Source of the DNA: [Zimmermannella] faecalis ATCC 13722
GTDB taxonomy: Bacteria > Actinomycetota > Actinomycetes > Actinomycetales > Microbacteriaceae
Length of the DNA: 64,000 nt
Reading direction: 5' to 3'
NCBI RefSeq assembly: GCF_000381765.1
Contig: NZ_KB907078.1
Span: 62,001 to 126,000, forward strand
Under the pieces are notes generated by a model. That model was not told the origin of the DNA. It ran no database searches and was given only the letters and a program-made list of their open reading frames with translations. Both the position numbers and the translations under genes were made by a program. This document shows, in pieces, positions 1 to 64,000 of the stretch. Every line of letters begins with the position of its first letter. Within the stretch, counting starts at the first letter, position 1.

Positions 1-111
1 CCGTTGGCGCCCTCCCGAGCGAGTCGCGAGTCGGCCGGTTGGATCCAATTTAGCGTTTTCGGAGTACAGTCGCACGCGACACCATCCCCCGAATTGCACG
101 AAGGAGTGCCA

Positions 112-882
112 GTGACTGCATCCACCCACCACCTCGCCATCACCGGCGGCGCGAGCGGCATCGGCCTCGCCACCGCCGCGCGCTGGTTGCGAGACCCGAA
201 CCGCCGCGTCGTGCTGCTCGACCTGCGCCCCGACGCCCTCGAGCAGGCGGTCGCCGAGCTCGGCGACCGGGCCCGCGGCATCGTCACCGACGTCACCTCG
301 CGCGAGAGCGTCGACGCCGCGTTCACCGACATCGCCGCTGCCGAGGGCACGCTGCACGGCCTCGTGAACTGCGCCGGCGTGTCGCGGCCCGTCGCAACCG
401 CCGACATGACCGACGCCGACTGGGACTTCCTCATCGAGGTGCACCTCGGCGGCACGATGCGCGCCTCGCGGGCCGCGTATCCGCTGCTGCGCGAGAGTAA
501 CGGCGCGATCGTCAACCTCACCTCGGTCGCGAGTCGCGTCGGCATGCCGCAGCGCGCAAGCTACAACACCGTGAAGCACGGCATCGACGGCTTCACGAAG
601 TCGATCGCGATCGAGTGGGCGCGCGACGGCATTCGCGCGAACTCGGTGGGCCCGGGCTACGTCGACACCCCGTTCAACCGCCGAATCGAGGCCGAGGGCA
701 AGCTCAACTTCGATCTCGTGCGTGAGCGGATTCCCATGCGCCGGCTCGCCGACCCCGCCGAGATCGCGGGGCCGATCGTCTGGCTGCTCGGCGACGAGGC
801 CGGCTACATCACGGGGCACAACCTCATGATCGACGCCGGCATGACCGTCGCCGGCGAGTGGTACCCGGAGGTGGACGCATGA
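112..882 (+). CDS. SDR-family NAD(P)-dependent oxidoreductase
   Basis: A 256-residue short-chain dehydrogenase/reductase. The cofactor motif TGGASGIG lies at residues 11-18, NCAG at 86-89 and the catalytic Ser138, Tyr151 and Lys155. The open frame continues upstream to position 4, but GTG at 112 is preferred because an AAGGAG ribosome site lies just before it and the extra N-terminus has no SDR character. The substrate cannot be read from sequence; classical SDRs of this size oxidise secondary alcohols of sugars, acids or sterols. Its stop overlaps the start of a second SDR by four bases (ATGA), so the two are co-translated and probably act in one catabolic route. Confidence 0.88.
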   Translation: MTASTHHLAITGGASGIGLATAARWLRDPNRRVVLLDLRPDALEQAVAELGDRARGIVTDVTSRESVDAAFTDIAAAEGTLHGLVNCAGVSRPVATADMTDADWDFLIEVHLGGTMRASRAAYPLLRESNGAIVNLTSVASRVGMPQRASYNTVKHGIDGFTKSIAIEWARDGIRANSVGPGYVDTPFNRRIEAEGKLNFDLVRERIPMRRLADPAEIAGPIVWLLGDEAGYITGHNLMIDAGMTVAGEWYPEVDA

Positions 883-1613
883 GCCGCTTCGCCGACAAGA
901 CCGTCGTCATCACGGGCGCCGCGGGCGGCATCGGCGCCGCGCTCGCCGGCCGCCTGCGCGCCGAGGGCGCCCGCCTCGTGCTGCACGACCTCGCGGCCGA
1001 GGCGCTCGCCTCGCTCGACGAGTCGCTGCACGCCGGCGCCGACGTTCACCACGTCGCCGGCGACATCACCGACCCCGAAGTGCAGGCCGCGATCGTGCGC
1101 GCCGCCGAGGAACTCGGCGGGGTCGACGGGTTCGCGCCGGCCGCCGGCATCTACCTCGAGGCCCCGCTCGCCGAGCTCACGCTCGAGCAGTGGCGACAGA
1201 CGCTCGCGATCAACCTCGACGCCGTCTTCGCACTCACGAGCCAGCTCCTCCCCGTACTCAATGACGACGCGGCGATCGTGACGTTCGCCTCGGTCGCCGG
1301 CGAGCGCGGCTCGAAGGGGCACGCGCACTACGCCGCCTCGAAGGGCGCGATCACCTCGTTCACCCGCACGCTCGCGCTCGAGCTCGGCCACCGCGGTATT
1401 CGCGCGAACACGGTCGCGCCCGGCATCATTCGCACCCGCATGACCGACGGCTCGGTGAGCAAGCACGGCGATGCCTGGGCCGCGCAAACACCGCTCGGGC
1501 GGCACGGCACCGCCGACGAAACGGCCGCCGCGGTCGCGTTCCTGCTCTCAAGCGACGCCTCGTTCATCACGGGCGTGCAGCTCGACGTCAACGGCGGGCT
1601 CTACATGTCGTGA
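879..1613 (+). CDS. SDR-family oxidoreductase, second of a coupled pair
   Basis: A 244-residue SDR protein with TGAAGGIG at residues 12-19 and the Ser138-Tyr151-Lys155 catalytic set. The usual NNAG structural motif is replaced by PAAG at 87-90, which is uncommon but does not remove a catalytic side chain in the Ser-Tyr-Lys triad. The start ATG at 879 overlaps the previous stop as ATGA, with GGAG at 867-870 as ribosome site. It shares catalytic residue numbering with its upstream neighbour and probably arose by duplication. The substrate is unknown. It is convergent with a FadR-type regulator that may control the pair. Confidence 0.87.
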   Translation: MSRFADKTVVITGAAGGIGAALAGRLRAEGARLVLHDLAAEALASLDESLHAGADVHHVAGDITDPEVQAAIVRAAEELGGVDGFAPAAGIYLEAPLAELTLEQWRQTLAINLDAVFALTSQLLPVLNDDAAIVTFASVAGERGSKGHAHYAASKGAITSFTRTLALELGHRGIRANTVAPGIIRTRMTDGSVSKHGDAWAAQTPLGRHGTADETAAAVAFLLSSDASFITGVQLDVNGGLYMS

Positions 1614-1669
1614 CCGGCGCGATGGTGGGTCGCGGGGCCCTGCTTCGCGAGCCCCGTGACGCAGGGCGC

Positions 1670-1739
1670 GGATGCAGGGGGCGCAGCCGAACGCCGGGGC
1701 CACACTTGCCCACCACATCCGGATCGGCCCACCGCATCC
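1670..1739. repeat. Family C hairpin repeat, copy 1
   Basis: An imperfect inverted repeat with GGATGC at the left end and GCATCC at the right. Its middle holds the conserved string GGCCACACTTGCCCACCA (1698-1715), which recurs at 14753 and 28313 inside similar hairpins. It lies downstream of the SDR pair and the convergent GntR gene, where a bidirectional terminator or mobile palindromic element would fit. Confidence 0.6.
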
Positions 1740-1773
1740 AGCTCGGGGCTTGGCGGCAGGGCTTGACCTTCTC

Positions 1774-1814
1774 GGCAGTTGCATGCAACTCTGTTCGTGT
1801 TGCATGCAACTGCC
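1774..1814. promoter_or_regulatory. 16-bp perfect inverted repeat built from two palindromic cores
   Basis: GGCAGTTGCATGCAAC at 1774-1789 is perfectly inverted at 1799-1814 with a 9-nt spacer. Each arm itself contains the 12-bp palindrome GTTGCATGCAAC, and the two cores sit exactly 21 bp apart, two helical turns. It could be a double operator or a strong hairpin at the meeting point of convergent genes. No T tract follows on either side, which favours something other than a simple terminator. Confidence 0.55.
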
Positions 1815-1874
1815 GGGCGAAAGTCGCCGGGTCAAGAGACCAAGCTGCGAGATGAGGCCAAGATGCGCGCTGGG

Positions 1875-2582
1875 CTAGCGGAGCTGCTCGAGCGCCCGCA
1901 GCGCGTCGGGCGCTCCGAACTCAGAGCGCCCCGCCGACTCCTGCCGCAGCAGCAGGTCGGCGGTGTTGAGGATGTGCTGCCGCATCGCGGCCCCGGCCGC
2001 CGGGCCGTCGCCCGCCACGATCGCGTCGACGATCGCCCGGTGATCTTCGGCGCACTCGACCGTCGAGCGCATGTTCGGCACCGTGCCGACGCCCGTCTTC
2101 AGCACGAGGTTCCGCTGCTCGGTAAGCACCTCGACCGCACGCCGGTTGCCCGCCACCTCGAGCAGCGCCGCGTGGAAGTCGCGGTCGCAGCGCAGCGTCG
2201 CGTCGGCATCGCCCGTCTCGGCGACCTCGACGAAGCGCGCGAAGGCCGCCGCGATCGCGTCGCGCTCATCCTGCGTCGCGCTCCTCGCCGCCCGCGCCGC
2301 GAGCGGCACCTCGAGCATGAGCCGCACCTCGAACCCCTCGACGAACGACTCGAGGCTCGTCGGCAGCACGCGGATGCCCCGGTTGCGCTCGACCGTCACG
2401 AGGCCGAGCCGCACGAGCTCCTGCGTCGCCTCACGGATGGGGGTGCGCGACATGCCGAAGCGTTCGCCGAGCTCGGTCGCCGAGTACCGCTCCCCCGCCT
2501 CAAGCTCCCCGAGCACGATCGCTCGCCGCAGCTGCTCGACGGCACGCTCGGTCATCGTCGGACCACGATCGGTCGTCGTCAT
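1875..2582 (-). CDS. GntR-family (FadR subfamily) transcriptional regulator
   Basis: A 235-residue regulator. Residues about 10-75 form the winged helix-turn-helix (SATELGERF-GMSRTPIREA region), followed by an all-helical FCD ligand domain to about residue 215. Proteins of this type usually repress catabolic genes until an organic acid binds. A GAGG ribosome site sits 8 nt before the ATG at 2582. It is divergent from the L-2-hydroxyglutarate oxidase gene, with only 50 bp between their starts, and convergent with the two SDR genes. It may therefore control either or both. The inducer is not predictable. Confidence 0.85.
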   Translation of the reverse strand: MTTTDRGPTMTERAVEQLRRAIVLGELEAGERYSATELGERFGMSRTPIREATQELVRLGLVTVERNRGIRVLPTSLESFVEGFEVRLMLEVPLAARAARSATQDERDAIAAAFARFVEVAETGDADATLRCDRDFHAALLEVAGNRRAVEVLTEQRNLVLKTGVGTVPNMRSTVECAEDHRAIVDAIVAGDGPAAGAAMRQHILNTADLLLRQESAGRSEFGAPDALRALEQLR

Positions 2583-2632
2583 CTGCTCGGCCTCACTCTC
2601 ACCGCACTGTCACGAAGGAAGTAGTACCCATC

Positions 2633-3859
2633 ATGCCAAGCACCAACCGTATCGCCGTGATCGGCGCCGGCATCATCGGCGCCGCCGTCGCCCGCGAGCT
2701 GCTGCGCCGGTACCCCGACGCCCGCGTCGTGCTCTTCGAGAAGGAGTCGCACGTCGCCGGCCACCAGACCGGCCACAACTCCGGCGTCGTGCACGCCGGG
2801 CTCTACTACACGCCTGGCAGCCTCAAGGCCCGGCTCTGCCGCCGCGGCGTCGATCTCATCACGAGCTTCGCCGAGGAACACGATGTCGCGATCGACGAGT
2901 GCGGCAAGGTCGTCGTCGCCCAGAACGAGGTCGAGCGCGAGCGCCTCGACGAGATCTACCGCAAGGCGACCGCGAACGGCGTGCCCGACGTCGCCCTCAT
3001 CGGCCCCGAGCGCCTGCGTGAGCTCGAGCCGAACGTCGTCGGCGAGGCCGCCCTGCACTCGCCGCACACCGCGATCATCGACTACATCGGCCTCACGAAG
3101 GCGCTCGTCGCCGACTTCGAGCGCGCGGGCGGCGAGGTGCGGCTCAGCACGAGCGTCGAACGCGTGCGCAGCGGCAACGGCCTCGTCACGATCATCACCG
3201 ACCGCGACGTCGAGACGTTCGACAACGCGATCGTCTGCGGCGGGCTCCAGTCCGACCGACTCGCGCGCGCATCCGGCGCCGGCAGCGACCCGAGCATCGT
3301 GCCCTTCTTCGGCCAGTACTTCGTGCTCGACCACGAGCACGCCGACGTCGTCAACGGGCTCATCTACCCTGTGCCCGACCCCGCGTATCCGTTCCTCGGG
3401 GTGCACGTCACCCGCCGCATCGACGGCGAGCTCATGATCGGCCCGAACGCGTTCCTCTCGTTCGCGCGCGAGCAGTACAAGGGGTTCCCGTTCAACCTGC
3501 GCGACGCCCTCGCGATCGCGAAGGATGCCGGCTTCTGGCGCTTCGCCTCGCAGAACGCCGGGGCCGCCGCGCGCGAGCTCGGCGGGGTGTTCTCGATGGA
3601 CCGCTTCGTCGAAGGCGCCGCGAAGTTCGTGCCGCAGCTCTCGGGCGCGAAGGGGCACCGGGCCCCGCGCGGTGTGCGCGCCCAGGCCGTCGACCGGCAG
3701 GGCAAGCTCGTCGACGACTTCGTGATTCAGCGCAGCGGCGGCGCGATGTTCCTGCGCAACGCCCCCTCCCCCGGCGCGACCTCGTCGATGGCGATCGCCG
3801 AATACCTCGCCGACGAGCTCGCGAAGCACGCCGACCTCGGGCCCGTGCGCGCGGTGTAG
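2633..3859 (+). CDS. lhgO: L-2-hydroxyglutarate oxidase (LhgO/YgaF type)
   Basis: A 408-residue FAD-dependent oxidoreductase of the DAO family. The FAD-binding GAGIIG motif is at residues 11-16. The family signature HQTGHNSGVVHAGLYY follows near residues 44-60 and is characteristic of LhgO/L2HGDH proteins. The enzyme oxidises L-2-hydroxyglutarate to 2-oxoglutarate, passing electrons to oxygen or the quinone pool at the membrane. Length agrees with LhgO (about 400-420 residues). ATG at 2633 follows AAGGAAG. It stands alone on the plus strand, divergent from a FadR-type regulator, so regulation by that protein is plausible. In this catabolic setting it may repair or recycle 2-hydroxyglutarate. 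Confidence 0.9.
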   Translation: MPSTNRIAVIGAGIIGAAVARELLRRYPDARVVLFEKESHVAGHQTGHNSGVVHAGLYYTPGSLKARLCRRGVDLITSFAEEHDVAIDECGKVVVAQNEVERERLDEIYRKATANGVPDVALIGPERLRELEPNVVGEAALHSPHTAIIDYIGLTKALVADFERAGGEVRLSTSVERVRSGNGLVTIITDRDVETFDNAIVCGGLQSDRLARASGAGSDPSIVPFFGQYFVLDHEHADVVNGLIYPVPDPAYPFLGVHVTRRIDGELMIGPNAFLSFAREQYKGFPFNLRDALAIAKDAGFWRFASQNAGAAARELGGVFSMDRFVEGAAKFVPQLSGAKGHRAPRGVRAQAVDRQGKLVDDFVIQRSGGAMFLRNAPSPGATSSMAIAEYLADELAKHADLGPVRAV

Positions 3860-3894
3860 GGGTGTGCTGGCCTGACAGGGCGACAGCCTGCTGA

Positions 3895-4000
3895 CCAGAC
3901 CTGATGAGGCCGACGGAACCTGAAGGCGGCGACGAGACCTGATGGCATGCCATCGGGTTTCGTCGGAGTGATCAGGTCTCGTCGGAGGTGGCAGGTCTGG
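3895..4000. repeat. Symmetric array of six 19-bp units (three forward, three inverted)
   Basis: Three direct units with the core ACCTGA begin at 3899, 3918 and 3937. Three inverted units (TCGGGT, TCAGGT, GCAGGT) begin at 3953, 3972 and 3991. Spacing is exactly 19 bp in each half and the whole array is a palindrome centred on GGCATGCC at 3944-3951. Unit consensus is GACGAGACCTGATGGC. It sits between lhgO and the next plus-strand gene and could be a multi-site operator or a very long cruciform. Confidence 0.75.
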
Positions 4001-4003
4001 TGA

Positions 4004-4047
4004 TGTGGGGTGGAGCGGGGCTGAGGTGGGCGGGGCTGGGGTGGAGC
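4004..4047 (+). other. G-rich tract, possible G-quadruplex
   Basis: At least five runs of three or four G occur within about 45 bases (near 4007, 4017, 4028, 4032 and 4038), all on the plus strand and 50-90 bases before the start of the membrane protein gene. The pattern could fold into a G-quadruplex in the non-template strand. This is sequence appearance only. Confidence 0.4.
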
Positions 4048-4093
4048 AGGTATGGGTTGGGCCGCGTCGCGCGCACCTGCAAGACTTGGCGGC

Positions 4094-4813
4094 ATGGCTC
4101 GCAACCCCGCAGTGAACCGCAATCCGCGCGCGAATCGCGCCGTGCATCCCGACCGCGCCTGGGTGCGCCTCCTGCGCCTCGCCCTCGGCGTCGCCGCGTT
4201 CGCCGGTGTCGGGTGGAACTTCTACCGGGCCGCGAACGGCATGGTCGAGTCGACCCTCATCGAGTCGATCTCGCAGTTCACGAACCAGGCGAACCTCGTG
4301 TTTGGCCTCGTGCTCGTGGTCGGCGCGCTGCGCTCGCGAGACTCGCTGCCCGCGTGGTGGGACGACGTGCGGGGCGCGGCCGCGTTCTACATGGTCATGA
4401 CGGGGCTCATCTACGCGATCCTCGTTGCCGAGCCCGGGGAACTCGCGCGCTGGGACCTCGAGTGGTCGAACATTCTGCTGCACCGCATCACGCCGACGCT
4501 CGCGCTCGTGGGTTGGCTAGTCGTGACCATGACCCGACGCGGAACCTGGGGCCGTCCGCTCGCGTGGCTCGCGTATCCGGTGCTCTACCTCACCTACACG
4601 TGGGTGCGCGGCAGCATCGTCGGCTGGTACCCGTACGGGTTCCTCGACCCGACCGGTCCGGGCGGCTGGGGCGACGTGCTCGCGACGACGGCGCAGGTGT
4701 TCGTCGCGTTCCTCGTGATCGCGGTGGTGCTGCACGTGCTCGGGATGCTGCGGGCGAGCCTCGCGCACCGAGGTCGAGTCGGGTCGCGCAGCTCGGCCGA
4801 GCCGGTCGGCTGA
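4094..4813 (+). CDS. Pr6Pr-family integral membrane protein
   Basis: A 239-residue protein with about six hydrophobic helices after a basic N-terminus. The pattern of FYRAANG near the first helix and WYPYGFLDP near the fifth loop resembles the Pr6Pr/FAR-17a-like membrane proteins common in actinobacteria. No enzymatic function is established for these proteins. An upstream ATG-like frame exists, but ATG at 4094 removes a cysteine-free proline-rich extension of no evident function. There is no good Shine-Dalgarno sequence; AAGACT 7 nt upstream is a weak -10 and could indicate a leaderless start. It is preceded by the 19-bp symmetric array and a G-rich tract. Confidence 0.7.
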   Translation: MARNPAVNRNPRANRAVHPDRAWVRLLRLALGVAAFAGVGWNFYRAANGMVESTLIESISQFTNQANLVFGLVLVVGALRSRDSLPAWWDDVRGAAAFYMVMTGLIYAILVAEPGELARWDLEWSNILLHRITPTLALVGWLVVTMTRRGTWGRPLAWLAYPVLYLTYTWVRGSIVGWYPYGFLDPTGPGGWGDVLATTAQVFVAFLVIAVVLHVLGMLRASLAHRGRVGSRSSAEPVG

Positions 4814-4889
4814 CGCGCACACCCGCGGCCGTCGCCTGGGGTCGCCGCGCGCGGGGCCCGGATAGGCGGGTCGGGCCCCGGCCGCGCGG

Positions 4890-7124
4890 CTACTCCTCGA
4901 CGACGCAGGCGACGGTGCTGACGCCGTCGTCGCGGTGGCCGAGGCCGTGGGTGATGCCGTTGAATCCGGGGAACCGCTCGGCGAGATCGCCCTCGACTCG
5001 CAAGTAGTCGACGATTCGCTCGGTGACGCGCTCGCCGGGCACGAGCAGCGGGATTCCGGGTGGGTAGGGCGTGAGCAGCACGGCGGTGATGCGGCCCGCG
5101 AGCTTGTCGACCGGCACGTGTTCGATACGTCCCGCGGTCATAGCGGCCCACGCGTCGGCGGGCAGCATCGCGACCTCGGGGTCGCCGAGGTAGATGTCGG
5201 TCGTGAGGTTCGCGAAGTCGCCCTCGCGGTACGCCTCGTGGAGCTGGTCGCAGAGGTCGCGCAGCCCGAACACCGCGTAGCGCGGGAACTCGGCGGCGAA
5301 CTCGGGCATCACGTCGCGCACCTCGGCGTTGCGGTCGTAGGCGCGCTTGAAGCGGTGGAGTTCGGCGATGAGCGTGTTCCAGCGGCCCTTCGTCACGCCG
5401 ATCGTGAAGAGCACGAACAGCGAGTAGAGGCCGGTCTTCTCGACGACGACGCCGTGCTCGGCGAGGTACTTCGCGAGCACGAGCCCGGGGATGCCGCGGT
5501 CGCCGAACACGCCGTCGGTGCTGAGGCCGGGCGTCGTGAGCGTGACCTTGATCGGGTCGAGCATCGTGAAGCCGTCGTCGATGTCGTCGAAGCCGTGCCA
5601 GGTCTGTTCGCTCGAGAGCTCCCACTCCTCGCGCGCCGCGATGCCCTCGCGGGCGGGCGTGTCGGGTCCCCACACGTCGAACCACCAGTCGTCGTCGGCG
5701 CGTTCCTCGCCGATGCGAATGATCGCGCGGCGGAACTCCATCGCCTCGGTGATCGCCTCTTCGACGAGCGCGTGCCCGCCGACGCCGCGCATCATCTCGG
5801 CCGACACGTCGCAGCTCGCGATGATCGCGTACTGCGGGCTCGTCGAGGTGTGCATGAGGTAGGCCTCGTTGAAGATGTTCGGGTCGAGCCGGTGCTCTTC
5901 GGCGTTCTGCACGAGAATCTGCGACGCCTGCGAGAGCCCGGCGAGCAGCTTGTGGGTCGACTGCGTCGCGTAGACGAGCGACGACTTCGTGCGCTCGGCG
6001 CGCTCGTCGACCGCGTGCATCCCCCGGTAGAGCTGGTGGAACCGCGCGTGCGGCAGCCACGCCTCATCGAAGTGGAGCACGTCGACGGCGCCGTCGAGCG
6101 TGCGCTTGATCTCTTCGGCGTTGTAGACGATGCCGTCGTACGTGCTCTGCGTGAGGGTGAGGATGCGCGGGGTCGCGTCGGGGTCGTCGATGAACGGATG
6201 CGCGGCGATCTTCGCGCGGATCGACTCGGGGCTGAACTGGTCGCGCGAGATCGGCCCGATGATGCCGGCGCGGTTGCGCGTCGGCTTGAGGTAGATGGGG
6301 ATCGCGCCGGTGAGCATGATCGCGTGGAGGATCGACTTGTGGCAGTTGCGGTCGACCACGACGATGTCGCCGGGGCCGACGGCCGAGTTCCAGACGATCT
6401 TGTTCGAGGTGGAGGTGCCGTTCGTCACGAAGTAGAGGTGGTCGGCGCCGAAGGTTTCAGCGGCGCGGGCCTCCGACTCGGCGACGGGGCCAGTGTGGTC
6501 GAGCAGCTGCCCGAGCTCTTCGACGGCGTTGCAGACGTCGGCGCGCAGCAGGTTCTCGCCGAAGAACTGGTGGAACATCGTTCCGGCGGGCGACTTGAGG
6601 AACGCCGTGCCGCCCGAGTGCCCCGGGCAGTGCCACGAGTAGGCACCGTCGTTCGCGTAGTCCATGAGCGCGCGGAAGAACGGCGGCGCGAGCCGCTCGA
6701 CGTACCGGCTCGCCTCGCGCACGATCGTGCGGGCGACGAACTCCGGGGTGTCTTCGTAGGCGTTGATGACGCCCTCGATCTCGCGGAGCACGACGGTCGG
6801 CAGGCGCCGGGCCGTGAGTTGCTCGCCGTAAAGGTAGACGGGAATCTCGGCGTTCTGCTCGCGCACGGTCGCGACGAACCGCACGAGCTCGTCGGCGCGG
6901 TCGCTGCCCGCGTCGAGCGCGGCCGGGTCGACGTGATAGAGAATCGCCGACTTGTCGTTGAGCAGCCGGGCGTGCGAGGCGGCGTCGAGCCCGGCCGAGA
7001 GCGACTCGACGCGCACCCCCTGGGCCTCGAGCTGCGTGGCGAGCCCGTCGAGGGTGGTCTCGGGCTGCGCGGCGTCGACGCGCGAGTCGGCGATGACGGC
7101 GATGGCGAAGTTGTTCGTCTGCAC
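4890..7124 (-). CDS. Orn/Lys/Arg-type PLP decarboxylase
   Basis: A 744-residue fold-type I PLP enzyme of the prokaryotic ornithine/lysine/arginine decarboxylase family. An N-terminal wing domain (about 1-125) precedes the PLP core with SWHCPGHSGG, TNGTSTSNK and FDEAW motifs, and the Schiff-base lysine is Lys392 in STHKLLAG. The C-terminal domain completes the usual length of 710-760. It converts a basic amino acid to a diamine or agmatine; which one cannot be decided. The start is GTG at 7124 with AAAGG 7 nt upstream. It is the last gene of the operon that begins at 14559, 79 nt after the aminotransferase, and may have its own ribosome loading. Confidence 0.88.
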   Translation of the reverse strand: MQTNNFAIAVIADSRVDAAQPETTLDGLATQLEAQGVRVESLSAGLDAASHARLLNDKSAILYHVDPAALDAGSDRADELVRFVATVREQNAEIPVYLYGEQLTARRLPTVVLREIEGVINAYEDTPEFVARTIVREASRYVERLAPPFFRALMDYANDGAYSWHCPGHSGGTAFLKSPAGTMFHQFFGENLLRADVCNAVEELGQLLDHTGPVAESEARAAETFGADHLYFVTNGTSTSNKIVWNSAVGPGDIVVVDRNCHKSILHAIMLTGAIPIYLKPTRNRAGIIGPISRDQFSPESIRAKIAAHPFIDDPDATPRILTLTQSTYDGIVYNAEEIKRTLDGAVDVLHFDEAWLPHARFHQLYRGMHAVDERAERTKSSLVYATQSTHKLLAGLSQASQILVQNAEEHRLDPNIFNEAYLMHTSTSPQYAIIASCDVSAEMMRGVGGHALVEEAITEAMEFRRAIIRIGEERADDDWWFDVWGPDTPAREGIAAREEWELSSEQTWHGFDDIDDGFTMLDPIKVTLTTPGLSTDGVFGDRGIPGLVLAKYLAEHGVVVEKTGLYSLFVLFTIGVTKGRWNTLIAELHRFKRAYDRNAEVRDVMPEFAAEFPRYAVFGLRDLCDQLHEAYREGDFANLTTDIYLGDPEVAMLPADAWAAMTAGRIEHVPVDKLAGRITAVLLTPYPPGIPLLVPGERVTERIVDYLRVEGDLAERFPGFNGITHGLGHRDDGVSTVACVVEE

Positions 7125-7203
7125 GTGCGGACCTTTCTATAAGCGGTGAGTTGGGGTGCCGGCCAGGTTGCCGGCGAAGCACAGGCGGCGAGGGTGGCGC
7201 GGG

Positions 7204-8550
7204 CTACCAGCCGCCGTACGACGCGATCGCGTCGAGCGGCACCCGGCCCGAGGCGACGTCGTCGAGGGCGGTGAGGATGCACTCGAGGCCGGCGCGCAGC
7301 TCGTCCTCGGCGATCGTGAGGGGCGGGGTGACTTCGAGCACGTTCTCGCGCACAACGAACAGCGCGCAGCCGAGCTCCCAGGCGCGGTAGACCGTGAGCG
7401 CCGCGACCTCGGCCGGGGTGAACGGCTGCCCCGCGGCCTCGCCGAGCTCGACGCCGAGCAGCAGGCCTGCGCCGCGCACCTCGGTGATCGCGGCGGACCC
7501 GGGGCGGTTGCTCGCGCGGTAGCCGGCGAGCGAGTCGCGGGCGACTGCGCCGAGCCGGGTCGCGGCGGCGAGCAGCTCGCCGTCGTCGAGCAGCCCGAGC
7601 ACGGCGGATGCGGCGGCCGCGGCGATCGGTGCGCCGGCGGTCGTGAGCAGGGCCGAGGCGCGGGGCTCGCTCATCGCCTCGACCGGCCCGACGACGGCCG
7701 ACACCGGGAGCCCTCCCCCGAGCGCCTTGCCGAGCGTGACGAGGTCGGGCGCCACGCCGGAGCGCTCGAACGCGAAGCGCTCGCCCGTGCGGCCGAGCCC
7801 GGCCTTCACCTCGTCGACGATGAGCAGGGCGCCGAACTCGTCGCAGAGCTCGCGCAGGGCGGGCAGGAATCCGGCGGGCGGTACGAGCACGCCGCCGTCG
7901 CACTGCAGCGCCTCGACGATGACGGCCGCGACGTCGCGGCCCGCGAGCAGCTCGCGCAGGCGGCCGCGCGCGGAGTCGAGCTGCGCATGCGTCACCGGGT
8001 AGTCGACGAGCCGCGCCTGGGGCGCGTCGTCGCCCGGCTCGACCGCGATGCCCGACACCTCGAGCGAGGGGCCGTGCCCGCCGTGGTAGCTGCCGCTGAA
8101 CGCGACGATGCCCTGGCGCCCGGTGGCGTGGCGGGCGGCGGCGATCGCGACGGTGTTCGCGTCGGTGCCGCCGAGGCCGAGGTAGGCGCGGCGGCACGCG
8201 GTGTCGGCCTCGCGAATCGGCACGAGCTCGACGAGTCGCTCGGCGAGCCGGGTCGTCGCCTCGACGGCGCTTGAGAGCACGGAGGCGCCGCCGCCCGCGC
8301 GTGCGGCGTCGGCGATCGCGTCGGCGATGGTCGGGTTACCGTGGCCGAAGGCCGAGGCGGTCCAGCTCGCCGAGAAGTCGAGCACGCGACGCCCCGACGA
8401 GGTACGCAGCCAGGCGCCTTCGCCGCCCGCGACGGCGAGCGGGAAGAAGCGGAGGTGTTCGATGCCGGCGACGGCGGCCTCGTCGCGCGCGTACGCGGCG
8501 AGTTCTTCGCGCCGCTCGTCGGCCGTGAGTTCGCGGGGAACGCGGGTCAT
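7204..8550 (-). CDS. Class III (omega) aminotransferase
   Basis: A 448-residue PLP-dependent class III aminotransferase. Visible motifs include SGSYHGGHG, VDEVKAGLGRTG with the PLP-ring Asp, and the Schiff-base Lys275 in LGKALGGG. Enzymes of this class remove an omega-amino group from diamines, omega-amino acids or related compounds, giving an aldehyde. The longer frame upstream is rejected because ATG at 8550 has AGGAG seven bases before it and overlaps the RpiR stop (ATGA). Its place after a permease, glutamyl-ligase and two amidohydrolases suggests that it deaminates an amine or amino acid delivered by that route. Confidence 0.88.
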   Translation of the reverse strand: MTRVPRELTADERREELAAYARDEAAVAGIEHLRFFPLAVAGGEGAWLRTSSGRRVLDFSASWTASAFGHGNPTIADAIADAARAGGGASVLSSAVEATTRLAERLVELVPIREADTACRRAYLGLGGTDANTVAIAAARHATGRQGIVAFSGSYHGGHGPSLEVSGIAVEPGDDAPQARLVDYPVTHAQLDSARGRLRELLAGRDVAAVIVEALQCDGGVLVPPAGFLPALRELCDEFGALLIVDEVKAGLGRTGERFAFERSGVAPDLVTLGKALGGGLPVSAVVGPVEAMSEPRASALLTTAGAPIAAAAASAVLGLLDDGELLAAATRLGAVARDSLAGYRASNRPGSAAITEVRGAGLLLGVELGEAAGQPFTPAEVAALTVYRAWELGCALFVVRENVLEVTPPLTIAEDELRAGLECILTALDDVASGRVPLDAIASYGGW

Positions 8551-9452
8551 AGCGGCTCCTTCGTGATGGTCGATTCGATTGCGGCGCGCATCGGGTCGAT
8601 GCGGCGAAGGCGGTCGAGCCCGTCGCTGCCGAGGCGCGCGACCGCGGCCTCGCACAGGGCCGAGACGAGCGCCATTGCGGGCACGAGGGTGTCGGATGGT
8701 CCGCTCGCCTCGACGCGGCAGCTCAGCACGACGTCGGCGAAGTTCGCGATGGGCGACAGCCAGCGGTCGGTGATGAGGGCGATGCGGGCGCCGTGCTCGC
8801 GGGCCTGGCGGGCGATGCGCTCGGTGGCGGGGGCGTAGCGGCGGAAGTCGAAGATGACCCACACGTCGGCGCGGTTCGCCGACTCGAGCAGGAGGTCGAT
8901 CTGCCGCATCGTGTTGCTCGGGCAGGTGCGCACGCCCGGCCGAAACATCGAGAGCTCGGTGACGAGGTGGTGCGCGAGCAGCCCCGAGAACACGCCGCCG
9001 TGGGCGACGATGCCGACGCGGGAGTCGGCGAGCCAGCCGACGAGCTGTTCGACCTCGCTCGCGCGCAGCGAGTCGAAGGTGCGGTTGATGCCGTCGATGT
9101 ACGACGCCTGCGATGCCCGGAGCTGCTCGAGCCCGTCGTCGGCGGGCGCCGGGTCGGGACGGCGCAGCGCGAGCGAGAGCGCGGAGTCTTCGCGCGCCTG
9201 CACCTCGTCGCGCAGCGAGTCTTGAAACTCGCGGTACGCCGCGAACCCGAGGGTCTGCACGAATCGCACGATCGTCGCGGCGCTCACGCCGGCGCGCTCG
9301 GCGAACCGGTGCACGCTCGTGAGCCCGGCGACCGGGTAGTCGCTGAGCAGCGTGCGGGCGACCCGGCGCTCGGCCGACGTGAGGTCGGCGAAGCGCCCGT
9401 TGATGCGCTCGGTGACGCTCGCCGCGTCATCGTGCGTCGCGGGGGTGGTCAC
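8547..9452 (-). CDS. RpiR-family transcriptional regulator (HTH plus SIS domain)
   Basis: A 301-residue regulator with an N-terminal HTH_6 domain (about 15-90, including HRFAERAGVSAATIVRFVQ) and a C-terminal SIS domain (about 130-270) that would bind a phosphosugar or other small ligand. The start is GTG at 9452, overlapping the previous stop as GTGA, and its own stop overlaps the aminotransferase start. It is thus translated from the middle of the catabolic operon and likely autoregulates it. A matching candidate operator, TTTCAC/GTGAAA half-sites, lies upstream of the first gene at 14629-14671. Confidence 0.86.
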   Translation of the reverse strand: MTTPATHDDAASVTERINGRFADLTSAERRVARTLLSDYPVAGLTSVHRFAERAGVSAATIVRFVQTLGFAAYREFQDSLRDEVQAREDSALSLALRRPDPAPADDGLEQLRASQASYIDGINRTFDSLRASEVEQLVGWLADSRVGIVAHGGVFSGLLAHHLVTELSMFRPGVRTCPSNTMRQIDLLLESANRADVWVIFDFRRYAPATERIARQAREHGARIALITDRWLSPIANFADVVLSCRVEASGPSDTLVPAMALVSALCEAAVARLGSDGLDRLRRIDPMRAAIESTITKEPL

Positions 9453-10651
9453 GGCGTCGCCCCGTCGAGTCGGCGCGCGGCCGCGAGATAGCCGGCGATG
9501 AAGGTCTTTGCGACGCGCTCGATGGCGTGTTCGTCGGGCAGGAACGTCGCGTCGTGGAGCGACACCCCGCCGCCGTCGACGCCGACGAAGGTCATGACGC
9601 TCGGCACGGCCGTGCCGAAGAACGAGAAGTCGTCGGCGCCGAGCGAGCGCATCGGCTCGGCGTGGTCGAGCCCGACGCGGTCGAGCAGGCCGTCGAGTTC
9701 GGCGACGAGCGCCTCGTCGTTCACGAGCTCGGGCTCGCCCTCGACGTGCTCGAGCGTGCCGGTGCAGCCGAACGCGCTCGCCTGGTGGGCGACAAAGTCG
9801 CGCAGCACGTCGGCGAGCCTGCGGGCCTCGTCGGACGACGCGGTGCGAATCGTCGCGAGAATCTCGCCGGATGCGGGGAGCACGTTCGCGGCGCCCGACC
9901 CGACGCGCACGGTGCCGACGCTGACGACGGCCGAGTGCATGGGGTCGACGGTGCGCCGCAGGGTCGCGGGGATGCCCGAGATGATCTGCGCGACGGCCCC
10001 GGCCACGTCGTCGCCGTGGTGCGGATACGCGCCGTGGCCGCCGCGGCCGGTGACGACGATGCGCAGCTCGCCTGCGGCGGCGTTCACGAAGCCGGCGCCG
10101 GTCGCGACCGCGCCGACGGGCACGCCCGGATGCACGTGCGCACCAAACATGTGCGCGATTTCGGCGCGCGCGAACGCGGGCTCCTCGACGATGTCGGCCG
10201 CGCCCGAGGGGTACGCCTCCTCGCGCGGCTGCAGCACCGGCACGAGCGCGTACGGCAGCGGGAGGTCCCGGGCCGCTCGCACGACCGCGGTGAGTGCGGC
10301 GAGGTGCACGTCGTGGCCGCACGCGTGCATGCAGCCATTCGTCGACGCCCACTCGACGCCCGTCGCCTCGGTGACCGGCAGCGCATCCAGCTCGCCGCGC
10401 ATCCCGATCGCCGGGCCCGAGTCGGGGCCGAGGCGGCCGATGCCGCCCGTGTCGGCGACCGGCTCGAACTCGAGATCCATCGCCGCGGCGACGCGCTCGG
10501 TGGTCTCGCGCTCGTCGCCGCTCGCGCGGGGCTCGCGGTGGAGCACCCGGCGCAGCTCGGCCGCGGCCGGCAGCTCGCGCTCGAGTGCGGCGAGCCAGTC
10601 GGTCAGCAGGGTCTGGGTGTCTGTTGGCAGAGCGTCGGTGGCAGAAGTCAT
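9449..10651 (-). CDS. M20-family (M20D) amidohydrolase
   Basis: A 400-residue zinc-dependent hydrolase of the M20D group, which includes hippurate hydrolase, IAA-amino acid hydrolases and N-acyl-amino acid amidohydrolases. Motifs are MRGELDALP, MHACGHDVH with metal-binding Cys and His, and REEAYPSG near the catalytic glutamate. It would hydrolyse an amide bond between an acyl or glutamyl group and an amino acid or amine. The ATG at 10651 overlaps the upstream stop by four bases. In this operon it is a natural second amide-cleaving enzyme, releasing a product formed or imported by its neighbours. The exact substrate is not predictable. Confidence 0.87.
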   Translation of the reverse strand: MTSATDALPTDTQTLLTDWLAALERELPAAAELRRVLHREPRASGDERETTERVAAAMDLEFEPVADTGGIGRLGPDSGPAIGMRGELDALPVTEATGVEWASTNGCMHACGHDVHLAALTAVVRAARDLPLPYALVPVLQPREEAYPSGAADIVEEPAFARAEIAHMFGAHVHPGVPVGAVATGAGFVNAAAGELRIVVTGRGGHGAYPHHGDDVAGAVAQIISGIPATLRRTVDPMHSAVVSVGTVRVGSGAANVLPASGEILATIRTASSDEARRLADVLRDFVAHQASAFGCTGTLEHVEGEPELVNDEALVAELDGLLDRVGLDHAEPMRSLGADDFSFFGTAVPSVMTFVGVDGGGVSLHDATFLPDEHAIERVAKTFIAGYLAAARRLDGATP

Positions 10652-11811
10652 GCTGCTCCGTTCTGTGCGAGCGGGTCGAATCCGTAGACGCGGGCCGCGT
10701 TCTCGTAGCCGATCATGCGGGCGACGCGCTGCTGCTCGGCGAGCGGCCAGCCGTCGAGCTCGGCGAACCGCGCGAGCGCCGCCGTGAGGCCCCGGCGGAA
10801 AAGCAGCGTGCCGAGATAGTAGAGCTCGGCCGCGCCGAACGCGTCGCTGCTGAACAGGATCTTGCCGAAGGGCGCGAGCTCGAGCGACTCGGCGATGACG
10901 GCCTCCGACCGCGAACCCGTGTAGTTGATCGCGAGCCCGATGTCGAAGTAGACGTGCGGGAACACGTCGGCGAGGTAGCCCGCCTCGCGGTGGAACGGGT
11001 AGCAGTGCAGCAGCGTGAACCGCGCCCCCGAGTCGACGCTCGCGCGCAGCAGCCGGGTGAGCAGCAGCGGGTTGCAGCGGTGCAGATCGACGTCGTCATC
11101 GCCGTAGCCGACGTGCACCTGAATGACGCAGGCGCGATCGATCGCGAGCCAGATGAGGTGACGAATCAGCGTCGGGTCGTCGAGCCGCAGCGGCCCCTCG
11201 GTCTCGAGGAGTCGCGCGGCGCTCGACTCGACCGCCGACCGGCCCGGCCGGGCGTCATCGAAGTCGAACCCGATGCGGTAGGCCGCGATTGTCTTGACCC
11301 CGACCGCGTGCTCGAGGCGCGCATCCAGCGTTCGCTCGATCTCGTCGACAAGCTGGGCTGCGGATGCGCCCGGCGCGTCGCGAACGCGCTCCGCGACCTG
11401 CTCGGCGAGGCGCTCGAGGCGCACGATTTCGCAGTGGCTCGCGTCGCCGAGCTCGGCCATGTCGGCGGGGCCGTTGATGCGGCCGGCGTCGTGGCCGGTC
11501 TCGATGCCGTACACCGCGATGTTCGCGGCGCGCAGGAGTCGCCGGTTCACCTCGTCGGCGCCGAGCTCGCGGCGCCGCGCGAGGTAGTCGTCGGGCGCCG
11601 CGAATGGCTCGAGCCCGAGGATCGGCGCGCAGTGCGCCCGCACCTGGAACCCGACCTGCGAGTCGAAGCGGGTCGTGCCGTCGGTCGCGGGCCGCGACGA
11701 CTCCGAGATGAGCCCCTCGAATTCCGCACGATCGACGTCGTTCGTCAGCACGCCGTGGCAGTGATGATCGAACAGCGGCAGGTTCGTGAGGTCGAGTGCG
11801 TCAGTAGACAT
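10648..11811 (-). CDS. FluG-type amidohydrolase (amidohydrolase_2 family)
   Basis: A 387-residue TIM-barrel amidohydrolase. The N-terminal metal motif D15-x-H17-x-H19 lies in FDHHCHG, with further conserved IQVHVGYGD, LLHCYPF and SSDAFG blocks later. This resembles the N-terminal half of the FluG/nodulin-glutamine-synthetase fusion proteins, and here it lies directly after a separate glutamine-synthetase-like gene. The two halves of that fusion are thus present as adjacent genes. ATG at 11811 is chosen over an upstream frame; it overlaps the ligase gene by 11 bases. The proposed role is hydrolysis of a gamma-glutamyl-amine or related intermediate. Confidence 0.82.
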   Translation of the reverse strand: MSTDALDLTNLPLFDHHCHGVLTNDVDRAEFEGLISESSRPATDGTTRFDSQVGFQVRAHCAPILGLEPFAAPDDYLARRRELGADEVNRRLLRAANIAVYGIETGHDAGRINGPADMAELGDASHCEIVRLERLAEQVAERVRDAPGASAAQLVDEIERTLDARLEHAVGVKTIAAYRIGFDFDDARPGRSAVESSAARLLETEGPLRLDDPTLIRHLIWLAIDRACVIQVHVGYGDDDVDLHRCNPLLLTRLLRASVDSGARFTLLHCYPFHREAGYLADVFPHVYFDIGLAINYTGSRSEAVIAESLELAPFGKILFSSDAFGAAELYYLGTLLFRRGLTAALARFAELDGWPLAEQQRVARMIGYENAARVYGFDPLAQNGAA

Positions 11812-13126
11812 TCGTGTACGCCTCGCACTGTTCGGCCGGGGTCTTGTCACGCAGCGAGGCGATCTCGTCGCGCTTCACCGCGAGGAAGGTCGCGAGCCAG
11901 TTCGGCGCGAGCCAGCTCCGCACCGTCTCGTTCTCCTCGAGCGCGACGAGCGCCTCCTCGAGGCTGCCCGGGAGCTGCGCGAGGCCGGCGTGCTCGCCGT
12001 CGAGGTCGAGCTCGCCCACGACGATGTCGGCCGGCGCGAGGTCTTCGTCGATGCCGGCGAGGCCCGCGCGGATGATGAGCCCGAGCAGCAGCCACGGGTT
12101 CGCACCGATGTCGCTGCCGCGGAACTCGAAGTGGAGCTGCGGCTTCGGGTCGCGGCCGTCGAGCTCGTTCGTCGGGCAGATGCGCAGCAGCGCCTCGCGG
12201 TTCTGCAGGCCGAGGAACGCGCGGGCGGTCGACCAGTTGTGCGGCGCGAGGCGCACGTAGCTCGTCACGAGTGGCGCGAACAGCGCCGTCATCGCCGGCG
12301 CGTACTTCACGATGCCCGCGGCGAACTTCGCGGCGGTCTCGGAGAGCCGGCCCGGGCGGGTGTCGTCCCACACGACGGTCTCGCCGTCGAGGTCGTTGAG
12401 CCCGAAGTGCACGTGCACGCCGTTCCCACCGGCGCCGGGGCGCACGACCGGGGCGAAGCTCGCGTGGCGCCCGTTCGCGGCAAACAGGTCGGTGACAATG
12501 TCGCGAACGAGGATCGCGCGGTCGGCCGCCGCGAGCGCATCCGTCGGCTTCACCGTGATCTCGTACTGGTGCTCGGCGTACTCGGGCAGCCAGGTGTCGG
12601 GCTCGAGGCCGGCGCGCTCGAGCGTCGTGACGAGCTGCGAACCGATCGGCTCGATGTTGCGGAAGCCCCGCAGCGAGAACGGGTGCGGTTCGGTCGTCGC
12701 CGAGAGGTCGACGAACTCGTGCTCGAACGCGCTGCGGGTCGTGAACCCGTGCTCGCGGAGGTCGGCGATCGCGTTCTTCAGGAACGTGCGCGCGCACGAC
12801 TCCCACGGCGTGCCGTCGGTCTCGATGATGTCGGAGAACACGAGGTTGAGCGGCGTGCGGCCCGGCACCGTGTCGATGCGCACGCGCGAATCGAGGTCGG
12901 GCTTAAGCCGAAGGTCACCCGACGAGCCGTACGGAATGCCGTCGACGATGTGGCCGAGGGGGCCGATGCCGAGGTTCGCGGGCACCCAGCCGAGCGTCGT
13001 GCGCTCGTCGAAGTCGGCGAGCCGCTGCGCGCGGCCCTTCGTGCGCGCCGCGATGTCGGTGGTCGCAAGGAAGATGAGTTCGTCGAGGTCGTTCGCCTCG
13101 GCAGCTGCGGTGGTTGGGGTGGTCAT
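11801..13126 (-). CDS. Glutamine-synthetase-like gamma-glutamyl ligase
   Basis: A 441-residue protein of the glutamine synthetase fold. The FEHEF segment supplies the metal-binding Glu-x-Glu. GGNGVHVHFGLND matches the GNGMHCHMS loop, and YVRLAPHNW with NREALLRI matches the ATP and glutamate region, although the usual VPGYEAP segment is altered to APHNWSTA. Such altered forms (GlnA3/GlnA4, PuuA, NodGS-like) attach glutamate to amines rather than ammonia. GGAGG lies 7 nt before the ATG at 13126. It is two bases after the permease stop and is followed by the FluG-type hydrolase, supporting a gamma-glutamylation pathway rather than nitrogen assimilation. Confidence 0.85.
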   Translation of the reverse strand: MTTPTTAAAEANDLDELIFLATTDIAARTKGRAQRLADFDERTTLGWVPANLGIGPLGHIVDGIPYGSSGDLRLKPDLDSRVRIDTVPGRTPLNLVFSDIIETDGTPWESCARTFLKNAIADLREHGFTTRSAFEHEFVDLSATTEPHPFSLRGFRNIEPIGSQLVTTLERAGLEPDTWLPEYAEHQYEITVKPTDALAAADRAILVRDIVTDLFAANGRHASFAPVVRPGAGGNGVHVHFGLNDLDGETVVWDDTRPGRLSETAAKFAAGIVKYAPAMTALFAPLVTSYVRLAPHNWSTARAFLGLQNREALLRICPTNELDGRDPKPQLHFEFRGSDIGANPWLLLGLIIRAGLAGIDEDLAPADIVVGELDLDGEHAGLAQLPGSLEEALVALEENETVRSWLAPNWLATFLAVKRDEIASLRDKTPAEQCEAYTNVY

Positions 13127-13128
13127 GA

Positions 13129-14559
13129 CTAGTCCTCCACGGTGAGTCGAGCGCCGATTCGCTTCGCCAGCTGCGGCTGGCTCAGCACGATGATGAGGCC
13201 CACGATGCACCATGCACCGGCGAGCCAGGGGAAGTAGGTGTACGGCGGCTCCTGGCCGACGATCTGAATCACGTACACGTAGATAAGGAATGCGAGGGCG
13301 AGCAGCGGGAAGATGACCTCCCACTTCTTGATGCCGGAGTTTGGCGTGAACATGTGGCGAATCACGCCGACCGCGGTCATGCCGTAGGCCACGACCATGC
13401 AGAGCGTGCCCATCGTCGCGTACCAGTAGTAGGCGTCGACGCTCGTCGCGCCGAACACGCCGAGCACGAGCGCCATGACGGTCGTGAGCAGCACGGCGAC
13501 CGTCACCGACGCCGAGGGCACCTGGGTGCGCTCGTTGAGGCGGGCGAACGCCTTCGGGCCGAAGCCGTCGCGCGCGAGGGCGAACAGGAGTCGCGAGGCG
13601 GCCGTGCTCGAGCTGAGCAGCGCGCCGAACGCGACGAGGAACGCAATGATCGAGATGAGCACCGCGAACCACGGGCCGATGTACGTCGACGCGAGGGTCG
13701 TGAGGGTCGACGAGGCGTTCGCGAACGCGTCGATGCCGGCCTGGTCGGTGCCGAAACCGATCGTCTGCGCGAACATCATGAACACGTACACGAGACCGCC
13801 GATGATGACGGCGAGCAGCACGGCGCGGGGCACGTGGCGCTTCGGGTCGTCGGATTCCTCGCCGAGCGACGTGCCGGACTCGAAGCCCGCCCATGAGAGG
13901 AAGCCGAAGACCGCCGCCGTCATGATCGCCGTGATGGGGGCATCCCCCGGCGTGAGGGTTGAGAGGTCGATGCCGGTCGACACCGGGGCGTCGCCCGCCG
14001 CGATCTTCACGATGATGACGATGGCGAGGATGAGCATCGCACCGATGCCGACGAAGCCGATGCCGAGCAGGGTGCGGGCGACGATCGCCGACTCGCGCAG
14101 GTTGAGTGCGAGCGCCGCGACGCCGACGACCGCGGCCACGATCATCCACATGCCCGGGGCGAGCACGACGCCCATCTCGGCGAGCATCGCCTCGAAGAAC
14201 ACTGCGCACGCGCCGACGATGCAGGCCGCGAAGAAGATGTAGGTGCCGAGCAGCGCGAAGCCGCCGAAGAACCCGGCCTTCGGGCCGAGCGTCGTGCCGG
14301 CGAGCGCGTACACCGAGCCCGCGTGCGTGATCTTGCGCGTGAGGCGCACGAAGCCGTACGCGACGAACAGGGTGCCGACGAACGCGACGAGGAACGTAAA
14401 CGGCACCGACTTGCCGACGAGCCCGGCGACGCCGATGCCGTTGAGCGACATCGCCATGACCGGCCCCATGAAGCCGATGCCGATTGCCGTGATCTCGAAC
14501 GTGCCAAGCGGGCGCTTGGTGTGTGGGGTGGCGGTCTGCGCCGCCGAAGTTTCGCTCAT
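13129..14559 (-). CDS. APC-superfamily amino acid/amine permease
   Basis: A 476-residue membrane protein with about twelve to fourteen hydrophobic segments and the APC signature region near the first helix (FEITAIGIGFMGPVMAMSLNG). Such permeases import amino acids, polyamines or ethanolamine with protons. It is the first gene of the seven-gene minus-strand operon and likely brings in its substrate. GAGGG lies six bases before the ATG at 14559. A perfect 11-bp inverted repeat at 14629-14671 lies in its promoter region. Confidence 0.87.
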   Translation of the reverse strand: MSETSAAQTATPHTKRPLGTFEITAIGIGFMGPVMAMSLNGIGVAGLVGKSVPFTFLVAFVGTLFVAYGFVRLTRKITHAGSVYALAGTTLGPKAGFFGGFALLGTYIFFAACIVGACAVFFEAMLAEMGVVLAPGMWMIVAAVVGVAALALNLRESAIVARTLLGIGFVGIGAMLILAIVIIVKIAAGDAPVSTGIDLSTLTPGDAPITAIMTAAVFGFLSWAGFESGTSLGEESDDPKRHVPRAVLLAVIIGGLVYVFMMFAQTIGFGTDQAGIDAFANASSTLTTLASTYIGPWFAVLISIIAFLVAFGALLSSSTAASRLLFALARDGFGPKAFARLNERTQVPSASVTVAVLLTTVMALVLGVFGATSVDAYYWYATMGTLCMVVAYGMTAVGVIRHMFTPNSGIKKWEVIFPLLALAFLIYVYVIQIVGQEPPYTYFPWLAGAWCIVGLIIVLSQPQLAKRIGARLTVED

Positions 14560-14628
14560 TGTGTGCCCTCACTGCCACAGGTGACGCCGCGTTCGCTCCG
14601 ATGCGAACCGTCCCGGCGTTCATGAACC

Positions 14629-14671
14629 AAATGTTTCACTGCGCGTAAATCTAGCGCGTCGTGAAACATTT
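14629..14671 (-). promoter_or_regulatory. Candidate RpiR operator upstream of the permease operon
   Basis: AAATGTTTCAC at 14629-14639 is perfectly inverted as GTGAAACATTT at 14661-14671. Half-site centres are 32 bp apart, about three helical turns. It lies 70-112 bases upstream of the permease start. RpiR-family proteins often bind half-sites of this style, and the operon carries an RpiR gene. Binding is inferred. Confidence 0.6.
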
Positions 14672-14728
14672 GTCACACGGTTGGGGTGAGTTGGGCGTCG
14701 GTGAGTGGAGGGTCGCGGTGTCGCGAAC

Positions 14729-14790
14729 GCAGTGGGCGCAGTCGGACGCCATGGCCACACTTGCCCACCACACCCAGCTGCGCCCACTGC
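14729..14790. repeat. Family C hairpin repeat, copy 2
   Basis: GCAGTGGGCGCAG at 14729-14741 pairs perfectly with CTGCGCCCACTGC at 14778-14790. The 36-nt loop contains GGCCACACTTGCCCACCA (14753-14770), shared with the copies at 1670 and 28285. It is between the permease promoter and the end of the next minus-strand gene. Confidence 0.7.
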
Positions 14791-14849
14791 ATCCGATCGC
14801 GTGAAGCGCATCCGGGCGAACCCGGAAGGTCGCCAGCTACGCCGCGACG

Positions 14850-15818
14850 TTAGTTCGCGACCGCGCGGACGGCTTCGCGGAGCGTCGGCATCGCAAATTC
14901 GAACCCCGCTGCCGTGAGCCGTTCCGGTACAACCCAGCGGCTCTTCAGCACGAGTTCGGGCTCGGTGCGAAGCACCCACATCGCGGGCTCGAGCGCCGCA
15001 CGCGGCGCCGGAAGCCCGAACGGTACACCGACCGCGTTTCGCAGCTCGCGCATAAGCGTGCGGTTGTCGCTCGGGTTCGGCGACGCCAGGTTCACGGGGC
15101 CCGCAAGCTCGTCGTGCTCGCGAATGAAGTCGATTGCCCGCACGACATCGTCGACGTGAATCCAGCTAAACATTTGGCGCCCACGCGAGTCATGCCAGGG
15201 CGCGGTCGGCGCGCCAGTCGGATGCGCGCCGACACCGCGATAGCGCCGGTGCGGGAACCAGGGGTGGTCGAGTTGTGGCCCGCCGAGACCGAATCGCGCG
15301 AGGTTAACGAGCATCGCGGTGGCCGGCCCGTCGCCGAGCACGATCGACATGCGCAGGGCAACGCGACGCACCCCGGGCAACTCCCCCGCAAAGAATTCCT
15401 GCTCCCAGTTACGAGCGATGTCGACCGAGAAGCCTTCGCCGATCTCGCCGGTCGACTCGCCTTGCGGTCGGTCCATCGCGAACCGGTAAATCGTTGCCGT
15501 GCTCGCATTGCACCACAGGGGCGGCGGCGAGGCGGCCGCAGCGATCGCCTCACGCAGCTCTCGGGTCGTCTCGATGCGCGAGCGAAGCAGCTCAGCCCGG
15601 TTCTCGTCGGTGTAGCGACAGTTCACCGACTTGCCCGCGAGGTTGACGACGATCTCGGCGCCGTCGATCGCGCGACGGAGCGCATCCGCGTCGCCCCAGC
15701 GTGCATCCGGGCCACGTCGACCCACCCGCACGATCTCGAAACCGTCACGCTCGAGCGACTCCGCAATTGCCTTTCCGAGGAATCCGGACGAACCGGCAAC
15801 GACCGCTTTGGGGCTCAT
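14850..15818 (-). CDS. TIGR01777-type (YfcH) epimerase-like NAD(P)-binding protein
   Basis: A 322-residue atypical SDR with the cofactor loop GSSGFLG at residues 9-15 and a C-terminal DUF1731-like segment (LPAPRAALEPAM to SRWVVPERL). This is the YfcH/SDR39U1 family, whose enzymatic role is not established; some members affect cell division. Length is slightly above the usual 295-305. There is no Shine-Dalgarno sequence. TAGAGT lies exactly 6 nt before the ATG and overlaps the stop codon of the next gene, so a leaderless transcript starting at the ATG is likely. Confidence 0.82.
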   Translation of the reverse strand: MSPKAVVAGSSGFLGKAIAESLERDGFEIVRVGRRGPDARWGDADALRRAIDGAEIVVNLAGKSVNCRYTDENRAELLRSRIETTRELREAIAAAASPPPLWCNASTATIYRFAMDRPQGESTGEIGEGFSVDIARNWEQEFFAGELPGVRRVALRMSIVLGDGPATAMLVNLARFGLGGPQLDHPWFPHRRYRGVGAHPTGAPTAPWHDSRGRQMFSWIHVDDVVRAIDFIREHDELAGPVNLASPNPSDNRTLMRELRNAVGVPFGLPAPRAALEPAMWVLRTEPELVLKSRWVVPERLTAAGFEFAMPTLREAVRAVAN

Positions 15819-15824
15819 GCCCCG

Positions 15825-15830
15825 ACTCTA
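15825..15830 (-). promoter_or_regulatory. -10 box TAGAGT of a leaderless promoter
   Basis: TAGAGT on the minus strand ends 6 nt before the ATG at 15818 and shares bases with the stop codon of the upstream flavin oxidoreductase gene. There is no ribosome site between them. Confidence 0.5.
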
Positions 15831-16916
15831 ACCGGCGGCGAGCAGCTCGCGCACCCGCGGAATCACCTCTTCGCCGTAGCGCCGCAGCGACTGCATCGCG
15901 AGCTCGTGCGGCAGCTCGCCAGCCTGGTACTTGAGGTCGAAGCGCGTCGCGCCGAGGCTGCGCAGGCCGCGCGCGATCTTCTGCGCGACCGTCTCGGGGC
16001 TGCCGACGTGGAGCGCGCCGTCGCCGCGGATCCCTGCCTCGAACTGCTCGCGCGTCGCGGGCGGCCAGCCGCGCTCGGCGCCGATCCTGGAGGTGTTCTG
16101 TTGCCAGTACTCGTAGAAGGCGTCCTTCGCCTCGGCATCGGTGGCGCCGATGAAACCGGGCGAATGGTAGCCGATGCGCGACGATTCGTGCTCGAACTTC
16201 GCCTGCGCCCGGCGGTAGAGGTCGGCGAAGGGCGCGAACCGCGACACCTCGCCGCCGATGATCGCGAGCATGAGCGGGAAGTCGTAGTGCGCCGCGCGAA
16301 TCACCGACTCGGGGCTGCCGCCGACCGCGACCGACGTCGCGAGGCGGCCGGGCGTGCCGTCGGCGTTCGGCTCGATGGGCGGATACACGACGGTGTCGGT
16401 CAGCGGGGCACGGAACTTGCCGCGCCAGGTGACGGGGCCGCCCTGCGCGAGCATCGACCAGAGGTTCGCCTTCTCTTCGAAGAGCTCCTCGTAGTCGTGC
16501 ATCTCGAAGCCAAACAGCGGGAACGACTCGGTGAACGAGCCGCGGCCGATCATGATCTCGGCGCGCCCATTCGAGACCGCGTCGAGCGTCGACCAGCGCT
16601 CGAACAGTCGCACTGGGTCGTCGGAGCTCAGCACCGTCACGGCCGAGGCGAGGCGGATGTGCTCGGTGCGCGACGCGATCGCCGCGAGCACGAGCTCGGG
16701 CGACGAGACGGCGAAGTCGTCACGGTGGTGCTCGCCGATACCGATGACGTCGATGCCGAGTTCGTCGGCGAGCGCGCCCTGCTCGACGATCTCGCGGATC
16801 GTGTGCGCGTGCGTGTTTGTCGTGCCGTCGAGGTTGCTGCTCACGTCGCCGAACGTGTTAATGCCGAACTCGACCGCGTCGGCGGTGGGCGTGGGCACGG
16901 TGGTGGGGTCGCTCAT
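15828..16916 (-). CDS. LLM-class flavin-dependent oxidoreductase
   Basis: A 362-residue luciferase-like monooxygenase family protein. The barrel motifs IGIGEHHRDDF near residues 58-70, GRAEIMIGRGSF near 125-135 and a C-terminal helix ending in PRVRELL match the single-component LLM proteins that use FMNH2 or F420. The substrate cannot be predicted. The ATG at 16916 is preferred because GGAAGAGG precedes it, over an ATG 30 bases upstream. The downstream neighbour follows after 9 bases but seems to have its own leaderless promoter. Confidence 0.85.
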   Translation of the reverse strand: MSDPTTVPTPTADAVEFGINTFGDVSSNLDGTTNTHAHTIREIVEQGALADELGIDVIGIGEHHRDDFAVSSPELVLAAIASRTEHIRLASAVTVLSSDDPVRLFERWSTLDAVSNGRAEIMIGRGSFTESFPLFGFEMHDYEELFEEKANLWSMLAQGGPVTWRGKFRAPLTDTVVYPPIEPNADGTPGRLATSVAVGGSPESVIRAAHYDFPLMLAIIGGEVSRFAPFADLYRRAQAKFEHESSRIGYHSPGFIGATDAEAKDAFYEYWQQNTSRIGAERGWPPATREQFEAGIRGDGALHVGSPETVAQKIARGLRSLGATRFDLKYQAGELPHELAMQSLRRYGEEVIPRVRELLAAG

Positions 16917-17260
16917 GTCGCCTCTTCCGATTGCGTGATTATTCATTCAATCGGACAGAACGCCGGGCAACCTGAGTGCATTCCCGCACAGGGCCGGCCA
17001 CGTCTGCGGCCGATAACTCATCGTTGCTGCACCCTCCGACACGAAAGCCCGCGCTCTCGCGCGGGCTTTCCGAATCGGCGCTCAGAAGTCTATTTCGCCT
17101 TCCGCTACCAACCTCAGGGTATCCCGAGACAGCGTGCGAGGGCAGCTGAACCGGGGCACTTCTCGACAAGCACACGACGGCGGGCGACCGCGAGCATTCT
17201 CGGGGCCGCCCGCCGCGGCGCGATTCGCGTATCCGGCCGTTCGCGTAGCCGGCCAAGCGG
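16917..17260. other. Gene-free stretch with a terminator-like hairpin
   Basis: This 344-base gap holds the promoter of the flavin oxidoreductase and the 3' end of the GMC gene transcription unit. Apart from the hairpin at 17043-17070, nothing further is recognisable. Confidence 0.5.
17043..17070. terminator. Hairpin with complementary GAAAGCCCGCG arms
   Basis: GAAAGCCCGCG and CGCGGGCTTTC form a strong stem around a short loop. The stem ends in A and T runs on both strands, so it could terminate transcription from either side; it most likely serves the GMC gene on the minus strand. Confidence 0.6.
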
Positions 17261-18775
17261 CTATCCGGCCAGGATGAACTCGGCCCCGCGCTCGCCGATC
17301 ATCACCGAGGGCGCGTTCGTGTTGCCGCTCGTCACCGACGGCATGACCGACGCGTCGACGACGCGCACGCCCTCGAGGCCGCGCACCTTCAGCGTGCGGG
17401 GGTCGACGACCGCGAGCTCGTCGGTGCCCATGCGACACGTGCCGACCTGGTGGTGGTAGGTCACACAGTTTTTACGCGCGTACGCGGCGATCTCGTCGTC
17501 GGTCTGCACGTCGGGGCCCGGATACACCTCGACCGCACCCCAAGCATCCTTCAGCGGTGCCTGGGCCGCGATCTCGCGGCACTGCTTCACCGAGGCGACG
17601 AGGCTCGCGATGTCCTCGTCGGTCGAGAGCGTTTGCGGGTCGAGGAGGGCGGGCTCGTGCGGATCGTTCGACGCGAGCCGGAACGTGCCGCGCGACGTCG
17701 GGCGCACGAGGCCCGCGTGGAGCGTGAACATGTTCGGCCCAGGCTCCTGGAACTCGCTCACCATCGGCACCGAGAAGTAGATGGGCTGCGTGTCGGGCAC
17801 GTCGCTGCCCTCGCGGAAGGTCGTGAAGTGGTGCATCTGCGACACCGGCTCGTTCGGCTGCCGCTCGGGGATGTCGCGCGTCGTCGTCTGCGCAATGACC
17901 GGCGCGAGCACGTGGTCGTGCAGGTTCTCGCCGACGCCCGGGAGCTCGTGCTTCGTCTCGATGCCAACCTCGGTGAGGTGGTCGCGCGGGCCGATGCCGC
18001 TGAGCAGCAGGATGCGCGGGGAGTCGAGCGCGCCGGCCGACAGGATCACCTCGTCGGCGGTGATCTCCTCGGTGGCGCCGTCGATCTCGGCCTCGACGCC
18101 GGTGACTCGCTCGCCGTCGAGGAGCAGGCGGGTGACCCAGACGCCGGTGCGGATCGTGAGGTCCTCGTGGTCTTTCACGGGGTCGACGTAGGCGCGGTAC
18201 GAACTGAACCGTTCGCCGTCGCGCATCGTGAGCTGCTCCCAGCCGACGCCCTCAATCTCTTCACCGTTGTAGTCGGGGTTCGCGGGCACACCCGCGGCAA
18301 CCGCCGCCTCGTGCATCGACTCGAACAGCGGGCTGTGCTCGTAGCCCGTGTCGGTGACGTCGAGGAGTCCGTCGCGGCCACGCAGATCGCCGCCGACCTG
18401 CGTGTGCTCGATGCGCTTGAAGACGGGCGCGACGTCAGCCCAGCTCCAGCCCTCGGCGCCCTCCCGCTCCCAGCGGTCGAAGTCGCCGTGCGCGCCGCGC
18501 ACCCAGATCGTCGCGTTGAGCGAGTGCGATCCGCCGAGCACCTTGCCTCGCGGCCAGTGCAGCTTGCGGTCGGCAGCCCCGGGCTGCGGGGTCGTGAAAT
18601 AGCCCCAGTCGTCCTTGCTGAGCCAGAGCTCGCCAAGGCGGCCGATGTCCCGGATCGCCGGATTGACGTCCGACCCGCCCGCCTCGAGCAACGTCACCTG
18701 GTGCCCGGCGTCGAGCAGACGGCGAGTGACCACGGAACCGGCCGAGCCCGCTCCCACAACGATGTAGTGCGACAT
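17261..18775 (-). CDS. GMC-family FAD oxidoreductase (choline dehydrogenase-like)
   Basis: A 504-residue glucose-methanol-choline oxidoreductase. The Rossmann motif VVGAGSAGSVV is at the N-terminus, GKVLGGSHSLNATIWVRG follows near residue 80, and the C-terminus carries the catalytic His region YHHQVGTCRMG and DASVMPSVTSGNTNAPSVMIGE. Members oxidise alcohols such as choline, polyethylene glycol or aliphatic alcohols to aldehydes; the substrate here is unclear, and no betaine-aldehyde dehydrogenase lies next to it. ATG at 18775 follows AAGGAG and is preferred over an earlier in-frame start. It has no operon partner. Confidence 0.88.
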   Translation of the reverse strand: MSHYIVVGAGSAGSVVTRRLLDAGHQVTLLEAGGSDVNPAIRDIGRLGELWLSKDDWGYFTTPQPGAADRKLHWPRGKVLGGSHSLNATIWVRGAHGDFDRWEREGAEGWSWADVAPVFKRIEHTQVGGDLRGRDGLLDVTDTGYEHSPLFESMHEAAVAAGVPANPDYNGEEIEGVGWEQLTMRDGERFSSYRAYVDPVKDHEDLTIRTGVWVTRLLLDGERVTGVEAEIDGATEEITADEVILSAGALDSPRILLLSGIGPRDHLTEVGIETKHELPGVGENLHDHVLAPVIAQTTTRDIPERQPNEPVSQMHHFTTFREGSDVPDTQPIYFSVPMVSEFQEPGPNMFTLHAGLVRPTSRGTFRLASNDPHEPALLDPQTLSTDEDIASLVASVKQCREIAAQAPLKDAWGAVEVYPGPDVQTDDEIAAYARKNCVTYHHQVGTCRMGTDELAVVDPRTLKVRGLEGVRVVDASVMPSVTSGNTNAPSVMIGERGAEFILAG

Positions 18776-18980
18776 GTGTACTCCTTGCCTCACGGGCACC
18801 CCCGTTGGTGCTCGTTCCGCTCAGGGTAGGAATACTGACCGAGAAGTCAGGCACAACTGTCGGCAGGATGCGCTTCCGGCCAAGCCTCGTGCACGCGTAA
18901 GCAAGTGGGCGGGTGGGGGGCCGCCGCTCACGGCCGCGCATCCGCCCCACCCTTGCGCCGTGCATCCTGCGCACCTCTTT

Positions 18981-19046
18981 CGCTGACTGACGGCAACTTG
19001 CGCGTTTCCGGGCCGATTCGTAGCGAATTGCCGTCAGGCAGCGGGA
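18981..19046. repeat. 66-bp hairpin repeat, unit 1 of 2
   Basis: CTGACGGCAA (18987-18996) pairs with TTGCCGTCAG (19028-19037). The loop contains CGATTCGTAGCGAA. About 85 percent of the positions match the second unit at 19120-19185, which lies 139 bp downstream in the same orientation. Confidence 0.7.
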
Positions 19047-19119
19047 GTAGTGACCGGAAGGGCAGCGAACGTGAGGGACCTCTCGGTCACGCCCGCGCAT
19101 CCTCCACTCACCCACCACT

Positions 19120-19185
19120 CGCTGACTGACGGGAACTTACGCATTTCGACGCCGATTCGTTGCGAATTGCCGTCAGGCAACGGAA
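19120..19185. repeat. 66-bp hairpin repeat, unit 2 of 2
   Basis: CTGACGGGAA (19126-19135) faces TTGCCGTCAG (19167-19176), with one mismatch in the stem compared with unit 1. The two units differ mainly at scattered single bases, so they look like a duplicated structured element. Confidence 0.7.
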
Positions 19186-19432
19186 GAGGGGCGCCGCGTC
19201 CCGGGCCGTGTCCTGTGGGGTGGTGGAATTTCAGGGGAGCTTGTGTGTCGGCGCTTGCGCGAGCGGCGGTATCGCACGGCGGCCAGCGGTATCGTGCACC
19301 ATGCACCCGGCCACCGCAGGATGCACCCACTCGGCGCAATGCGCCCGCTTGGCCCTCCATCCCCGGACAAGCCACCGGCCCCAGCCCCAAAACTGAGCCT
19401 CTGCTGAATGCCCCTTGCGGTCGGCAGGCGAT

Positions 19433-19451
19433 CGTATATTATTTCGTATAT
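19433..19451 (+). promoter_or_regulatory. CGTATAT direct repeats upstream of hpaG
   Basis: CGTATAT occurs at 19433-19439 and 19445-19451, a 12-bp period, in a locally AT-rich patch about 50 bases before the hpaG start. The patch also supplies -10-like TATATT. It may be the operator of the GntR gene encoded within the hpa operon. Confidence 0.45.
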
Positions 19452-19499
19452 CGGCTGCTCTCCCGCAGCAGCATCGCAGCGACGCGAAGGGAACCGCAC

Positions 19500-20963
19500 A
19501 TGTCCGTCGATTTCACCGACCGCACCAACCGCCCGGGCAAGATCATTGCCCTGCACCTCAACTATCCCTCTCGCATCGCCGAGCGCGGCCGCTCCCCCAA
19601 GTTCCCCGGCTACTTCATCAAGGCCGGCACCTCGATCGCCCAGACCGGCGACACCATCGAGCGCCCGAAGGGCACCGAGCTCCTCGCGTTCGAGGGCGAG
19701 ATCGCCCTCATCGTCGGCGAGACCTGCCGCCGGGTCTCCCCCGAAGACGGCTGGTCGAAGATCTCGGGCATCACGGCCGCGAACGACTGGGGCCTCTACG
19801 ACCTCCGCCACGCCGACAAGGGCTCGAACGTCAAGAACAAGTCGGGCGACGGCTACACGCCGCTCGGCCCCGAGGTGCTCCCGGCCGCCGAGCTCGACCC
19901 GACCGCCCTGCGCATCCGCACCTGGCACAACGGCACCCTCGTGCAAGACGACACGACGGCCGAGCTCGCGTTCCCGTTCGGCCAGCTCGTCGCCGACCTC
20001 TCGCAGCTCATGACGCTCGAGCAGGGCGACATCATCCTCACCGGCACCCCCGCGGGCAGCTCGGTCGCGCAGCCCGGCGACACCCTCGAGGTCGAGGTGG
20101 ATGCGCCGACCGCCGAGGGCGCGCCGACGACCGGCCGCCTCGTCACGAAGGTCGTCGAGTCGGAGCACGAGCTCGCCCCGTTCGGCGCGGAGCCGAAGGT
20201 CGACGAGCTGCAGCGCGAGGAGGCGTGGGGCTCGAAGGCGAAGGCCGGCCTCACCGACCCGCGCGACGTCATCACGCAGGAGCTGCGAGAGAAGGTCGCC
20301 GAGACCGCCGTCGCGACGCTCTGGGCGCAGATGCGCAAGCGCGGTATCACGAACTGCTCGATCGACGGCCCGACGACCAACCACCCGGGCACGCGCATCC
20401 TCGGCTACGCGAAGACGCTGCGCTTCGTGCCGAACCGCGAAGACCTCTTCGCAAAGTTCGGCGGCGGCTTCAACGCGCAGAAGCAGGCGATTGACTCGGT
20501 GCGTCCGGGCGACGTCGTCGTCATGGAGGCCCGCGGCGAGGCCGGCACCGGTACGCTCGGCGACGTGCTCGCCCTGCGCGCCCAGGTGCTCGGCGCGGCC
20601 GGCGTCGTCACCGACGGCGGCGTGCGCGACTCGGCCGCGGTCGCCGAACTCGGCCTGCCCGTCTACTCGAACGGCTCGCACCCCGCGGTGCTCGGCCGCC
20701 GCCACGTGCCGTGGGAGTTCGACGCAACGATCGCCTGCGGCGGCACGACCGTGCAGCCCGGCGACGTGATCGTCGGCGACGACGACGGCGTCATCGTGAT
20801 TCCGCCCCACCTGTTCGAGGAGGTCGTGCACGACGCCTTCGAGCAGGAGCGCCAGGACGCCTGGGTCTTCGACCAGGTCAAGGAGGGCAACAAGGTCGAC
20901 GGCCTGTTCCCGCCGAACGCCGAGTGGAAGGCAAAGTTCGAGGCGTGGAAGGCCGGCGAATGA
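19500..20963 (+). CDS. hpaG: HpaG-like isomerase/decarboxylase: FAH domain fused to RraA-like domain
   Basis: A 487-residue two-domain protein. Residues about 1-225 are a fumarylacetoacetate hydrolase domain (EGEIALIVG supplies the metal-binding Glu-x-Glu, with NDWGLYDLR and ILTGTPAG after). Residues about 265-487 are an RraA-like aldolase/decarboxylase domain (GTGTLGDVLALRA and VTDGGVRD). In the homoprotocatechuate pathway, HpaG decarboxylates and isomerises 5-oxopent-3-ene-1,2,5-tricarboxylate using two FAH domains. Here the second is replaced by RraA, whose family includes oxaloacetate decarboxylases. ATG at 19500 follows GAAGGGA. It heads hpaG-GntR-hpaE-hpaD. Confidence 0.83.
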   Translation: MSVDFTDRTNRPGKIIALHLNYPSRIAERGRSPKFPGYFIKAGTSIAQTGDTIERPKGTELLAFEGEIALIVGETCRRVSPEDGWSKISGITAANDWGLYDLRHADKGSNVKNKSGDGYTPLGPEVLPAAELDPTALRIRTWHNGTLVQDDTTAELAFPFGQLVADLSQLMTLEQGDIILTGTPAGSSVAQPGDTLEVEVDAPTAEGAPTTGRLVTKVVESEHELAPFGAEPKVDELQREEAWGSKAKAGLTDPRDVITQELREKVAETAVATLWAQMRKRGITNCSIDGPTTNHPGTRILGYAKTLRFVPNREDLFAKFGGGFNAQKQAIDSVRPGDVVVMEARGEAGTGTLGDVLALRAQVLGAAGVVTDGGVRDSAAVAELGLPVYSNGSHPAVLGRRHVPWEFDATIACGGTTVQPGDVIVGDDDGVIVIPPHLFEEVVHDAFEQERQDAWVFDQVKEGNKVDGLFPPNAEWKAKFEAWKAGE

Positions 20964-21631
20964 CGACCGCGGTCGAAACCTCCAAAACCCGCCTCGCGCA
21001 CCAGCACCTGCGCCAGCGCATCGCCGACGGCACGTACTCGCCGGGGTTCCGGCTCGTGCTCTCGCAGATCGCGAACGATCTCGGCGTTTCGGTGGTGCCG
21101 GTTCGTGAGGCGATTCGGATGCTCGAGGCCGAGGGGCTCGTCACCTACGTTCACAACGTGGGCGCGCAGGTGTCGTTCCCCGACCCGCACCTCTACCGCA
21201 ACACGATGGAGACGCTCGGCCTCGTCGAGGGCTACGCGACCGCCCTCTCGGCGCCGAAGATCACGCCCGAGGAGCTCGAGCGGGCCGCGGCGATCAACGA
21301 GGAAATGCGGAAGCTCGCCGCCGCCGCATCGTTCGACCCGACCGCCTTCACCGACGCGAACCACCGGTTCCACGACATCCTCCACGCCCACTGCGACAAC
21401 GACCACATCAGCGACCTCGTGCGCCGCGGCTGGGGCCGCCTCGAAGCGATGCGCGAATCCTCGTTCGGCCTCGTGCCGAACCGGGCCGCCGAATCGGTGG
21501 CCGAACACGACCAACTCGTCGACCTCATCCGCGACGGCGCCCCCGCCGCCGAGATCGAGCGAGCCGCCCGCGAGCACCGCCTGCGCACGATGCGCGCCGT
21601 GCTCGAGCAGCAGGGTGACGCGAACGCGTAA
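20960..21631 (+). CDS. GntR-family regulator of the hpa operon (FCD type)
   Basis: A 223-residue FadR-type regulator. The winged helix spans about residues 8-72 (SQIANDLGVSVVPVREAIRMLEAEGLV) and an FCD effector domain follows, with His residues in NHRFHDILHAHC that could bind a metal. The start overlaps the hpaG stop as ATGA, so it is made with the pathway enzymes. It probably senses homoprotocatechuate or a ring-cleavage product. Candidate operators are the CGTATAT repeats before hpaG. It is distinct from the GntR proteins at 1875 and 44485. Confidence 0.85.
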   Translation: MTTAVETSKTRLAHQHLRQRIADGTYSPGFRLVLSQIANDLGVSVVPVREAIRMLEAEGLVTYVHNVGAQVSFPDPHLYRNTMETLGLVEGYATALSAPKITPEELERAAAINEEMRKLAAAASFDPTAFTDANHRFHDILHAHCDNDHISDLVRRGWGRLEAMRESSFGLVPNRAAESVAEHDQLVDLIRDGAPAAEIERAAREHRLRTMRAVLEQQGDANA

Positions 21632-21700
21632 CCCGACCCACCGTATCCACACCCGCACGACACCAACCCGCACCACACCAACCAGCGATTGGACCAGCTC

Positions 21701-23194
21701 ATGACGAACCGTCCCGCAAACCTTCCCGAGCACATTCAGCTCTACATCGATGGCGAGTACGTTGACGCCGCTTCGGGCAAGACGTTCGACTCCATCAACC
21801 CCGCCACGAACGAGACCTACCTGACCACCGCGTCGGGCGACAAGGAAGACGTCGACCGCGCCGTCGCCGCCGCGAAGCGCGCCTTCGACGAGGGCCCCTG
21901 GCCCCGGATGCTCAACCGCGAGCGTTCGCGCATCCTGCACAAGATCGCCGACATCGTCGAGTCGCGCGACGAGCAGCTCGCGCACTGGGAGAGCTGGGAC
22001 TCGGGTCTGCCGATCACGCAGGCGAAGGGCCAGGCGCGTCGCGCCGCCGAGAACTTCCGCTTCTTCGCCGACCTCATCGTCGCGCAGCACGACAACGCGT
22101 TCCGCGTGCCGGGCCGCCAGATGAACTACGTCAACCGCAAGCCGATCGGCGTCGCCGGCCTCATCACGCCCTGGAACGTGCCGTTCATGCAGGAGTCGTG
22201 GAAGCTCGCCCCGGCGATCGCGACCGGCAACACCGTCGTGCTGAAGCCCGCGAGCTACACGCCGCTTTCGGCGTCGCTGTGGCCCGAGATCTTCGCCGAG
22301 GCCGGCCTGCCCGACGGTGTGTTCAACCTCGTGTTCGGTTCGGGCAGCACCGCGGGCGACGCGCTCGTGAAGCACCCCGACGTGCCGCTCATCTCGTTCA
22401 CCGGCGACAGCTCGACCGGTGCGACGCTCTCGACGAACGCCGCCCCGATGCTCAAGGGCCTCTCGCTCGAGCTCGGTGGTAAGAGCCCCGCCGTCGTGTT
22501 CGCCGACGCAGACATCGAGCAGGCGCTCGACGCGACCGTGTTCGGCGTGTTCAGCCTCAACGGCGAACGCTGCACCGCCGGTTCGCGCGTGCTCGTGCAG
22601 CGCGACATCTACGACGACTTCATCGCCCGCTTCGCCGAGCGCGCGAAGAACATCGTCGTCGGCGACCCGAGCGACCCCGCGACCGAGGTCGGCGCGCTCG
22701 TGCACCCGAACCACTTCGACAAGGTGATGGAGTACATCGAGATCGGCAAGGGCGAGGGTCGCCTGCTCGCCGGCGGTGGCCGCCCCGAGAACTTCCCCGA
22801 GGGCACCTACGTCGCCCCGACCGTCTTCGCCGACGTCGCCCCCGACGCCCGCATCTTCCAGGAGGAGATCTTCGGCCCGGTCGTCGCGATCACCCCGTTC
22901 GACACCGAAGAAGAAGCGCTGCAGCTCGCGAACGACACGAAGTACGGCCTCGCCGCCTACGTGTGGACCTCAAACCTCAAGCGCGCCCACAACTTCGCGC
23001 ACCAGATCGAGTCGGGCATGGTGTGGCTCAACTCGAACAACGTGCGCGACCTGCGCACCCCCTTCGGCGGCGTGAAGGCGTCGGGTCTCGGCCGCGAGGG
23101 CGGCTACCGCTCGGTCGACTTCTACACGACGCAGCAGTCGGTGCAGATCACCCTCAACGAGGCCCACAGCCCCCGCTTCGGCGTCGGCCAGTAG
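21701..23194 (+). CDS. hpaE: 5-carboxymethyl-2-hydroxymuconate semialdehyde dehydrogenase
   Basis: A 497-residue NAD-dependent aldehyde dehydrogenase. The general base Glu257 (LELGGKSP) and nucleophile Cys291 (NGERCTAGS) have the normal 34-residue spacing, and the cofactor region TPWNVPFMQ is present. Its position between the hpa regulator and the extradiol dioxygenase points to HpaE, which oxidises the semialdehyde ring-cleavage product to 5-carboxymethyl-2-hydroxymuconate. ATG at 21701 is chosen; an in-frame TTG lies 12 bases upstream and no strong ribosome site decides between them. The gap to the GntR gene is 69 bases. Confidence 0.9.
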   Translation: MTNRPANLPEHIQLYIDGEYVDAASGKTFDSINPATNETYLTTASGDKEDVDRAVAAAKRAFDEGPWPRMLNRERSRILHKIADIVESRDEQLAHWESWDSGLPITQAKGQARRAAENFRFFADLIVAQHDNAFRVPGRQMNYVNRKPIGVAGLITPWNVPFMQESWKLAPAIATGNTVVLKPASYTPLSASLWPEIFAEAGLPDGVFNLVFGSGSTAGDALVKHPDVPLISFTGDSSTGATLSTNAAPMLKGLSLELGGKSPAVVFADADIEQALDATVFGVFSLNGERCTAGSRVLVQRDIYDDFIARFAERAKNIVVGDPSDPATEVGALVHPNHFDKVMEYIEIGKGEGRLLAGGGRPENFPEGTYVAPTVFADVAPDARIFQEEIFGPVVAITPFDTEEEALQLANDTKYGLAAYVWTSNLKRAHNFAHQIESGMVWLNSNNVRDLRTPFGGVKASGLGREGGYRSVDFYTTQQSVQITLNEAHSPRFGVGQ

Positions 23195-23220
23195 CCCAAA
23201 GTTCTAGCAAGGAAGCAGAC

Positions 23221-24363
23221 ATGACCGCATTCAAACCGGAGAACCGCACCTCGGCTGGGTTCTACGTCACCGAAGAGGCGCCGATCACGCCGACGAACCC
23301 CGTCGCGACGCCGAGCGCGCCCGCGCCCGACATCCTCCGCTGCGCCTACATGGAACTCGTCGTCACCGACCTCGCCGCCTCGCGCGAGTTCTACGTCGAC
23401 GTGCTCGGCCTGCACGTGACCGAGGAAGACGACAAGGTGATCTACCTCCGCTCGACCGAGGAGTTCATCCACCACAACCTCGTGCTGCGCCAGGGCCCCG
23501 TCGCCGCGGTCGCCGCGTTCTCGTACCGCGTGCGCTCGGCCGACGACCTCGACCGCGCGGTCGCGTTCTACGAGGAGCTCGGCTGCCGCGTCGAGCGCCG
23601 CCCCGAGGGCTTCACGAAGGGCATCGGCGACTCGGTGCGCGTCGAAGACCCGCTCGGGTTCCCGTACGAGTTCTTCTACGAGACCGACCACGTCGAGCGC
23701 CTCTCGTGGCGCTACGACCTGCAGACGCCGGGCGAGCTCGTGCGCCTCGACCACTTCAACCAGGTGACCCCCGACGTGCCGCGCGCGGTGCGCCACTACC
23801 AGGACCTCGGGTTCCGCGTGACCGAGGACATTCAGGACGCCGAGGGCACCGTGTACGCCGCGTGGATGCGCCGCAAGCCGACCGTGCACGACACGGCGGC
23901 GACCGGTGGCGACGGCCCGCGGATGCACCACGTCGCGTTCGCGACGCACGAGAAGCACAACATTCTCGCGATCTGCGACAAGCTCGGCGCGCTGCGCCGG
24001 TCGGACGCGATTGAGCGCGGCCCGGGCCGCCACGGCGTCTCGAACGCGTTCTACCTCTACCTGCGCGACCCCGACGGCCACCGCGTCGAGATCTACACGC
24101 AGGACTACTACACGGGCGACCCCGACAACCCGGTCGTGACCTGGGATGTGCACGACAACCAGCGCCGCGACTGGTGGGGCAACCCGGTTGTGCCGTCGTG
24201 GTACACCGACGCGTCGCTCGTGCTCGACCTCGACGGAAACCCGCAGCCGGTCGTGGCCCGCACCGACGCATCCGAGATGGCGCAGACCATCGGTGCTGAC
24301 GGCTTCTCGTACACCCGCGAGGGCGACGACGAAAAGGGCTTCAAGCTCGGCAACCAGGTGTAA
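23221..24363 (+). CDS. hpaD: 3,4-dihydroxyphenylacetate 2,3-dioxygenase (type I extradiol)
   Basis: A 380-residue vicinal-oxygen-chelate dioxygenase with two repeated modules. Metal ligands are His178 (RLDHFNQ), His237 (MHHVAF) and Glu290 (HRVEIYTQDY). Their spacings of 59 and 53 residues equal those of the structurally known Brevibacterium fuscum enzyme (His155, His214, Glu267). The enzyme cleaves homoprotocatechuate next to the diol, giving the semialdehyde used by HpaE. It carries an N-terminal extension of about 20 residues relative to that enzyme. ATG at 23221 follows AAGGAAG. The gene ends the first hpa block and is followed by a 64-bp palindrome. Confidence 0.93.
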   Translation: MTAFKPENRTSAGFYVTEEAPITPTNPVATPSAPAPDILRCAYMELVVTDLAASREFYVDVLGLHVTEEDDKVIYLRSTEEFIHHNLVLRQGPVAAVAAFSYRVRSADDLDRAVAFYEELGCRVERRPEGFTKGIGDSVRVEDPLGFPYEFFYETDHVERLSWRYDLQTPGELVRLDHFNQVTPDVPRAVRHYQDLGFRVTEDIQDAEGTVYAAWMRRKPTVHDTAATGGDGPRMHHVAFATHEKHNILAICDKLGALRRSDAIERGPGRHGVSNAFYLYLRDPDGHRVEIYTQDYYTGDPDNPVVTWDVHDNQRRDWWGNPVVPSWYTDASLVLDLDGNPQPVVARTDASEMAQTIGADGFSYTREGDDEKGFKLGNQV

Positions 24364-24384
24364 GCCCGGGCTCCTTTAGCCCCT

Positions 24385-24448
24385 CAGTTGAGTGGTCTCA
24401 AGTTGCTGTTCTGAGCGCTCAGAACAGCAACTTGAGACCACTCAACTG
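24385..24448. terminator. Perfect 64-bp palindrome between convergent genes
   Basis: The two 32-bp arms are exactly complementary with no loop, centred on AGCGCT at 24414-24419. It lies 21 bases after the hpaD stop and 8 bases before the end of the convergent exporter gene, so it likely acts as a bidirectional terminator. A loop-free perfect palindrome of this length is unusual and could form a cruciform. Confidence 0.75.
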
Positions 24449-24455
24449 CGGGTTT

Positions 24456-26189
24456 TCAGGCCTTGAGGGAGATCGTGCGGTCGGCGTCGCGGAGCGTCTC
24501 GAGGCGGTGGGCGATGACGACGAGCGTCACGCCGAGCTCGCGCAGCCGGGCGATGAGGCGGGCCTGCGTGAGCGGGTCCTGATGGCTCGTCGCCTCGTCG
24601 AGCACAAGGATGCACCGGTCGAGCACCGGCGCGGCCCGCACGAGGGTGCGTGCGAGCGCCAGCCGCTGCCGTTGCCCGCCCGACAGGCGCGCGCCGCGGC
24701 GCCCCACCTGCGCGTCGAGGCCGTGGTCGAGCTCGACGAGGTCGAGCGCCCACCGGAGCCGCTCATCGGTCGCCGAATCGTCGGCCAACCGCAGGTTTTC
24801 ACGCACCGTGCCCTCGAGCACGAACGGGTCCTGATCGGCGACGATGACGCGCCGCGCGACCTCCGCCGAGCCGAGCTCGCGCGCATCCACGCCGTCGACG
24901 AGCACCGCGCCCCGCTGCGGATCGAAGTGCCGTTGCGCGAGCCGCGAGATCGTCGATTTGCCCGACCCCGTCGCTCCGACCACGCCGACGAACTCGCCGC
25001 GCGCCACCGCAAGCGACAGGCCCTCGACGGTCGGCGACGGGGCGCCCGGATACGCGAACGTCACGTCGCGCAGTTCGAGCGCCGGAACCGCTTGTTGCGA
25101 AACGGTCGTCGCGGCGGCTGGCTCCACAGCTGCTCGCTCGACCGAAGCCGGCTCCGCAAGGGCCGGCTCCGCGGCGGCCGGCCCCGCAACAACCGGCTCC
25201 ACAACGACCGGCGCCGCCTCGAGCAGCGCCCGAACGCGGCGCGCCGCCTCGAGCCCCGTCGGAAGTGAGGTCGCGAGCCGCTCGACGGTCTCGAGCGAGG
25301 TGATGGTTCCCGGCACGAGGGCCGCGGCGAGCAGGATGCTCGGCAGCGCGCCCGCGAGGTCGGTCGCGGACACGACGCCGACGACGAGCACGCCCAGGGT
25401 GCCGAGCCACACGCGCAGGTTCGCAAGCGCGTGCCGCAGCCCCGCCCGGCGGCCGCTCGCCGCGAGCGCGCGGGTGAGCCGCGCATCCTGCTCGGCGAGC
25501 GTGGCCTCCCGCACCTGTTCGGCCTCGTTCGCGCGAACGTCGTCGCGCAGCCGCAGCGTGTCGGCGACGTGCTGCGCGATGTCGGCCCGCACGGTCGCGA
25601 TCTCGCAGGCCCCGCGCTGCCCCGCGCTCGCGCCGAGCAGCGGCAGGCCGAGGCCGAGGCCGAGCACGACCGCGACGGTGAGGCCGACCGCGGGCCCGGC
25701 CACCGCCCAGGCGACAGTGGCCGCCGCGAGCGGAATCACGACAGCGCTGATCGCCGGCGCGATCGTGTGCGCAAAGAACACCTCGACGCGATCGACGTCG
25801 CGCACGGCGACGGCCTGAATCCGCGCGGCGCCGGCCCCGTCGGTGACGGCGGGCGCCTGCGGGGCGAGGCGCGCGAGCAGCTCGACGCGCATCTCCCCCA
25901 TGAGCCCGAACGCCGCGAGGTGGCCGAGCAGCTGCTCGAGGTAGCGCAGCACCGCCTTCGCGACGGCCGCGACGAGGGTGAGCGCGACCGTGAGCACGAC
26001 GAATCCGGCGCCAGCCGCCTGGCCCGTCGCGAGCATCCCGACCGCCCAGGCCGGGAGCGCGAGCGTCGCCGCGCCGAGTGCGTGTCCGGCCAGGCGCGAG
26101 GCGGTGGATGCGCTGAGCCGCGCCGTCGCCGGGCGCGCGAAGTTGAGCAGCCAGGCGACCGTGCCGCGGCGTCGAGTCTGACTGGTCAT
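24456..26189 (-). CDS. ABC exporter half-transporter, CydC-like
   Basis: A 577-residue fused permease-ATPase. Six hydrophobic segments occupy about residues 10-300. The nucleotide-binding domain follows from about 355 with Walker A GATGSGKST, signature LSGGQRQ and Walker B ILVLDEAT. Between the domains, residues about 318-350 form an unusual EPxxx-type linker rich in Glu-Pro-Ala. Its ATG overlaps the stop of the partner exporter as ATGA, so the two form a heterodimer. It resembles CydC, but no cydAB genes are near; siderophore transporters such as IrtAB or YbtPQ share this architecture, and an iron-type importer lies upstream. Confidence 0.82.
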   Translation of the reverse strand: MTSQTRRRGTVAWLLNFARPATARLSASTASRLAGHALGAATLALPAWAVGMLATGQAAGAGFVVLTVALTLVAAVAKAVLRYLEQLLGHLAAFGLMGEMRVELLARLAPQAPAVTDGAGAARIQAVAVRDVDRVEVFFAHTIAPAISAVVIPLAAATVAWAVAGPAVGLTVAVVLGLGLGLPLLGASAGQRGACEIATVRADIAQHVADTLRLRDDVRANEAEQVREATLAEQDARLTRALAASGRRAGLRHALANLRVWLGTLGVLVVGVVSATDLAGALPSILLAAALVPGTITSLETVERLATSLPTGLEAARRVRALLEAAPVVVEPVVAGPAAAEPALAEPASVERAAVEPAAATTVSQQAVPALELRDVTFAYPGAPSPTVEGLSLAVARGEFVGVVGATGSGKSTISRLAQRHFDPQRGAVLVDGVDARELGSAEVARRVIVADQDPFVLEGTVRENLRLADDSATDERLRWALDLVELDHGLDAQVGRRGARLSGGQRQRLALARTLVRAAPVLDRCILVLDEATSHQDPLTQARLIARLRELGVTLVVIAHRLETLRDADRTISLKA

Positions 26190-28048
26190 TCCGTTGCCTC
26201 CGCTGCGAGCGCGTCGCGGTAGTAGCCGCCGCGGGCGCGCAGTTCGGCGGGCGTGCCCTGGTCGACGATGCGACCGCCGTCGAGCACGACGACGAGGTCG
26301 CTGTCGACCGTCATCGCGAGGCGGTGCGCGACCTGCACGACGGTGCGGCCGACCGCCGCCTCGCGGAGCGTCTCGCGCACGAGCGCCTCGGTGCGGCGGT
26401 CGAGGTCGGCAGTTGCCTCGTCGAGCAGCAGCACCGGACGTTCCCGCAGCAGGGCCCGCGCGAGCGTGAGCCGTCGACGCTGCCCGCCCGAGAGGTGCGC
26501 TCCGGCGTTGCCGACGGGGGCGTCGAGGCCGCGCTGCTCGAGCTCGGCGCCGAGGTGGGCGCGGTCGAGGGCGTCGCGGAGTTCGGCATCGGATGCGTTG
26601 GGCGCCGCGAGGCGGAGATTGTCGGCGACGGTCGTCGACAGGAGGCCCGCGTGCTGCGCGACGAGGGTCATGTTCGCGCGCAGGTCGGCCGAGGTCTGCG
26701 GCGCGCCACCGACCCGCACCTCACCGGCGGTCGGGGCCTGCAGCCCGGCGATGACCCGCAGCAGCGTCGACTTTCCCGCGCCCGTCGACCCGACGAGGCT
26801 CACGCGCGCGCCCGCTGGGATGCGCAGGTCGACGCCGCGCAGCGCCGCGGTGCCGCCGGGGTGGAGCACCTCGATGCCGCGCAGGTCGAGGTCGGCGGGG
26901 GCGGATGGGTCGGGCTGCGAGACTGCTGAAGTGCCTGGACGCGCATCCGCGTGCCGCTCGCCGTCGGCCGGGAGCATCCGCTCGACCTGGTCTCGGCGGG
27001 CGCGCCCGGCGAGGCCGACGTAGAACGTGCGGCCGACGCGGTCGATGGGTTCGACGAGCAGCACGGTGAGCAGCACGCCGGCGAGCGCCGAGCCGGCGGT
27101 GAGGCTGCCCGCGGCGGTACCGGCGAGGATGAGCGCGATTGCGGCGCCGCTCATGAGGAGTCCGAACACCGCGTCGTTCACGATGATCGTGGTCTGGTTG
27201 CGGGCGAGCAGGCGCCCGAGTTCGGCCATGGCGTTGCGCGCCGACTTCGCGTACTCGCGCCACACGCGGTCGAAGGCGCCGAGCACCTTGATCGTGCCGA
27301 GCCCCTCGAGCAGCTCGAGGTACCGGGCGGCCGCCTGCGCCTCGCGGCGGCGGTACTCGGCGTTGGATCCGCGCAGCAGCTTCGACGCCCCCGCAATCAC
27401 GATCGGCACGAGCGCGACAAATACGGCGAGCGCGAGGGCGCTGCGCCAGTCGACCCCGATCGCCCAGGCCACGAGCACGGCAAGCGGCGCCGTGAACGAC
27501 GCGAAGGTTGGCGCGAGGAACGTCGCGCGATACCCGCCGATCTTCTCGACCGCGCCGGTCGCGGCGTCGGCGATCTCGCCCTCGGCCGCGCGGGCCGGAT
27601 GTGCCTGGGGCGCGCCCGGGGCAGGTGTCTGTCGGGTGGCGGTGGCGGGCTTCGATGGTTTGCCGTGGGTGGTCGGGGAACCGTGGTTGGCGGGGGCGCC
27701 GTGACCGGTCGGGCCGCCATGTGACGCCGGACCCCCATGCCGCGACTCGGCGACGCGGATCGTGCCGCGCATCCCCGCCGCCATCACCCGGGCGCGCCAG
27801 GTCGCTTCCTCGACGCCCTGCATCCGGCCCGGAATCGCCTCTGCGACCGCGCCCGCGAGTGCGCCGACCGTCGCCAGCGTGGCCGACCACAGTGCGGCCG
27901 GAACGATCGAGCGCTCCGCGAGCGCGGCATCCACGAGGAGCCCCGCCGCCACGGCCGCGGCGGCGAGCGACGCGGTGCGGATCCAGCTCGCCACCACCGC
28001 GAGCCACGCGCCGCGGGGTGCGTCTCGAAGCATCTCAGCGATCCACAT
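26186..28048 (-). CDS. ABC exporter half-transporter with His-Gly-Pro repeat insert
   Basis: A 620-residue fused permease-ATPase, partner of the gene at 24456. Walker A is GSTGAGKST, the signature LSGGQRRR and Walker B VLLLDEAT. Residues 104-133, between the second and third membrane helices, hold five tandem hexapeptides of the form HGxPxx (HGGPAS, HGGPTG, HGAPAN, HGSPTT, HGKPSK), an insertion absent from ordinary exporters of this family. A His-rich loop there could bind metal. The ATG at 28048 has AAGGAG 10 nt upstream; an ATG at 28057 is too close to it. CydD-like or siderophore-type roles are both possible. Confidence 0.8.
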   Translation of the reverse strand: MWIAEMLRDAPRGAWLAVVASWIRTASLAAAAVAAGLLVDAALAERSIVPAALWSATLATVGALAGAVAEAIPGRMQGVEEATWRARVMAAGMRGTIRVAESRHGGPASHGGPTGHGAPANHGSPTTHGKPSKPATATRQTPAPGAPQAHPARAAEGEIADAATGAVEKIGGYRATFLAPTFASFTAPLAVLVAWAIGVDWRSALALAVFVALVPIVIAGASKLLRGSNAEYRRREAQAAARYLELLEGLGTIKVLGAFDRVWREYAKSARNAMAELGRLLARNQTTIIVNDAVFGLLMSGAAIALILAGTAAGSLTAGSALAGVLLTVLLVEPIDRVGRTFYVGLAGRARRDQVERMLPADGERHADARPGTSAVSQPDPSAPADLDLRGIEVLHPGGTAALRGVDLRIPAGARVSLVGSTGAGKSTLLRVIAGLQAPTAGEVRVGGAPQTSADLRANMTLVAQHAGLLSTTVADNLRLAAPNASDAELRDALDRAHLGAELEQRGLDAPVGNAGAHLSGGQRRRLTLARALLRERPVLLLDEATADLDRRTEALVRETLREAAVGRTVVQVAHRLAMTVDSDLVVVLDGGRIVDQGTPAELRARGGYYRDALAAEATE

Positions 28049-28113
28049 GTGTCCCATTCTCCTTGACCTGCGCGTTCCGGGGGCCGCGAGCGCGCGCACC
28101 CGAACGAGCAACG

Positions 28114-28179
28114 AACTAGCCCGCAAAGTGGGGGTCGGTCGCAGCGGGCTGCTACGGACCCCCTATTTCCGGGCTAGTT
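28114..28179. repeat. Family A nested palindrome, copy 1
   Basis: Outer arms AACTAGCCCG and CGGGCTAGTT enclose GTGGGGGTC/GGACCCCC arms and an inner GCAGC-GG-GCTGC hairpin. A further CTAGCCCGGAAT half-site follows at about 28187 with GGATGCGG after it, as in copies 2 and 5. Confidence 0.75.
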
Positions 28180-28284
28180 GGTGCAACTAGCCCGGAATGG
28201 ATGCGGTGGCAGCATTGGCGGCGGCGGTATGGCCGGTTTGGGTATTAGTGCGGCGGGTGCAGAGCTCACAGATGCAGCGCGCCC

Positions 28285-28354
28285 GAATGCGGTGGGCACA
28301 GTCGAGCGGCATGGCCACACTTGCCCACCACCCTCGGCTACGACCCCTGCATCC
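28285..28354. repeat. Family C hairpin repeat, copy 3
   Basis: It contains GGCCACACTTGCCCACCA at about 28313-28330. The flanks GCGGTGGG and CCCCTGC are the remains of the arms seen perfectly in the copy at 14729. Confidence 0.6.
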
Positions 28355-28470
28355 GGAACTGCCACCGCGTATCCAGTGGGCTTTGCCGGACCCCGGGGTC
28401 GCACTTGGCCATGACACCCAAGTCCGCCCATGGCGTCCGAGATCACGGCCGACGCAACCGCAAGCACCAC

Positions 28471-29472
28471 CTACGCAAACAGCTCCGGATGCAGCAGCCC
28501 GGCGATCTCGGCGAGCCCCTCACCGATGCGCGACCCGGCGGTGCCCGACGTCGTCGCGGCGTCGACGAGCTCAACCTGGTCGTCGGCGATCGCGGTCACG
28601 TCGGCGAGCGCTGGGTTCTCGAGCAGCTCGGTGAACGGATCGAGGCCGGCGCCGTGGAAGTCCTGCACGAGAATGACGTCGGGGTTCGCGTCAACGATCA
28701 GCTCTGGGTCGGCCGCGACCGCCTGGTTCCAGCCGTGCTCGCTCGCAACCGAGTCGCCGCCCGCGAGCTCGACGAGGTTCGTCGTCGAGGTCTGCGCGCC
28801 CATGATCAGCTGCTGCCCGCCGCGCGACATGAGCACGACCACGCTCGGGCGCTCCTCGACGTCGGCGACGGCGTCGGTCACCGCGCTCGCCTCGTCGCGC
28901 ACTGAGGACGCGAGTTCGGCCGCCTCCGCATCGGCGCCGAGCAGTTCGCCGAGCTGCTCGATCGAGGTCGCGACCGACTCGGGGCCGCCGAATGCCGACG
29001 AGTCGAACGCGGCCATCGGCACGCCCGCGCCGTCGAGCGACTCGATGAGCGACGCCTCGTCGTCGTGCCTCCCCGTGAGCAGCACGAGGTCGGGTTCGAG
29101 CGCGAGAATCTGCTCGGGATCAGGGTTTTGCGTCACGCTCACGTGGGTGGCGACCTGTTCGGCGAGTTCGAGCTGGTTGCCGGTTCCGGGTGTCGCCGAT
29201 CCCTCAGAGACGGCGACGATCCGGTCGGGGCCGACGAGTTCAAGGGCGAGGTCGCCCACCTCGGTCGAGAGGGCGGCGATGCGCACGGGCTCGGCGTCGA
29301 CCTGCACCGTGCGGTCGCCGACCTCGACCGTGCGGGGCCAGCTCGCGTCGACCGCGGCGTCGCTCGCCGAGGTGGTGCCGGTGGCGGCGCCGGTCGTGGC
29401 GGCGCAGCCGGTGAGGGCGACGGCGGCGAGGGCCGCGGTGGCGAGCAGGCGCAGTGGGAATCGTCGGGTCAT
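28471..29472 (-). CDS. Iron/haem/cobalamin-type ABC substrate-binding lipoprotein
   Basis: A 333-residue class III periplasmic binding protein (FecB/BtuF/HmuT fold). A lipoprotein signal peptide ends at LTGC with acylated Cys23. The two lobes (RIAALSTEVGDLALELV and later SVVVLMSRGGQQLIMG) are joined by a long helix. It would capture a ferric siderophore, haem or cobalamin outside the membrane and hand it to the permease and ATPase encoded just upstream. No residue clearly separates those ligands. The gap to the ATPase gene is 105 bases. The operon is preceded by a Fur/Zur-like box. Confidence 0.85.
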   Translation of the reverse strand: MTRRFPLRLLATAALAAVALTGCAATTGAATGTTSASDAAVDASWPRTVEVGDRTVQVDAEPVRIAALSTEVGDLALELVGPDRIVAVSEGSATPGTGNQLELAEQVATHVSVTQNPDPEQILALEPDLVLLTGRHDDEASLIESLDGAGVPMAAFDSSAFGGPESVATSIEQLGELLGADAEAAELASSVRDEASAVTDAVADVEERPSVVVLMSRGGQQLIMGAQTSTTNLVELAGGDSVASEHGWNQAVAADPELIVDANPDVILVQDFHGAGLDPFTELLENPALADVTAIADDQVELVDAATTSGTAGSRIGEGLAEIAGLLHPELFA

Positions 29473-29577
29473 GGTTCGCTTTCTGTTGGTGATGGGTTGG
29501 CTGGTCTCGGTTGGAGAGCGAAGAGTGGCCGCACGCGACGGCCGGGGCTAGCGGCTATCCGCGGCACGCCCCACTCC

Positions 29578-30411
29578 TCACTCCACGGGCACGGATACGC
29601 GCGACAGCACGGTCACGCGCGGCACCTCGAGCCGCGGGTCGAGGTCGACGGCGCTGTGCACGCGGTACGCCGCCTCAAGGGCGCCCGGTGTGAGCACGCG
29701 CTCGGGCGGCCCTTCTGCGCGGAGTTCCCCGCCGGCGAGGAGCGCGAGCCGGTCGCAGGCGCGGGCCGCGAGGTTGAGGTCGTGGAGCACCGCGACGACC
29801 GCGCAGCCGTCGCGCGCGAGATCGCGCAGCAGGTCGACGACCTGCAGCTGATACGCGAGGTCGAGTGCCGACACTGGCTCGTCGAGCAGCAGCACGCGGG
29901 GTCGCTGGGCGAGCTGCTTCGCGATGAGCACGAGCTGCCGCTGCCCGCCCGAGAGCTCGGTGATCGGCCGGTCGGCGAATTCGCGGGCGCCGACCCGGGC
30001 GAGGGCGTCCTCGACGGCCGCGCGGTCGTCGGCGCGAAGCTCGCCGCGCATCCGGTCGAGTCGCCGCCGGTGCGCGTAGCGCCCAAGCTCGACGACGGCC
30101 AGCACGGTGAGCTCGGCGTCGATGCGCGTGTCTTGCGGCAGGAACGCGACGTGCCGGGCGCGATCGCGGGCCGCGAGCCGCGCGAGGCTGCCGGCCGGGG
30201 TCGCGACCTCGCCCAAGCTCGGTGCGGCGAGCCCGCCGAGCACGCGCAGCAGGGTCGATTTGCCGGTGCCGTTCGGCCCGATGAGCCCGAGCACCTCGCC
30301 GGCGCGCACGTCGAGGTCGATGCCGCGCAGCACCTCGCGGCCGCGGTAGCCGGCGCGCACGCCGCGGGCGCCGAGCAGCGTCTCGGGGCGGCTCGGCGCG
30401 ATGACGCTCAT
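29578..30411 (-). CDS. Iron/haem-type ABC transporter ATPase (FecE/HmuV)
   Basis: A 277-residue ATPase with Walker A GPNGTGKST, signature LSGGQRQ, Walker B VLLLDEP and the switch His in VLHDLNLA. The Asp-Leu-Asn after that His and the FLPQD Q-loop are typical of FecE/BtuD/HmuV proteins. It energises the permease at 30408, with which it overlaps by four bases (ATGA), confirming co-translation. It serves the lipoprotein encoded downstream. Confidence 0.9.
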   Translation of the reverse strand: MSVIAPSRPETLLGARGVRAGYRGREVLRGIDLDVRAGEVLGLIGPNGTGKSTLLRVLGGLAAPSLGEVATPAGSLARLAARDRARHVAFLPQDTRIDAELTVLAVVELGRYAHRRRLDRMRGELRADDRAAVEDALARVGAREFADRPITELSGGQRQLVLIAKQLAQRPRVLLLDEPVSALDLAYQLQVVDLLRDLARDGCAVVAVLHDLNLAARACDRLALLAGGELRAEGPPERVLTPGALEAAYRVHSAVDLDPRLEVPRVTVLSRVSVPVE

Positions 30412-31595
30412 GCGGCCCTCTCCCGGCGCGCGACGAGCACGAGCAGCACCGGCGCGCCGATGAAGGCGGTGACGGTGCCGGTCTGCAGCACGACGGGGTC
30501 GAAGAGGTTGCGGGCGATGAGGTCGGCGAGCACGAGGAAGATCGCGCCGAACCCCATGCTCACGGGCAAGAGCGTGCGGTGGTCGGGCCCGAGCACGAGC
30601 CGCACGAGGTGGGGCACGACGAGCCCGACGAACGAGATGACGCCGGTGACCGCGACGCCGGCCGCCGTGACGAGCGCCGCGATCGCGAGCAGGCTCTGCC
30701 GCGCGCGGCCCGTGCGCACGCCGCTCGAGGCGGCATGGTCGTCGCCGAGCGCGAACAGGTCGAGTTCGGGCACGGCCGTCGCGAGCAGCAGTGTGCCCAC
30801 GACGATCGGCGCGACCGCGAGGCCAACATCGCCCCAGTTCGTCGAGGTGAGGTCGCCGTTGAGCCAGAACATCGCCTGCTGCGCGTCGTCAGAATCGGGC
30901 GCGTTCGCGATCACCGCCGCGATCACCGCGCCGAGGAACGCGTTCACCGCGATGCCGACGAGCAGCAGCGTCGCCCCTGCTCCCCCGCGCATCCCCGCCA
31001 CGAGCTGCACGACCGCGACCGCCGCGAGCGCGCCGACGAACGCGGCGAGCGGCAGCAGCCACGGCGCGGCAACCGCGGCGCCCGAGACGATGACGGCGAC
31101 CGCCCCGACCGCGGCCCCCGACGAGACACCGGTCACGCCGGGCTCGGCGAGCGGATTGCGGAACACCGCCTGCATCACCGCGCCCGCCGCCGCGAGCCCC
31201 GCGCCCACGAGCAGCGCGAGGGCCACGCGCGGCAGGCGCACGCCCCAAACGAGCGAGACGGTCGCGGCGGGCAGCTCGGGCACGGATACGCCGAGGCGGC
31301 CGAGGGGCTCGCGAAGCGGATCGAGCAGCGCCGCGACCACCTCGCCCGGGCTCGTGCCGACGGGCCCGATGCCGCACGCAGCGAGCGTGACGGCGACGAG
31401 CGCGACCGGGATCCCCACCGCAAGCCAGCGAGTGCGGCGGCGACTGGGCTGGTTGGCGCGGCGGCGCGACACGGCCTTCGACGCAGCGCCCGGATGCGCG
31501 GCGTCAGTCGCGACCGCCCCGGCCTCCGGATACGCGTGAGCAGCCGCGCTGCCCGTCGTCGCGGCGGCGCGCTGGGCTCGATCAATCGTGGTCAT
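30408..31595 (-). CDS. FecCD-family ABC importer permease
   Basis: A 395-residue permease with about ten membrane helices and the FecCD signature regions RLPRVALALLVGAGLAAAGAVMQ and GVISFVGLVVPHLVRLVLG. It forms the channel for a siderophore, haem or cobalamin. The N-terminal 55 residues are an Ala-rich polar extension of unknown role. The ATG at 31595 is preferred to upstream in-frame starts because TAGGCT lies exactly seven bases before it, indicating a leaderless transcript, and the upstream starts would lie inside the promoter and operator. Confidence 0.88.
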   Translation of the reverse strand: MTTIDRAQRAAATTGSAAAHAYPEAGAVATDAAHPGAASKAVSRRRANQPSRRRTRWLAVGIPVALVAVTLAACGIGPVGTSPGEVVAALLDPLREPLGRLGVSVPELPAATVSLVWGVRLPRVALALLVGAGLAAAGAVMQAVFRNPLAEPGVTGVSSGAAVGAVAVIVSGAAVAAPWLLPLAAFVGALAAVAVVQLVAGMRGGAGATLLLVGIAVNAFLGAVIAAVIANAPDSDDAQQAMFWLNGDLTSTNWGDVGLAVAPIVVGTLLLATAVPELDLFALGDDHAASSGVRTGRARQSLLAIAALVTAAGVAVTGVISFVGLVVPHLVRLVLGPDHRTLLPVSMGFGAIFLVLADLIARNLFDPVVLQTGTVTAFIGAPVLLVLVARRERAA

Positions 31596-31602
31596 CGCGG
31601 CA

Positions 31603-31630
31603 AGCCTAGCGTTGTTGAGAACGATTTTCA
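31603..31630 (-). promoter_or_regulatory. Leaderless promoter with Fur/Zur-like box
   Basis: On the minus strand, TGAAAATCGTTCTCA (31616-31630) is a near 7-1-7 inverted repeat like actinobacterial Zur/Fur-family sites, and the -10 box TAGGCT (31603-31608) ends seven bases before the permease ATG. The box covers the -35 side of the promoter, a repression position. Metal identity is uncertain. Confidence 0.6.
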
Positions 31631-31696
31631 TTCCATACAATAACCCAACCGACAAGAATCTGGACAATCTCCCGGCCCACGCGACCCCAAATCAAA

Positions 31697-31702
31697 TATG
31701 AT
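31697..31702 (+). promoter_or_regulatory. -10 box TATGAT of the hpaHI leaderless promoter
   Basis: TATGAT ends 6 nt before the hpaH ATG at 31709, so transcription would start at or next to the A of the start codon. A -35 element is not evident. Confidence 0.55.
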
Positions 31703-31708
31703 CGGGGC

Positions 31709-32497
31709 ATGCTTGCCAATGACGACATCATCAAAATCGCGGAGGAGCTCGCCGAAGCCGAGCGCACGCACACCGTGATTCCGCGCATCACCGCCCGCTA
31801 CCCCGACGCGACCATCGACGATTCCTACGCCATCCAGGGCGTCTGGCGCGACAGCCAGGTCGCCGCGGGCCGCACGCTCGTCGGCCGCAAGATCGGCCTC
31901 ACCTCGAAGGCGATGCAGGCCGCGACCGGCATCACCGAGCCCGACTACGGCGTCATGTTCGACGACACCGTCTACGAGACCGGCGCGATCATCGACTACG
32001 ACCAGTTCACGAACGTGCGCATCGAGGTCGAGCTCGCGTTCGTGCTCGCCAAGCCGCTCGAGGGCCCGAACTGCTCGCTGTTCGACGTAATCCGCGCGAC
32101 CGAGTTCGTCACGCCCGCGCTCGAGATCCTCAACTCGCACATCGAGCTCGAGGGCCGCACGATCGTCGACACGATCTCCGACAACGCCGCGTACGGCGGC
32201 ATGGTGCTCGGCGGCGTGCCCACGCGTATCCAGGACATCGACGACATCCGCTGGGTGTCAGCCCTCGCGTACAAGAACGAGACGATCGAGGAGACCGGCG
32301 TCGCCGCCGGCGTGCTCAACCACCCCGCGAGCGGCGTCGCCTGGCTCGCGAACAAGTTCCACCAGCACGGGCAGCGGCTCGAGGCCGGCGAGATCATTCT
32401 CGCGGGCTCGTTCACGCGCCCGATGTGGGTCGAGCGCGGCGACACCGTGCTCGTCGACTACGGAAAGATGGGGACCATCACATGTCGTTTTCGCTAA
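31709..32497 (+). CDS. hpaH: 2-oxo-hept-4-ene-1,7-dioate hydratase
   Basis: A 262-residue member of the FAH-like hydratase/decarboxylase family. The metal-binding VRIEVELAFVLAKPL motif (Glu-x-Glu) and the downstream LEILNSHIE glutamate match HpaH. The enzyme hydrates 2-oxo-hept-4-ene-1,7-dioate to 4-hydroxy-2-oxo-heptane-1,7-dioate, the substrate for the aldolase encoded next. It overlaps hpaI by 16 bases. These two genes complete the lower homoprotocatechuate pathway begun at 19500-24363, despite 7.3 kb of transport genes between. It has its own leaderless promoter and is divergent from the iron importer. Confidence 0.9.
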   Translation: MLANDDIIKIAEELAEAERTHTVIPRITARYPDATIDDSYAIQGVWRDSQVAAGRTLVGRKIGLTSKAMQAATGITEPDYGVMFDDTVYETGAIIDYDQFTNVRIEVELAFVLAKPLEGPNCSLFDVIRATEFVTPALEILNSHIELEGRTIVDTISDNAAYGGMVLGGVPTRIQDIDDIRWVSALAYKNETIEETGVAAGVLNHPASGVAWLANKFHQHGQRLEAGEIILAGSFTRPMWVERGDTVLVDYGKMGTITCRFR

Positions 32498-33297
32498 GCC
32501 TTCCTCCGACCTTCAAGCAGCGCCTCGCTGACGCCGACCGCGGCCTCGCCGGAATGTGGCTGTGTTCGGGGTCGACCGTGAACGCCGAGATCGCGGCGGG
32601 GTCGGGCCTCGACTGGATCCTCATTGACGGCGAGCACGCGCCCCTCTCGCTCGAGTCGATTCAGACCCAGCTGCAGGTGCTCGCCGCGTATCCCGCCACC
32701 CCGGTCGTGCGGGTGCCGGTGAACAACGAGGTCATCATTAAGCAGTACCTCGACCTCGGCGCGCAGAACCTGCTCGTGCCGATGGTGAACTCGGGCGGCG
32801 AGGCCGCCGCCGCGGTGCGGGCCGTGCGCTACCCGCCCGCCGGCGTGCGCGGCGTCGGCGCGGCGCTGTCGCGCGGCGGTCGCTGGAACCGAATCGACGG
32901 CTACCTGCAGCGCGCGAACGACGAGTTCGTGTCGCTCACGGTGCAGATCGAGTCGGCCGCGGCCGTCGAAAATGTCGAGGACATCGTCGGCACCGACGGC
33001 GTCGACGCGATCTTCATCGGCCCGAGCGACCTCGCCGCGTCGATGGGACTCATCGGCCAGCAGACGCACCCCGACGTTGTCGCGGGAGTGCAGCGCGCGA
33101 TCGCCGCGGCGCGCGCCGCCGGCAAGCCGGTCGGCATCAACGCCTTCGACCAGAAGGTCGCGCTCGGCTACCTCGACGACGGAATCGACTTCATCCTCGT
33201 CGCCGCCGACGTGTCGCTGCTCGCGCGCGCATCCGAAGCGCTCGCCGCGACGTTCGTCGAGGGTCGCTCGGCCGGCGAGACCCGCGCGAGCTACTAA
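32482..33297 (+). CDS. hpaI: 4-hydroxy-2-oxoheptanedioate aldolase (HpcH/HpaI)
   Basis: A 271-residue class II aldolase. Motifs are GMWLCSGS at about residues 24-31, the catalytic His in DGEHAPLSLE, the pyruvate-binding Arg in PVVRVPVN, the metal-binding Glu in VQIESAAA and Asp in IGPSDLAASMG. It splits 4-hydroxy-2-oxo-heptanedioate into pyruvate and succinic semialdehyde. The ATG at 32482 lies within the end of hpaH, with a GGGGA ribosome site. The succinic semialdehyde must be oxidised elsewhere; the aldehyde dehydrogenase at 35252 is one candidate in the neighbourhood. Confidence 0.92.
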   Translation: MSFSLSLPPTFKQRLADADRGLAGMWLCSGSTVNAEIAAGSGLDWILIDGEHAPLSLESIQTQLQVLAAYPATPVVRVPVNNEVIIKQYLDLGAQNLLVPMVNSGGEAAAAVRAVRYPPAGVRGVGAALSRGGRWNRIDGYLQRANDEFVSLTVQIESAAAVENVEDIVGTDGVDAIFIGPSDLAASMGLIGQQTHPDVVAGVQRAIAAARAAGKPVGINAFDQKVALGYLDDGIDFILVAADVSLLARASEALAATFVEGRSAGETRASY

Positions 33298-33367
33298 GCG
33301 GCCCGGATGCGCGGGCCCGGCCGGTCTGCCGACCCACCCCGTGCATCCACCTCGGGCTACTTCGACC

Positions 33368-33433
33368 AACTAGCCCAAAAATCAGGGGTCGGGCGCAGCC
33401 GACTGCGGCCAACCCCCATTTCCCGGGCTAGTT
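33368..33433. repeat. Family A nested palindrome, copy 2
   Basis: Outer AACTAGCCC and GGGCTAGTT arms enclose CAGGGGTC/CCAACCCCC segments and an inner GCAG-CCGA-CTGC hairpin. A third half-site CCAGCCCAAAA follows at about 33441, then GGCGGCGGCATGGATGGG, as in copy 5. Confidence 0.75.
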
Positions 33434-33605
33434 CGGGCAACCAGCCCAAAACCGATACGGCGGCGGCATGGATGGGCTCGGCAGGGTCCACCCCGGCATG
33501 TATGGGGAGGGCAGCGACCAAAAGAGGTGGCCCAGGGCGCCGCGGATGCTGCGAAGCGGACGTCGCGCGCCCATCCCACCCCCGACCATCCGGACTAACG
33601 GCTAT

Positions 33606-33666
33606 CTAGCCCGAAAACCGGGGCCCTAACCCCGTACGTGACGAGGACCCCCACTTTTCGGGCTAG
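33606..33666. repeat. Family A nested palindrome, copy 3
   Basis: Outer CTAGCCCGAAAA and TTTTCGGGCTAG arms enclose CGGGG and CCCCC segments. The loop carries GTACGTGACGA, shared only with copy 4, so there are two loop subtypes in this family. Confidence 0.75.
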
Positions 33667-33877
33667 TTGGCCAAACGTCCGGGCTCAAGGCCCGTCCCAC
33701 TCGCGAAGCCGCGCCCGGCGCTCCCGCCCGACCCGACGCCCATCCACCGTCATCAGCCTCCCGACCACGCCCAAACCGGCCCCGGGCCGACCGCCCGACC
33801 CAGCACCCAGCCGCCTCCCGACCACAGCCCAACCGGCCCCGACCCCCACAGCCGCCCCAGGCCATCCGACCGCCTAC

Positions 33878-34924
33878 CTACCCAAACAACGGCGCCGTCG
33901 CATCCGTCTCAAACAGCTCATCAATCAACTCAGCCGTAACATCCTCAATCCGCGCCGGCTCCCACCGCGGCTGATTGTCCTTATCGACGATCCGCGCGCG
34001 AATCCCCTCGGCGAAGTCGGGCCGGGTCGCGAGGTGCATCCCAACCCGGTACTCGCGGGCGAGCGCCGGCCGCAGTCCGGGTTCGGCCCGGGCCTCACGA
34101 ATGAGCCGGTGTACGACGGCAAGCGACGTGGGCGACATGTCGCGGATGGTCGCGGCGGCTTCCCCCGCGGGCTCAACCCCAGAGGCGGCAAGCTCGTCGA
34201 GTGCCGCGAGCACCTCGGGCACCGAATCCCTGGCGTAGGCGCGGTCGATCCAATCACGCTGCGCCAGCAGAATCGCCTCGGGCGCGGCCTCGGCAACGGC
34301 GGCGATCGCTGCATCGGCCGGCTCGGTCTCGAGCCGCGTGAGTAGCTCGGGCAGCGCCGCCGACGGCACGAAGTGGTCGGCGAACCCGCCGGCGATCGCG
34401 TCGCCCGCGCCGAAGTGGCCCGCGGTGAGGCCGACGTGCATCCCCACCTCGCCCGGCATTTCGGCGAGCCGCCACGATCCGCCGACGTCGGTGAGGAACC
34501 CGATGCGGGTCTCGGGCATCGCGAGCCGCGAGCGCTCGGTGACGACGCGGTGCGAGGCGTGCGCGCCGAGGCCGATGCCGCCGCCGAATGTGATGCCGTC
34601 CATGAGCGTCACGTACGGCTTCGGCGACTCGTGCAGCCGCGCGTCGAGGTGGTACTCGAACGCGAGAAAGCGGTAGAACTTCTCGACGTGGCCCGACTCG
34701 ATCGCGTCGCGCGACTCGGCAATGTCGCCGCCGGCGCACAGGCCCCGCTCCCCCGCGCCGACGAGGGCGAGCTGGCGGATGCTCGGGTCGGCAAGCCACG
34801 CGTTCACCCGCTCGTCGATGAGCTGCAGCATCTCGAACGAGAGGGCGTTGAGTTGCCGCGGCCGGTTCAGGGTGATGAGCCCGAGCCCGCCGCGCTGGTC
34901 AAAAAGCACGGGTGATGCGGTCAT
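33878..34924 (-). CDS. Enoyl-CoA hydratase/3-hydroxyisobutyryl-CoA hydrolase-like
   Basis: A 348-residue crotonase-superfamily protein. GERGLCAGGDI near residues 57-67 and GITFGGGIGLGAHASHRVVTE near 108-128 form the oxyanion hole, and PETRIGFLTDVGGSWRLAEMPG places the conserved acidic residue. The length and long C-terminal helix bundle match the 3-hydroxyisobutyryl-CoA hydrolase group used in valine breakdown, rather than ordinary 260-residue hydratases. No other valine genes are adjacent. TACTGT lies 8 nt before the ATG at 34924 and could be a leaderless -10 box; GGGGCGG between could also serve as a weak ribosome site. Confidence 0.85.
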   Translation of the reverse strand: MTASPVLFDQRGGLGLITLNRPRQLNALSFEMLQLIDERVNAWLADPSIRQLALVGAGERGLCAGGDIAESRDAIESGHVEKFYRFLAFEYHLDARLHESPKPYVTLMDGITFGGGIGLGAHASHRVVTERSRLAMPETRIGFLTDVGGSWRLAEMPGEVGMHVGLTAGHFGAGDAIAGGFADHFVPSAALPELLTRLETEPADAAIAAVAEAAPEAILLAQRDWIDRAYARDSVPEVLAALDELAASGVEPAGEAAATIRDMSPTSLAVVHRLIREARAEPGLRPALAREYRVGMHLATRPDFAEGIRARIVDKDNQPRWEPARIEDVTAELIDELFETDATAPLFG

Positions 34925-35251
34925 ACCGCCCCACAGTAGCGGCCAGCAGACCCGGGAAACCTATTGTTCCGACCCGAATCGCGCCGTGTAACGCTCGGGC
35001 CGGAACCGCGGTCAGCCTACCCACCGACCCCTGGAATTCTTTGCCACCGTGCGGCGTTGCCACACAGTGCAGCCAGCCACGGCGCAAACCACGTATCGTG
35101 CTAATTCGTGCATAGCCTCATGCGATTGCCGCGACGATCCCGCTGACCGGGTATTTTCCGGCATCGCACGGATGCGCACGGACTAGGCTGCGAACTGTTT
35201 CGCACGCCCGCGAATCGACTTACCGATGCAGAAGATGGGGGAAGAGGCCAT
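34925..35251. other. Divergent promoter region
   Basis: This 327-base gap separates two divergently transcribed genes. TACTGT at 34933-34938 serves the leftward gene. GACTAGGCT near 35183-35191 could hold the rightward -10 box, and a GGGGGAAGAGG ribosome site ends it. No gene or repeat is evident. Confidence 0.45.
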
Positions 35252-36790
35252 ATGACCACTCCGCACACGAACAGCCCGCTGATCGAGCAGCTCGACCCCG
35301 AGATTGAGGCGATTGTCGCGGCCGCCGACGCCGCCGCCCTCGCGTTCGCTGACACCACCCCGAAGGAGCGCGGCGCCGCGCTCGTCGCCGCCGCGGACGC
35401 CCTCGACGCGAACGCTGACGAGCTCGTCAGCATCGCGCAGCAGGAGACCGGCCTCTCGGAGGGCCGCCTGCGCGGCGAGCTCAACCGCACCGCCGTGCAG
35501 CTTCGCCTGTTCGCCGACGTCATCGTCGACGGCGCCTACCTCGACGCGCGCATTGACGCGTTCGACGACGACTACGCCCTCGGCGTTCGCCCCGACCTGC
35601 GCCGCGTGCTGCAGCCCGTCGGCCCGATCATCAACTTCGCCGCGTCGAACTTCCCGTTCGCGTTCTCGGTCGCCGGTGGCGACACCGCGGCGGCCCTCGC
35701 TGCCGGCTCGCCCGTGATCCTCAAGGCCCACTCGGGCCACCCGAAGCTCAGCGTTCGCACAGGCGAGATCGTCGCCGAGGCGCTGAAGTCGGCCGGCATG
35801 CCCGACGGCGTCTTCGCCGTCATCACCGGCCAGCAGAACGGCACCGCCGTGCTGAAGGACCCGCGCATCCAGGCCGGTTCGTTCACCGGTTCGGAGCACG
35901 TCGGCCGCCTCCTCGCCGACATCGCGGCCGCCCGCCCGCAGCCGATTCCGTTCTTCGGTGAGCTCGGCTCGACGAACCCGGTGTTCGTCACGCAGGCCGC
36001 TCTTGACACTCGCGCCGCCGACCTCGTGAGCGGCTTCGTCGGCTCGGTTTCGGGCTCGGCCGGCCAGCTCTGCACGAAGCCCGGCTTCGTGTTCATCCCG
36101 GCGGGCCACGGCCTCGACGAGCAGATCGTGTCGGCCGTTGACGCCGCGAACGAGTCGACCGGTGAGCAGCGCCTGCTGAACCCCGGCATCACGCGCGGCT
36201 ACAACGGCCGCCGCGACGAGGTGCTCGCCGCGAACGGCGTGCGCACGATCGTTGACGGCGCCTCGCGCGTTGACGACGACGGCCAGGGCTGGACCACCCC
36301 CACCATCGTCGCCGTGTCGCTCGACGACTTCCGCGCCGGCCGCGAGGCGATCCTCGCCGAGGTCTTCGGGCCGTTCTCGGTGCTCGTCGAGGTGCCCGAG
36401 GGCACCGACTACGCCGCGCTCGTGAACGAGTTCTTCACCGGCTCGCTCACGACGACCATCCAGGCCGCCGACGGCGAGACGAGCGACGAGCTCGCCACCC
36501 TCGTGCGCGCCCTGCGCCAAGTGTCGGGCCGCATCCTGTTCGGCGGCTGGCCGACCGGTGTTGCCGTGACCTACGCGCAGCAGCACGGTGGCCCGTGGCC
36601 CGCGACGACGAACGACTCGTCGACGTCGGTCGGCACCGCGGCAATCGGCCGGTTCCTGCGCCCCGTCGCGTTCCAGTCGATGCCCGAGGAGCTGCTGCCG
36701 GCTCCCCTCAAGGACTCGAACCCGTGGGGCGTCCCGCAGCGCCGTGGCGACGCGGGCGAGTCGAAGAGCTGGGGCTCGAGCGCTCGCTAA
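35252..36790 (+). CDS. 2,5-dioxovalerate (2-oxoglutarate semialdehyde) dehydrogenase-like ALDH
   Basis: A 512-residue NADP-type aldehyde dehydrogenase. The catalytic Cys274 lies in GQLCTKPGF and Glu237 in FFGELGSTNP. The sequence NFAASNFPFAFSVAGGDTAAALAAGSPV is typical of the 2-oxoglutarate semialdehyde dehydrogenase branch used in D-glucarate, pentose and hydroxyproline breakdown. Together with kdgD (43413) and gudD (48021) it would complete conversion of D-glucarate to 2-oxoglutarate. Succinic semialdehyde from HpaI is an alternative substrate. A strong GGGGGAAGAGG precedes the ATG. The gene has no operon partner. Confidence 0.87.
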   Translation: MTTPHTNSPLIEQLDPEIEAIVAAADAAALAFADTTPKERGAALVAAADALDANADELVSIAQQETGLSEGRLRGELNRTAVQLRLFADVIVDGAYLDARIDAFDDDYALGVRPDLRRVLQPVGPIINFAASNFPFAFSVAGGDTAAALAAGSPVILKAHSGHPKLSVRTGEIVAEALKSAGMPDGVFAVITGQQNGTAVLKDPRIQAGSFTGSEHVGRLLADIAAARPQPIPFFGELGSTNPVFVTQAALDTRAADLVSGFVGSVSGSAGQLCTKPGFVFIPAGHGLDEQIVSAVDAANESTGEQRLLNPGITRGYNGRRDEVLAANGVRTIVDGASRVDDDGQGWTTPTIVAVSLDDFRAGREAILAEVFGPFSVLVEVPEGTDYAALVNEFFTGSLTTTIQAADGETSDELATLVRALRQVSGRILFGGWPTGVAVTYAQQHGGPWPATTNDSSTSVGTAAIGRFLRPVAFQSMPEELLPAPLKDSNPWGVPQRRGDAGESKSWGSSAR

Positions 36791-36959
36791 CGTCTGATTC
36801 CGCGAACCCCGCGGTGCTGGTCTTCTGGCCACGCCGCGGGGTTCCGCCGTTTCCGGGGCAAACGGGCCCGGCGTTGTGTCCCGACCCGGATACGCGGGGC
36901 AGACACGCGGCCCGGATGCGCGCATCCGGCCCTCGCCCACCCGCCCGGGATGCGTGCGG

Positions 36960-36965
36960 TAGCGT
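36960..36965 (+). promoter_or_regulatory. -10 box TAGCGT of a leaderless promoter
   Basis: TAGCGT ends seven bases before the GTG at 36973 and there is no ribosome site. The same TAGCGT-N7-start arrangement occurs at 42315. Confidence 0.55.
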
Positions 36966-36972
36966 CGGGCAG

Positions 36973-38199
36973 GTGACCCGCACGCTCAGTCTCGCCCAGG
37001 CCCGCCGCATCGCGATCGCGGCGCAGGGGCTCGACCGGCCGCGCCCCGACACCGTGACGTTGCGCCACCTCACGAGCACCGTCGAGCGCCTCGGTGTGCT
37101 GCAGATCGACTCGGTGAACGTGCTCGCCCGCGCACACCTGCTGCCGCTGTTCTCGCGGCTGGGCCCGTACGACACCGCGCTCCTCGACCGCGCCGCGGGC
37201 GAGGCCCCACGGCGCCTCATGGAGACGTGGGCGCACGAGGCGTCGTTCGTGCCGGCCGCGACGTATCCGCTGCTGAGCTGGAACCGCCGCAACTGGGGCA
37301 TTCACAACGGCGAGTTCGACACGAAGCACCCGGGGCTGCTCGACCGCCTCACCGAGATCGTCGACCGCTTCGGACCCCTCACAAGCCGCGAGATCTCGGC
37401 CCACGTCGACGAGGAGCACGCTGCCCGCTCAACCGGCGACTGGGGCTGGTCGTGGAGCGCCGCGAAGACCGGCCTCGAGATTCTCTTCGACTACGGCGTC
37501 ATCACCGCCGCCCGCCGCAACTCGCAGTTCGAGCGCGTGTACGACCTCACGTCGCGGGTGCTGCCGAAGCCGCTGCGCGACCGCCCCGAGGTGCCGCGCG
37601 ACGAGGCGGTGCGCGAGCTCGTGCGCATCTCGGCGCGAGCGCACGGCATCGGCACGCTGCGCTGCCTCGCCGACTACTTCCGGCTCGACCAGCGTTCGAC
37701 GAGCCAGGCGATCGACGACCTCGTCGACGCGGGCGAGCTCGAGCCCGTCGACGTGACCGGCTGGAACCGGCCGGCCTGGCTCGCGGCCGGCGCGCGCATC
37801 CCCCGCCGCACGAACGCTCGGGCGCTCCTCGTACCGTTCGATCCGCTCGTGTTCGAGCGCCGCCGCCTGCTCGAGCTGTTCGGGATGCACTACCGCATCG
37901 AGATCTACACGCCGGCAGCGAAGCGCGTGCACGGCTACTACGTGCTGCCGTTCCTGCTCGGCGAACACCTCGTCGCGCGCGTCGACCTCAAGCACGATCG
38001 CGCCCGGCGGGTGCTGCTCGTGCGCGGGGCCTACCTCGAGGCACCGGATACGCGGGGCGAGAAGACCTGGCCGCCCGCCGACGTCGTGGTCGCGAATCTT
38101 GCCGACGAGCTGCGCGAGATGGCGCGGTGGCTCGGCGCCGACGGCGTCGAGGTCGAGGGCCGCGGCGACGCCGCCGTCCCCCTCGCTGCCCTGGTCTGA
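36973..38199 (+). CDS. YcaQ/AlkZ-family winged-helix DNA glycosylase
   Basis: A 408-residue HTH_42 superfamily protein. The conserved segment RLGVLQIDSVNVLARAHLLPLFSR near residues 38-60 contains the catalytic Q-x-D motif (Gln-Ile-Asp), the form found in YcaQ-like enzymes rather than the Q-x-Q of AlkZ-like ones. Members remove alkylated bases or unhook DNA interstrand cross-links. Three winged-helix modules follow, with FDPLVFERRRLLELFG and RVDLKHDRA as C-terminal family blocks. GTG at 36973 is chosen because the longer frame overlaps the preceding gene and the TAGCGT box fits a leaderless start. It is a housekeeping repair gene, not tied to the catabolic neighbours. Confidence 0.85.
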   Translation: MTRTLSLAQARRIAIAAQGLDRPRPDTVTLRHLTSTVERLGVLQIDSVNVLARAHLLPLFSRLGPYDTALLDRAAGEAPRRLMETWAHEASFVPAATYPLLSWNRRNWGIHNGEFDTKHPGLLDRLTEIVDRFGPLTSREISAHVDEEHAARSTGDWGWSWSAAKTGLEILFDYGVITAARRNSQFERVYDLTSRVLPKPLRDRPEVPRDEAVRELVRISARAHGIGTLRCLADYFRLDQRSTSQAIDDLVDAGELEPVDVTGWNRPAWLAAGARIPRRTNARALLVPFDPLVFERRRLLELFGMHYRIEIYTPAAKRVHGYYVLPFLLGEHLVARVDLKHDRARRVLLVRGAYLEAPDTRGEKTWPPADVVVANLADELREMARWLGADGVEVEGRGDAAVPLAALV

Positions 38200-38279
38200 C
38201 CGACCCCGACCATCCGGGGCCCTTCTGCCTATCCGCCCATCCGGCCCCGCCTACCCGGCCGGCCCCGCACCTAGCTCCC

Positions 38280-38351
38280 GCTAACTAGCCCGAAAACCGG
38301 GGGTCCGTCACCTGTACGTGACGAGGACCCCCGGTTTTCGGGCTAGTTAGC
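38280..38351. repeat. Family A nested palindrome, copy 4 (best preserved)
   Basis: The 27-bp arms 38280-38306 and 38325-38351 are perfectly complementary. The 18-nt loop contains GTCAC and GTGAC, which can pair to form an inner hairpin. It stands between the convergent repair gene and permease gene and can act as a bidirectional terminator. Confidence 0.85.
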
Positions 38352-38419
38352 CATTTGTCCGGCGGCGAGGCGGCAAGGCGGCAACCCAACAAGGCAACCC
38401 ACCAAGCAGCCCCACCGAC

Positions 38420-39379
38420 CTACTTGTTCGCGAGGCGCCAGCGCTGACCCGGGTCGGTCGCGATGCGCAGCCACTGCGCGAGGATGTTCGCGCAGACAGT
38501 CGTGATCACGATCATGAGGCCGGGCAGCACCGACTGCCACCAGGCGACCTGCAGGTACTCGCGCCCCTGGGCCACCATGAGACCCCAGCTGAGGTCGGGC
38601 GGCTGAATACCGATACCGAGGAAGCTCAGAGACGACTCGGCGAGCATGACGAAGCAGAACTCGAGCGTCGCGAGCGACACGATCGTCGGCAGCACGTTCG
38701 GGAACACGTGGCGGCCCATGATCGTCGCGGGGCTCGACCCGAAGTTGCGGGCCGCGTCGACGAACATGCGGGTGCGCAGCTCGGCGCTCTCGGCGCGCGC
38801 GGTACGCAGGTAGATTGGGATGCGCGTGATCGCGAGCACGAGCACGATGTTCGCCGCGCTCGGCGCGAAGATGTAGAGCACGACGACCGCGAGCAGCAGC
38901 GACGGGAAGCTCATGATGATGTCGCCGATGCGCATCGAGACGTTCTCGCGCCAGCCGCGGTGGTAGCCGGCCCAGATGCCCCACGCCGTGCCAATGATGC
39001 AGGCGACGACGACCGCGGCGAACGAGACGCCGAGGCTCGTGCCGCCGGCGAGCATCATGCGGGCGAACATGCTGCGCCCGATCGCGTCGGAGCCGAGGAT
39101 GAACTGCCACCCCTCGCCGACGCTGAACGGCGGCAGGTTGCGGTTCGGCAGGTCGGGGCGCTGCGCGAGGTCGGTCACGAGCAGCGGCGCGATGAGCGAC
39201 GTGAAGACGATGAGGATGAGCACGACGGCGGCGACGGTCGCGAACTTGTCGCGCAGCAGGAGCGCGAAGAGTCCGGGGCGGCCGTCGGTGCGCTGACGGC
39301 GCGACGCCTTCGTGGTGAGAATCGCTTCGGTGCCGCCGGCGTCGATCGCCGGCTCGAACTTCGGCTTGAGGTCGGTCAT
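38420..39379 (-). CDS. Dpp/Opp-type ABC importer permease (DppC family)
   Basis: A 319-residue permease with six membrane helices after a polar N-terminus. The EAA-type loop RTARAESAELRTRMFVDAARNFG and the ending SLSFLGIGIQPPDLSWG are characteristic of DppC/NikC proteins. Its ATG overlaps the stop of the DppB-type gene by four bases, so both are made together. It forms a channel with that protein. The matching ATPase is probably the fused protein at 50552, 11 kb away. Confidence 0.9.
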   Translation of the reverse strand: MTDLKPKFEPAIDAGGTEAILTTKASRRQRTDGRPGLFALLLRDKFATVAAVVLILIVFTSLIAPLLVTDLAQRPDLPNRNLPPFSVGEGWQFILGSDAIGRSMFARMMLAGGTSLGVSFAAVVVACIIGTAWGIWAGYHRGWRENVSMRIGDIIMSFPSLLLAVVVLYIFAPSAANIVLVLAITRIPIYLRTARAESAELRTRMFVDAARNFGSSPATIMGRHVFPNVLPTIVSLATLEFCFVMLAESSLSFLGIGIQPPDLSWGLMVAQGREYLQVAWWQSVLPGLMIVITTVCANILAQWLRIATDPGQRWRLANK

Positions 39380-40434
39380 GCGCTTGCTCCCTGCGTTCCG
39401 GAGATCGACGAGGTCGAGGTGCCGACGACCGCCTTGATCGCGCCCGTCTTCACGGTGCGGATGCCGGTGGTCGGCGCAGCGTCATCGGCCTTGCCCTGCT
39501 TCTTTGCGCTGCGGCCGGTGGGGCGAACCCGCGGGTCGAGCACGGCGTAGAGCAGGTCGATGATGATGTTGAGGATGAAGATGGCGACGGCGGTGACGAG
39601 CACGGCGGCCTGCAGCACGGGGAAGTCGCGCATGAGGATCGAGTCGATCATGAGCTTTCCGATGCCGGGCCAGCCGAAGATCGACTCAACGACGACCGCG
39701 CCGTTGATGAGGCCGACCGTGAGGTCGCCGGCGACGGTGAGCGCGGGGGCCGCGGCGTTCTTCAGCGCGTGCCGGGTGACGACGAAGAACTTCGTCGCGC
39801 CGCGGCTGTAGGCGACCTTGATGTACGGCTGCCCGAGCACGGTGACCATCGAGCCGCGCACGATCTGCGCAAGCACGCCGACCGGCCGCATCATGAGGGT
39901 CGCGACGGGGAGGATCCACACTTCGGGCCCGCCCTGCACGCCCGAGGTCGGGAGGATGCCGAACGAGATCGCGAAGATCCAGATGCCGAGAATCGCGAGC
40001 CAGAAGTCGGGCACGCTCGCCGCGACCATCGAGAAGAAGCTCACGATGCGGTCGGCGACGCCGTTCGGCTTGAGCGCGGCCCAGCAGCCGATGACGACGG
40101 CGATGATGATCGCGAACAGCATCGTGAAGAACGCGAGCTGCAGCGTCGCGGGGAACGCCCGCAGCACCATCGCGCCGGCCGATTCGCCGGTGCGCATCGA
40201 CTCGCCGAAGTCGAGCGTGAACGCGCCGCCGATGAAGTTCATGAGCTGCTGCAGAATCGGCAGGTCGAGGCCGTTTCGGGCGGCGAAGTCGGCCTTCATC
40301 TCGGGGGTCGCGCTGAGCGGCAGGTAGAGCGACGAGGGGTCGCCCGTGAGCCGCGCGAGGAAGAAGACGCCGATGACGACGACGATCAGCGGGATCGCGC
40401 TTTGCAGTATTCGTTTGCCGAGGTAGGTGAACAC
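39376..40434 (-). CDS. Dpp/Opp-type ABC importer permease (DppB family)
   Basis: A 352-residue permease with the DppB N-terminus (LGKRILQSAIPLIVVVIGVFFLARLTGDP) and the YIKVAYSRGATKFFVVTRHALKNAAAP cytoplasmic coupling loop. It pairs with the DppC-type protein. A polar tail of about 40 residues after the last helix is unusual in length. It lies 40 bases after the binding-protein gene, in the order SBP-dppB-dppC. Confidence 0.9.
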   Translation of the reverse strand: MFTYLGKRILQSAIPLIVVVIGVFFLARLTGDPSSLYLPLSATPEMKADFAARNGLDLPILQQLMNFIGGAFTLDFGESMRTGESAGAMVLRAFPATLQLAFFTMLFAIIIAVVIGCWAALKPNGVADRIVSFFSMVAASVPDFWLAILGIWIFAISFGILPTSGVQGGPEVWILPVATLMMRPVGVLAQIVRGSMVTVLGQPYIKVAYSRGATKFFVVTRHALKNAAAPALTVAGDLTVGLINGAVVVESIFGWPGIGKLMIDSILMRDFPVLQAAVLVTAVAIFILNIIIDLLYAVLDPRVRPTGRSAKKQGKADDAAPTTGIRTVKTGAIKAVVGTSTSSISGTQGASA

Positions 40435-40474
40435 GTGGGTTCCTCTCTGAATCCGTGTGTGTCGAAGCGGCCGG

Positions 40475-42043
40475 CTAGGCCGACGTCACCGTTGAAATTC
40501 GCAACTCGTCGCCGGAGGCCGAGTTCGGGGTGTAGTGGATGCGGTGGGAGATGCCGAGCATGCCGGTCTGGTGGGAGATGAAGGCGAGCTGCACGATCTC
40601 TTCGTTCTCGTACTTGAAGATCTCCTCGTACGCTTCCTGGCGCTCCTCGTCGGAGAGCGGTCGGGCGGCGTCGATCATCGCGTCGAACTCCTCGGTGCCG
40701 AACTCGCTCTGGGGTCCGTCGGAGAGGAAGTACTGGTCGGTCGAGAACTGGGCGTCACCGGCCTGGTTGCCGTGCTGGATCATGAGGATGACGGGGCCCT
40801 GGTTCGTGACGAACGGCGCGGTCTGGTACTGCAGGTGCTGCGAGGTTTCGAGCATGAGCAGGTTGATGTTGAGCCCGATTTCGGCGAGCTCGCCCTGGAG
40901 GATCTCGGCGAGCTCCTGAATCTTCGGGAACTGCGCGGTGCGCACGACGAGGTTGATCTCGGTGTCGACGGGGGTGCCGTCGGCACGCGCCTCTTCGACG
41001 AGTTCCTTCGCCTTCTCGACGTCGAACGGCCACGGCTCGAGCGAGTCGTTGTGGCCGACGACGCCCTCGGGAATCAGCTGGGCCGCGACCTGGTCGCCGT
41101 TCGGGTAGAGGGCGTCGATGATGCCCTGCCGGTCGATCGCGTAGTTGATCGCCTGGCGCACGCGAATGTCGTCGAGCGGCGCGACGTTGCCCTGGAAGCG
41201 CAGGCCGACCGTCTCGTTGTTCGGGTAGCTCACGCCGTAGTCACCGATGCCGTCGTCTTGGCTGAGGCCGGTCGCGATGTCAGCCTCGCCGTTCGTGACC
41301 ATCGCGGCGCGCACGCTCGCCTCGCCACGCCAGACGTATTCGACGTTCGGGAACTCGGGCTTGTCGCCCCAGTAGTCGGCGAACTGGTTGAGGTGGATGC
41401 TGTTGCCCGCGTTCCAGTTCGCGATCTCGTAGGGACCGGTGCCGGCAGGCTCGCGCACCTTCTCGGTGTCGGAGGTGGCGGGCGAGACGATCTCGATGAA
41501 CGAGAGCTTGAGCGGGAGGATGGGGTCGGGCTCTTCGGTCGTGATCTTCAGCGTCGTCGAGTCGACGACGTCGAGGCCGAGGTCGGAGTCGCCGAAGACA
41601 TAGCCTTCGACGTTGCAGCCGAGCTCGCTGTTCACGGCGCGGTCGATCGAGTGGGCGGCCGCCGCGGCGTCGAACTTCTCGCCGTCGTGGAACGTGACGC
41701 CCTCGCGCATCGTGAACACCCACTCGGTGTCGCTCGTCTGCTCCCAGCCGGTCGACAGGAGCGGCTCGAGCTCACCGGTTGAGGGCTCGCGCTCGACGAG
41801 CGGCTCGGTGATGTTCGAGCGCACGACGACGCCGGTCGAGGTGAGGTTCGCCTCGCAGGCCTCGAGCGTCGGGGGCTCCTGCTGCAGCACGACGCGCACC
41901 GTGTCGCCCTCGAGGGCGCCGACGCCGGAGTCGATCTGCGAGTTCGCGACCGTGCAACCGCTGAGCAAGGCGACGATCGGCACTGCGGCGATCGCCCCGC
42001 GGGCCAGGCGCGCGGACTGCTTCGGAACTGCGGAACGTGTCAT
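40475..42043 (-). CDS. Extracellular solute-binding lipoprotein, family 5 (Dpp/Opp type)
   Basis: A 522-residue family 5 binding protein. The lipoprotein signal ends at LLSGC with Cys30. Conserved blocks are WVFTMREGVTFHDGEKF near residues 108-124 and RVRQAINYAIDRQGIIDALY near 290-310. Such proteins bind peptides, but also nickel chelates, glutathione or sugar acids and opines. In this setting a sugar acid or hydroxy acid is as likely as a peptide. ATG at 42043 has AAGGAG nine bases upstream; the frame continues upstream without a signal peptide and is rejected. It leads the SBP-dppB-dppC operon. Confidence 0.88.
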   Translation of the reverse strand: MTRSAVPKQSARLARGAIAAVPIVALLSGCTVANSQIDSGVGALEGDTVRVVLQQEPPTLEACEANLTSTGVVVRSNITEPLVEREPSTGELEPLLSTGWEQTSDTEWVFTMREGVTFHDGEKFDAAAAAHSIDRAVNSELGCNVEGYVFGDSDLGLDVVDSTTLKITTEEPDPILPLKLSFIEIVSPATSDTEKVREPAGTGPYEIANWNAGNSIHLNQFADYWGDKPEFPNVEYVWRGEASVRAAMVTNGEADIATGLSQDDGIGDYGVSYPNNETVGLRFQGNVAPLDDIRVRQAINYAIDRQGIIDALYPNGDQVAAQLIPEGVVGHNDSLEPWPFDVEKAKELVEEARADGTPVDTEINLVVRTAQFPKIQELAEILQGELAEIGLNINLLMLETSQHLQYQTAPFVTNQGPVILMIQHGNQAGDAQFSTDQYFLSDGPQSEFGTEEFDAMIDAARPLSDEERQEAYEEIFKYENEEIVQLAFISHQTGMLGISHRIHYTPNSASGDELRISTVTSA

Positions 42044-42267
42044 GCCGATTGGCTCCTTTGCCATGGATGGTGGAGGTGTGGGGGTCGAAGGCTTGTGGTG
42101 CCGACCGCTCTGTCGACGAAGTCTCGTCTCACCAGGGTGTGGCAATTGTGCGGGGGCGGCAACGGGCATTCCGCACCACAATTCGCCGAATGCCGCGCAT
42201 TTGCCGAATTTGCGTATCCGAAACCCGCGGAATTCCAAGGGAATCGGGGCATGGATGCGCGGGGCGA

Positions 42268-42320
42268 ATTGATCAATGCGTTTTGCCACTTAGACGCTTC
42301 CAGTCGCCGCGAACTAGCGT
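42268..42320 (+). promoter_or_regulatory. Leaderless promoter with ATTGATCAAT palindrome
   Basis: TAGACG (42291-42296), an 18-nt spacer and TAGCGT (42315-42320) form a promoter ending seven bases before the ATG at 42328. The 10-bp palindrome ATTGATCAAT (42268-42277) lies just upstream of the -35 element, a position typical of an activator or of control for the divergent binding-protein gene. Confidence 0.5.
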
Positions 42321-42327
42321 GAGCCGC

Positions 42328-43269
42328 ATGAACGCCACTCCCGTACTGCAGGTTGGCGGGCTGCTGCCGGCACTCGAAGCCGAACTCACCGACGAGTTCG
42401 ATCGCCGAGTGTACGACCAGGCCGCCCCACTCAGCCCCGAAGCCGCCGCCGAAATTCGCATCGCCGTGACGAGCGGCCGCACCGGCCTCAAGGCCGACCT
42501 CATTGACCAGTTGCCGAACCTCGAACTCGTTGCGAACTTCGGGGTGGGATACGACGGTAACGACACGCAGGCGCTCGCCGCCCGCGGCATCAAGCTGACG
42601 AACACGCCCGACGTGCTCAACGCGTGCGTCGCCGACACGGCGCTCGGGCTGCTGCTCGCGGCGTTCCGCCAGTTCCCCGAGGCGGAGCGATTCACCCGCG
42701 CCGGCGGCTGGGCCGAGGGCCGCAACTACCCGCTCACGCGCCGCTTCTCGGGCAGCACGATCGGCATCCTCGGCATGGGCCGGATCGGTGCCGAGGTCGC
42801 GACCCGCGTCGAGGGCTTCGGCTGCGAGGTGCTGTACCACAACCGCCGCCCCGTCGAGGGGTCGAGCGCCGAGTACGTCGACAGCCTCGTTGAGCTCGCG
42901 CGGCGCAGCGACGCGCTCGTCATCACCGTGCTCGGCGGACCGTCGACGAAGCACCTCGTGAACGCCGAGGTGCTCGAGGCGCTCGGGCCCGACGGCATTC
43001 TCGTGAACGTCGCCCGCGGCACGGTCGTCGACGAGCAGGCACTCATCGCGGCGCTCGAATCGGATGCCCTCGGTGGTGCCGGCCTCGACGTCGTCGAAGA
43101 CGAGCCGAACGTGCCGGCGGCGCTGCTCGACAAGCCGAACGTCGTCGTGTTCCCGCACGTCGGCAGTGGCACGCACGAGACGCGCGCCGACATGAAGAAC
43201 CTCGTGCTCGCAAACATTCGGGCGTACCTCGCCGGCGAAGAACTTCTCACGCCGGTCGCCCTTTCGTAA
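42328..43269 (+). CDS. D-isomer-specific 2-hydroxyacid dehydrogenase
   Basis: A 313-residue NAD(P)-dependent dehydrogenase. The cofactor loop GILGMGRIGAEVA is near residues 146-158, the catalytic Arg lies in VNVARGTVVDEQAL, and the acid-base His lies in FPHVGSGTHETR. Members reduce glyoxylate, hydroxypyruvate or other 2-oxoacids. It is divergent from the binding-protein operon and followed by kdgD, so it may act on tartronate-semialdehyde-type or related intermediates of sugar-acid breakdown. It has no ribosome site and a TAGCGT-N7-ATG leaderless start. Confidence 0.88.
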   Translation: MNATPVLQVGGLLPALEAELTDEFDRRVYDQAAPLSPEAAAEIRIAVTSGRTGLKADLIDQLPNLELVANFGVGYDGNDTQALAARGIKLTNTPDVLNACVADTALGLLLAAFRQFPEAERFTRAGGWAEGRNYPLTRRFSGSTIGILGMGRIGAEVATRVEGFGCEVLYHNRRPVEGSSAEYVDSLVELARRSDALVITVLGGPSTKHLVNAEVLEALGPDGILVNVARGTVVDEQALIAALESDALGGAGLDVVEDEPNVPAALLDKPNVVVFPHVGSGTHETRADMKNLVLANIRAYLAGEELLTPVALS

Positions 43270-43412
43270 CCCGAAATTCCGGGTGGCGGAACGGCCGATT
43301 CCACTTTCAGCATCACCGCATAGCCGAGTTAGATAGCGAATCGACCAACCGCCGCCGGATATTTCCTACAGTGAAAACACCCCCAGACTTCTTCTTTCGT
43401 AAAGGATTTGGC

Positions 43413-44339
43413 ATGACAACGAAGTTCACCCCGCAGGAGCTCGCGCAGCATCTTGGCAGCGGCCTGCTCTCGTTCCCGGCAACGGCGTTCACCGCCGACT
43501 ACGAGTTCGACGAGGCCGCCTACCGCAACCACATCGAGTGGCAGTCGAGCTACGACGTGGCCGGCCTGTTCGCCGCCGGCGGCACCGGAGAGGGATTCTC
43601 GCTCAGCGTTGACGAGTTCCCCCGCGTTGTGCGCGCCGCCGTCGAGTCGGCCAACCCGAACGTGCCCGTGCTCGCGTCGGCCGGTGGCTCGACGAAGCAG
43701 GCCATCGCGAACGTGCAGGCAGCGGCCGAGGCCGGCGCCGAGGGCGTGCTCGTGCTGCCCCCGTACCTCACCGAGGTCGACCAGGAGGGCCTGTACAACC
43801 ACCTCGACGCGATCGCCTCGTCGACCGACATCGCGCTCATCGTCTACAACCGCGCGAACGCGATCTACACGCCCGCGATTCTGCAGCGCCTCGCCGACAA
43901 GCACCCCCACTTCATCGGCTTCAAGGACGCGATCGGCAACATCGAGCACCTCGCCCGCGTGCGCGCGGCGCTCGGCGACCGCCTCTTCTACCTCGGTGGC
44001 CTCCCCACCGCCGAGACCTACGCGCTGCCCCTCCTGAAGATGGGCATGAGCACCTACTCGTCGGCGATGTTCAACTTCGTGCCCGAGTTCGCGCTCGACT
44101 TCTACGCGGCCGTGCGTGCTGAGGACGAGCCGAAGGTCAGCCGCCTCGTGCGCGACTTCGTGATTCCCTACCTCGACCTGCGCGACCACAAGCAGGGCTA
44201 CGGCGTCTCGATCGTGAAGGCCGGCCTCAACGTCGTCGGCCGCAGCGTCGGCCCCGTGCGTCCCCCGCTGCAGGACTTCACCGAGGCCGAGCTCGCCGAG
44301 CTCGACGCGCTCGTGAAGACGGTGCAGGTTTCGGCGTAA
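43413..44339 (+). CDS. kdgD: 5-dehydro-4-deoxyglucarate dehydratase
   Basis: A 308-residue DapA/NAL-superfamily lyase. The Schiff-base Lys171 lies in FIGFKDAIGN and Tyr145 in LIVYNRAN. The N-terminus GLLSFPATAFTADYEFDEAAYRNHIEW is distinctive of 5-dehydro-4-deoxyglucarate dehydratases. The enzyme decarboxylates and dehydrates that compound to 2-oxoglutarate semialdehyde, the substrate of the aldehyde dehydrogenase at 35252. Its substrate is formed by glucarate dehydratase (48021). ATG at 43413 follows AAAGGA and is preferred to an upstream GTG at 43371. The 143-base gap before it suggests its own promoter. Confidence 0.92.
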   Translation: MTTKFTPQELAQHLGSGLLSFPATAFTADYEFDEAAYRNHIEWQSSYDVAGLFAAGGTGEGFSLSVDEFPRVVRAAVESANPNVPVLASAGGSTKQAIANVQAAAEAGAEGVLVLPPYLTEVDQEGLYNHLDAIASSTDIALIVYNRANAIYTPAILQRLADKHPHFIGFKDAIGNIEHLARVRAALGDRLFYLGGLPTAETYALPLLKMGMSTYSSAMFNFVPEFALDFYAAVRAEDEPKVSRLVRDFVIPYLDLRDHKQGYGVSIVKAGLNVVGRSVGPVRPPLQDFTEAELAELDALVKTVQVSA

Positions 44340-44471
44340 CGTCGACCAACAGCGCGGATACGCGCGACGGTGAGCGCTCTGGCCTTCGGGCCGGGGCGCT
44401 CATCCCGTTTCCAGCCGTGGCGCCCGTGCGGCGGCGGCCGAGGCCGGCGGTGGCGCCCGGGCCTCGAATGC

Positions 44472-44477
44472 GACAAT
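44472..44477 (+). promoter_or_regulatory. -10-like GACAAT for a leaderless start
   Basis: GACAAT ends 7 nt before the ATG at 44485; no ribosome site is present. It is less canonical than the TANNNT boxes elsewhere. Confidence 0.35.
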
Positions 44478-44484
44478 TGTGCGG

Positions 44485-45195
44485 ATGAAGGCACACGAAG
44501 TGGTTATGGCGTGGGTAACCGACGAGCTCGCGAGCGGCCGTCTGCACGTCGGCGACCACCTGCCGAGTGAGCGCACGCTCGCCGAGACGCTCGGCATTTC
44601 GCGCAGCTCGGTGCGCGAAACGATGCGCGTGCTCGAGGCGCTCGGCACGATCCACACCTCGACCGGCTCGGGACCCCGCTCGGGCACGATCATCACGGCG
44701 GCCCCCGAACAGGCGCTCACGCTCGCGCTCAACCTGCAGCTCGCGACGCGGCAGGTCGATCACCACCACATCTTCGAGATGCGGCTGCTGCTCGAGACGT
44801 GGGCGGCAGAACACTCCGACCCCGCCCTCGGCGACTGGGAGAGCGCCGAGCGGCTGCTCGACCTCATGGACGACGACGCGCTCCCCGTCGAGGACTTCCT
44901 CGCGCTCGACGCCGAGTTCCACGTCGTGCTCTCGCGCGCCGCCGACAACCCCCTCATCAGCACGCTCATGGATGCGCTGCGACTGTCGATCGCCGATCAC
45001 ACGCTCGCGCTCGCCCGCGCGATTCCCGAGTGGGCGACGACCTCGCAGCGACTGCGGGGCGAGCACCAGGAGATCGTCACCGCGCTGCGCGAGGGTGACC
45101 GCGCGGCCGCGACCGAGCGTATCCAGGCCCACATTCGCGGGTACTACTTCGAGACGTCGGCGGCCGCCGAAGGGGCTGGCGGCCCCGGCGCCTGA
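44485..45195 (+). CDS. GntR-family (FadR/LldR-like) regulator
   Basis: A 236-residue regulator with winged helix at about residues 5-70 (PSERTLAETLGISRSSVRETMRVLEALG) and a C-terminal FCD domain (LDAEFHVVLSRAADNPLI). It lies directly upstream of an FMN-dependent lactate dehydrogenase gene in the same direction. The promoter of that gene carries TGGTCTGACCA, an exact match to the TNGTNNNACNA operator pattern of FadR-type regulators. An LldR-like role, sensing lactate, is therefore likely. Start could also be GTG at 44479. Confidence 0.85.
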   Translation: MKAHEVVMAWVTDELASGRLHVGDHLPSERTLAETLGISRSSVRETMRVLEALGTIHTSTGSGPRSGTIITAAPEQALTLALNLQLATRQVDHHHIFEMRLLLETWAAEHSDPALGDWESAERLLDLMDDDALPVEDFLALDAEFHVVLSRAADNPLISTLMDALRLSIADHTLALARAIPEWATTSQRLRGEHQEIVTALREGDRAAATERIQAHIRGYYFETSAAAEGAGGPGA

Positions 45196-45205
45196 CTGTA
45201 CGTTG

Positions 45206-45252
45206 TTGACGCGGTCGGTGCGAGCAGCCTACGCTTGTGTGGTCTGACCACA
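45206..45252 (+). promoter_or_regulatory. lldD promoter with LldR-type operator
   Basis: TTGACG (45206-45211), an 18-nt spacer and TACGCT (45230-45235) form a promoter. TGTGGTCTGACCACA (45238-45252) is a perfect palindrome containing TNGTNNNACNA and covers the expected transcription start, so binding would block transcription. A partial CATGGTCATG site follows. Confidence 0.7.
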
Positions 45253-45407
45253 TGGTCATGCCACACGTCTGGCCCGCCCTGCGTCCGCCCGGACACCGGG
45301 TAGCTCAAGGGAGAGCTGCATAGGCGCGCGCGTCGAAACCGCTCCCACTCCGGCATCCATGCCCGGGGCGTAGCCTGAAAATCATCGAAAGCGGAAAGGT
45401 CTCCACA

Positions 45408-46682
45408 ATGGTGCAACGTCAGCTGCCGAACCCCTCGGATATCTTCGAGTACCTGCAGTTCAAGAAGCCCGATTTCAACCTCAAGCGCCGCCGCCTGTCG
45501 AGCGCGTTGACCGTCGCCGACCTGCGGAAGATCGCGAAGCGCCGCACCCCCGCGGCCGCCTTCGACTACACCGACGGCGCCGCCGACGAAGAGCTCTCGA
45601 TGCGCCGCGCTCGCCAGGCGTTCCGCGACATCGAGTTCAACCCCGACATCCTGCGGCCCGCCGAGCACGTCGACACGACCACCAACATCCTCGGCGGCAC
45701 GAGCGCACTCCCCTTCGGCATCGCGCCGACCGGATTCACGCGGCTCATGCAGACCGAGGGCGAGACCGCCGGCGCCGGCGCTGCCGCGGCCGCGGGCATC
45801 CCGTTCTCGCTGTCGACCCTCGGCACCACCTCGATCGAAGAGGTGCAGCGGGTCAACCCGAACGGGCGCAACTGGTTCCAGCTCTACGTCATGCGCGACC
45901 GCGAGATCTCGTACGGCCTCGTCGAGCGAGCGGCGAAGGCCGGCTTCGACACGCTCATGTTCACCGTCGACGCGCCCATCGGCGGCAACCGCATGCGCGA
46001 CACCCGCAACGGCTTCTCGATTCCGCCGCAGCTCTCGGTGAAGACGATCGTCGACGCGATTCCGCGGCCCTGGTGGTGGTGGGACTTCCTCACGACGCCG
46101 AAGCTCGAGTTCGCGTCGCTCTCGTCGACCGGCGGCACCGTCGGCGAGCTCCTCAGCTCGGCGATGGACCCGACCATCTCTGACGACGACCTCTCGATCA
46201 TCCGCGACATGTGGCCCGGCAAGCTCATCGTGAAGGGCGTGCAGAACGTGCCCGACGCCGTGCGCCTCATCGACAAGGGCGTCGACGGCATCGTGCTCTC
46301 GAACCACGGCGGCCGCCAGCTCGACCGCGCGCCCGTGCCGTTCCGGCTGCTGCCCGAGGTCGTGCGCGAGGTCGGCAGCGACGCGAACATCATGCTCGAC
46401 ACCGGCATCATGCACGGCGCCGACATCGTCGCCTCGATGGCGCTCGGCGCGAAGTTCACGCTCGTCGGCCGCGCCTACCTCTACGGACTCATGGCCGGCG
46501 GCCGCGAGGGCGTCGACCGCATGATCGAGATCCTCGGCTCGCAGATTCGCCGCACGATGGCGCTGCTCGGCGTCTCGACCATCGAGGAGCTCGAGCCGCG
46601 GCACGTAACGCAGCTGCAGCGGCTTGTGCCGGTGCAGGGGTCGGCGGCCGCGCCCGCGGGGGCGCGGGTGACTGGGGCGTAG
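45408..46682 (+). CDS. lldD: FMN-dependent L-lactate/alpha-hydroxyacid dehydrogenase
   Basis: A 424-residue alpha-hydroxyacid dehydrogenase. The N-terminal [18 protein letters not shown] block, the [12 protein letters not shown] segment, the [12 protein letters not shown]-site block and the catalytic His300 in SNHGGRQLD are visible. Such enzymes oxidise L-lactate or related hydroxyacids to oxoacids at the membrane, passing electrons to quinone. The C-terminus ends in a short Ala/Gly/Pro tail. The gene follows the LldR-like regulator, and its promoter has a matching operator. A GGAAAGG ribosome site precedes the ATG. Specificity for lactate rather than another hydroxyacid is inferred from that pairing. 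Confidence 0.9.
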
Positions 46683-47043
46683 GTCGGTTTGGTCAGGATG
46701 GTCTGTGGCGGAGACGGCGGCGGATGGGGGTGGCCGGCGACGGCGGCCGGGGCCGGGTGGTCTGTGGCTGGGCAGAGCGGCAATGACGGCCAACCAATTC
46801 GGTGGTGCGGATGCGCGGCCGGGGCCGTGCGCGCTTGCCAGCCCTGGGCATCCGGACAAATGGCTAACTAGCCCGGAAAGTGGGGGTTCGCGACAGCCGG
46901 CTGCTTCTGGCCCCCGCTTTTTGGGCTAGTTGGCGTAACTAGCCCGAAATTGATGCGGCCGCGGCATGGATGGGCGGGGCAGCGGCCAGCACGGCATGGA
47001 TGGGTCGGGCGGCGGGTCGGTGGGCTCGACGCCGCCGCGACCC
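46683..47043. other. Gene-free stretch between convergent genes
   Basis: This 361-base gap holds family A copy 5 and G-rich flanking sequence. No reading frame with protein-like composition was seen. Confidence 0.6.
46866..46931. repeat. Family A nested palindrome, copy 5
   Basis: Outer AACTAGCCCG and GGGCTAGTT arms enclose GTGGGGG/CCCCCGC arms and an inner CAGCCGGCTG hairpin. The third half-site AACTAGCCCGAAAT follows at about 46938, then a GGCATGGATGGGCGG tail shared with copy 2. Confidence 0.75.
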
Positions 47044-48027
47044 CTACCGAACCTGGCGCTCGAGGGGCGAGCCCTCGGCGAGCAGGTCGATGTTGTGGGC
47101 GATGTCGCGGGCTCGGGCGATGAACACCTGCTCGGCGTGGCCCGAGTGGTGAGGGCTGAGCACGGTGTTCGGGAGGCTCGCGAAGCGGGCGACCGACTCG
47201 GGGGCGCGGAGTCCGTCGTTGCCGCCCCACCACACGTCGAGCGCGGCACCCGCGATCGTGCCGTCGGCGAGGGCCTGCGCCACCGCATCCTCGTCGAGCA
47301 CGCCGGCACGGGCGACGTTGATCAGGTGCGCGTTCGGGCGCATCGAGTGCAGCGCCGAGCGGTCGATCATGCCGCGGGTCGCATCAGTGAGCGGGGCGCA
47401 CACGACCACGACGTCGCACTCGCCGAGAAACTCGGTGAGCGCGTCGAAGCCGTAGACTCGCTCGAACGCCGATCCGGCCGGCACGCCCGAGGCGCCGTCG
47501 CGGCGCAGGCCGATCGCGCGCATCCCGAGCCCCGCGCCGAGCGCCGCGACCTCGCAACCGATCTCGCCCGTGCCGATGACGCCGATCGTGTCGCCAATCG
47601 CGAGGCGATGGTACGGTGTGCCTGGGGCCGAGGCGACGGTGCGCCACTCCCCCGCGCGCAGCTGCGCGTCGGCCGCGAGGGCGCGCCGGCGCAGCATGAG
47701 CAGCTGCATGATCACGTGTTCGGCGATCGAGCGGCCGTGGTGTCCGGTGTTGCAGACGGGGATGCCCGCAGGCAGCAGGTCGAGGTCGACCCGGTCGATG
47801 CCGGCACCGGTCACGTGGGCGAGCCGAAGCGGGGTGTCGCGCAGGTCGGCGGGCGCCGCGAGCTTCGAGAGCACGAGCACGTCGGCGTCGGCGCACGCGC
47901 CCGCGAGCTCATCGGGGTCGCCCGACGTCGCATACACCCAGTCGTGCGGCGACTGCGTCGCCTCGAGGTGCGCGCGGAACGGCGCGATGATCGGGTCGCT
48001 GACGACGACGCGCAGGGGCGCTACCAC
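47044..48027 (-). CDS. D-2-hydroxyacid dehydrogenase, coupled to gudD
   Basis: A 327-residue dehydrogenase with cofactor loop GVIGTGEIGCEVA, catalytic Arg in NVARAGVLDEDAV and His in LSPHHSGHAEQ. GTG at 48027 is chosen because GGAG stands eight bases before it inside the end of gudD; the genes overlap by seven bases. Tight coupling with glucarate dehydratase suggests that it acts on a hydroxyacid or oxoacid in the same route or scavenges a by-product. It is a different subgroup from the enzyme at 42328. Confidence 0.87.
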   Translation of the reverse strand: MVAPLRVVVSDPIIAPFRAHLEATQSPHDWVYATSGDPDELAGACADADVLVLSKLAAPADLRDTPLRLAHVTGAGIDRVDLDLLPAGIPVCNTGHHGRSIAEHVIMQLLMLRRRALAADAQLRAGEWRTVASAPGTPYHRLAIGDTIGVIGTGEIGCEVAALGAGLGMRAIGLRRDGASGVPAGSAFERVYGFDALTEFLGECDVVVVCAPLTDATRGMIDRSALHSMRPNAHLINVARAGVLDEDAVAQALADGTIAGAALDVWWGGNDGLRAPESVARFASLPNTVLSPHHSGHAEQVFIARARDIAHNIDLLAEGSPLERQVR

Positions 48028-49364
48028 TTCGGAATCTCCGGCGAGAAATCGGGGCGCACGCGACGCATGTAGGTCGTGTCGTCGCGCTGCGACTGACCGG
48101 CAGCAAGGTACTGCTCGTGCAGCTGGGCGAGGCGGTCGCGGTCGAGCTCGACGCCAAGGCCCGGGCCGTCGGGCACGTTCACCGTGCCGCCCGAGATCGT
48201 GAACACGTCGCCGACGATGACGTCTTCGTCGGGGCGCTTCCACGGCCAGTGCGTGTCGCAGGCGAAGTTGAGGTTCGGGGTGGCCGCCGCGAGGTGGATC
48301 ATCGCGGCGAAGCTGATGCCGAGGTGCGAGTTCGAGTGCATCGAGAGCCCCCACCCGACGGTCTCGCAGATGCCGGCGAGCAGCTGCGAGCGCTTGAACC
48401 CGCCCCAGAAGTGGTGGTCGCTCAGCACGATGTCGACGGCACCCTGCTCGATCGCGGGGCGCACGTGGTCGAACGACACGACGTACATGTTCGTCGCGAG
48501 GGGGATGCTCGTGCGGCGGCGCACCTCGGCAAGACCTTCGAGGCCGACGGTCGGGTCTTCGAGGTACTCGATGACGCCCTCGAGCGCGTCGGCGACCTTC
48601 ACGGAGCTCTCGACGTTCCAGGCGCCGTTCGGGTCGACGCGCAGCAGCACGTCGGGGAACGCCTCGCGCAACGCGAGAATCGTCGCGACCTCGACGTCGG
48701 GCTCGAACACGCCGCCCTTGAGCTTGAGCGCGCGGAACCCGTACTTGTCGATGAGTCGGCGCGCCTGTTCGACGATGCCCTCGGGGTCGAGCGCCGGGCC
48801 CCACTCGTCGTCGGGGCCCGGGTTGCCGGCCTCGTCGATGTGGCCGCCCCACTTGTAGAAGAGGTAGCCGCTCAGTTCGACGCGCTCGCGCACGCGCCCG
48901 CCGAGAAACTCGGACACTGACACCCCCGCGAGCTTGCCGCGGATGTCGAGGGCCGCGACCTCGAACGGCGAGAGCACGCGGTCGTCGGCCGCGGTCGTCG
49001 TGACCATGCCCGACATGCCGTGGCCGCCGACGATCGCGTCGTTCGCGAGCGCCGCCTGCACGCGGCGGCGCAGCTCGTTCGTGTTCGCGACGTCGACGCC
49101 GAGCAGCGATTCGGCCGCAAGCGCGAGGCGCTGAATGTGGCCGGCGTCGCCGTAGGTCTCGCCGAGTCCGACGATGCCGCCGGCGGTGATGACCTCGACA
49201 ATCGCACGCAGGGCGAAGGGCTCGTGCACACCGACCGAGTTGAGCAGCGGCGCGTCGTGGAACGCGACGGGCGTGATGACGATCTCGGCGATCGCCGCCT
49301 CGGTCGAATCGGTCAGCTGGTCGGCGCTTACGCGCATACGGCGGATCTGTTCCACGGGCCTCAT
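48021..49364 (-). CDS. gudD: Glucarate dehydratase (enolase superfamily)
   Basis: A 447-residue mandelate-racemase-type dehydratase, the same length as Escherichia coli GudD. The catalytic Lys-x-Lys lies in ALKLKGGVF, metal-site residues in RVDPNGAW, YLEDPTVG and LATNMYV (the Asn is typical of glucarate dehydratases), and the catalytic His in LSMHSNSHLGIS. It removes water from D-glucarate (or L-idarate) to give 5-dehydro-4-deoxyglucarate for KdgD. The start is uncertain between GTG 49388 and ATG 49364. It is divergent from a LysR gene, which probably controls it. Confidence 0.92.
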   Translation of the reverse strand: MRPVEQIRRMRVSADQLTDSTEAAIAEIVITPVAFHDAPLLNSVGVHEPFALRAIVEVITAGGIVGLGETYGDAGHIQRLALAAESLLGVDVANTNELRRRVQAALANDAIVGGHGMSGMVTTTAADDRVLSPFEVAALDIRGKLAGVSVSEFLGGRVRERVELSGYLFYKWGGHIDEAGNPGPDDEWGPALDPEGIVEQARRLIDKYGFRALKLKGGVFEPDVEVATILALREAFPDVLLRVDPNGAWNVESSVKVADALEGVIEYLEDPTVGLEGLAEVRRRTSIPLATNMYVVSFDHVRPAIEQGAVDIVLSDHHFWGGFKRSQLLAGICETVGWGLSMHSNSHLGISFAAMIHLAAATPNLNFACDTHWPWKRPDEDVIVGDVFTISGGTVNVPDGPGLGVELDRDRLAQLHEQYLAAGQSQRDDTTYMRRVRPDFSPEIPKW

Positions 49365-49474
49365 TGCCTTTCGTCGATGTGCACTCACTGCAAATACACG
49401 GCAGAATCAGCCTAAGTCGCCGAAAAATGCCGACCAACTTGCCTTATGGAATAATCAATGCCGGGAAGGTATTG

Positions 49475-50413
49475 ATGTTCTCATTAATTCAAATGGAATG
49501 CTTCGTCGCCGTGGCCGAAGAGTTGCACTTCGGTGAAGCGGCCGCACGACTCCAGATGACGCAGCCGCCGCTGAGCCGGCAGATTCAGCAGCTCGAGCGC
49601 GAGCTCGACACGCAGCTGTTCGTACGCACGAGCCGCCGCGTGGTGCTCACCGAGGCCGGGCGAGTGCTCCTCCCCCACGCCCGCCAGCTTCTCGACCTCG
49701 CCGACCGCGCGGCGACCGACACCCAGGCGGTCGGTCGCGGCGCCGAGGGCAGCCTGTCGATCGCGTACACCGCGATGGCCGGGCGCAGCATCCTGCCCGC
49801 CATCGTCAAGCTCGCGAACAAGCACCTGCCGGGCGTGCGCCTCAACCTCAGCGAGAGCATCACGGCCGACCAGCTCGACGAGATCGAGCGCGGCACGGTC
49901 GACATCGGCCTGCTGCACCCGCAGCTCGCGCGGCCGTCAATCTCGGAGCGGGCGCTGCACACCGAAGACATGCTCGTCGCGGTGCACACGGGCGGCCCGC
50001 ACGGCGACACGGATGCGCCGATTCGGCTCGACGCGCTGAAGCGGGAGCCGCTGCTCATGTACTCGCCGAAGACGGCCCGCTACTTTCACGACCTCGCCCT
50101 GCTCACGCTGAAGCGCTCGGGCGTCGAGCCGCACATTTCGCAGTACGCGGGGCAGATTCCGGTGCTGCTGTCGCTCGCGAACGCCGGCATCGGCTACGCG
50201 ATCGTGCCCGCGTCGGCGCGACACTTTTTGCCCGAGGGCGTGCGCCTGCGCCCGATCGATTTCGCTGCGGTGAACGCGCAGCCGGTGCAGTCGACACTCT
50301 CGCTCGCGTGGAGCACGGCGACGACAAATCCCGTCGTCTACCGATTCCTCGACGTGCTCGAAGAGGATGTTTCGCAGCCGCACTCGCTCATTCGCGCGAC
50401 GCAGCTCGTGTAA
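49475..50413 (+). CDS. LysR-family transcriptional regulator
   Basis: A 312-residue LysR-type protein. The winged HTH is at residues 1-62 (EELHFGEAAARLQMTQPPLSRQIQQLERELDTQLF), and the effector domain follows from about 90 (GSLSIAYTAMAGRSILPAIV). LysR proteins usually activate a divergent gene when an inducer binds; here that gene is gudD, 110 bases away, so D-glucarate or a related acid is a reasonable inducer. AAGG precedes the ATG at 49475. The shared promoter region is AT-rich, with no clear T-N11-A dyad. Confidence 0.9.
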   Translation: MFSLIQMECFVAVAEELHFGEAAARLQMTQPPLSRQIQQLERELDTQLFVRTSRRVVLTEAGRVLLPHARQLLDLADRAATDTQAVGRGAEGSLSIAYTAMAGRSILPAIVKLANKHLPGVRLNLSESITADQLDEIERGTVDIGLLHPQLARPSISERALHTEDMLVAVHTGGPHGDTDAPIRLDALKREPLLMYSPKTARYFHDLALLTLKRSGVEPHISQYAGQIPVLLSLANAGIGYAIVPASARHFLPEGVRLRPIDFAAVNAQPVQSTLSLAWSTATTNPVVYRFLDVLEEDVSQPHSLIRATQLV

Positions 50414-50484
50414 TTTCTCGCGGAATTTTCGCACGACCGAATTTCGTTCATCCATTTTCTGCATCGAGCAATACGGCAATGGCC

Positions 50485-50515
50485 TTTGTGCGGTGCCGCG
50501 CGCCGCCGATAGCCT
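50485..50515 (+). promoter_or_regulatory. Possible promoter of the ABC ATPase gene
   Basis: TTTGTG (50485-50490) and TAGCCT (50510-50515) are separated by 19 bases, about 36 bases before the start codon. Both elements are imperfect. Confidence 0.35.
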
Positions 50516-50551
50516 CGGGGAGAATTGGTCATCACTCAACGAGGAGGATCC

Positions 50552-52168
50552 ATGGCCGAGCCATTGCTCGAAGTCGACGACCTGCGCGTCGCGTTCCAGG
50601 TTGGCGACACGCTCGTCGACGCAGTCCAGGGCGTCAGCCTCGATCTCGCGCCGGGAGAGATCCTCTCGATCGTTGGCGAATCGGGGTCGGGCAAGAGCAC
50701 CGTCGTGAACGCGGTGCAGGGGCTGCTCTCCCCGAACGCGAAGATTCAGGGCGGGTCGGTGCGCTTCGACGGCCGCGACATGCTCCGCCTCAGCGAGGCC
50801 GAGTGGCGCCAGGTGCGCGGCAAAGACATCGGGTTCATTCCGCAGGACCCGGCCGGCTCGCTCAACCCCGTGCGCAAGGTGGGCACGCAGGTCGCCGAGC
50901 CGCTGCGCATCCACGGCCTCGCCGACCGCAAGACCGCGGCGAACAAGGCGGTCGAGCTGCTCACGATGTCGGGCCTGACCCACCCCGAGGAGCGGGCGAA
51001 TCAGTACCCGTTCCAGTTCTCGGGCGGCATGAAGCAGCGCTCGCTCATCGCGGGCGCGCTCTCGACGAACCCGAAGCTCATCATCGCCGACGAGCCCACC
51101 TCGGCGCTCGACGTGACGGTGCAGAAGCAGATTCTCGACTACATCGACCAGCTCGTGCGCGAGCTCGGCGTCGCCGTGCTCATGATTACGCACGACCTCG
51201 GCCTCGCCGCCGAGCGCAGCGACAAGGTCGTGGTCATGCGCAAGGGCGAGGTGGTGGATGCGGGGCCCGCCCGCGAGGTCATGTCGAGCCCCAGCGCGGC
51301 CTACACCCGCACGCTCATCGACGCGGTGCCGAAGATGGACGCGTTCGACACCCGCGCCACGCGCATCCGCGAGGCCGAGGCGGAGGCCGAGCCCCGCCCG
51401 CTCGTCGAGACCCGCGACCTCGTGAAGATCTTCGACCTGCCGCGTGGCGGCGCCGCGCGCACGCTGACGGCAGTCGACCACGTCAATGTGAAGATTCGCC
51501 GCGGCGAGACCCTCGCGGTCGTGGGCGAGTCGGGCTCGGGCAAGAGCACGCTCGCACGCATCATCCTGCGGCTCGAGGAGCCGACGAGCGGGCAGATTCT
51601 GTTCGACGGGCAGGACATCACGAAGCTCGGCGGCAAGCAGCTGCGGCGCCTGCGCCAGCGCATGCAGATGGTCTACCAGAGCCCGTTCGACTCGCTGAAC
51701 CCGCGCATGACGATCGCGCAGCTCATCGCCGAACCGCTGAAGTCGTTCAAGGTGGGCGATGCCGCGTCGCAGAAGAAGCGGGCGCGCAGCCTGCTCGACC
51801 AGGTGTCGCTGCCGTCGAGCCTCATCGACCGGTTCCCCGACGAGCTCTCGGGCGGGCAGCGACAGCGCGTTGCGATCGCCCGGGCCCTCGCGCTCGACCC
51901 CGAGTTCGTCGTGCTCGACGAGGCCGTTTCGGCGCTCGACGTGTCAGTGCAGGCGCAGATTCTCACGCTGCTCGACGAGCTGCAGCACGAGCTTGAGCTG
52001 AGCTACCTCTTTATTACGCACGACCTCGGCGTCGTCGCCGAGTCGGCCGACACCGTCGCGGTGATTCAGCACGGCAAGGTGCTCGAGTACGGGCCGACCG
52101 CCGAGATCTTCCGGCATCCGAAGAGCGCGTACACCGAGAAGCTGCTCGCGGCGGTGCCCGCGCTGTAG
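50552..52168 (+). CDS. Fused Dpp/Opp-type ABC ATPase (two ATPase domains)
   Basis: A 538-residue protein joining two nucleotide-binding domains. The first (about 1-255) has [17 protein letters not shown] and [11 protein letters not shown]; the second (about 285-538) has [17 protein letters not shown] and [12 protein letters not shown]. This DppD-DppF fusion normally drives a dipeptide-type importer. No permease is adjacent; the SBP-dppB-dppC operon at 38420-42043 lacks an ATPase, so the two probably form one transporter. GAGGAGGATCC before the ATG is a strong ribosome site. The gene follows the LysR gene in the same direction. Confidence 0.9.
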
Positions 52169-52169
52169 C

Positions 52170-52248
52170 GCATGGGTTGGCGGCGCATGGGCTGTCGCAA
52201 AAGCACGGTCGGGCGAGGGTCCGACCGTGTTTTTGTGCCAACCCATGC
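52170..52248. terminator. Family B hairpin, copy 1
   Basis: Outer arms GCATGGGTTGGC (52170-52181) and GCCAACCCATGC (52237-52248) and inner arms CACGGTCGG/CCGACCGTG form a long stem, with a run of T after the inner stem. It immediately follows the ATPase stop and likely terminates it. Confidence 0.7.
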
Positions 52249-52307
52249 GGGCTTCGGGCGTGCGGTCGGCGCGGATGCGGGGCGAGGGCGGGGCGGATGC
52301 GCGCGAA

Positions 52308-53240
52308 ATGCGATTGGATGGTCGCGTGCAGCCCGCTGAGATCGTGTACGTCGTGAACCCCGCCTCCGGGCGCGGGAACGCCGTGCCCCACGACGAGCGT
52401 GAGCACGTCGAGATCGTGACGGGCGAGACGTTCCGGGAGCTGCACGATCGCGCGATCGCCGCGATCGAGCGGCGGCCCCGCGCGCTCGTCGTGCAGGGCG
52501 GCGACGGCATGGTGTCGCTCGGCGCCGCGCTCGTCGACGGTACGGGCATCCCGCTCGGCGTCGTGCCCACCGGCAGCGGCAACGACTTTGCCCGCAGTGC
52601 CGGAATCCCCCGCCACGCTCCCGCGGCCACGGCGCAGGCACTCGTGTCGGGCATCCTCGATCGAACCGCGACGACGCGCGCGGTCGACCTGCTGCGCATC
52701 CGTCTCGGGGAGCGGCACGCGGTCGCGGTGAACTCGTTGAACATTGGCTTCGACGCCCGCGTCAATCACGTCGCGAACCGGATGCGCCTGCCCGGCACCG
52801 CGCGCTACGTCGCGGCCCTGCTGCGGTCGCTGCGGCACTTCGTGCCGTTCACCGCCGAGCTGCGGCTCAACGACGGCGAGGCGCGGATCGACCCGTCGGC
52901 GCAGGTGCTTGCCGTCGCGAACGGCGCCTCGTGCGGCGGCGGCATTCGACTCGCGCCCGCCGCGCGGCTCGACAGCGGCGAGTTCGAGCTCGTGCACGTT
53001 CGCGGGGCGAGCAAGCTACAGCTGCTCACGCTGTTCCCGATCGCGATGGTCGGCCGGCACACGGGCCTGCGCGTCGTCGACATCTCGCAGGCGAGGCGGC
53101 TGCGGGCGCGCATCCCGTCGGGCGTTTATGTGTATGCCGACGGGGAGCGGCTGCGTGGCGCCGACGATCCGCATCCGCTCGACCTCGAGGTGACCGTCGC
53201 GCCGGGGGCGCTGCGGCTCGTCGTGCCGGCTGCCGGTTAG
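52308..53240 (+). CDS. Diacylglycerol/lipid kinase family protein
   Basis: A 310-residue DAGK-catalytic-fold protein. VYVVNPASGRGNA forms the phosphate-binding start, VVQGGDGMVSLGA carries the GGDG nucleotide motif, and PTGSGNDFAR follows. These kinases phosphorylate diacylglycerol, or sphingoid and undecaprenol-like lipids, at the membrane. The start is not certain: ATG 52308 or GTG 52326 both leave the conserved domain intact and neither has a strong ribosome site. It is separate from the transport gene upstream by a hairpin terminator. Confidence 0.83.
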   Translation: MRLDGRVQPAEIVYVVNPASGRGNAVPHDEREHVEIVTGETFRELHDRAIAAIERRPRALVVQGGDGMVSLGAALVDGTGIPLGVVPTGSGNDFARSAGIPRHAPAATAQALVSGILDRTATTRAVDLLRIRLGERHAVAVNSLNIGFDARVNHVANRMRLPGTARYVAALLRSLRHFVPFTAELRLNDGEARIDPSAQVLAVANGASCGGGIRLAPAARLDSGEFELVHVRGASKLQLLTLFPIAMVGRHTGLRVVDISQARRLRARIPSGVYVYADGERLRGADDPHPLDLEVTVAPGALRLVVPAAG

Positions 53241-53401
53241 GCGCTCGGTCTACCCGCCAGCACAATCTTCCGCCGCACTGCGACATACTCGGTCACACGG
53301 CTTGGGATGCCCGCGGTCGCCCACTTGACTGGGTGCACGGCCCGGCTCCCGCGACACGGCGCGGCCCGGGCCGGCCAACTTCCACAAAGGCAGGAGCGCC
53401 A

Positions 53402-54739
53402 ATGACGACCCCCGATGACGGCTCGGCAGTGCGGCGGCTCGAGGCCGAGGCGCTCGAGTTCACGCGGCAGCTCATTCGCATCGAGAGCGTGAACACCGGC
53501 AGCCTCGCGCCGATCGGCGACGGCGAGGCGCGCGCGGCGCGACTCGTGCAGGAGTGGCTCGCCGAGGTCGGCATCGAGGGCGAGTTCGTCGAGCCGCATC
53601 CCGGCCGCGGGTCGTTCGTCGCGCGCATCCCGGGCACCGACCCCACCGCGCCCGCGCTGCTCGCCCACTCGCACCTCGACGTCGTGCCGGTGGATGCGCG
53701 CGACTGGACCGCGCCGCCGTTCGGCGCCGAGGTGCGCGACGGGATGCTCATCGGCCGCGGCGCCGTCGACATGAAGCACTTCGCGGGCACGCTCGTCGCG
53801 GTGGCGCGGCACTTCGCGCGCGTGGGCGTGCGGCCGCGGCGGGATCTCGTGCTCGCGTTCCTCGCCGACGAGGAGGCCGGCGGGGTGTGGGGCTCGCGCT
53901 GGCTCGTGCGCAACCGGCCCGAGCTGTTCGAAGGGGTGACCGAGTCGATCAGCGAGGTCGGCGGGTTCTCGGTGCCGCTCGACGCGTCGGGCCGCCGTGC
54001 CTACCTGCTCGCGACCGGCGAGAAGGGCCCGGCGACGGTGGCGCTTACCGCGAACGGCTCGGCCCGGCACGCGTCGGGCCTGTCGACAGAGAACTCGGTG
54101 GTGGCGCTCGCCGAAGCGGTCGCGCGCATCGGCGCGTACGAGTTTCCCGTCGCGCGCACGCGCACGCTCGAGGCGTTCCTCGAGGCGTTCGGCCGTGCCC
54201 GCGGCCGCCCGTTCGACGAGGCGACGCTTGAGGCCGACCTCGCCGGGCTCGAGATCGCGGGGCCGCTCGTCGGCGCGGGCATCCGCACGACCGCGACCCC
54301 GACCGTGCTCACCGCGGGCGGCAAGCCGAACGTCGTGCCGGCCCGCGCATCGGCCCTCGTCGACGTGCGGGTGATTCCCGGGCAGGATGAGCTCGTGCGC
54401 GCGACGCTGCGGGAGCTCGCGGGGCCCGACATCGAGGTCGAGGAGCGCGCCTGGTACCGCGGCACGAAGTCGCCGGCCTCGGGGCCGTTCGTCGACGTGC
54501 TGCGCGCGGCGATCGCGGTCGAGGATGCGCAGGGCGAGGTCGTGCCGTACATGCTGCCGGCAAGCACCGACAACAAGCACTTCTCTAAGCTCGGGATCGC
54601 CGGGTACGGGTTCACGCCGCTGCGGGTTCCGCTCGACTTCGACGTGTTCGCGCAGTTCCACGCGGCCGACGAGCGGGTGCCCGTCGAGGCGCTCGAGTTC
54701 GGCGCGCGGGTGACCGCCAGCATCCTCAAGCGGGCGTAG
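53402..54739 (+). CDS. M20-family peptidase/deacylase
   Basis: A 445-residue zinc hydrolase. Metal ligands appear in AHSHLDVVP, GRGAVDMKHF and FLADEEAGGVWGS, where the second Glu of DEE is catalytic. This group includes carboxypeptidase-like, acetylornithine deacetylase-like and ArgE/DapE-like enzymes; the C-terminal KHFSKLGIAGYGFTPLR block agrees with the carboxypeptidase-like branch. It probably releases amino acids from small peptides or N-acyl amino acids. AGGAG lies just before the ATG at 53402. It is distinct from the M20D enzyme at 9449. Confidence 0.87.
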   Translation: MTTPDDGSAVRRLEAEALEFTRQLIRIESVNTGSLAPIGDGEARAARLVQEWLAEVGIEGEFVEPHPGRGSFVARIPGTDPTAPALLAHSHLDVVPVDARDWTAPPFGAEVRDGMLIGRGAVDMKHFAGTLVAVARHFARVGVRPRRDLVLAFLADEEAGGVWGSRWLVRNRPELFEGVTESISEVGGFSVPLDASGRRAYLLATGEKGPATVALTANGSARHASGLSTENSVVALAEAVARIGAYEFPVARTRTLEAFLEAFGRARGRPFDEATLEADLAGLEIAGPLVGAGIRTTATPTVLTAGGKPNVVPARASALVDVRVIPGQDELVRATLRELAGPDIEVEERAWYRGTKSPASGPFVDVLRAAIAVEDAQGEVVPYMLPASTDNKHFSKLGIAGYGFTPLRVPLDFDVFAQFHAADERVPVEALEFGARVTASILKRA

Positions 54740-54799
54740 GGCGGTGGGCATCGAGGAGGCGGGTGACCGCCTCGTGAGGTGACGCGAAGCGCCGAATAA

Positions 54800-54850
54800 G
54801 TTGCCAGAAAGCACGGTCGCGGAGGCTCGCGACCGTGCTTTTTTGGCAAC
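54800..54850 (+). terminator. Family B hairpin, copy 2
   Basis: GTTGCCAGAAAGCACGGTCGCG pairs with a complementary arm ending in CTTTTTTGGCAAC, with one bulge. The stem followed by six T makes a good intrinsic terminator for the M20 gene. Confidence 0.8.
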
Positions 54851-54939
54851 CCATGGCACGGATGGCCGGGCGGCGATGAGTGCGAGTGCCCGACCGACGG
54901 CAGTCGGTCCCACAAGTCGAAAGATTTGACGTGTCGATG

Positions 54940-54985
54940 TTGCAACTACGTCATGCCGAATAATAGTGTTCGTCGTACCTAACAC
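54940..54985 (+). promoter_or_regulatory. Promoter with candidate MntR site before the metal importer
   Basis: TTGCAA (54940-54945) and TAATAG (54961-54966) with a short 15-nt spacer could form a promoter. The imperfect inverted repeat GTGTTCGTCGTACCTAACAC (54966-54985) starts at the -10 element. A DtxR/MntR-family gene is encoded at the end of the operon on the other strand, making this its probable operator. Confidence 0.45.
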
Positions 54986-55026
54986 CGATCAAGCGCGCGC
55001 AATCAGCAGCAAGAGACGAGGGCACA

Positions 55027-55956
55027 ATGACGAGCTGGCGACGAACACGACTGGTATTGGCGACGATCGTCACGGCGGCAATACTCACGGCCTGCGGTGT
55101 CGGCACCGACACGAGTGACGAATCCGCCCGAGACAAGCCGGTGGTGCTGACCACGTTCACGGTGCTCGCGGATATCGCGCAGAACGTGGCCGGCGAGCAT
55201 CTCACCGTGGAGTCGATCACGAAGCCAGGCGCCGAGATCCACGACTACGAGCCGACGCCCGGCGACATTCGCACGGCGTCAGACGCCGTGCTTGTGCTCG
55301 ACAACGGGCTCGGCCTCGAGCGATGGTTCGAGCAGTTCATTCACGATGCCGACGTGCCCCACGTGGTCGTCTCCGAGGGGGTAACCCCGATCGACATCTC
55401 CAAAGACGCGTACGCGGGAAAGCCGAATCCGCACGCCTGGATGAGCCCAAACAACGTGCAGATCTACGTCGACAACATGGTGTCCGCCTTCGTCGAGCTC
55501 GATCCCGCACACGCAGACGACTATGAGCGCAATGGTGAGGCCTACAAGCAGCAGCTGCAGGAGGTTGAGGACACCCTCGCCGACGAGCTCGCGGAGCTCC
55601 CCCAGAACCACCGTGCACTCATCACGTGCGAAGGCGCGTTCTCGTATCTGGCGCGGGATGCGGGGCTGACGGAGCAGTACCTGTGGGCCGTCAACGCCGA
55701 CGAGGAGGACACGCCCCAGCAGATTGCCAAGGTGACGGACTTCGTCATCGAGAACGACGTGCCGGCCGTGTTTTGCGAGTCGACCGTGTCGGCCAAACCG
55801 ATGCAGCAGGTCGTCGAAGCGACCGGGGCGGTGCTTGGCGACACCCTCTACGTCGATTCGCTCTCGGACGCCGACGGGCCCGTGCCGACGTACCTCGACC
55901 TGATCCGTCATGACGTCGAGGCGATCACGGCGGGGCTGAGCGGGGCGACCTCATGA
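55027..55956 (+). CDS. Manganese/zinc-type ABC substrate-binding lipoprotein
   Basis: A 309-residue cluster A-I metal-binding protein (TroA/MntA/SitA). The lipoprotein signal ends at LTAC with Cys23. The four metal ligands are His72 (EIHDYEPTPGD), His136 (NPHAWMSP), Glu202 (TCEGAFSY) and Asp281 (SLSDADGP). The His-His-Glu-Asp set is the usual one for manganese or iron binding; zinc binders normally have a third His. The long His-rich loop of ZnuA is absent. It heads a three-gene operon and an MntR-like repressor follows on the other strand, supporting manganese. Confidence 0.9.
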   Translation: MTSWRRTRLVLATIVTAAILTACGVGTDTSDESARDKPVVLTTFTVLADIAQNVAGEHLTVESITKPGAEIHDYEPTPGDIRTASDAVLVLDNGLGLERWFEQFIHDADVPHVVVSEGVTPIDISKDAYAGKPNPHAWMSPNNVQIYVDNMVSAFVELDPAHADDYERNGEAYKQQLQEVEDTLADELAELPQNHRALITCEGAFSYLARDAGLTEQYLWAVNADEEDTPQQIAKVTDFVIENDVPAVFCESTVSAKPMQQVVEATGAVLGDTLYVDSLSDADGPVPTYLDLIRHDVEAITAGLSGATS

Positions 55957-56708
55957 GCGTGGCCATCGAGGTTCGCGACCTCTCCGTTCGATATGGCGAC
56001 ACGGTCGCGCTCCGCAACGTAGACCTCGACGTCGCGGCCGGCCGCGTGACGGGCCTGGTCGGCATGAACGGTTCGGGGAAGTCGACACTGTTTAAGTCCC
56101 TAATGGGGTTGGTGACACCCGATCACGGTTCGGTTCGCCTCGAAGGCCAGTCGGTCGTTCAGGCACGACGACGAGGCCGCGTCAGCTACGTGCCGCAGAG
56201 CGAAGAAGTTGACTGGTCGTTCCCGGTCTCGGTGCGCGACGTGGTCATGATGGGGCGGTACGGCATGCAGGGTCCCACCCGCAGGCCGCGCGCGGCCGAC
56301 CGGGCTGCGGTCGACGAAGCGCTCGAGATGGTCGACCTCACCGACTACGCAGATCGGCAGATCGGGCAGCTCTCCGGCGGTCAGCGGAAGCGCACATTCG
56401 TTGCCCGAGGTATCGCGCAAGGCGCCCAGATACTCCTGCTCGACGAGCCCTTCGCGGGTGTCGACAAGCGTTCCGAGGCAACGATCGTGCGCCTGCTCCG
56501 TCGCCTGGCCGATGACGGGCGAACGGTACTCGTCTCGACGCACGACCTGCACGCCCTGCCGAGTCTGGCCGACCAGGCAATCCTGCTGCTCCGACGCATC
56601 CTGTTTCAGGGAACCGTGACGGATGCACTCGCGCCCGAGCGGCTCGCACTCGCGTTCGGCCTCGACCCGCGTGACCAAGGCGCTGCTATGACGGGTGATG
56701 CGGCATGA
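55953..56708 (+). CDS. Manganese-type ABC importer ATPase
   Basis: A 251-residue ATPase with Walker A GMNGSGKST, Q-loop YVPQSEEVDW, signature LSGGQRKR and Walker B LLLDEPFAGVD. The PQSEEVDWSFPVSVRDVV stretch is typical of SitB/MntB/ZnuC-like proteins for metal uptake. It overlaps both neighbours by four bases (ATGA), so the three proteins are translated together. It powers the permease encoded next. Confidence 0.92.
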   Translation: MSVAIEVRDLSVRYGDTVALRNVDLDVAAGRVTGLVGMNGSGKSTLFKSLMGLVTPDHGSVRLEGQSVVQARRRGRVSYVPQSEEVDWSFPVSVRDVVMMGRYGMQGPTRRPRAADRAAVDEALEMVDLTDYADRQIGQLSGGQRKRTFVARGIAQGAQILLLDEPFAGVDKRSEATIVRLLRRLADDGRTVLVSTHDLHALPSLADQAILLLRRILFQGTVTDALAPERLALAFGLDPRDQGAAMTGDAA

Positions 56709-57619
56709 ATCCCATCGATTTGCTCATCGAACCGCTCTCATACACCTTCATGACCCGAGCGCTCATCGCCACGGTGATCGCGGCGGTGGTGTGCGCGCTC
56801 CTGTCGTGCTGGCTCGTGCTCGTCGGCTGGTCGCTCATGGGCGATGCCGTCTCGCACGCAGTCCTCCCCGGCGTGGTGCTCGCCTATGTCGTCGGTGCCC
56901 CGTTCGCGGTCGGAGCCGTCGTGTTCGGATTCCTCGCCGTCGGGCTCATCGGCGCGGTGCGTGGAACAAGCCGGGTCAAAGAAGATGCCGCGATCGGAAT
57001 CGTGTTCACGACGCTCTTCGCGTTGGGCCTCGTGCTCATCAGCGTGACCCCGAGCCAAACCGACCTCAACCACATCATCTTCGGCAACATCCTCGGGATC
57101 TCGAACGCCGACCTCGCACAGATCGTGGTGCTCGCGGCAGTCGCATTCGTCGTGCTCATCGTGAAGCGTCGTGACTTCACGCTCTACGCGTTCGACCCGA
57201 CGCACGCCCACGCCATCGGCCTCAACCCGCGATGGCTCGGCGCGGTGTTGCTCGGGCTGCTCGCGCTCACTTCGGTGGTCGCCCTGCAGATCGTTGGCGT
57301 CGTGCTCGTGGTCGCGATGCTCATCATTCCCGGCGCGACCGCGCACCTCCTCACCGACAGGTTCGGGCGGATGCTCGTGATCGCGCCGGCGCTGTCGGCC
57401 GGTTGTTCGGTGACCGGCATCTTCCTCAGCTATTGGCTCGATGCGTCGCCCGGTGGCCTCGTCGTCGTGATGCAGGGCGCGGCCTTCACTGTTGCCTACC
57501 TGTTTGCCCCACGGCACGGGGTGGCTCGCAAGCTCCTCGCTTCGCGGCGTGCCAAGACGAACGTCAGCTCGATGTCTCCTACTGCTGCGGGGACACCGCA
57601 TCGGTCGCCGACGCCGTGA
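56705..57619 (+). CDS. Manganese-type ABC importer permease
   Basis: A 304-residue ABC-3 family permease with eight or nine helices. The first cytosolic loop GWSLMGDAVSHAVLPGVVLAY and the segment SVVALQIVGVVLVVAMLIIPGATAHLLTDRF are signatures of SitC/MntC/ZnuB proteins. A short polar tail follows the last helix. Its 3' end overlaps the convergent mntR gene by 41 bases, so both tails are read on both strands. No terminator separates them. Confidence 0.92.
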   Translation: MNPIDLLIEPLSYTFMTRALIATVIAAVVCALLSCWLVLVGWSLMGDAVSHAVLPGVVLAYVVGAPFAVGAVVFGFLAVGLIGAVRGTSRVKEDAAIGIVFTTLFALGLVLISVTPSQTDLNHIIFGNILGISNADLAQIVVLAAVAFVVLIVKRRDFTLYAFDPTHAHAIGLNPRWLGAVLLGLLALTSVVALQIVGVVLVVAMLIIPGATAHLLTDRFGRMLVIAPALSAGCSVTGIFLSYWLDASPGGLVVVMQGAAFTVAYLFAPRHGVARKLLASRRAKTNVSSMSPTAAGTPHRSPTP

Positions 57620-58280
57620 CCCAAATCGAGTCGGTCGCCGAACGTCCGAGCGCGATGGGGCTGGGATCGCCACTCACCAGAACTTCGAGCGCGCCCGAGT
57701 ACGGTGCCGCGGGTCGCGTTTCGACGACCGAGCCAACGCCGATCCCACGCTCCGCCAAGAACTGCAGCAGACCCGCATCCGCGTCGGAGATGCGCTCGAC
57801 CCGGGCCCGTGAGCCGAGTGGCACGGAGCTCAACAGCATCGCGTCAAGCTGCGTCACGTCGCCGTCGGCGCTCGGGATCGGGTCGCCGTGCGGGTCACGG
57901 TGCGGATGCCCGAGATGCTCATCGAGGCGTTCGACCATGAAGTCCGACACGGCATGCTCGAGTGACTCCGCCTCGTCATGCACCTGATCCCAGCTGTAGT
58001 CGAGCACTTCGACGAGAAACGTTTCGATCAGCCGGTGCCGACGCACCATGGCGACGGCGTGCAGCCGTCCTTCTTCGGTCAGAGTGACGGCGCCGTAGGG
58101 ATTGTGCTCAACGAGTCCCTGGTCGGTGAGTTTGCGCACTGCGTCGGATGCGGTGGAAAGCTTGACTCCAGTCTTGGCCGCCATCGATGACGGGGTCACT
58201 GGATCGTTCGACCACTCCTGCAGGCTCCAGATCGCCTTGAGATAGTTCTGTGTGCTCGTGGAGAGCCGCGACACCGACAT
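57579..58280 (-). CDS. mntR: DtxR/MntR-family metal-dependent repressor
   Basis: A 233-residue regulator. Residues about 1-65 form the winged helix (LSTSTQNYLKAIWSLQEW and MAAKTGVKLSTASDAVRKL). The dimer and metal domain follows with HAVAMVRRHRLIETFLVEVLDYSWDQVHDEAESLEHAVSDFMVERLDEHLGHP, and a C-terminal SH3-like FeoA domain (about 150-225) completes the DtxR layout. It would repress the adjacent manganese importer when metal is bound. TACCCT exactly 6 nt before the ATG and no ribosome site indicate a leaderless start. The FeoA domain separates it from the short Bacillus-type MntR. Confidence 0.88.
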   Translation of the reverse strand: MSVSRLSTSTQNYLKAIWSLQEWSNDPVTPSSMAAKTGVKLSTASDAVRKLTDQGLVEHNPYGAVTLTEEGRLHAVAMVRRHRLIETFLVEVLDYSWDQVHDEAESLEHAVSDFMVERLDEHLGHPHRDPHGDPIPSADGDVTQLDAMLLSSVPLGSRARVERISDADAGLLQFLAERGIGVGSVVETRPAAPYSGALEVLVSGDPSPIALGRSATDSIWVTASATDAVSPQQ

Positions 58281-58286
58281 GTCGTC

Positions 58287-58292
58287 AGGGTA
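58287..58292 (-). promoter_or_regulatory. -10 box TACCCT of a leaderless promoter
   Basis: On the minus strand TACCCT ends six bases before the mntR ATG at 58280, with no ribosome site. Confidence 0.5.
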
Positions 58293-58330
58293 CCGCGTCG
58301 CCTGCCTTGCGAGGTGCGGCTCAGCCCCGC

Positions 58331-58390
58331 ATAGGTTGGCAGAAAGGCCCGGTTGCGAACTCTCGCGACCGGGCCTTTCTGCCAACCTAT
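58331..58390 (-). terminator. Family B hairpin, copy 3
   Basis: The 23-bp arms at 58331-58353 and 58368-58390 are perfectly complementary around a 14-nt spacer. Outer ends read GGTTGGCA and TGCCAACC as in the other family B copies. It lies 38 bases after the stop of the copper gene and is its likely terminator. Confidence 0.75.
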
Positions 58391-58427
58391 GGGGCTTGGA
58401 AGTGCGCGCGGCCGGGACGCGCATCCG

Positions 58428-60149
58428 TCACCGCACGTCGTAGCGGAACGACGTTGAGTACTGCTCGAGCCGGTCAACTTCGAGCACGACGACGACCTCC
58501 CACTCACCCGTGTCGGGAACATTGACGGCCGAACTGATGAACGTCGTGGTCGTGGGCGAGTCAGGGTCGAGCGGCTCGGGCAGCCGGATCGGGAACGCCA
58601 CGTCGAGCGCTGCAACGGGCCCGTCGACCTGCTGCAGGCTGGCGTCCACCACCTCCGGCTGCGGCGAGTTCGGCTCGGGTGGCGTCACCGAGATGCGAAA
58701 GGTTTGGGGCCCGAGGCGCGCGGGCGCAACCTCGATCGCGAGTTCGTACGGGCCCGCGATCGCGGTCATCGTCGCGACGGGGTGCCATTCGTCGAGCGCG
58801 GGCGTTACCGACGACAGCACGCCCGAGATCATCACGATCGCCGCCGCGATACCGGCCTCTCGCCGCACCCGGCGACGCAACCTGGCCGTTTGCCCGGGTC
58901 GCGGTTCGGCTCCGGCCGCGAGCCGCCGCTCACGCACACCCCATCGATACCCGAGCAGCCCGAGCCAGAGCACAATCGCGACGAGCCCGAGCTTGACGAG
59001 CAGGAGCACGCCATAGGTGGTCGTGAACAGCGCCTCGACCGTTCCAACCGCCGAGACGCCCTGCACGACGCCCGACGCGACGACCGCGGCGGCGCACACG
59101 GCCGCGTAGATCGACCAGACAGGGATGCGCGCCAGCCGAGCCGCGGTGAGGCGGCGCCATAGGAGCAGCCAGCCGAGCACGACCAGTCCGCCGATCCAGG
59201 CGATGGCGCCAAGCGCGTGCAGCAGCGTTGCGGCGAAGAGGAGACCGTTCGTTCCGCCGTGCCCATTCACCACCACCGACGCGACGGCCACCAGCCCGAG
59301 CACACCCGCGAACAGCAGGCGCGTCATGCTGGGCCAGCGGCTGCCGGCCCCGATCGTCACCGCCGCGAGCGCGAGCGCGACACAGCGCATCCACACCGCG
59401 AGCGCGTACGGCGTCGCGAGAAACTCGCCGAGTTCGGCGACGACCTCGCCTTCGCCACCACCCGACCGGAGCCAGAAGAACTGTGCCGCGAGCTGCGCGA
59501 CGCTCGCGGCGATCGCGGCGAGCGCGCCCGCGACAGCGATGCGCCGCACGAGGATGCGCCCGCGGGGCCCCGCACCGAGGACGAGCGCCGCGGGCACGAT
59601 GCCGAGCGCGAAGACGAGCGCGAGGTAGACGGCACCCTTGGCGACGCCGATGACGAGGGTTAGCTCGGCGCTCGGCTCGGGTGCCTCGGCGAGCTGGGTC
59701 ATGCCCGCGGGCACGCCCACGCCGAACTGCAGCGAGCCACCAACCGGATGCGTATCGGCCGAGACGACGCGCCAGCTCGCGATATAGACGCCGTCGGGCA
59801 GCCCCGATTGCACGGGAATCGTGAGCGTCATGCGACTCGCGTCGAGTTCACCGATCGCGGCGTCGACGCGGTCGCCGTCGGCGTCGAGCACCGAGGTGGG
59901 ATCGGCGAGCCCGGTCAGGGTGACGGGCTCGTCAAAGGTGATCACCACTTCGCTCGGTGCGGATTCGAGTTCGCTGCCGTGGGCCGGGCTCGTCGACACC
60001 GTCGTTGCGTGGGCGTTTGCGGCGGGCAGTGCCGCCCACGGCGCAGGTTGCAGCACCATGAGCACCGTCACGACCAGGCCGAGCACCGACAGCCCGAGGG
60101 CGCGAGCCAAGCTCCGAGTGGATGCGCGAACCACCCGCGCCGAGCGCAT
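58428..60149 (-). CDS. CopC-CopD fusion copper transport protein (YcnJ-like)
   Basis: A 573-residue membrane protein. A signal peptide ends near NAHA, then a CopC domain (about 45-150) begins with HATTVSTSPAHGSEL and contains SADTHPVGG, giving the His-Asp-His copper(II) set of CopC. A CopD membrane domain with eight helices follows (about 165-450), including ALGAIAWIGGLVVLGW. A C-terminal extracellular domain of about 110 residues completes it. YcnJ proteins import copper. ATG at 60149 overlaps the YcnI stop as TGATG; GTG at 60176 is an alternative. It is the last gene of the copper-linked operon. Confidence 0.88.
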   Translation of the reverse strand: MRSARVVRASTRSLARALGLSVLGLVVTVLMVLQPAPWAALPAANAHATTVSTSPAHGSELESAPSEVVITFDEPVTLTGLADPTSVLDADGDRVDAAIGELDASRMTLTIPVQSGLPDGVYIASWRVVSADTHPVGGSLQFGVGVPAGMTQLAEAPEPSAELTLVIGVAKGAVYLALVFALGIVPAALVLGAGPRGRILVRRIAVAGALAAIAASVAQLAAQFFWLRSGGGEGEVVAELGEFLATPYALAVWMRCVALALAAVTIGAGSRWPSMTRLLFAGVLGLVAVASVVVNGHGGTNGLLFAATLLHALGAIAWIGGLVVLGWLLLWRRLTAARLARIPVWSIYAAVCAAAVVASGVVQGVSAVGTVEALFTTTYGVLLLVKLGLVAIVLWLGLLGYRWGVRERRLAAGAEPRPGQTARLRRRVRREAGIAAAIVMISGVLSSVTPALDEWHPVATMTAIAGPYELAIEVAPARLGPQTFRISVTPPEPNSPQPEVVDASLQQVDGPVAALDVAFPIRLPEPLDPDSPTTTTFISSAVNVPDTGEWEVVVVLEVDRLEQYSTSFRYDVR

Positions 60150-60907
60150 CAGCGTCGACGACGCGGCGCGAACCACGCCGCAGCGGCCCCGCCGATCGCC
60201 ACGACGAGCGCGATGACGCTCAGCGTCAGCGGCAGCCAGCTCGGCTGCGCGGCCTCGAGTTCGCTGGCGCCCCCGGTCGACTCCGCCGCCGACTCTGCCG
60301 CCGCATCCGCCGGCGCCGAGTCGACGCCGTGGCTGTCGGCCGTGTCACCCTCGGTCGGCACGATGTCGATGCTTGGCGCCGGGTAGTCGGGCTCCGCGTC
60401 ACCGGTCGCCTGCTGCACCCAGTCGGCCGTCGACCCGTCGGAATACTCCTGCACCGTCGGAAAGTGCACGGTGCCCTCCTCGGGAAGCGGCCCGACCGAC
60501 AGCGCGAACTCTTGGAACTCGTCTGGCCCGAGGCCCTCGTCGGTTGCTTCCCAGACGACCTCGGTCACGCGCTCCTCCCCGTCGGAATCGGCCTCCCGCA
60601 CGACTTCGGCCTGCCAGCCGGCAAGCGGTTGCACCCGAACCTGGGTGAACGTGACGTCGTCAGGAATCGTGACCCGCAGCCCGGTCGTACTCGCCGTCGC
60701 AGATTCGCTCGGCACCCGGAACGTGAGGAGCGTCCAGGCCCCACCGCTCGGGTTCGAGGCGACCACCGAGACGTGTGCATGCGCGCCAGCAGCACCGGCG
60801 AGCACGAGGCTCGCGGCCGCGACGAGCACCGCAACGGCGCGCGCGAGCCATGGCCACGCGCCGCGAGCGGCCGGGACGCGTCGAGAGGTGAGCAGGGCCG
60901 TCGTCAT
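60149..60907 (-). CDS. YcnI/DUF1775 copper-binding membrane-anchored protein
   Basis: A 252-residue secreted protein with a signal peptide ending AHA before His45, so the mature N-terminus would be HVSV, as in copper-binding YcnI proteins that use the first His, a Trp and a Glu. The DUF1775 domain spans about 45-180. An Ala/Glu/Ser-rich linker and one C-terminal helix with a PRRRR tail anchor it to the membrane. It likely delivers copper to the CopC-CopD protein. The start overlaps the ATPase stop as ATGA. Confidence 0.9.
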   Translation of the reverse strand: MTTALLTSRRVPAARGAWPWLARAVAVLVAAASLVLAGAAGAHAHVSVVASNPSGGAWTLLTFRVPSESATASTTGLRVTIPDDVTFTQVRVQPLAGWQAEVVREADSDGEERVTEVVWEATDEGLGPDEFQEFALSVGPLPEEGTVHFPTVQEYSDGSTADWVQQATGDAEPDYPAPSIDIVPTEGDTADSHGVDSAPADAAAESAAESTGGASELEAAQPSWLPLTLSVIALVVAIGGAAAAWFAPRRRR

Positions 60908-61743
60908 GTCGTTTCGCTTTCTTCGAGGCGGGGTGTGTCCCCGCTAATGGTGTCGGTCGTGTCGGTGTCGGTCGTGTCGGTATCGCGATCGAGCAGGCCG
61001 AGGATGCGTTGCCGCAACTCGACAAACTCGGGCGCGGCTTCGTCGCGGGGTCGGGGCAGGTCGACGAGCACTTCTTCACGGATCCGCGCCGGCCGAGGAG
61101 AGAACACGAGCACTCGGTCGGCGAGCAGCAGCGCCTCGCTCACGTCGTGGGTCACAAGAATCGCCGTGGGGTGATTGCGCTCCCAGAGCTCGAGCAGCCG
61201 CCCCTGCAGATTGCGTCGCGTCAGGGCGTCGAGCTTGCCGAGCGGTTCGTCGAGCAGGAGCAACGACGGATCGCCGACGAGGGCCCGGGCCAGCGCCGTG
61301 CGCTGCGCCATCCCACCCGACAGTTGTGACGGCCACGCTCCCGCAAATTCGGTGAGGCCGACGGCCTCGATGACCTCGTCGATCGCGTCCGCCGAGTCGC
61401 GCAGCTTGCCGCGCGCTTGCGGCCCGAGCGCAACGTTCTGGCGTACCGTGCGCCAGGGCAACAGGGTGGGGTCTTGAAAGACGAGGGCACGGTCAGGGTC
61501 AGGGCCGCGCACCGGACTCCCGTTGACGTACACGTCGCCGAAAAGCGGTTTGTCGAGGCCGGCGAGGAGCCGCAGCAGGGTCGACTTGCCGCTACCACTC
61601 GGCCCGACGAGCGCGACAAACTCGCCCGGTTTCGCCGAGATCGAGACGTCGTCGAGCACGAGCAAATCCTGACCGCTGCTTCGGAACGCCTGCGTGACGC
61701 CCAGGACGTCGACCGCGGCTCCGGCAAGTTGTTTCGTCACCAT
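60904..61743 (-). CDS. NitT/TauT-family ABC importer ATPase
   Basis: A 279-residue ATPase with Walker A GPSGSGKST, Q-loop VFQDPTLLPW, signature LSGGMAQR and Walker B LLLDEPLGKLD, all typical of SsuB/TauB/NrtD-like proteins. The C-terminus ends in an Asp-Thr repeat (DTDTTDTDTTDT) encoded by a 17-18-bp tandem duplication near 60946-60985. ATG at 61743 has AAGGAG eight bases upstream and overlaps the permease by seven bases. Overlap with YcnI implies that the importer is part of copper handling. Confidence 0.88.
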   Translation of the reverse strand: MVTKQLAGAAVDVLGVTQAFRSSGQDLLVLDDVSISAKPGEFVALVGPSGSGKSTLLRLLAGLDKPLFGDVYVNGSPVRGPDPDRALVFQDPTLLPWRTVRQNVALGPQARGKLRDSADAIDEVIEAVGLTEFAGAWPSQLSGGMAQRTALARALVGDPSLLLLDEPLGKLDALTRRNLQGRLLELWERNHPTAILVTHDVSEALLLADRVLVFSPRPARIREEVLVDLPRPRDEAAPEFVELRQRILGLLDRDTDTTDTDTTDTISGDTPRLEESETT

Positions 61744-62864
61744 CGGGTCAGCTCCTTCTCCCAGCGCAGCACGTAGTTGCGCACCTTGAACAGCGCGGTC
61801 AGCAACAGTCCGCACACGAGCACCAGCAGCACGATGCCGGCATAGAGACCGGGGAAGTCGCCGAAGCTCTTCTTCCAGTTGAGGAACCATCCGAGGCCCG
61901 CGTTCACGCCGAAGTTCTCGGCCACAACGAGCGCCGCGAACGAGGCTCCGAGCGCCATGAAGGCGCCGGTGAAGATGCTCGGCAGCGCGGCTGGCAGGCC
62001 GATTCGGAAGACGAGGAACGGCCCCTTCGCCCCGAGCGTCTGCGCGACGTCGAAGTATGAGCGAGGCACGCTGAGGATTCCGGCGCGGGTGAGCACGCTA
62101 ATCGGGAACCAGACGCTGAGCGCGATCATGAACACGGCGCCGAGGTAGGCGGTTGGTACGAGCACGAACACGATCGGTACCCACGCGAGCGCCGGAATCG
62201 GCCCGATAAAGATCAAGATCGGATGCACCCAGTAGTTCACGGCTTTGAACCAGCCGATCGTGATGCCGGTCGCGAGGCCCGCGATGAGTCCGACGACGAA
62301 CCCGACCGCGAGCAGCAGCAGCGAGTTCCCGACGCTCTCGGCGAGAATGAGCCGCGAGTCCCAGAGCCGCTCCACGATCTCCTGCGGTGCCACGAGATAC
62401 GGCGGCGCGAAGATCATGGTTTTCGCGGTCGTGAGTTCCCAGAAGAGCAGCCACACGGCCGCCCCGAAGTTCCAGGCGGCGCCGTGCGCGAGGCGCTGCG
62501 TCGCCCAGCGTCCGACGCGCCCGCGCGTGGCGCTCGCAACCCAGAGTGCCACCGTTATCGCGGCGAGCACGAGCGCGGCCACCACGACGAACGGCGTCGC
62601 GCGCTCGATGTAGCCGGCATCCCGCTGCGGCAGCGCGCTGCTGTCGGGCACGAACACGATCACCGCCGCCAGCGCCAACCACGCGATCGCGCCGGCCGCA
62701 ATGAGCACGGCACCGGCGCGCACGGGCTGCGTGCTGCGCGAGAGCGCCTCGCCGACGCGATGCCGTAACGCGATCCGGGCGGAGCCTGCGTCATTCTCGT
62801 CGCGCGCATCCACCCCGGCGGGAGAGTTCGCGAGGGCGGGCGCTACCTCGACCTGACTCGTCAT
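61737..62864 (-). CDS. NitT/TauT-family ABC importer permease
   Basis: A 375-residue permease. Six helices from about residue 120 carry the conserved loop LTRAGILSVPRSYFDVAQTLGAKGPFLVFRIGLPAALPSIFTG. Two additional N-terminal helices (about 48-115) precede them, making it 100 residues longer than SsuC. The start has GGAGGCGAAG before the ATG. It lies nine bases after the binding-protein gene. Transported compound is unknown; members carry sulfonates, nitrate, pyrimidine precursors or chelates. Confidence 0.88.
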   Translation of the reverse strand: MTSQVEVAPALANSPAGVDARDENDAGSARIALRHRVGEALSRSTQPVRAGAVLIAAGAIAWLALAAVIVFVPDSSALPQRDAGYIERATPFVVVAALVLAAITVALWVASATRGRVGRWATQRLAHGAAWNFGAAVWLLFWELTTAKTMIFAPPYLVAPQEIVERLWDSRLILAESVGNSLLLLAVGFVVGLIAGLATGITIGWFKAVNYWVHPILIFIGPIPALAWVPIVFVLVPTAYLGAVFMIALSVWFPISVLTRAGILSVPRSYFDVAQTLGAKGPFLVFRIGLPAALPSIFTGAFMALGASFAALVVAENFGVNAGLGWFLNWKKSFGDFPGLYAGIVLLVLVCGLLLTALFKVRNYVLRWEKELTRW

Positions 62865-62873
62865 CTTCGCCTC

Positions 62874-64000
62874 CTAGAAGTTCAGGCCGAGGTCGACGAA
62901 CACGTCAGACGCGAGGGCCTCGGCATCGGTGTCGGCGGGCAAGAAGCCGGTCTTGATGTACTTCTCGATGCCGGGCTTCAGCACGTTCTTGAGGTTCTGC
63001 GGCGACGGATCGAACGTGAGGGTCTGCAGCACGGGCAGAATTTCTTGCGGCGTGCCGGCCACGTAGTTCAGCCCCGATTCGAGCTCCGCGGTCTCTTCGA
63101 GGTTGGCACCCGCCCACCGCGAGCCTTCCGACCACGCGGTCACGAGCTTCCCGGCGGTCACCGGGTCTTCGCTCACGAACGTGTTGTTCAGCACGACCGC
63201 ACAGCACGGCTGGTCGGCGTTCGCGCTGAGGTTCTGGTTGTTTGACAGCACGCTGGCCCAGCCGGCCTCGACGCCCTCAATAATCGGCAGGTAGCCGCCC
63301 TCGGTCGCGATCGCGTCGACCTTGCCGGTCTTGAGCGCCTCGGGAAGCAGTGGTTGTTCGATGACGACCCATTCGACCTCGCCGGCCTCGGGGCTCGAGT
63401 TGATGCCGGCATCGAGCAGGTCGAGCGAGAAGAAGTTCGTCGCCGAGCCCTGCAGGTTGCTCACGCCGATTCGCTTGCCCTTGAGGTCGGCGACCTCGCT
63501 GATGCTGCCCTCGCTGAGGGTGTAAAGGTCGAGGCAGCCTTGGTGCAGGCCGCCGCTGAGCTTCACCGGCGCGCCGTTGTAGATCGGGCCGAGGTAGTTG
63601 AAAAAGATGCCGTTCGAGGCGGCGTACTTGCCGGAGCCGACCGCCTCGACCACGTTCTCGCCCGAGCCCGTCTTCTTCAGCACGACGTTGAGGCCCGCAT
63701 TCGCGAAGTAGCCCTTTTCGTAGGCCACGATGAGGGGCGCCTCACACACGCCGCTCGGCGCCGTGAGGGCGATCTCGCGATCGGCCCACGAGTTCGTCAC
63801 GGTGAGCCCACTTGCCGTTGCGGTTTCGCGGCTGCGAATGAACCACCAGCCACCGAACAGGCCCGCGGCGGCCACGGCCGCGCCGACACCGGCTCCCGTG
63901 AGCAGCGTTCGCCGTGAGAGCCCCCTCGACTCGTCGGCGTCGGCCGGTGCCGACTCGATGCGGGCGCCGCTCGGCAGCACCTTCTCGTCGGCTTCGGTCG
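62874..64000 (-). CDS. NitT/TauT-family substrate-binding protein, open at window edge
   Basis: At least 368 residues of an NMT1/TauA-like binding protein. A Tat-type signal with SRRTLLTGAG and a hydrophobic stretch stands near the N-terminus, then the binding fold (APLIVAYEKGYFANAGLNVVL, SGSATNFFSLDLL). Cysteines occur in PSGVCEAP, HQGCLDLY and ADQPCCAVV, more than usual for the family. The frame remains open to the window end; a GTG at 63980 is possible but has no spaced ribosome site. It leads the importer-YcnI-CopCD operon. Confidence 0.82.
   Translation of the reverse strand, partial: TEADEKVLPSGARIESAPADADESRGLSRRTLLTGAGVGAAVAAAGLFGGWWFIRSRETATASGLTVTNSWADREIALTAPSGVCEAPLIVAYEKGYFANAGLNVVLKKTGSGENVVEAVGSGKYAASNGIFFNYLGPIYNGAPVKLSGGLHQGCLDLYTLSEGSISEVADLKGKRIGVSNLQGSATNFFSLDLLDAGINSSPEAGEVEWVVIEQPLLPEALKTGKVDAIATEGGYLPIIEGVEAGWASVLSNNQNLSANADQPCCAVVLNNTFVSEDPVTAGKLVTAWSEGSRWAGANLEETAELESGLNYVAGTPQEILPVLQTLTFDPSPQNLKNVLKPGIEKYIKTGFLPADTDAEALASDVFVDLGLNF

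Follow-up and report, generated by a model that had tools for sequence, protein, structure and literature searches.

GS-like gamma-glutamyl ligases operate in amine or amino acid pathways, among them Puu/Pau and the Streptomyces GlnA3/GlnA4 systems, and the Puu pathway comprises the PuuB oxidase, the PuuC dehydrogenase and the PuuD class I GATase. The operon analysed here has such a ligase in common with these systems. The original prediction had held that it does not match the Puu pathway, and this was borne out: none of its seven proteins is an oxidase, an aldehyde dehydrogenase or a class I GATase. It possesses a racemase and two metal amidohydrolases, which sets it apart from Puu/Pau and from GlnA3/GlnA4 as portrayed in partial accounts.

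A second comparison is offered by FluG (A. nidulans) and NodGS. In PMC6478659, FluG, which acts in fungal sporulation, is described as a fusion of hydrolase to ligase whose reaction was left unidentified in 2019, 2qpx serves as the template for its N-terminal half, and the proximity of GS-like and amidohydrolase genes in bacterial gene clusters is already noted, with citation of Iyer et al. 2009. Both halves of FluG/NodGS are present in the operon, with the metal ligands and a Trp-type ligase, but as two separate genes that lie amid racemase, M20D, regulator and transporter genes.

The third comparator, alpha-amino-epsilon-caprolactam (ACL) racemase (EC 5.1.1.15; A. obae 2zuk, and 5m46, which we take to be the R. 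freirei racemase), shares its fold and PLP lysine with the operon's class III protein, as does the amino acid amide racemase 6gio. Partial accounts of ACL racemase (ACLR) give alpha-amino lactams and amino acid amides as its substrates (PMC7431475, PMC11391342) and report its long use in lysine production, citing work from 1977 (PMC7431475). The P. jessenii caprolactam pathway (PMC6061476) differs in that its caprolactamase is ATP-dependent and 5-oxoprolinase-like and its transaminase is a true one. A partial literature search found neither a natural pathway for ACL racemase nor a description of the present gene set, of which an earlier genomic prediction is possible.

Operon architecture and conservation

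All seven genes lie on the minus strand of the window (the whole stretch of 64,000 nucleotides that was analysed; Table 1), and each family assignment was confirmed by Pfam. Among the rows listed, NCBIfam scores for the seven proteins fell under the curated cut-offs, TIGR01891 excepted. The coupled operon that had been predicted is real: the GS-like gene starts after a 2-base gap from the APC gene, the FluG-type gene overlaps the GS-like gene by 11 bases as counted from its ATG (an in-frame GTG is also present at 11850), 4-base overlaps join the FluG-type, M20D, RpiR and class III PLP genes in succession, and a 79-base gap separates the PLP gene from that of the decarboxylase.

Table 1 Features of the operon and its upstream region (window positions)
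Feature	Position	Strand	Details
APC-family amino acid permease (importer)	13129..14559	-	PF13520, 123 bits; usually gene 1 of the cluster
GS-like, likely gamma-glutamyl ligase	11801..13126	-	Trp298 where true GS has the flap Glu
FluG/NodGS-type TIM-barrel amidohydrolase, predicted lactam/amide opener	10648..11811	-	H17, H19, K173, Y178, H233, H269, D323
M20D amidohydrolase, predicted gamma-glutamyl-amino acid hydrolase	9449..10651	-	TIGR01891
RpiR/MurR-family regulator	8547..9452	-	HTH_6 + SIS (Pfam)
Class III PLP-fold protein, most likely racemase of alpha-amino-epsilon-caprolactam type	7204..8550	-	Trp63, Tyr155, Asp218, Lys249, PLP-Lys275
Orn/Lys/Arg (basic amino acid) decarboxylase	4890..7124	-	N-terminal wing domain; nearest 6q6i
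12-bp inverted repeat, candidate RpiR operator	14628..14672		CAAATGTTTCAC 14628-14639 / GTGAAACATTTG 14661-14672; upstream of permease

The operon is conserved elsewhere. APC, GS, FluG-type and M20D genes were found together in 28 of 105 tabulated loci, which had been drawn mainly with the FluG-type gene as bait, and 27 of these 28 carried RpiR and 20 the PLP racemase gene. Since the remaining eight have no racemase in the stretch, this gene is optional. One set of loci was drawn by the FluG-type gene and another by the racemase (6 of 82 plasmid records from the latter were examined), so that presence of the bait in these sets is by construction; bait-free counts come from surveys of 249 genomes of the family and 289 alphaproteobacterial genomes, in which the first few candidates per genome were scored. 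The grouping of the operon genes is far above chance.

The class III PLP enzyme and its genomic linkage

The class III protein had been read as an aminotransferase, a name that holds for its fold only; its residues are those of ACL racemases, and a plain transaminase reading of 8550-7204 was dropped. The nearest solved chains are ACL racemases and the amino acid amide racemase, at 272-256 bits, with the following group at 191. We take W49, Y137, D210 and K241 to be the diagnostic residues of ACL racemase, in numbering and in role, and the window protein carries W63, Y155, D218, K249 and K275. The motifs DEVK, TDAN and QxDGG replace those of the transaminases, and K249 stands at the last position of DEV-x, where transaminase paralogues encoded in the same loci (L114, L137, L139 and L141) have Q or I. 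Across the 49 racemase loci, defined by a match of at least 200 bits, Lys249, Asp218 and the PLP Lys never vary, and Asp130 is found in 48, Tyr155 in 47 and Trp63 in 42; Ala takes the place of Trp63 in seven, among which L141, L145 and L146 cluster with FluG-type genes. These residues indicate that the protein most likely belongs to the ACL (lysine lactam) type of racemase, and 'aspartate aminotransferase family' annotations in its clade (e.g. L110-L113) are probably misleading. Because the enzyme carries ACL racemase residues, its substrate is more probably an alpha-amino lactam or amide than a simple amine. That substrate may differ from the one used by authentic ACL racemase, since the two proteins are 39% identical and the clade of the window protein is sister to that of the authentic enzyme (joint support 85/84); one divergent racemase, L146, was placed by the tree in neither clade of racemases. 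What is new in comparison with known ACL racemases is the pathway context.

The same residues bear on the reading first given to the operon, namely catabolism of gamma-glutamyl amines (polyamines), in which the decarboxylase would make the amine and the class III enzyme would act as an amine transaminase. Production of a diamine by the decarboxylase would suit such a role, as would the top NCBIfam match of the ligase, GGputSyn, at 216 bits where the cut-off is 650. However, DEVK, TDAN and QxDGG are racemase rather than transaminase motifs, aldehyde dehydrogenase and amine oxidase are absent from the operon, and the decarboxylase is missing from the core in most relatives; we regard polyamine catabolism as improbable.

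Genomic linkage connects the racemase with the FluG-type gene. In the family survey, where at most six candidates were scored per genome and the racemase count is thus a lower bound, the racemase was found in at least 9 and the FluG-type gene in at least 22 of 249 genomes; in all nine the two genes share a contig, and in eight they lie within 2.3 kb of each other (hypergeometric 6e-11, a statistic that ignores kinship). Among alphaproteobacteria, with up to five candidates scored per genome, the racemase occurred in at least 9 of 289 genomes, and six of the nine racemases sit with an N-formylglutamate hydrolase (FGase) and either a FluG-type gene or an alternative, isochorismatase-type hydrolase (ISO), five of the six also with GS. 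An Ensifer plasmid carries the order RpiR-ISO-GS-FGase-ACLR, in which the last gene is 77% identical to that of A. obae ACLR; this operon has the same roles as that of the window and non-homologous hydrolases.

The association is not universal. GS plus FluG-type/ISO genes were missing from the stretch in 15 of the 49 racemase loci, and 10 of 16 genomes in one set had a FluG-type gene and no racemase of this clade (best match at most 152 bits). In six alphaproteobacterial genomes fetched by their FluG-type gene (G249-G253 and G255) the two genes are unlinked, because the ten racemases found there have no other panel gene in the stretch. Racemases of this clade adjoin PxpA-like homologues in L151 and L152 and an allantoinase-PuuE-like homologue in L155, neighbours that are homologues of cyclic-amide hydrolases. 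The ACLR neighbours in L138 and L148-L150, housekeeping genes among them, were set aside as uninformative.

The ligase, the FluG-type hydrolase and the deglutamylase candidates

The original reading of the GS-like protein as a ligase with an altered loop was supported. The best PDB match is 4hpp at 307 bits, the next chain, named glutamine synthetase, scoring 127 bits. True GS has D50 as its ammonium-site Asp and a flap Glu that is presumably E327; the flap position is Trp in the window ligase and in all but one of 72 aligned homologues, the exception being L127 with Phe. The protein is thus likely to act as a gamma-glutamyl ligase and not as a glutamine synthetase.

The FluG module had been predicted to be split, and the amidohydrolase agrees with this: 2qpx was its sole relative in a PDB sequence search (E <=1), and the seven residues listed in Table 1 align to the 2qpx metal-site residues and do not vary in any of the 31 rows. 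The 2qpx site is given as H, H, carbamylated K, Y, H, H and D in PMC6478659. A predicted model (pLDDT 94) matched 2qpx with Z 44.3, followed among the matches listed by a Planctomyces amidohydrolase and uronate isomerases (Z about 24); no lactamase was among the matches listed in the fold searches. Dihydroorotases, which open cyclic amides, were listed weakly. Among the families tested, the other neighbours of GS-FluG pairs in Frankia, Kribbella and Pseudofrankia had no pathway gene in common.

The model also resembles phosphotriesterases (Z about 16), which would fit a lactone or thiolactone substrate with an alpha-amino group (homoserine lactone, homocysteine thiolactone), as would the exchange of the homocysteine thiolactone alpha-H by AoACLR reported in PMC11391342. 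Such a substrate would nevertheless leave the linked basic amino acid decarboxylase unexplained, and amide-hydrolase homologues predominate among the neighbours; we rate it as highly improbable. Open-chain alpha-amino acid amides deserve more consideration as the natural substrate, in which case the racemase would be an amide racemase, the FluG-type or ISO protein an amidase and the decarboxylase incidental. The amino acid amide racemase 6gio is almost as close to the window protein as ACLR (256 versus 272 bits), and ISO resembles biuret, ureidoacrylate and carbamoylsarcosine amidases. Against this, the racemase elsewhere adjoins the PxpA-like and PuuE-like homologues, and the linked decarboxylase favours a basic amino acid as product, leaving amides as the sole natural substrate unlikely.

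The M20D protein matches TIGR01891 at 196 bits, over the cut-off; of the metal-site positions checked, Cys, His and Glu are kept in 39 rows, and two His are shared by 38, the remaining row having a gap. M20D, FGase and EgtC-like amidases were sought by tblastn (E 1e-8, one or two queries each, at which distant members can escape), a match being counted anywhere in a stretch of at most about 21 kb. On this basis, of 76 loci with GS and FluG-type or ISO genes, 33 had only M20D, 15 only FGase and 8 only an EgtC-like gene; 20 had none of the three, and no locus had two. The racemase is in none of the 20 loci without a hydrolase, while exactly one of the three accompanies each of the 34 racemase clusters within the 76, a number that includes near-duplicates (L027/L046; several rhizobial plasmids). 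An S. fredii fragment annotated 'M20' in L114 gave no Pfam match.

This exclusivity also bears on whether the FluG-type enzyme might hydrolyse an aminolactam directly, forming with the racemase a deracemising pair that yields L-lysine, on the pattern of the old lysine process with two enzymes, with GS and M20D devoted to a separate amine detoxification. Racemase and L-lysine-lactamase are a known laboratory pair (PMC7431475, PMC6061476), within the family the racemase lies in tight linkage with the FluG-type gene, and L141 has both together and no GS in the stretch. A separate detoxification, however, is hard to reconcile with one candidate deglutamylase in every one of the 34 racemase-GS clusters, and the hydrolase-ligase fusion in FluG, as described in PMC6478659, fits consecutive steps; we judge direct hydrolysis to be quite unlikely.

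A candidate route for alpha-amino lactams or amides

We tentatively favour a reading, still short of likely, in which the operon serves catabolism of alpha-amino lactams or alpha-amino acid amides by a gamma-glutamyl route. The compound would be imported by the APC permease, and its D and L forms would be interconverted by the PLP racemase ahead of glutamylation, because a free alpha-amine is needed. The GS-like ligase would place a gamma-glutamyl group on this alpha-amine, the FluG-type binuclear-metal hydrolase would open the lactam or amide bond, and M20D would take the gamma-glutamyl group off the gamma-Glu-amino acid to give the amino acid and Glu. Where the decarboxylase is present, in Gulosibacter and a few relatives, it would then convert the basic amino acid to a diamine. 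The sequences show directly which genes are present, that the PLP enzyme has racemase-type residues, that the ligase lacks the GS flap Glu, that the metal sites of the hydrolases are intact, that the linkage is conserved and that the three candidate deglutamylases exclude one another; we infer from sequence a substrate, an order for racemisation, glutamylation, opening and deglutamylation, and lysine as the substrate of the decarboxylase. Lysine or ornithine lactam would be the leading substrate candidates in this genus. Ornithine lactam (3-amino-2-piperidone) is named in 14 of 15 papers listed out of 65, mostly on metabolomics as judged by titles, so the substrate class is not exotic.

A more doubtful proposition is that this constitutes an undescribed pathway for alpha-amino lactams or amides in which gamma-Glu protects the amine, a FluG-type or ISO enzyme opens the ring and any one of three unrelated enzymes deglutamylates. 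If true, the industrial ACL racemase would gain a physiological role, and the N-terminal half of FluG/NodGS (fungal conidiation protein, plant nodulin) would gain a type of reaction, joining ACL racemase and FluG in one testable scheme that names the step order and predicts interchangeable hydrolases.

The decarboxylase, which had been counted as part of the unit, proved to be linked to the cluster but not to belong to its core, with a close homologue (>300 bits) in only 4 of the 105 loci (L027, L046, L060 and L109). Matches above 490 bits were found in at least 4 of the 249 family genomes (next best about 182 bits); in all four the gene is on the FluG-type contig, within 16 kb, and three belong to one genus. 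It is accessory, and its attachment in some relatives suggests lysine or ornithine lactam. The best PDB match, 6q6i at 752 bits (next chains 547 and 542), is labelled arginine decarboxylase, and we assume it to be the P. aeruginosa lysine decarboxylase LdcA. Unlike LdcA, the window gene is in an actinobacterial operon of another kind, with no recognised decarboxylase antiporter adjoining. Short Orn/Lys/Arg decarboxylase homologues close to the cluster (Microbacterium, Microcella, L034) were dropped as evidence of a recurring decarboxylase, because OKR matches are common (49 of 249 genomes) and because actinobacterial short forms are probably unrelated to polyamines according to PMC8503589.

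Expression of the operon would be under RpiR control, and an RpiR regulator accompanies 33 of the 34 racemase clusters. The half-site motif of the candidate operator, TGAAAC/GTTTCA, was picked from the window before being counted in other loci, and is the most frequent 2-GC hexamer upstream of APC (13 of 28 loci).

The operon and conservation of its gene set

The seven-gene operon was confirmed in the window at the positions originally given; every gene is encoded on the minus strand, and neighbours overlap (by 11 or 4 bases) or are separated by gaps (2 and 79 bases). Pfam placed the permease in AA_permease_2, the glutamine synthetase (GS)-like ligase in Gln-synt_N_2 and Gln-synt_C, the FluG-type hydrolase in Amidohydro_2, the M20D protein in Peptidase_M20 and M20_dimer, the RpiR regulator in HTH_6 and SIS, the class III PLP protein in Aminotran_3, and the decarboxylase in the OKR family (N-terminal wing, major and C-terminal domains). 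Judged from its FluG-type and racemase genes, the host genome (2.85 Mb in 17 contigs) probably lies near Gulosibacter.

Among 249 genomes from the family Microbacteriaceae, at least 22 carry the FluG-type gene. Scanning named genomes yielded 65 loci, and 105 loci were tabulated overall. The APC permease, GS, FluG-type and M20D genes were grouped in 28 of the 105, with RpiR in the same stretch in 27 and the PLP gene in 20. The grouping occurs in Microbacteriaceae as well as in Micrococcaceae, Corynebacterium, Dermabacteraceae, Propionibacteriaceae and Ornithinimicrobiaceae, showing that it is a conserved module and no accident of the host genome. Within 250 bases upstream of APC, TGAAAC/GTTTCA was the commonest 2-GC hexamer (13 of 28 loci; mean for 2-GC hexamers 2.5), although it was picked once the window had been inspected and lower upstream GC may contribute to its count. 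Three loci (L034, L059 and L076) hold a more distant class III protein (28–30% identity) with a DEVK/DEIK motif, whose neighbours include ABC ATPases and a gene of the GMC-oxidoreductase family; at L059 and L076 this protein adjoins GS-FluG-M20D.

Features located by coordinates
Feature	Position	Remark
12-bp inverted repeat	14628-14639 / 14661-14672	window; upstream of permease
Second racemase cluster, genome G100 (L155)	8699-10015, 10020-11060, 4767-5774	close relative
Another GS-like gene, host genome (L127)	G000:C10:7726-8550	Phe at flap position
Frame resembling luciferase-type monooxygenase	15828-16946, minus	window; near racemase cluster
Luciferase-type monooxygenase (L150)	13872-15113	Pfam-confirmed

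Racemase identity and linkage

The class III enzyme had been taken for an aminotransferase. Among solved chains it comes closest to racemases of alpha-amino-epsilon-caprolactam (ACL) and to one amino acid amide racemase (272–256 bits; next group 191). In the window protein, the counterparts of W49, Y137, D210, K241 and the PLP Lys 267 of ACL racemase are W63, Y155, D218, K249 and K275. Across 49 loci with a racemase match of at least 200 bits, K249, D218 and K275 were each conserved in all 49, D130 in 48, Y155 in 47 (Thr in L143 and L144) and W63 in 42, the other seven loci, all alphaproteobacterial, having Ala. Four of the 49 loci also hold transaminase paralogues, which carry DEVQ or DEVI in place of DEVK. 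In a 61-row tree, the actinobacterial racemases and one Pantoea row formed a 27-row clade (support 100/99), whose sister clade includes the authentic enzyme of A. obae (joint support 85/84); the divergent row L146 grouped with transaminases. From its sequence, the 'aminotransferase' is very probably an ACL-type racemase, and the reading as amine transamination gave way to a putative deracemisation of amino-lactams or amides in which a gamma-glutamyl group gives protection.

On an Ensifer plasmid, a gene sharing 77% identity with the A. obae racemase lies in a cluster ordered RpiR, isochorismatase-type cysteine hydrolase (ISO), GS family, N-formylglutamate amidohydrolase (FGase), racemase, adjoining a branched-chain-type ABC transporter. 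Of 82 plasmids with racemase matches, this and five others were examined (Sinorhizobium twice, Rhizobium, Maritalea, Pantoea); all five carry the same gene set, with an APC permease as the Pantoea importer. Thus six roles are conserved (importer, ligase, two amide hydrolases, racemase, RpiR), with both hydrolases exchanged for unrelated families. In the tree the Pantoea racemase groups with Planosporangium, which suggests transfer between phyla. Racemase homologues also occur on Klebsiella plasmids (45 of the 82 records), and the Pantoea plasmid cluster (L115) contains all six roles.

Linkage was counted in samples chosen without regard to these genes, the 249 family genomes and 289 alphaproteobacterial genomes. 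At least nine family genomes carry the racemase, and in each of the nine its contig also bears the FluG-type gene (within 2.3 kb in eight, at 19 kb in G211); the hypergeometric probability of this co-occurrence was 6e-11 by genome and 9e-5 by genus, both uncorrected for kinship. Among at least nine racemase-bearing alphaproteobacterial genomes, six have it with FGase and FluG-type or ISO (L137, L139, L141, L142, L145, L146), joined by GS except in L141. In three it was not found with these genes: G249 (L138, L140), L143 (on a 13.9-kb contig) and L144 (where the contig ends 6.4 kb away). Six alphaproteobacterial genomes taken for their FluG-type gene had racemases placed elsewhere, which counts against linkage.

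Ligase, hydrolases and decarboxylase

The ligase best matched 4hpp (307 bits), the next chain, named glutamine synthetase, reaching 127; of 72 homologues aligned, 71 have Trp at the position of the flap Glu. PMC6478659 describes key acidic GS residues as absent from gamma-glutamyl ligases and FluG. When aligned to 2qpx, the FluG-type hydrolase retains each of the seven residues listed for that structure, in 31 of 31 rows, and its predicted model (pLDDT 94) matched the 2qpx fold at Z 44.3, followed by a Planctomyces amidohydrolase and uronate isomerases (Z about 24). The aligned residues and modelled fold confirm the family, not the reaction.

In 76 of the 105 loci GS occurred with FluG-type or ISO; 33 of these had M20D only, 15 FGase only, 8 an EgtC-like class II GATase only (best NCBIfam model EgtC; the four tested scored 55–77 bits against a cut-off of 219) and 20 none, and no locus had two. 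The 34 loci that also have the racemase each contained exactly one of the three. EgtC cleaves off the gamma-glutamyl group in ergothioneine synthesis, and this interchange points to deglutamylation as the common step. The 20 loci with none of the three (Frankia, Streptomyces, Chloroflexi, others) lack the racemase, so a GS-FluG pair can exist without a linked deglutamylase. Of the M20D metal-site residues checked, all but two were conserved in 39 rows and these two in 38, with a gap in the remaining row; counting stretches under two ids once leaves 35 rows.

OKR-family matches above 490 bits occurred in four of the 249 family genomes (the host, G100 and G020 in one genus, G136 in another), all within 16 kb of the FluG-type gene on its contig; remaining genomes gave about 182 bits or less. 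The decarboxylase best matched 6q6i (752 bits; next 547), labelled arginine decarboxylase in the PDB and presumably P. aeruginosa LdcA. A listing in PMC7806604 gives LdcA as a lysine decarboxylase. The decarboxylase is accessory to the operon and hints at a basic amino acid as the product. Several family genomes (e.g. G051:C4, G208:C10) have a third, long OKR form (frames of about 920–1215 aa) that aligns to the family model as two pieces.

Proposed pathway and substrate

A PLP racemase requires a free alpha-amine, so racemisation would come first and glutamylation second. Ligase and deglutamylase alone would be futile, which implies an intervening step, and since the FluG-type or ISO hydrolase is the only enzyme left, it would open the amide third, before deglutamylation.

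According to PMC7431475 and PMC11391342, ACL racemase acts on homocysteine thiolactone as well as on alpha-amino lactams and amino acid amides. PxpA-like LamB/YcsF proteins lie beside the racemase in three related alphaproteobacteria (confirmed by Pfam in L151 and L152, judged from sequence resemblance in L140). G100 has a second racemase from the same clade, which adjoins an allantoinase-PuuE-like protein (scoring 276 bits against a cut-off of 425) and has an asparaginase nearby, possibly a second cyclic-amide cluster. These contexts favour a lactam over an open amide. Deracemisation of an amino-lactam or amide under gamma-glutamyl protection is a tentative assignment of pathway class, made slightly less firm by the unlinked alphaproteobacterial racemases, and lysine or ornithine lactam is a candidate natural substrate, though less likely than not. 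A cytosine/allantoin-type permease also lies near the second G100 racemase, and frames of a putative luciferase-type monooxygenase appear near the racemase in L140 and L151.
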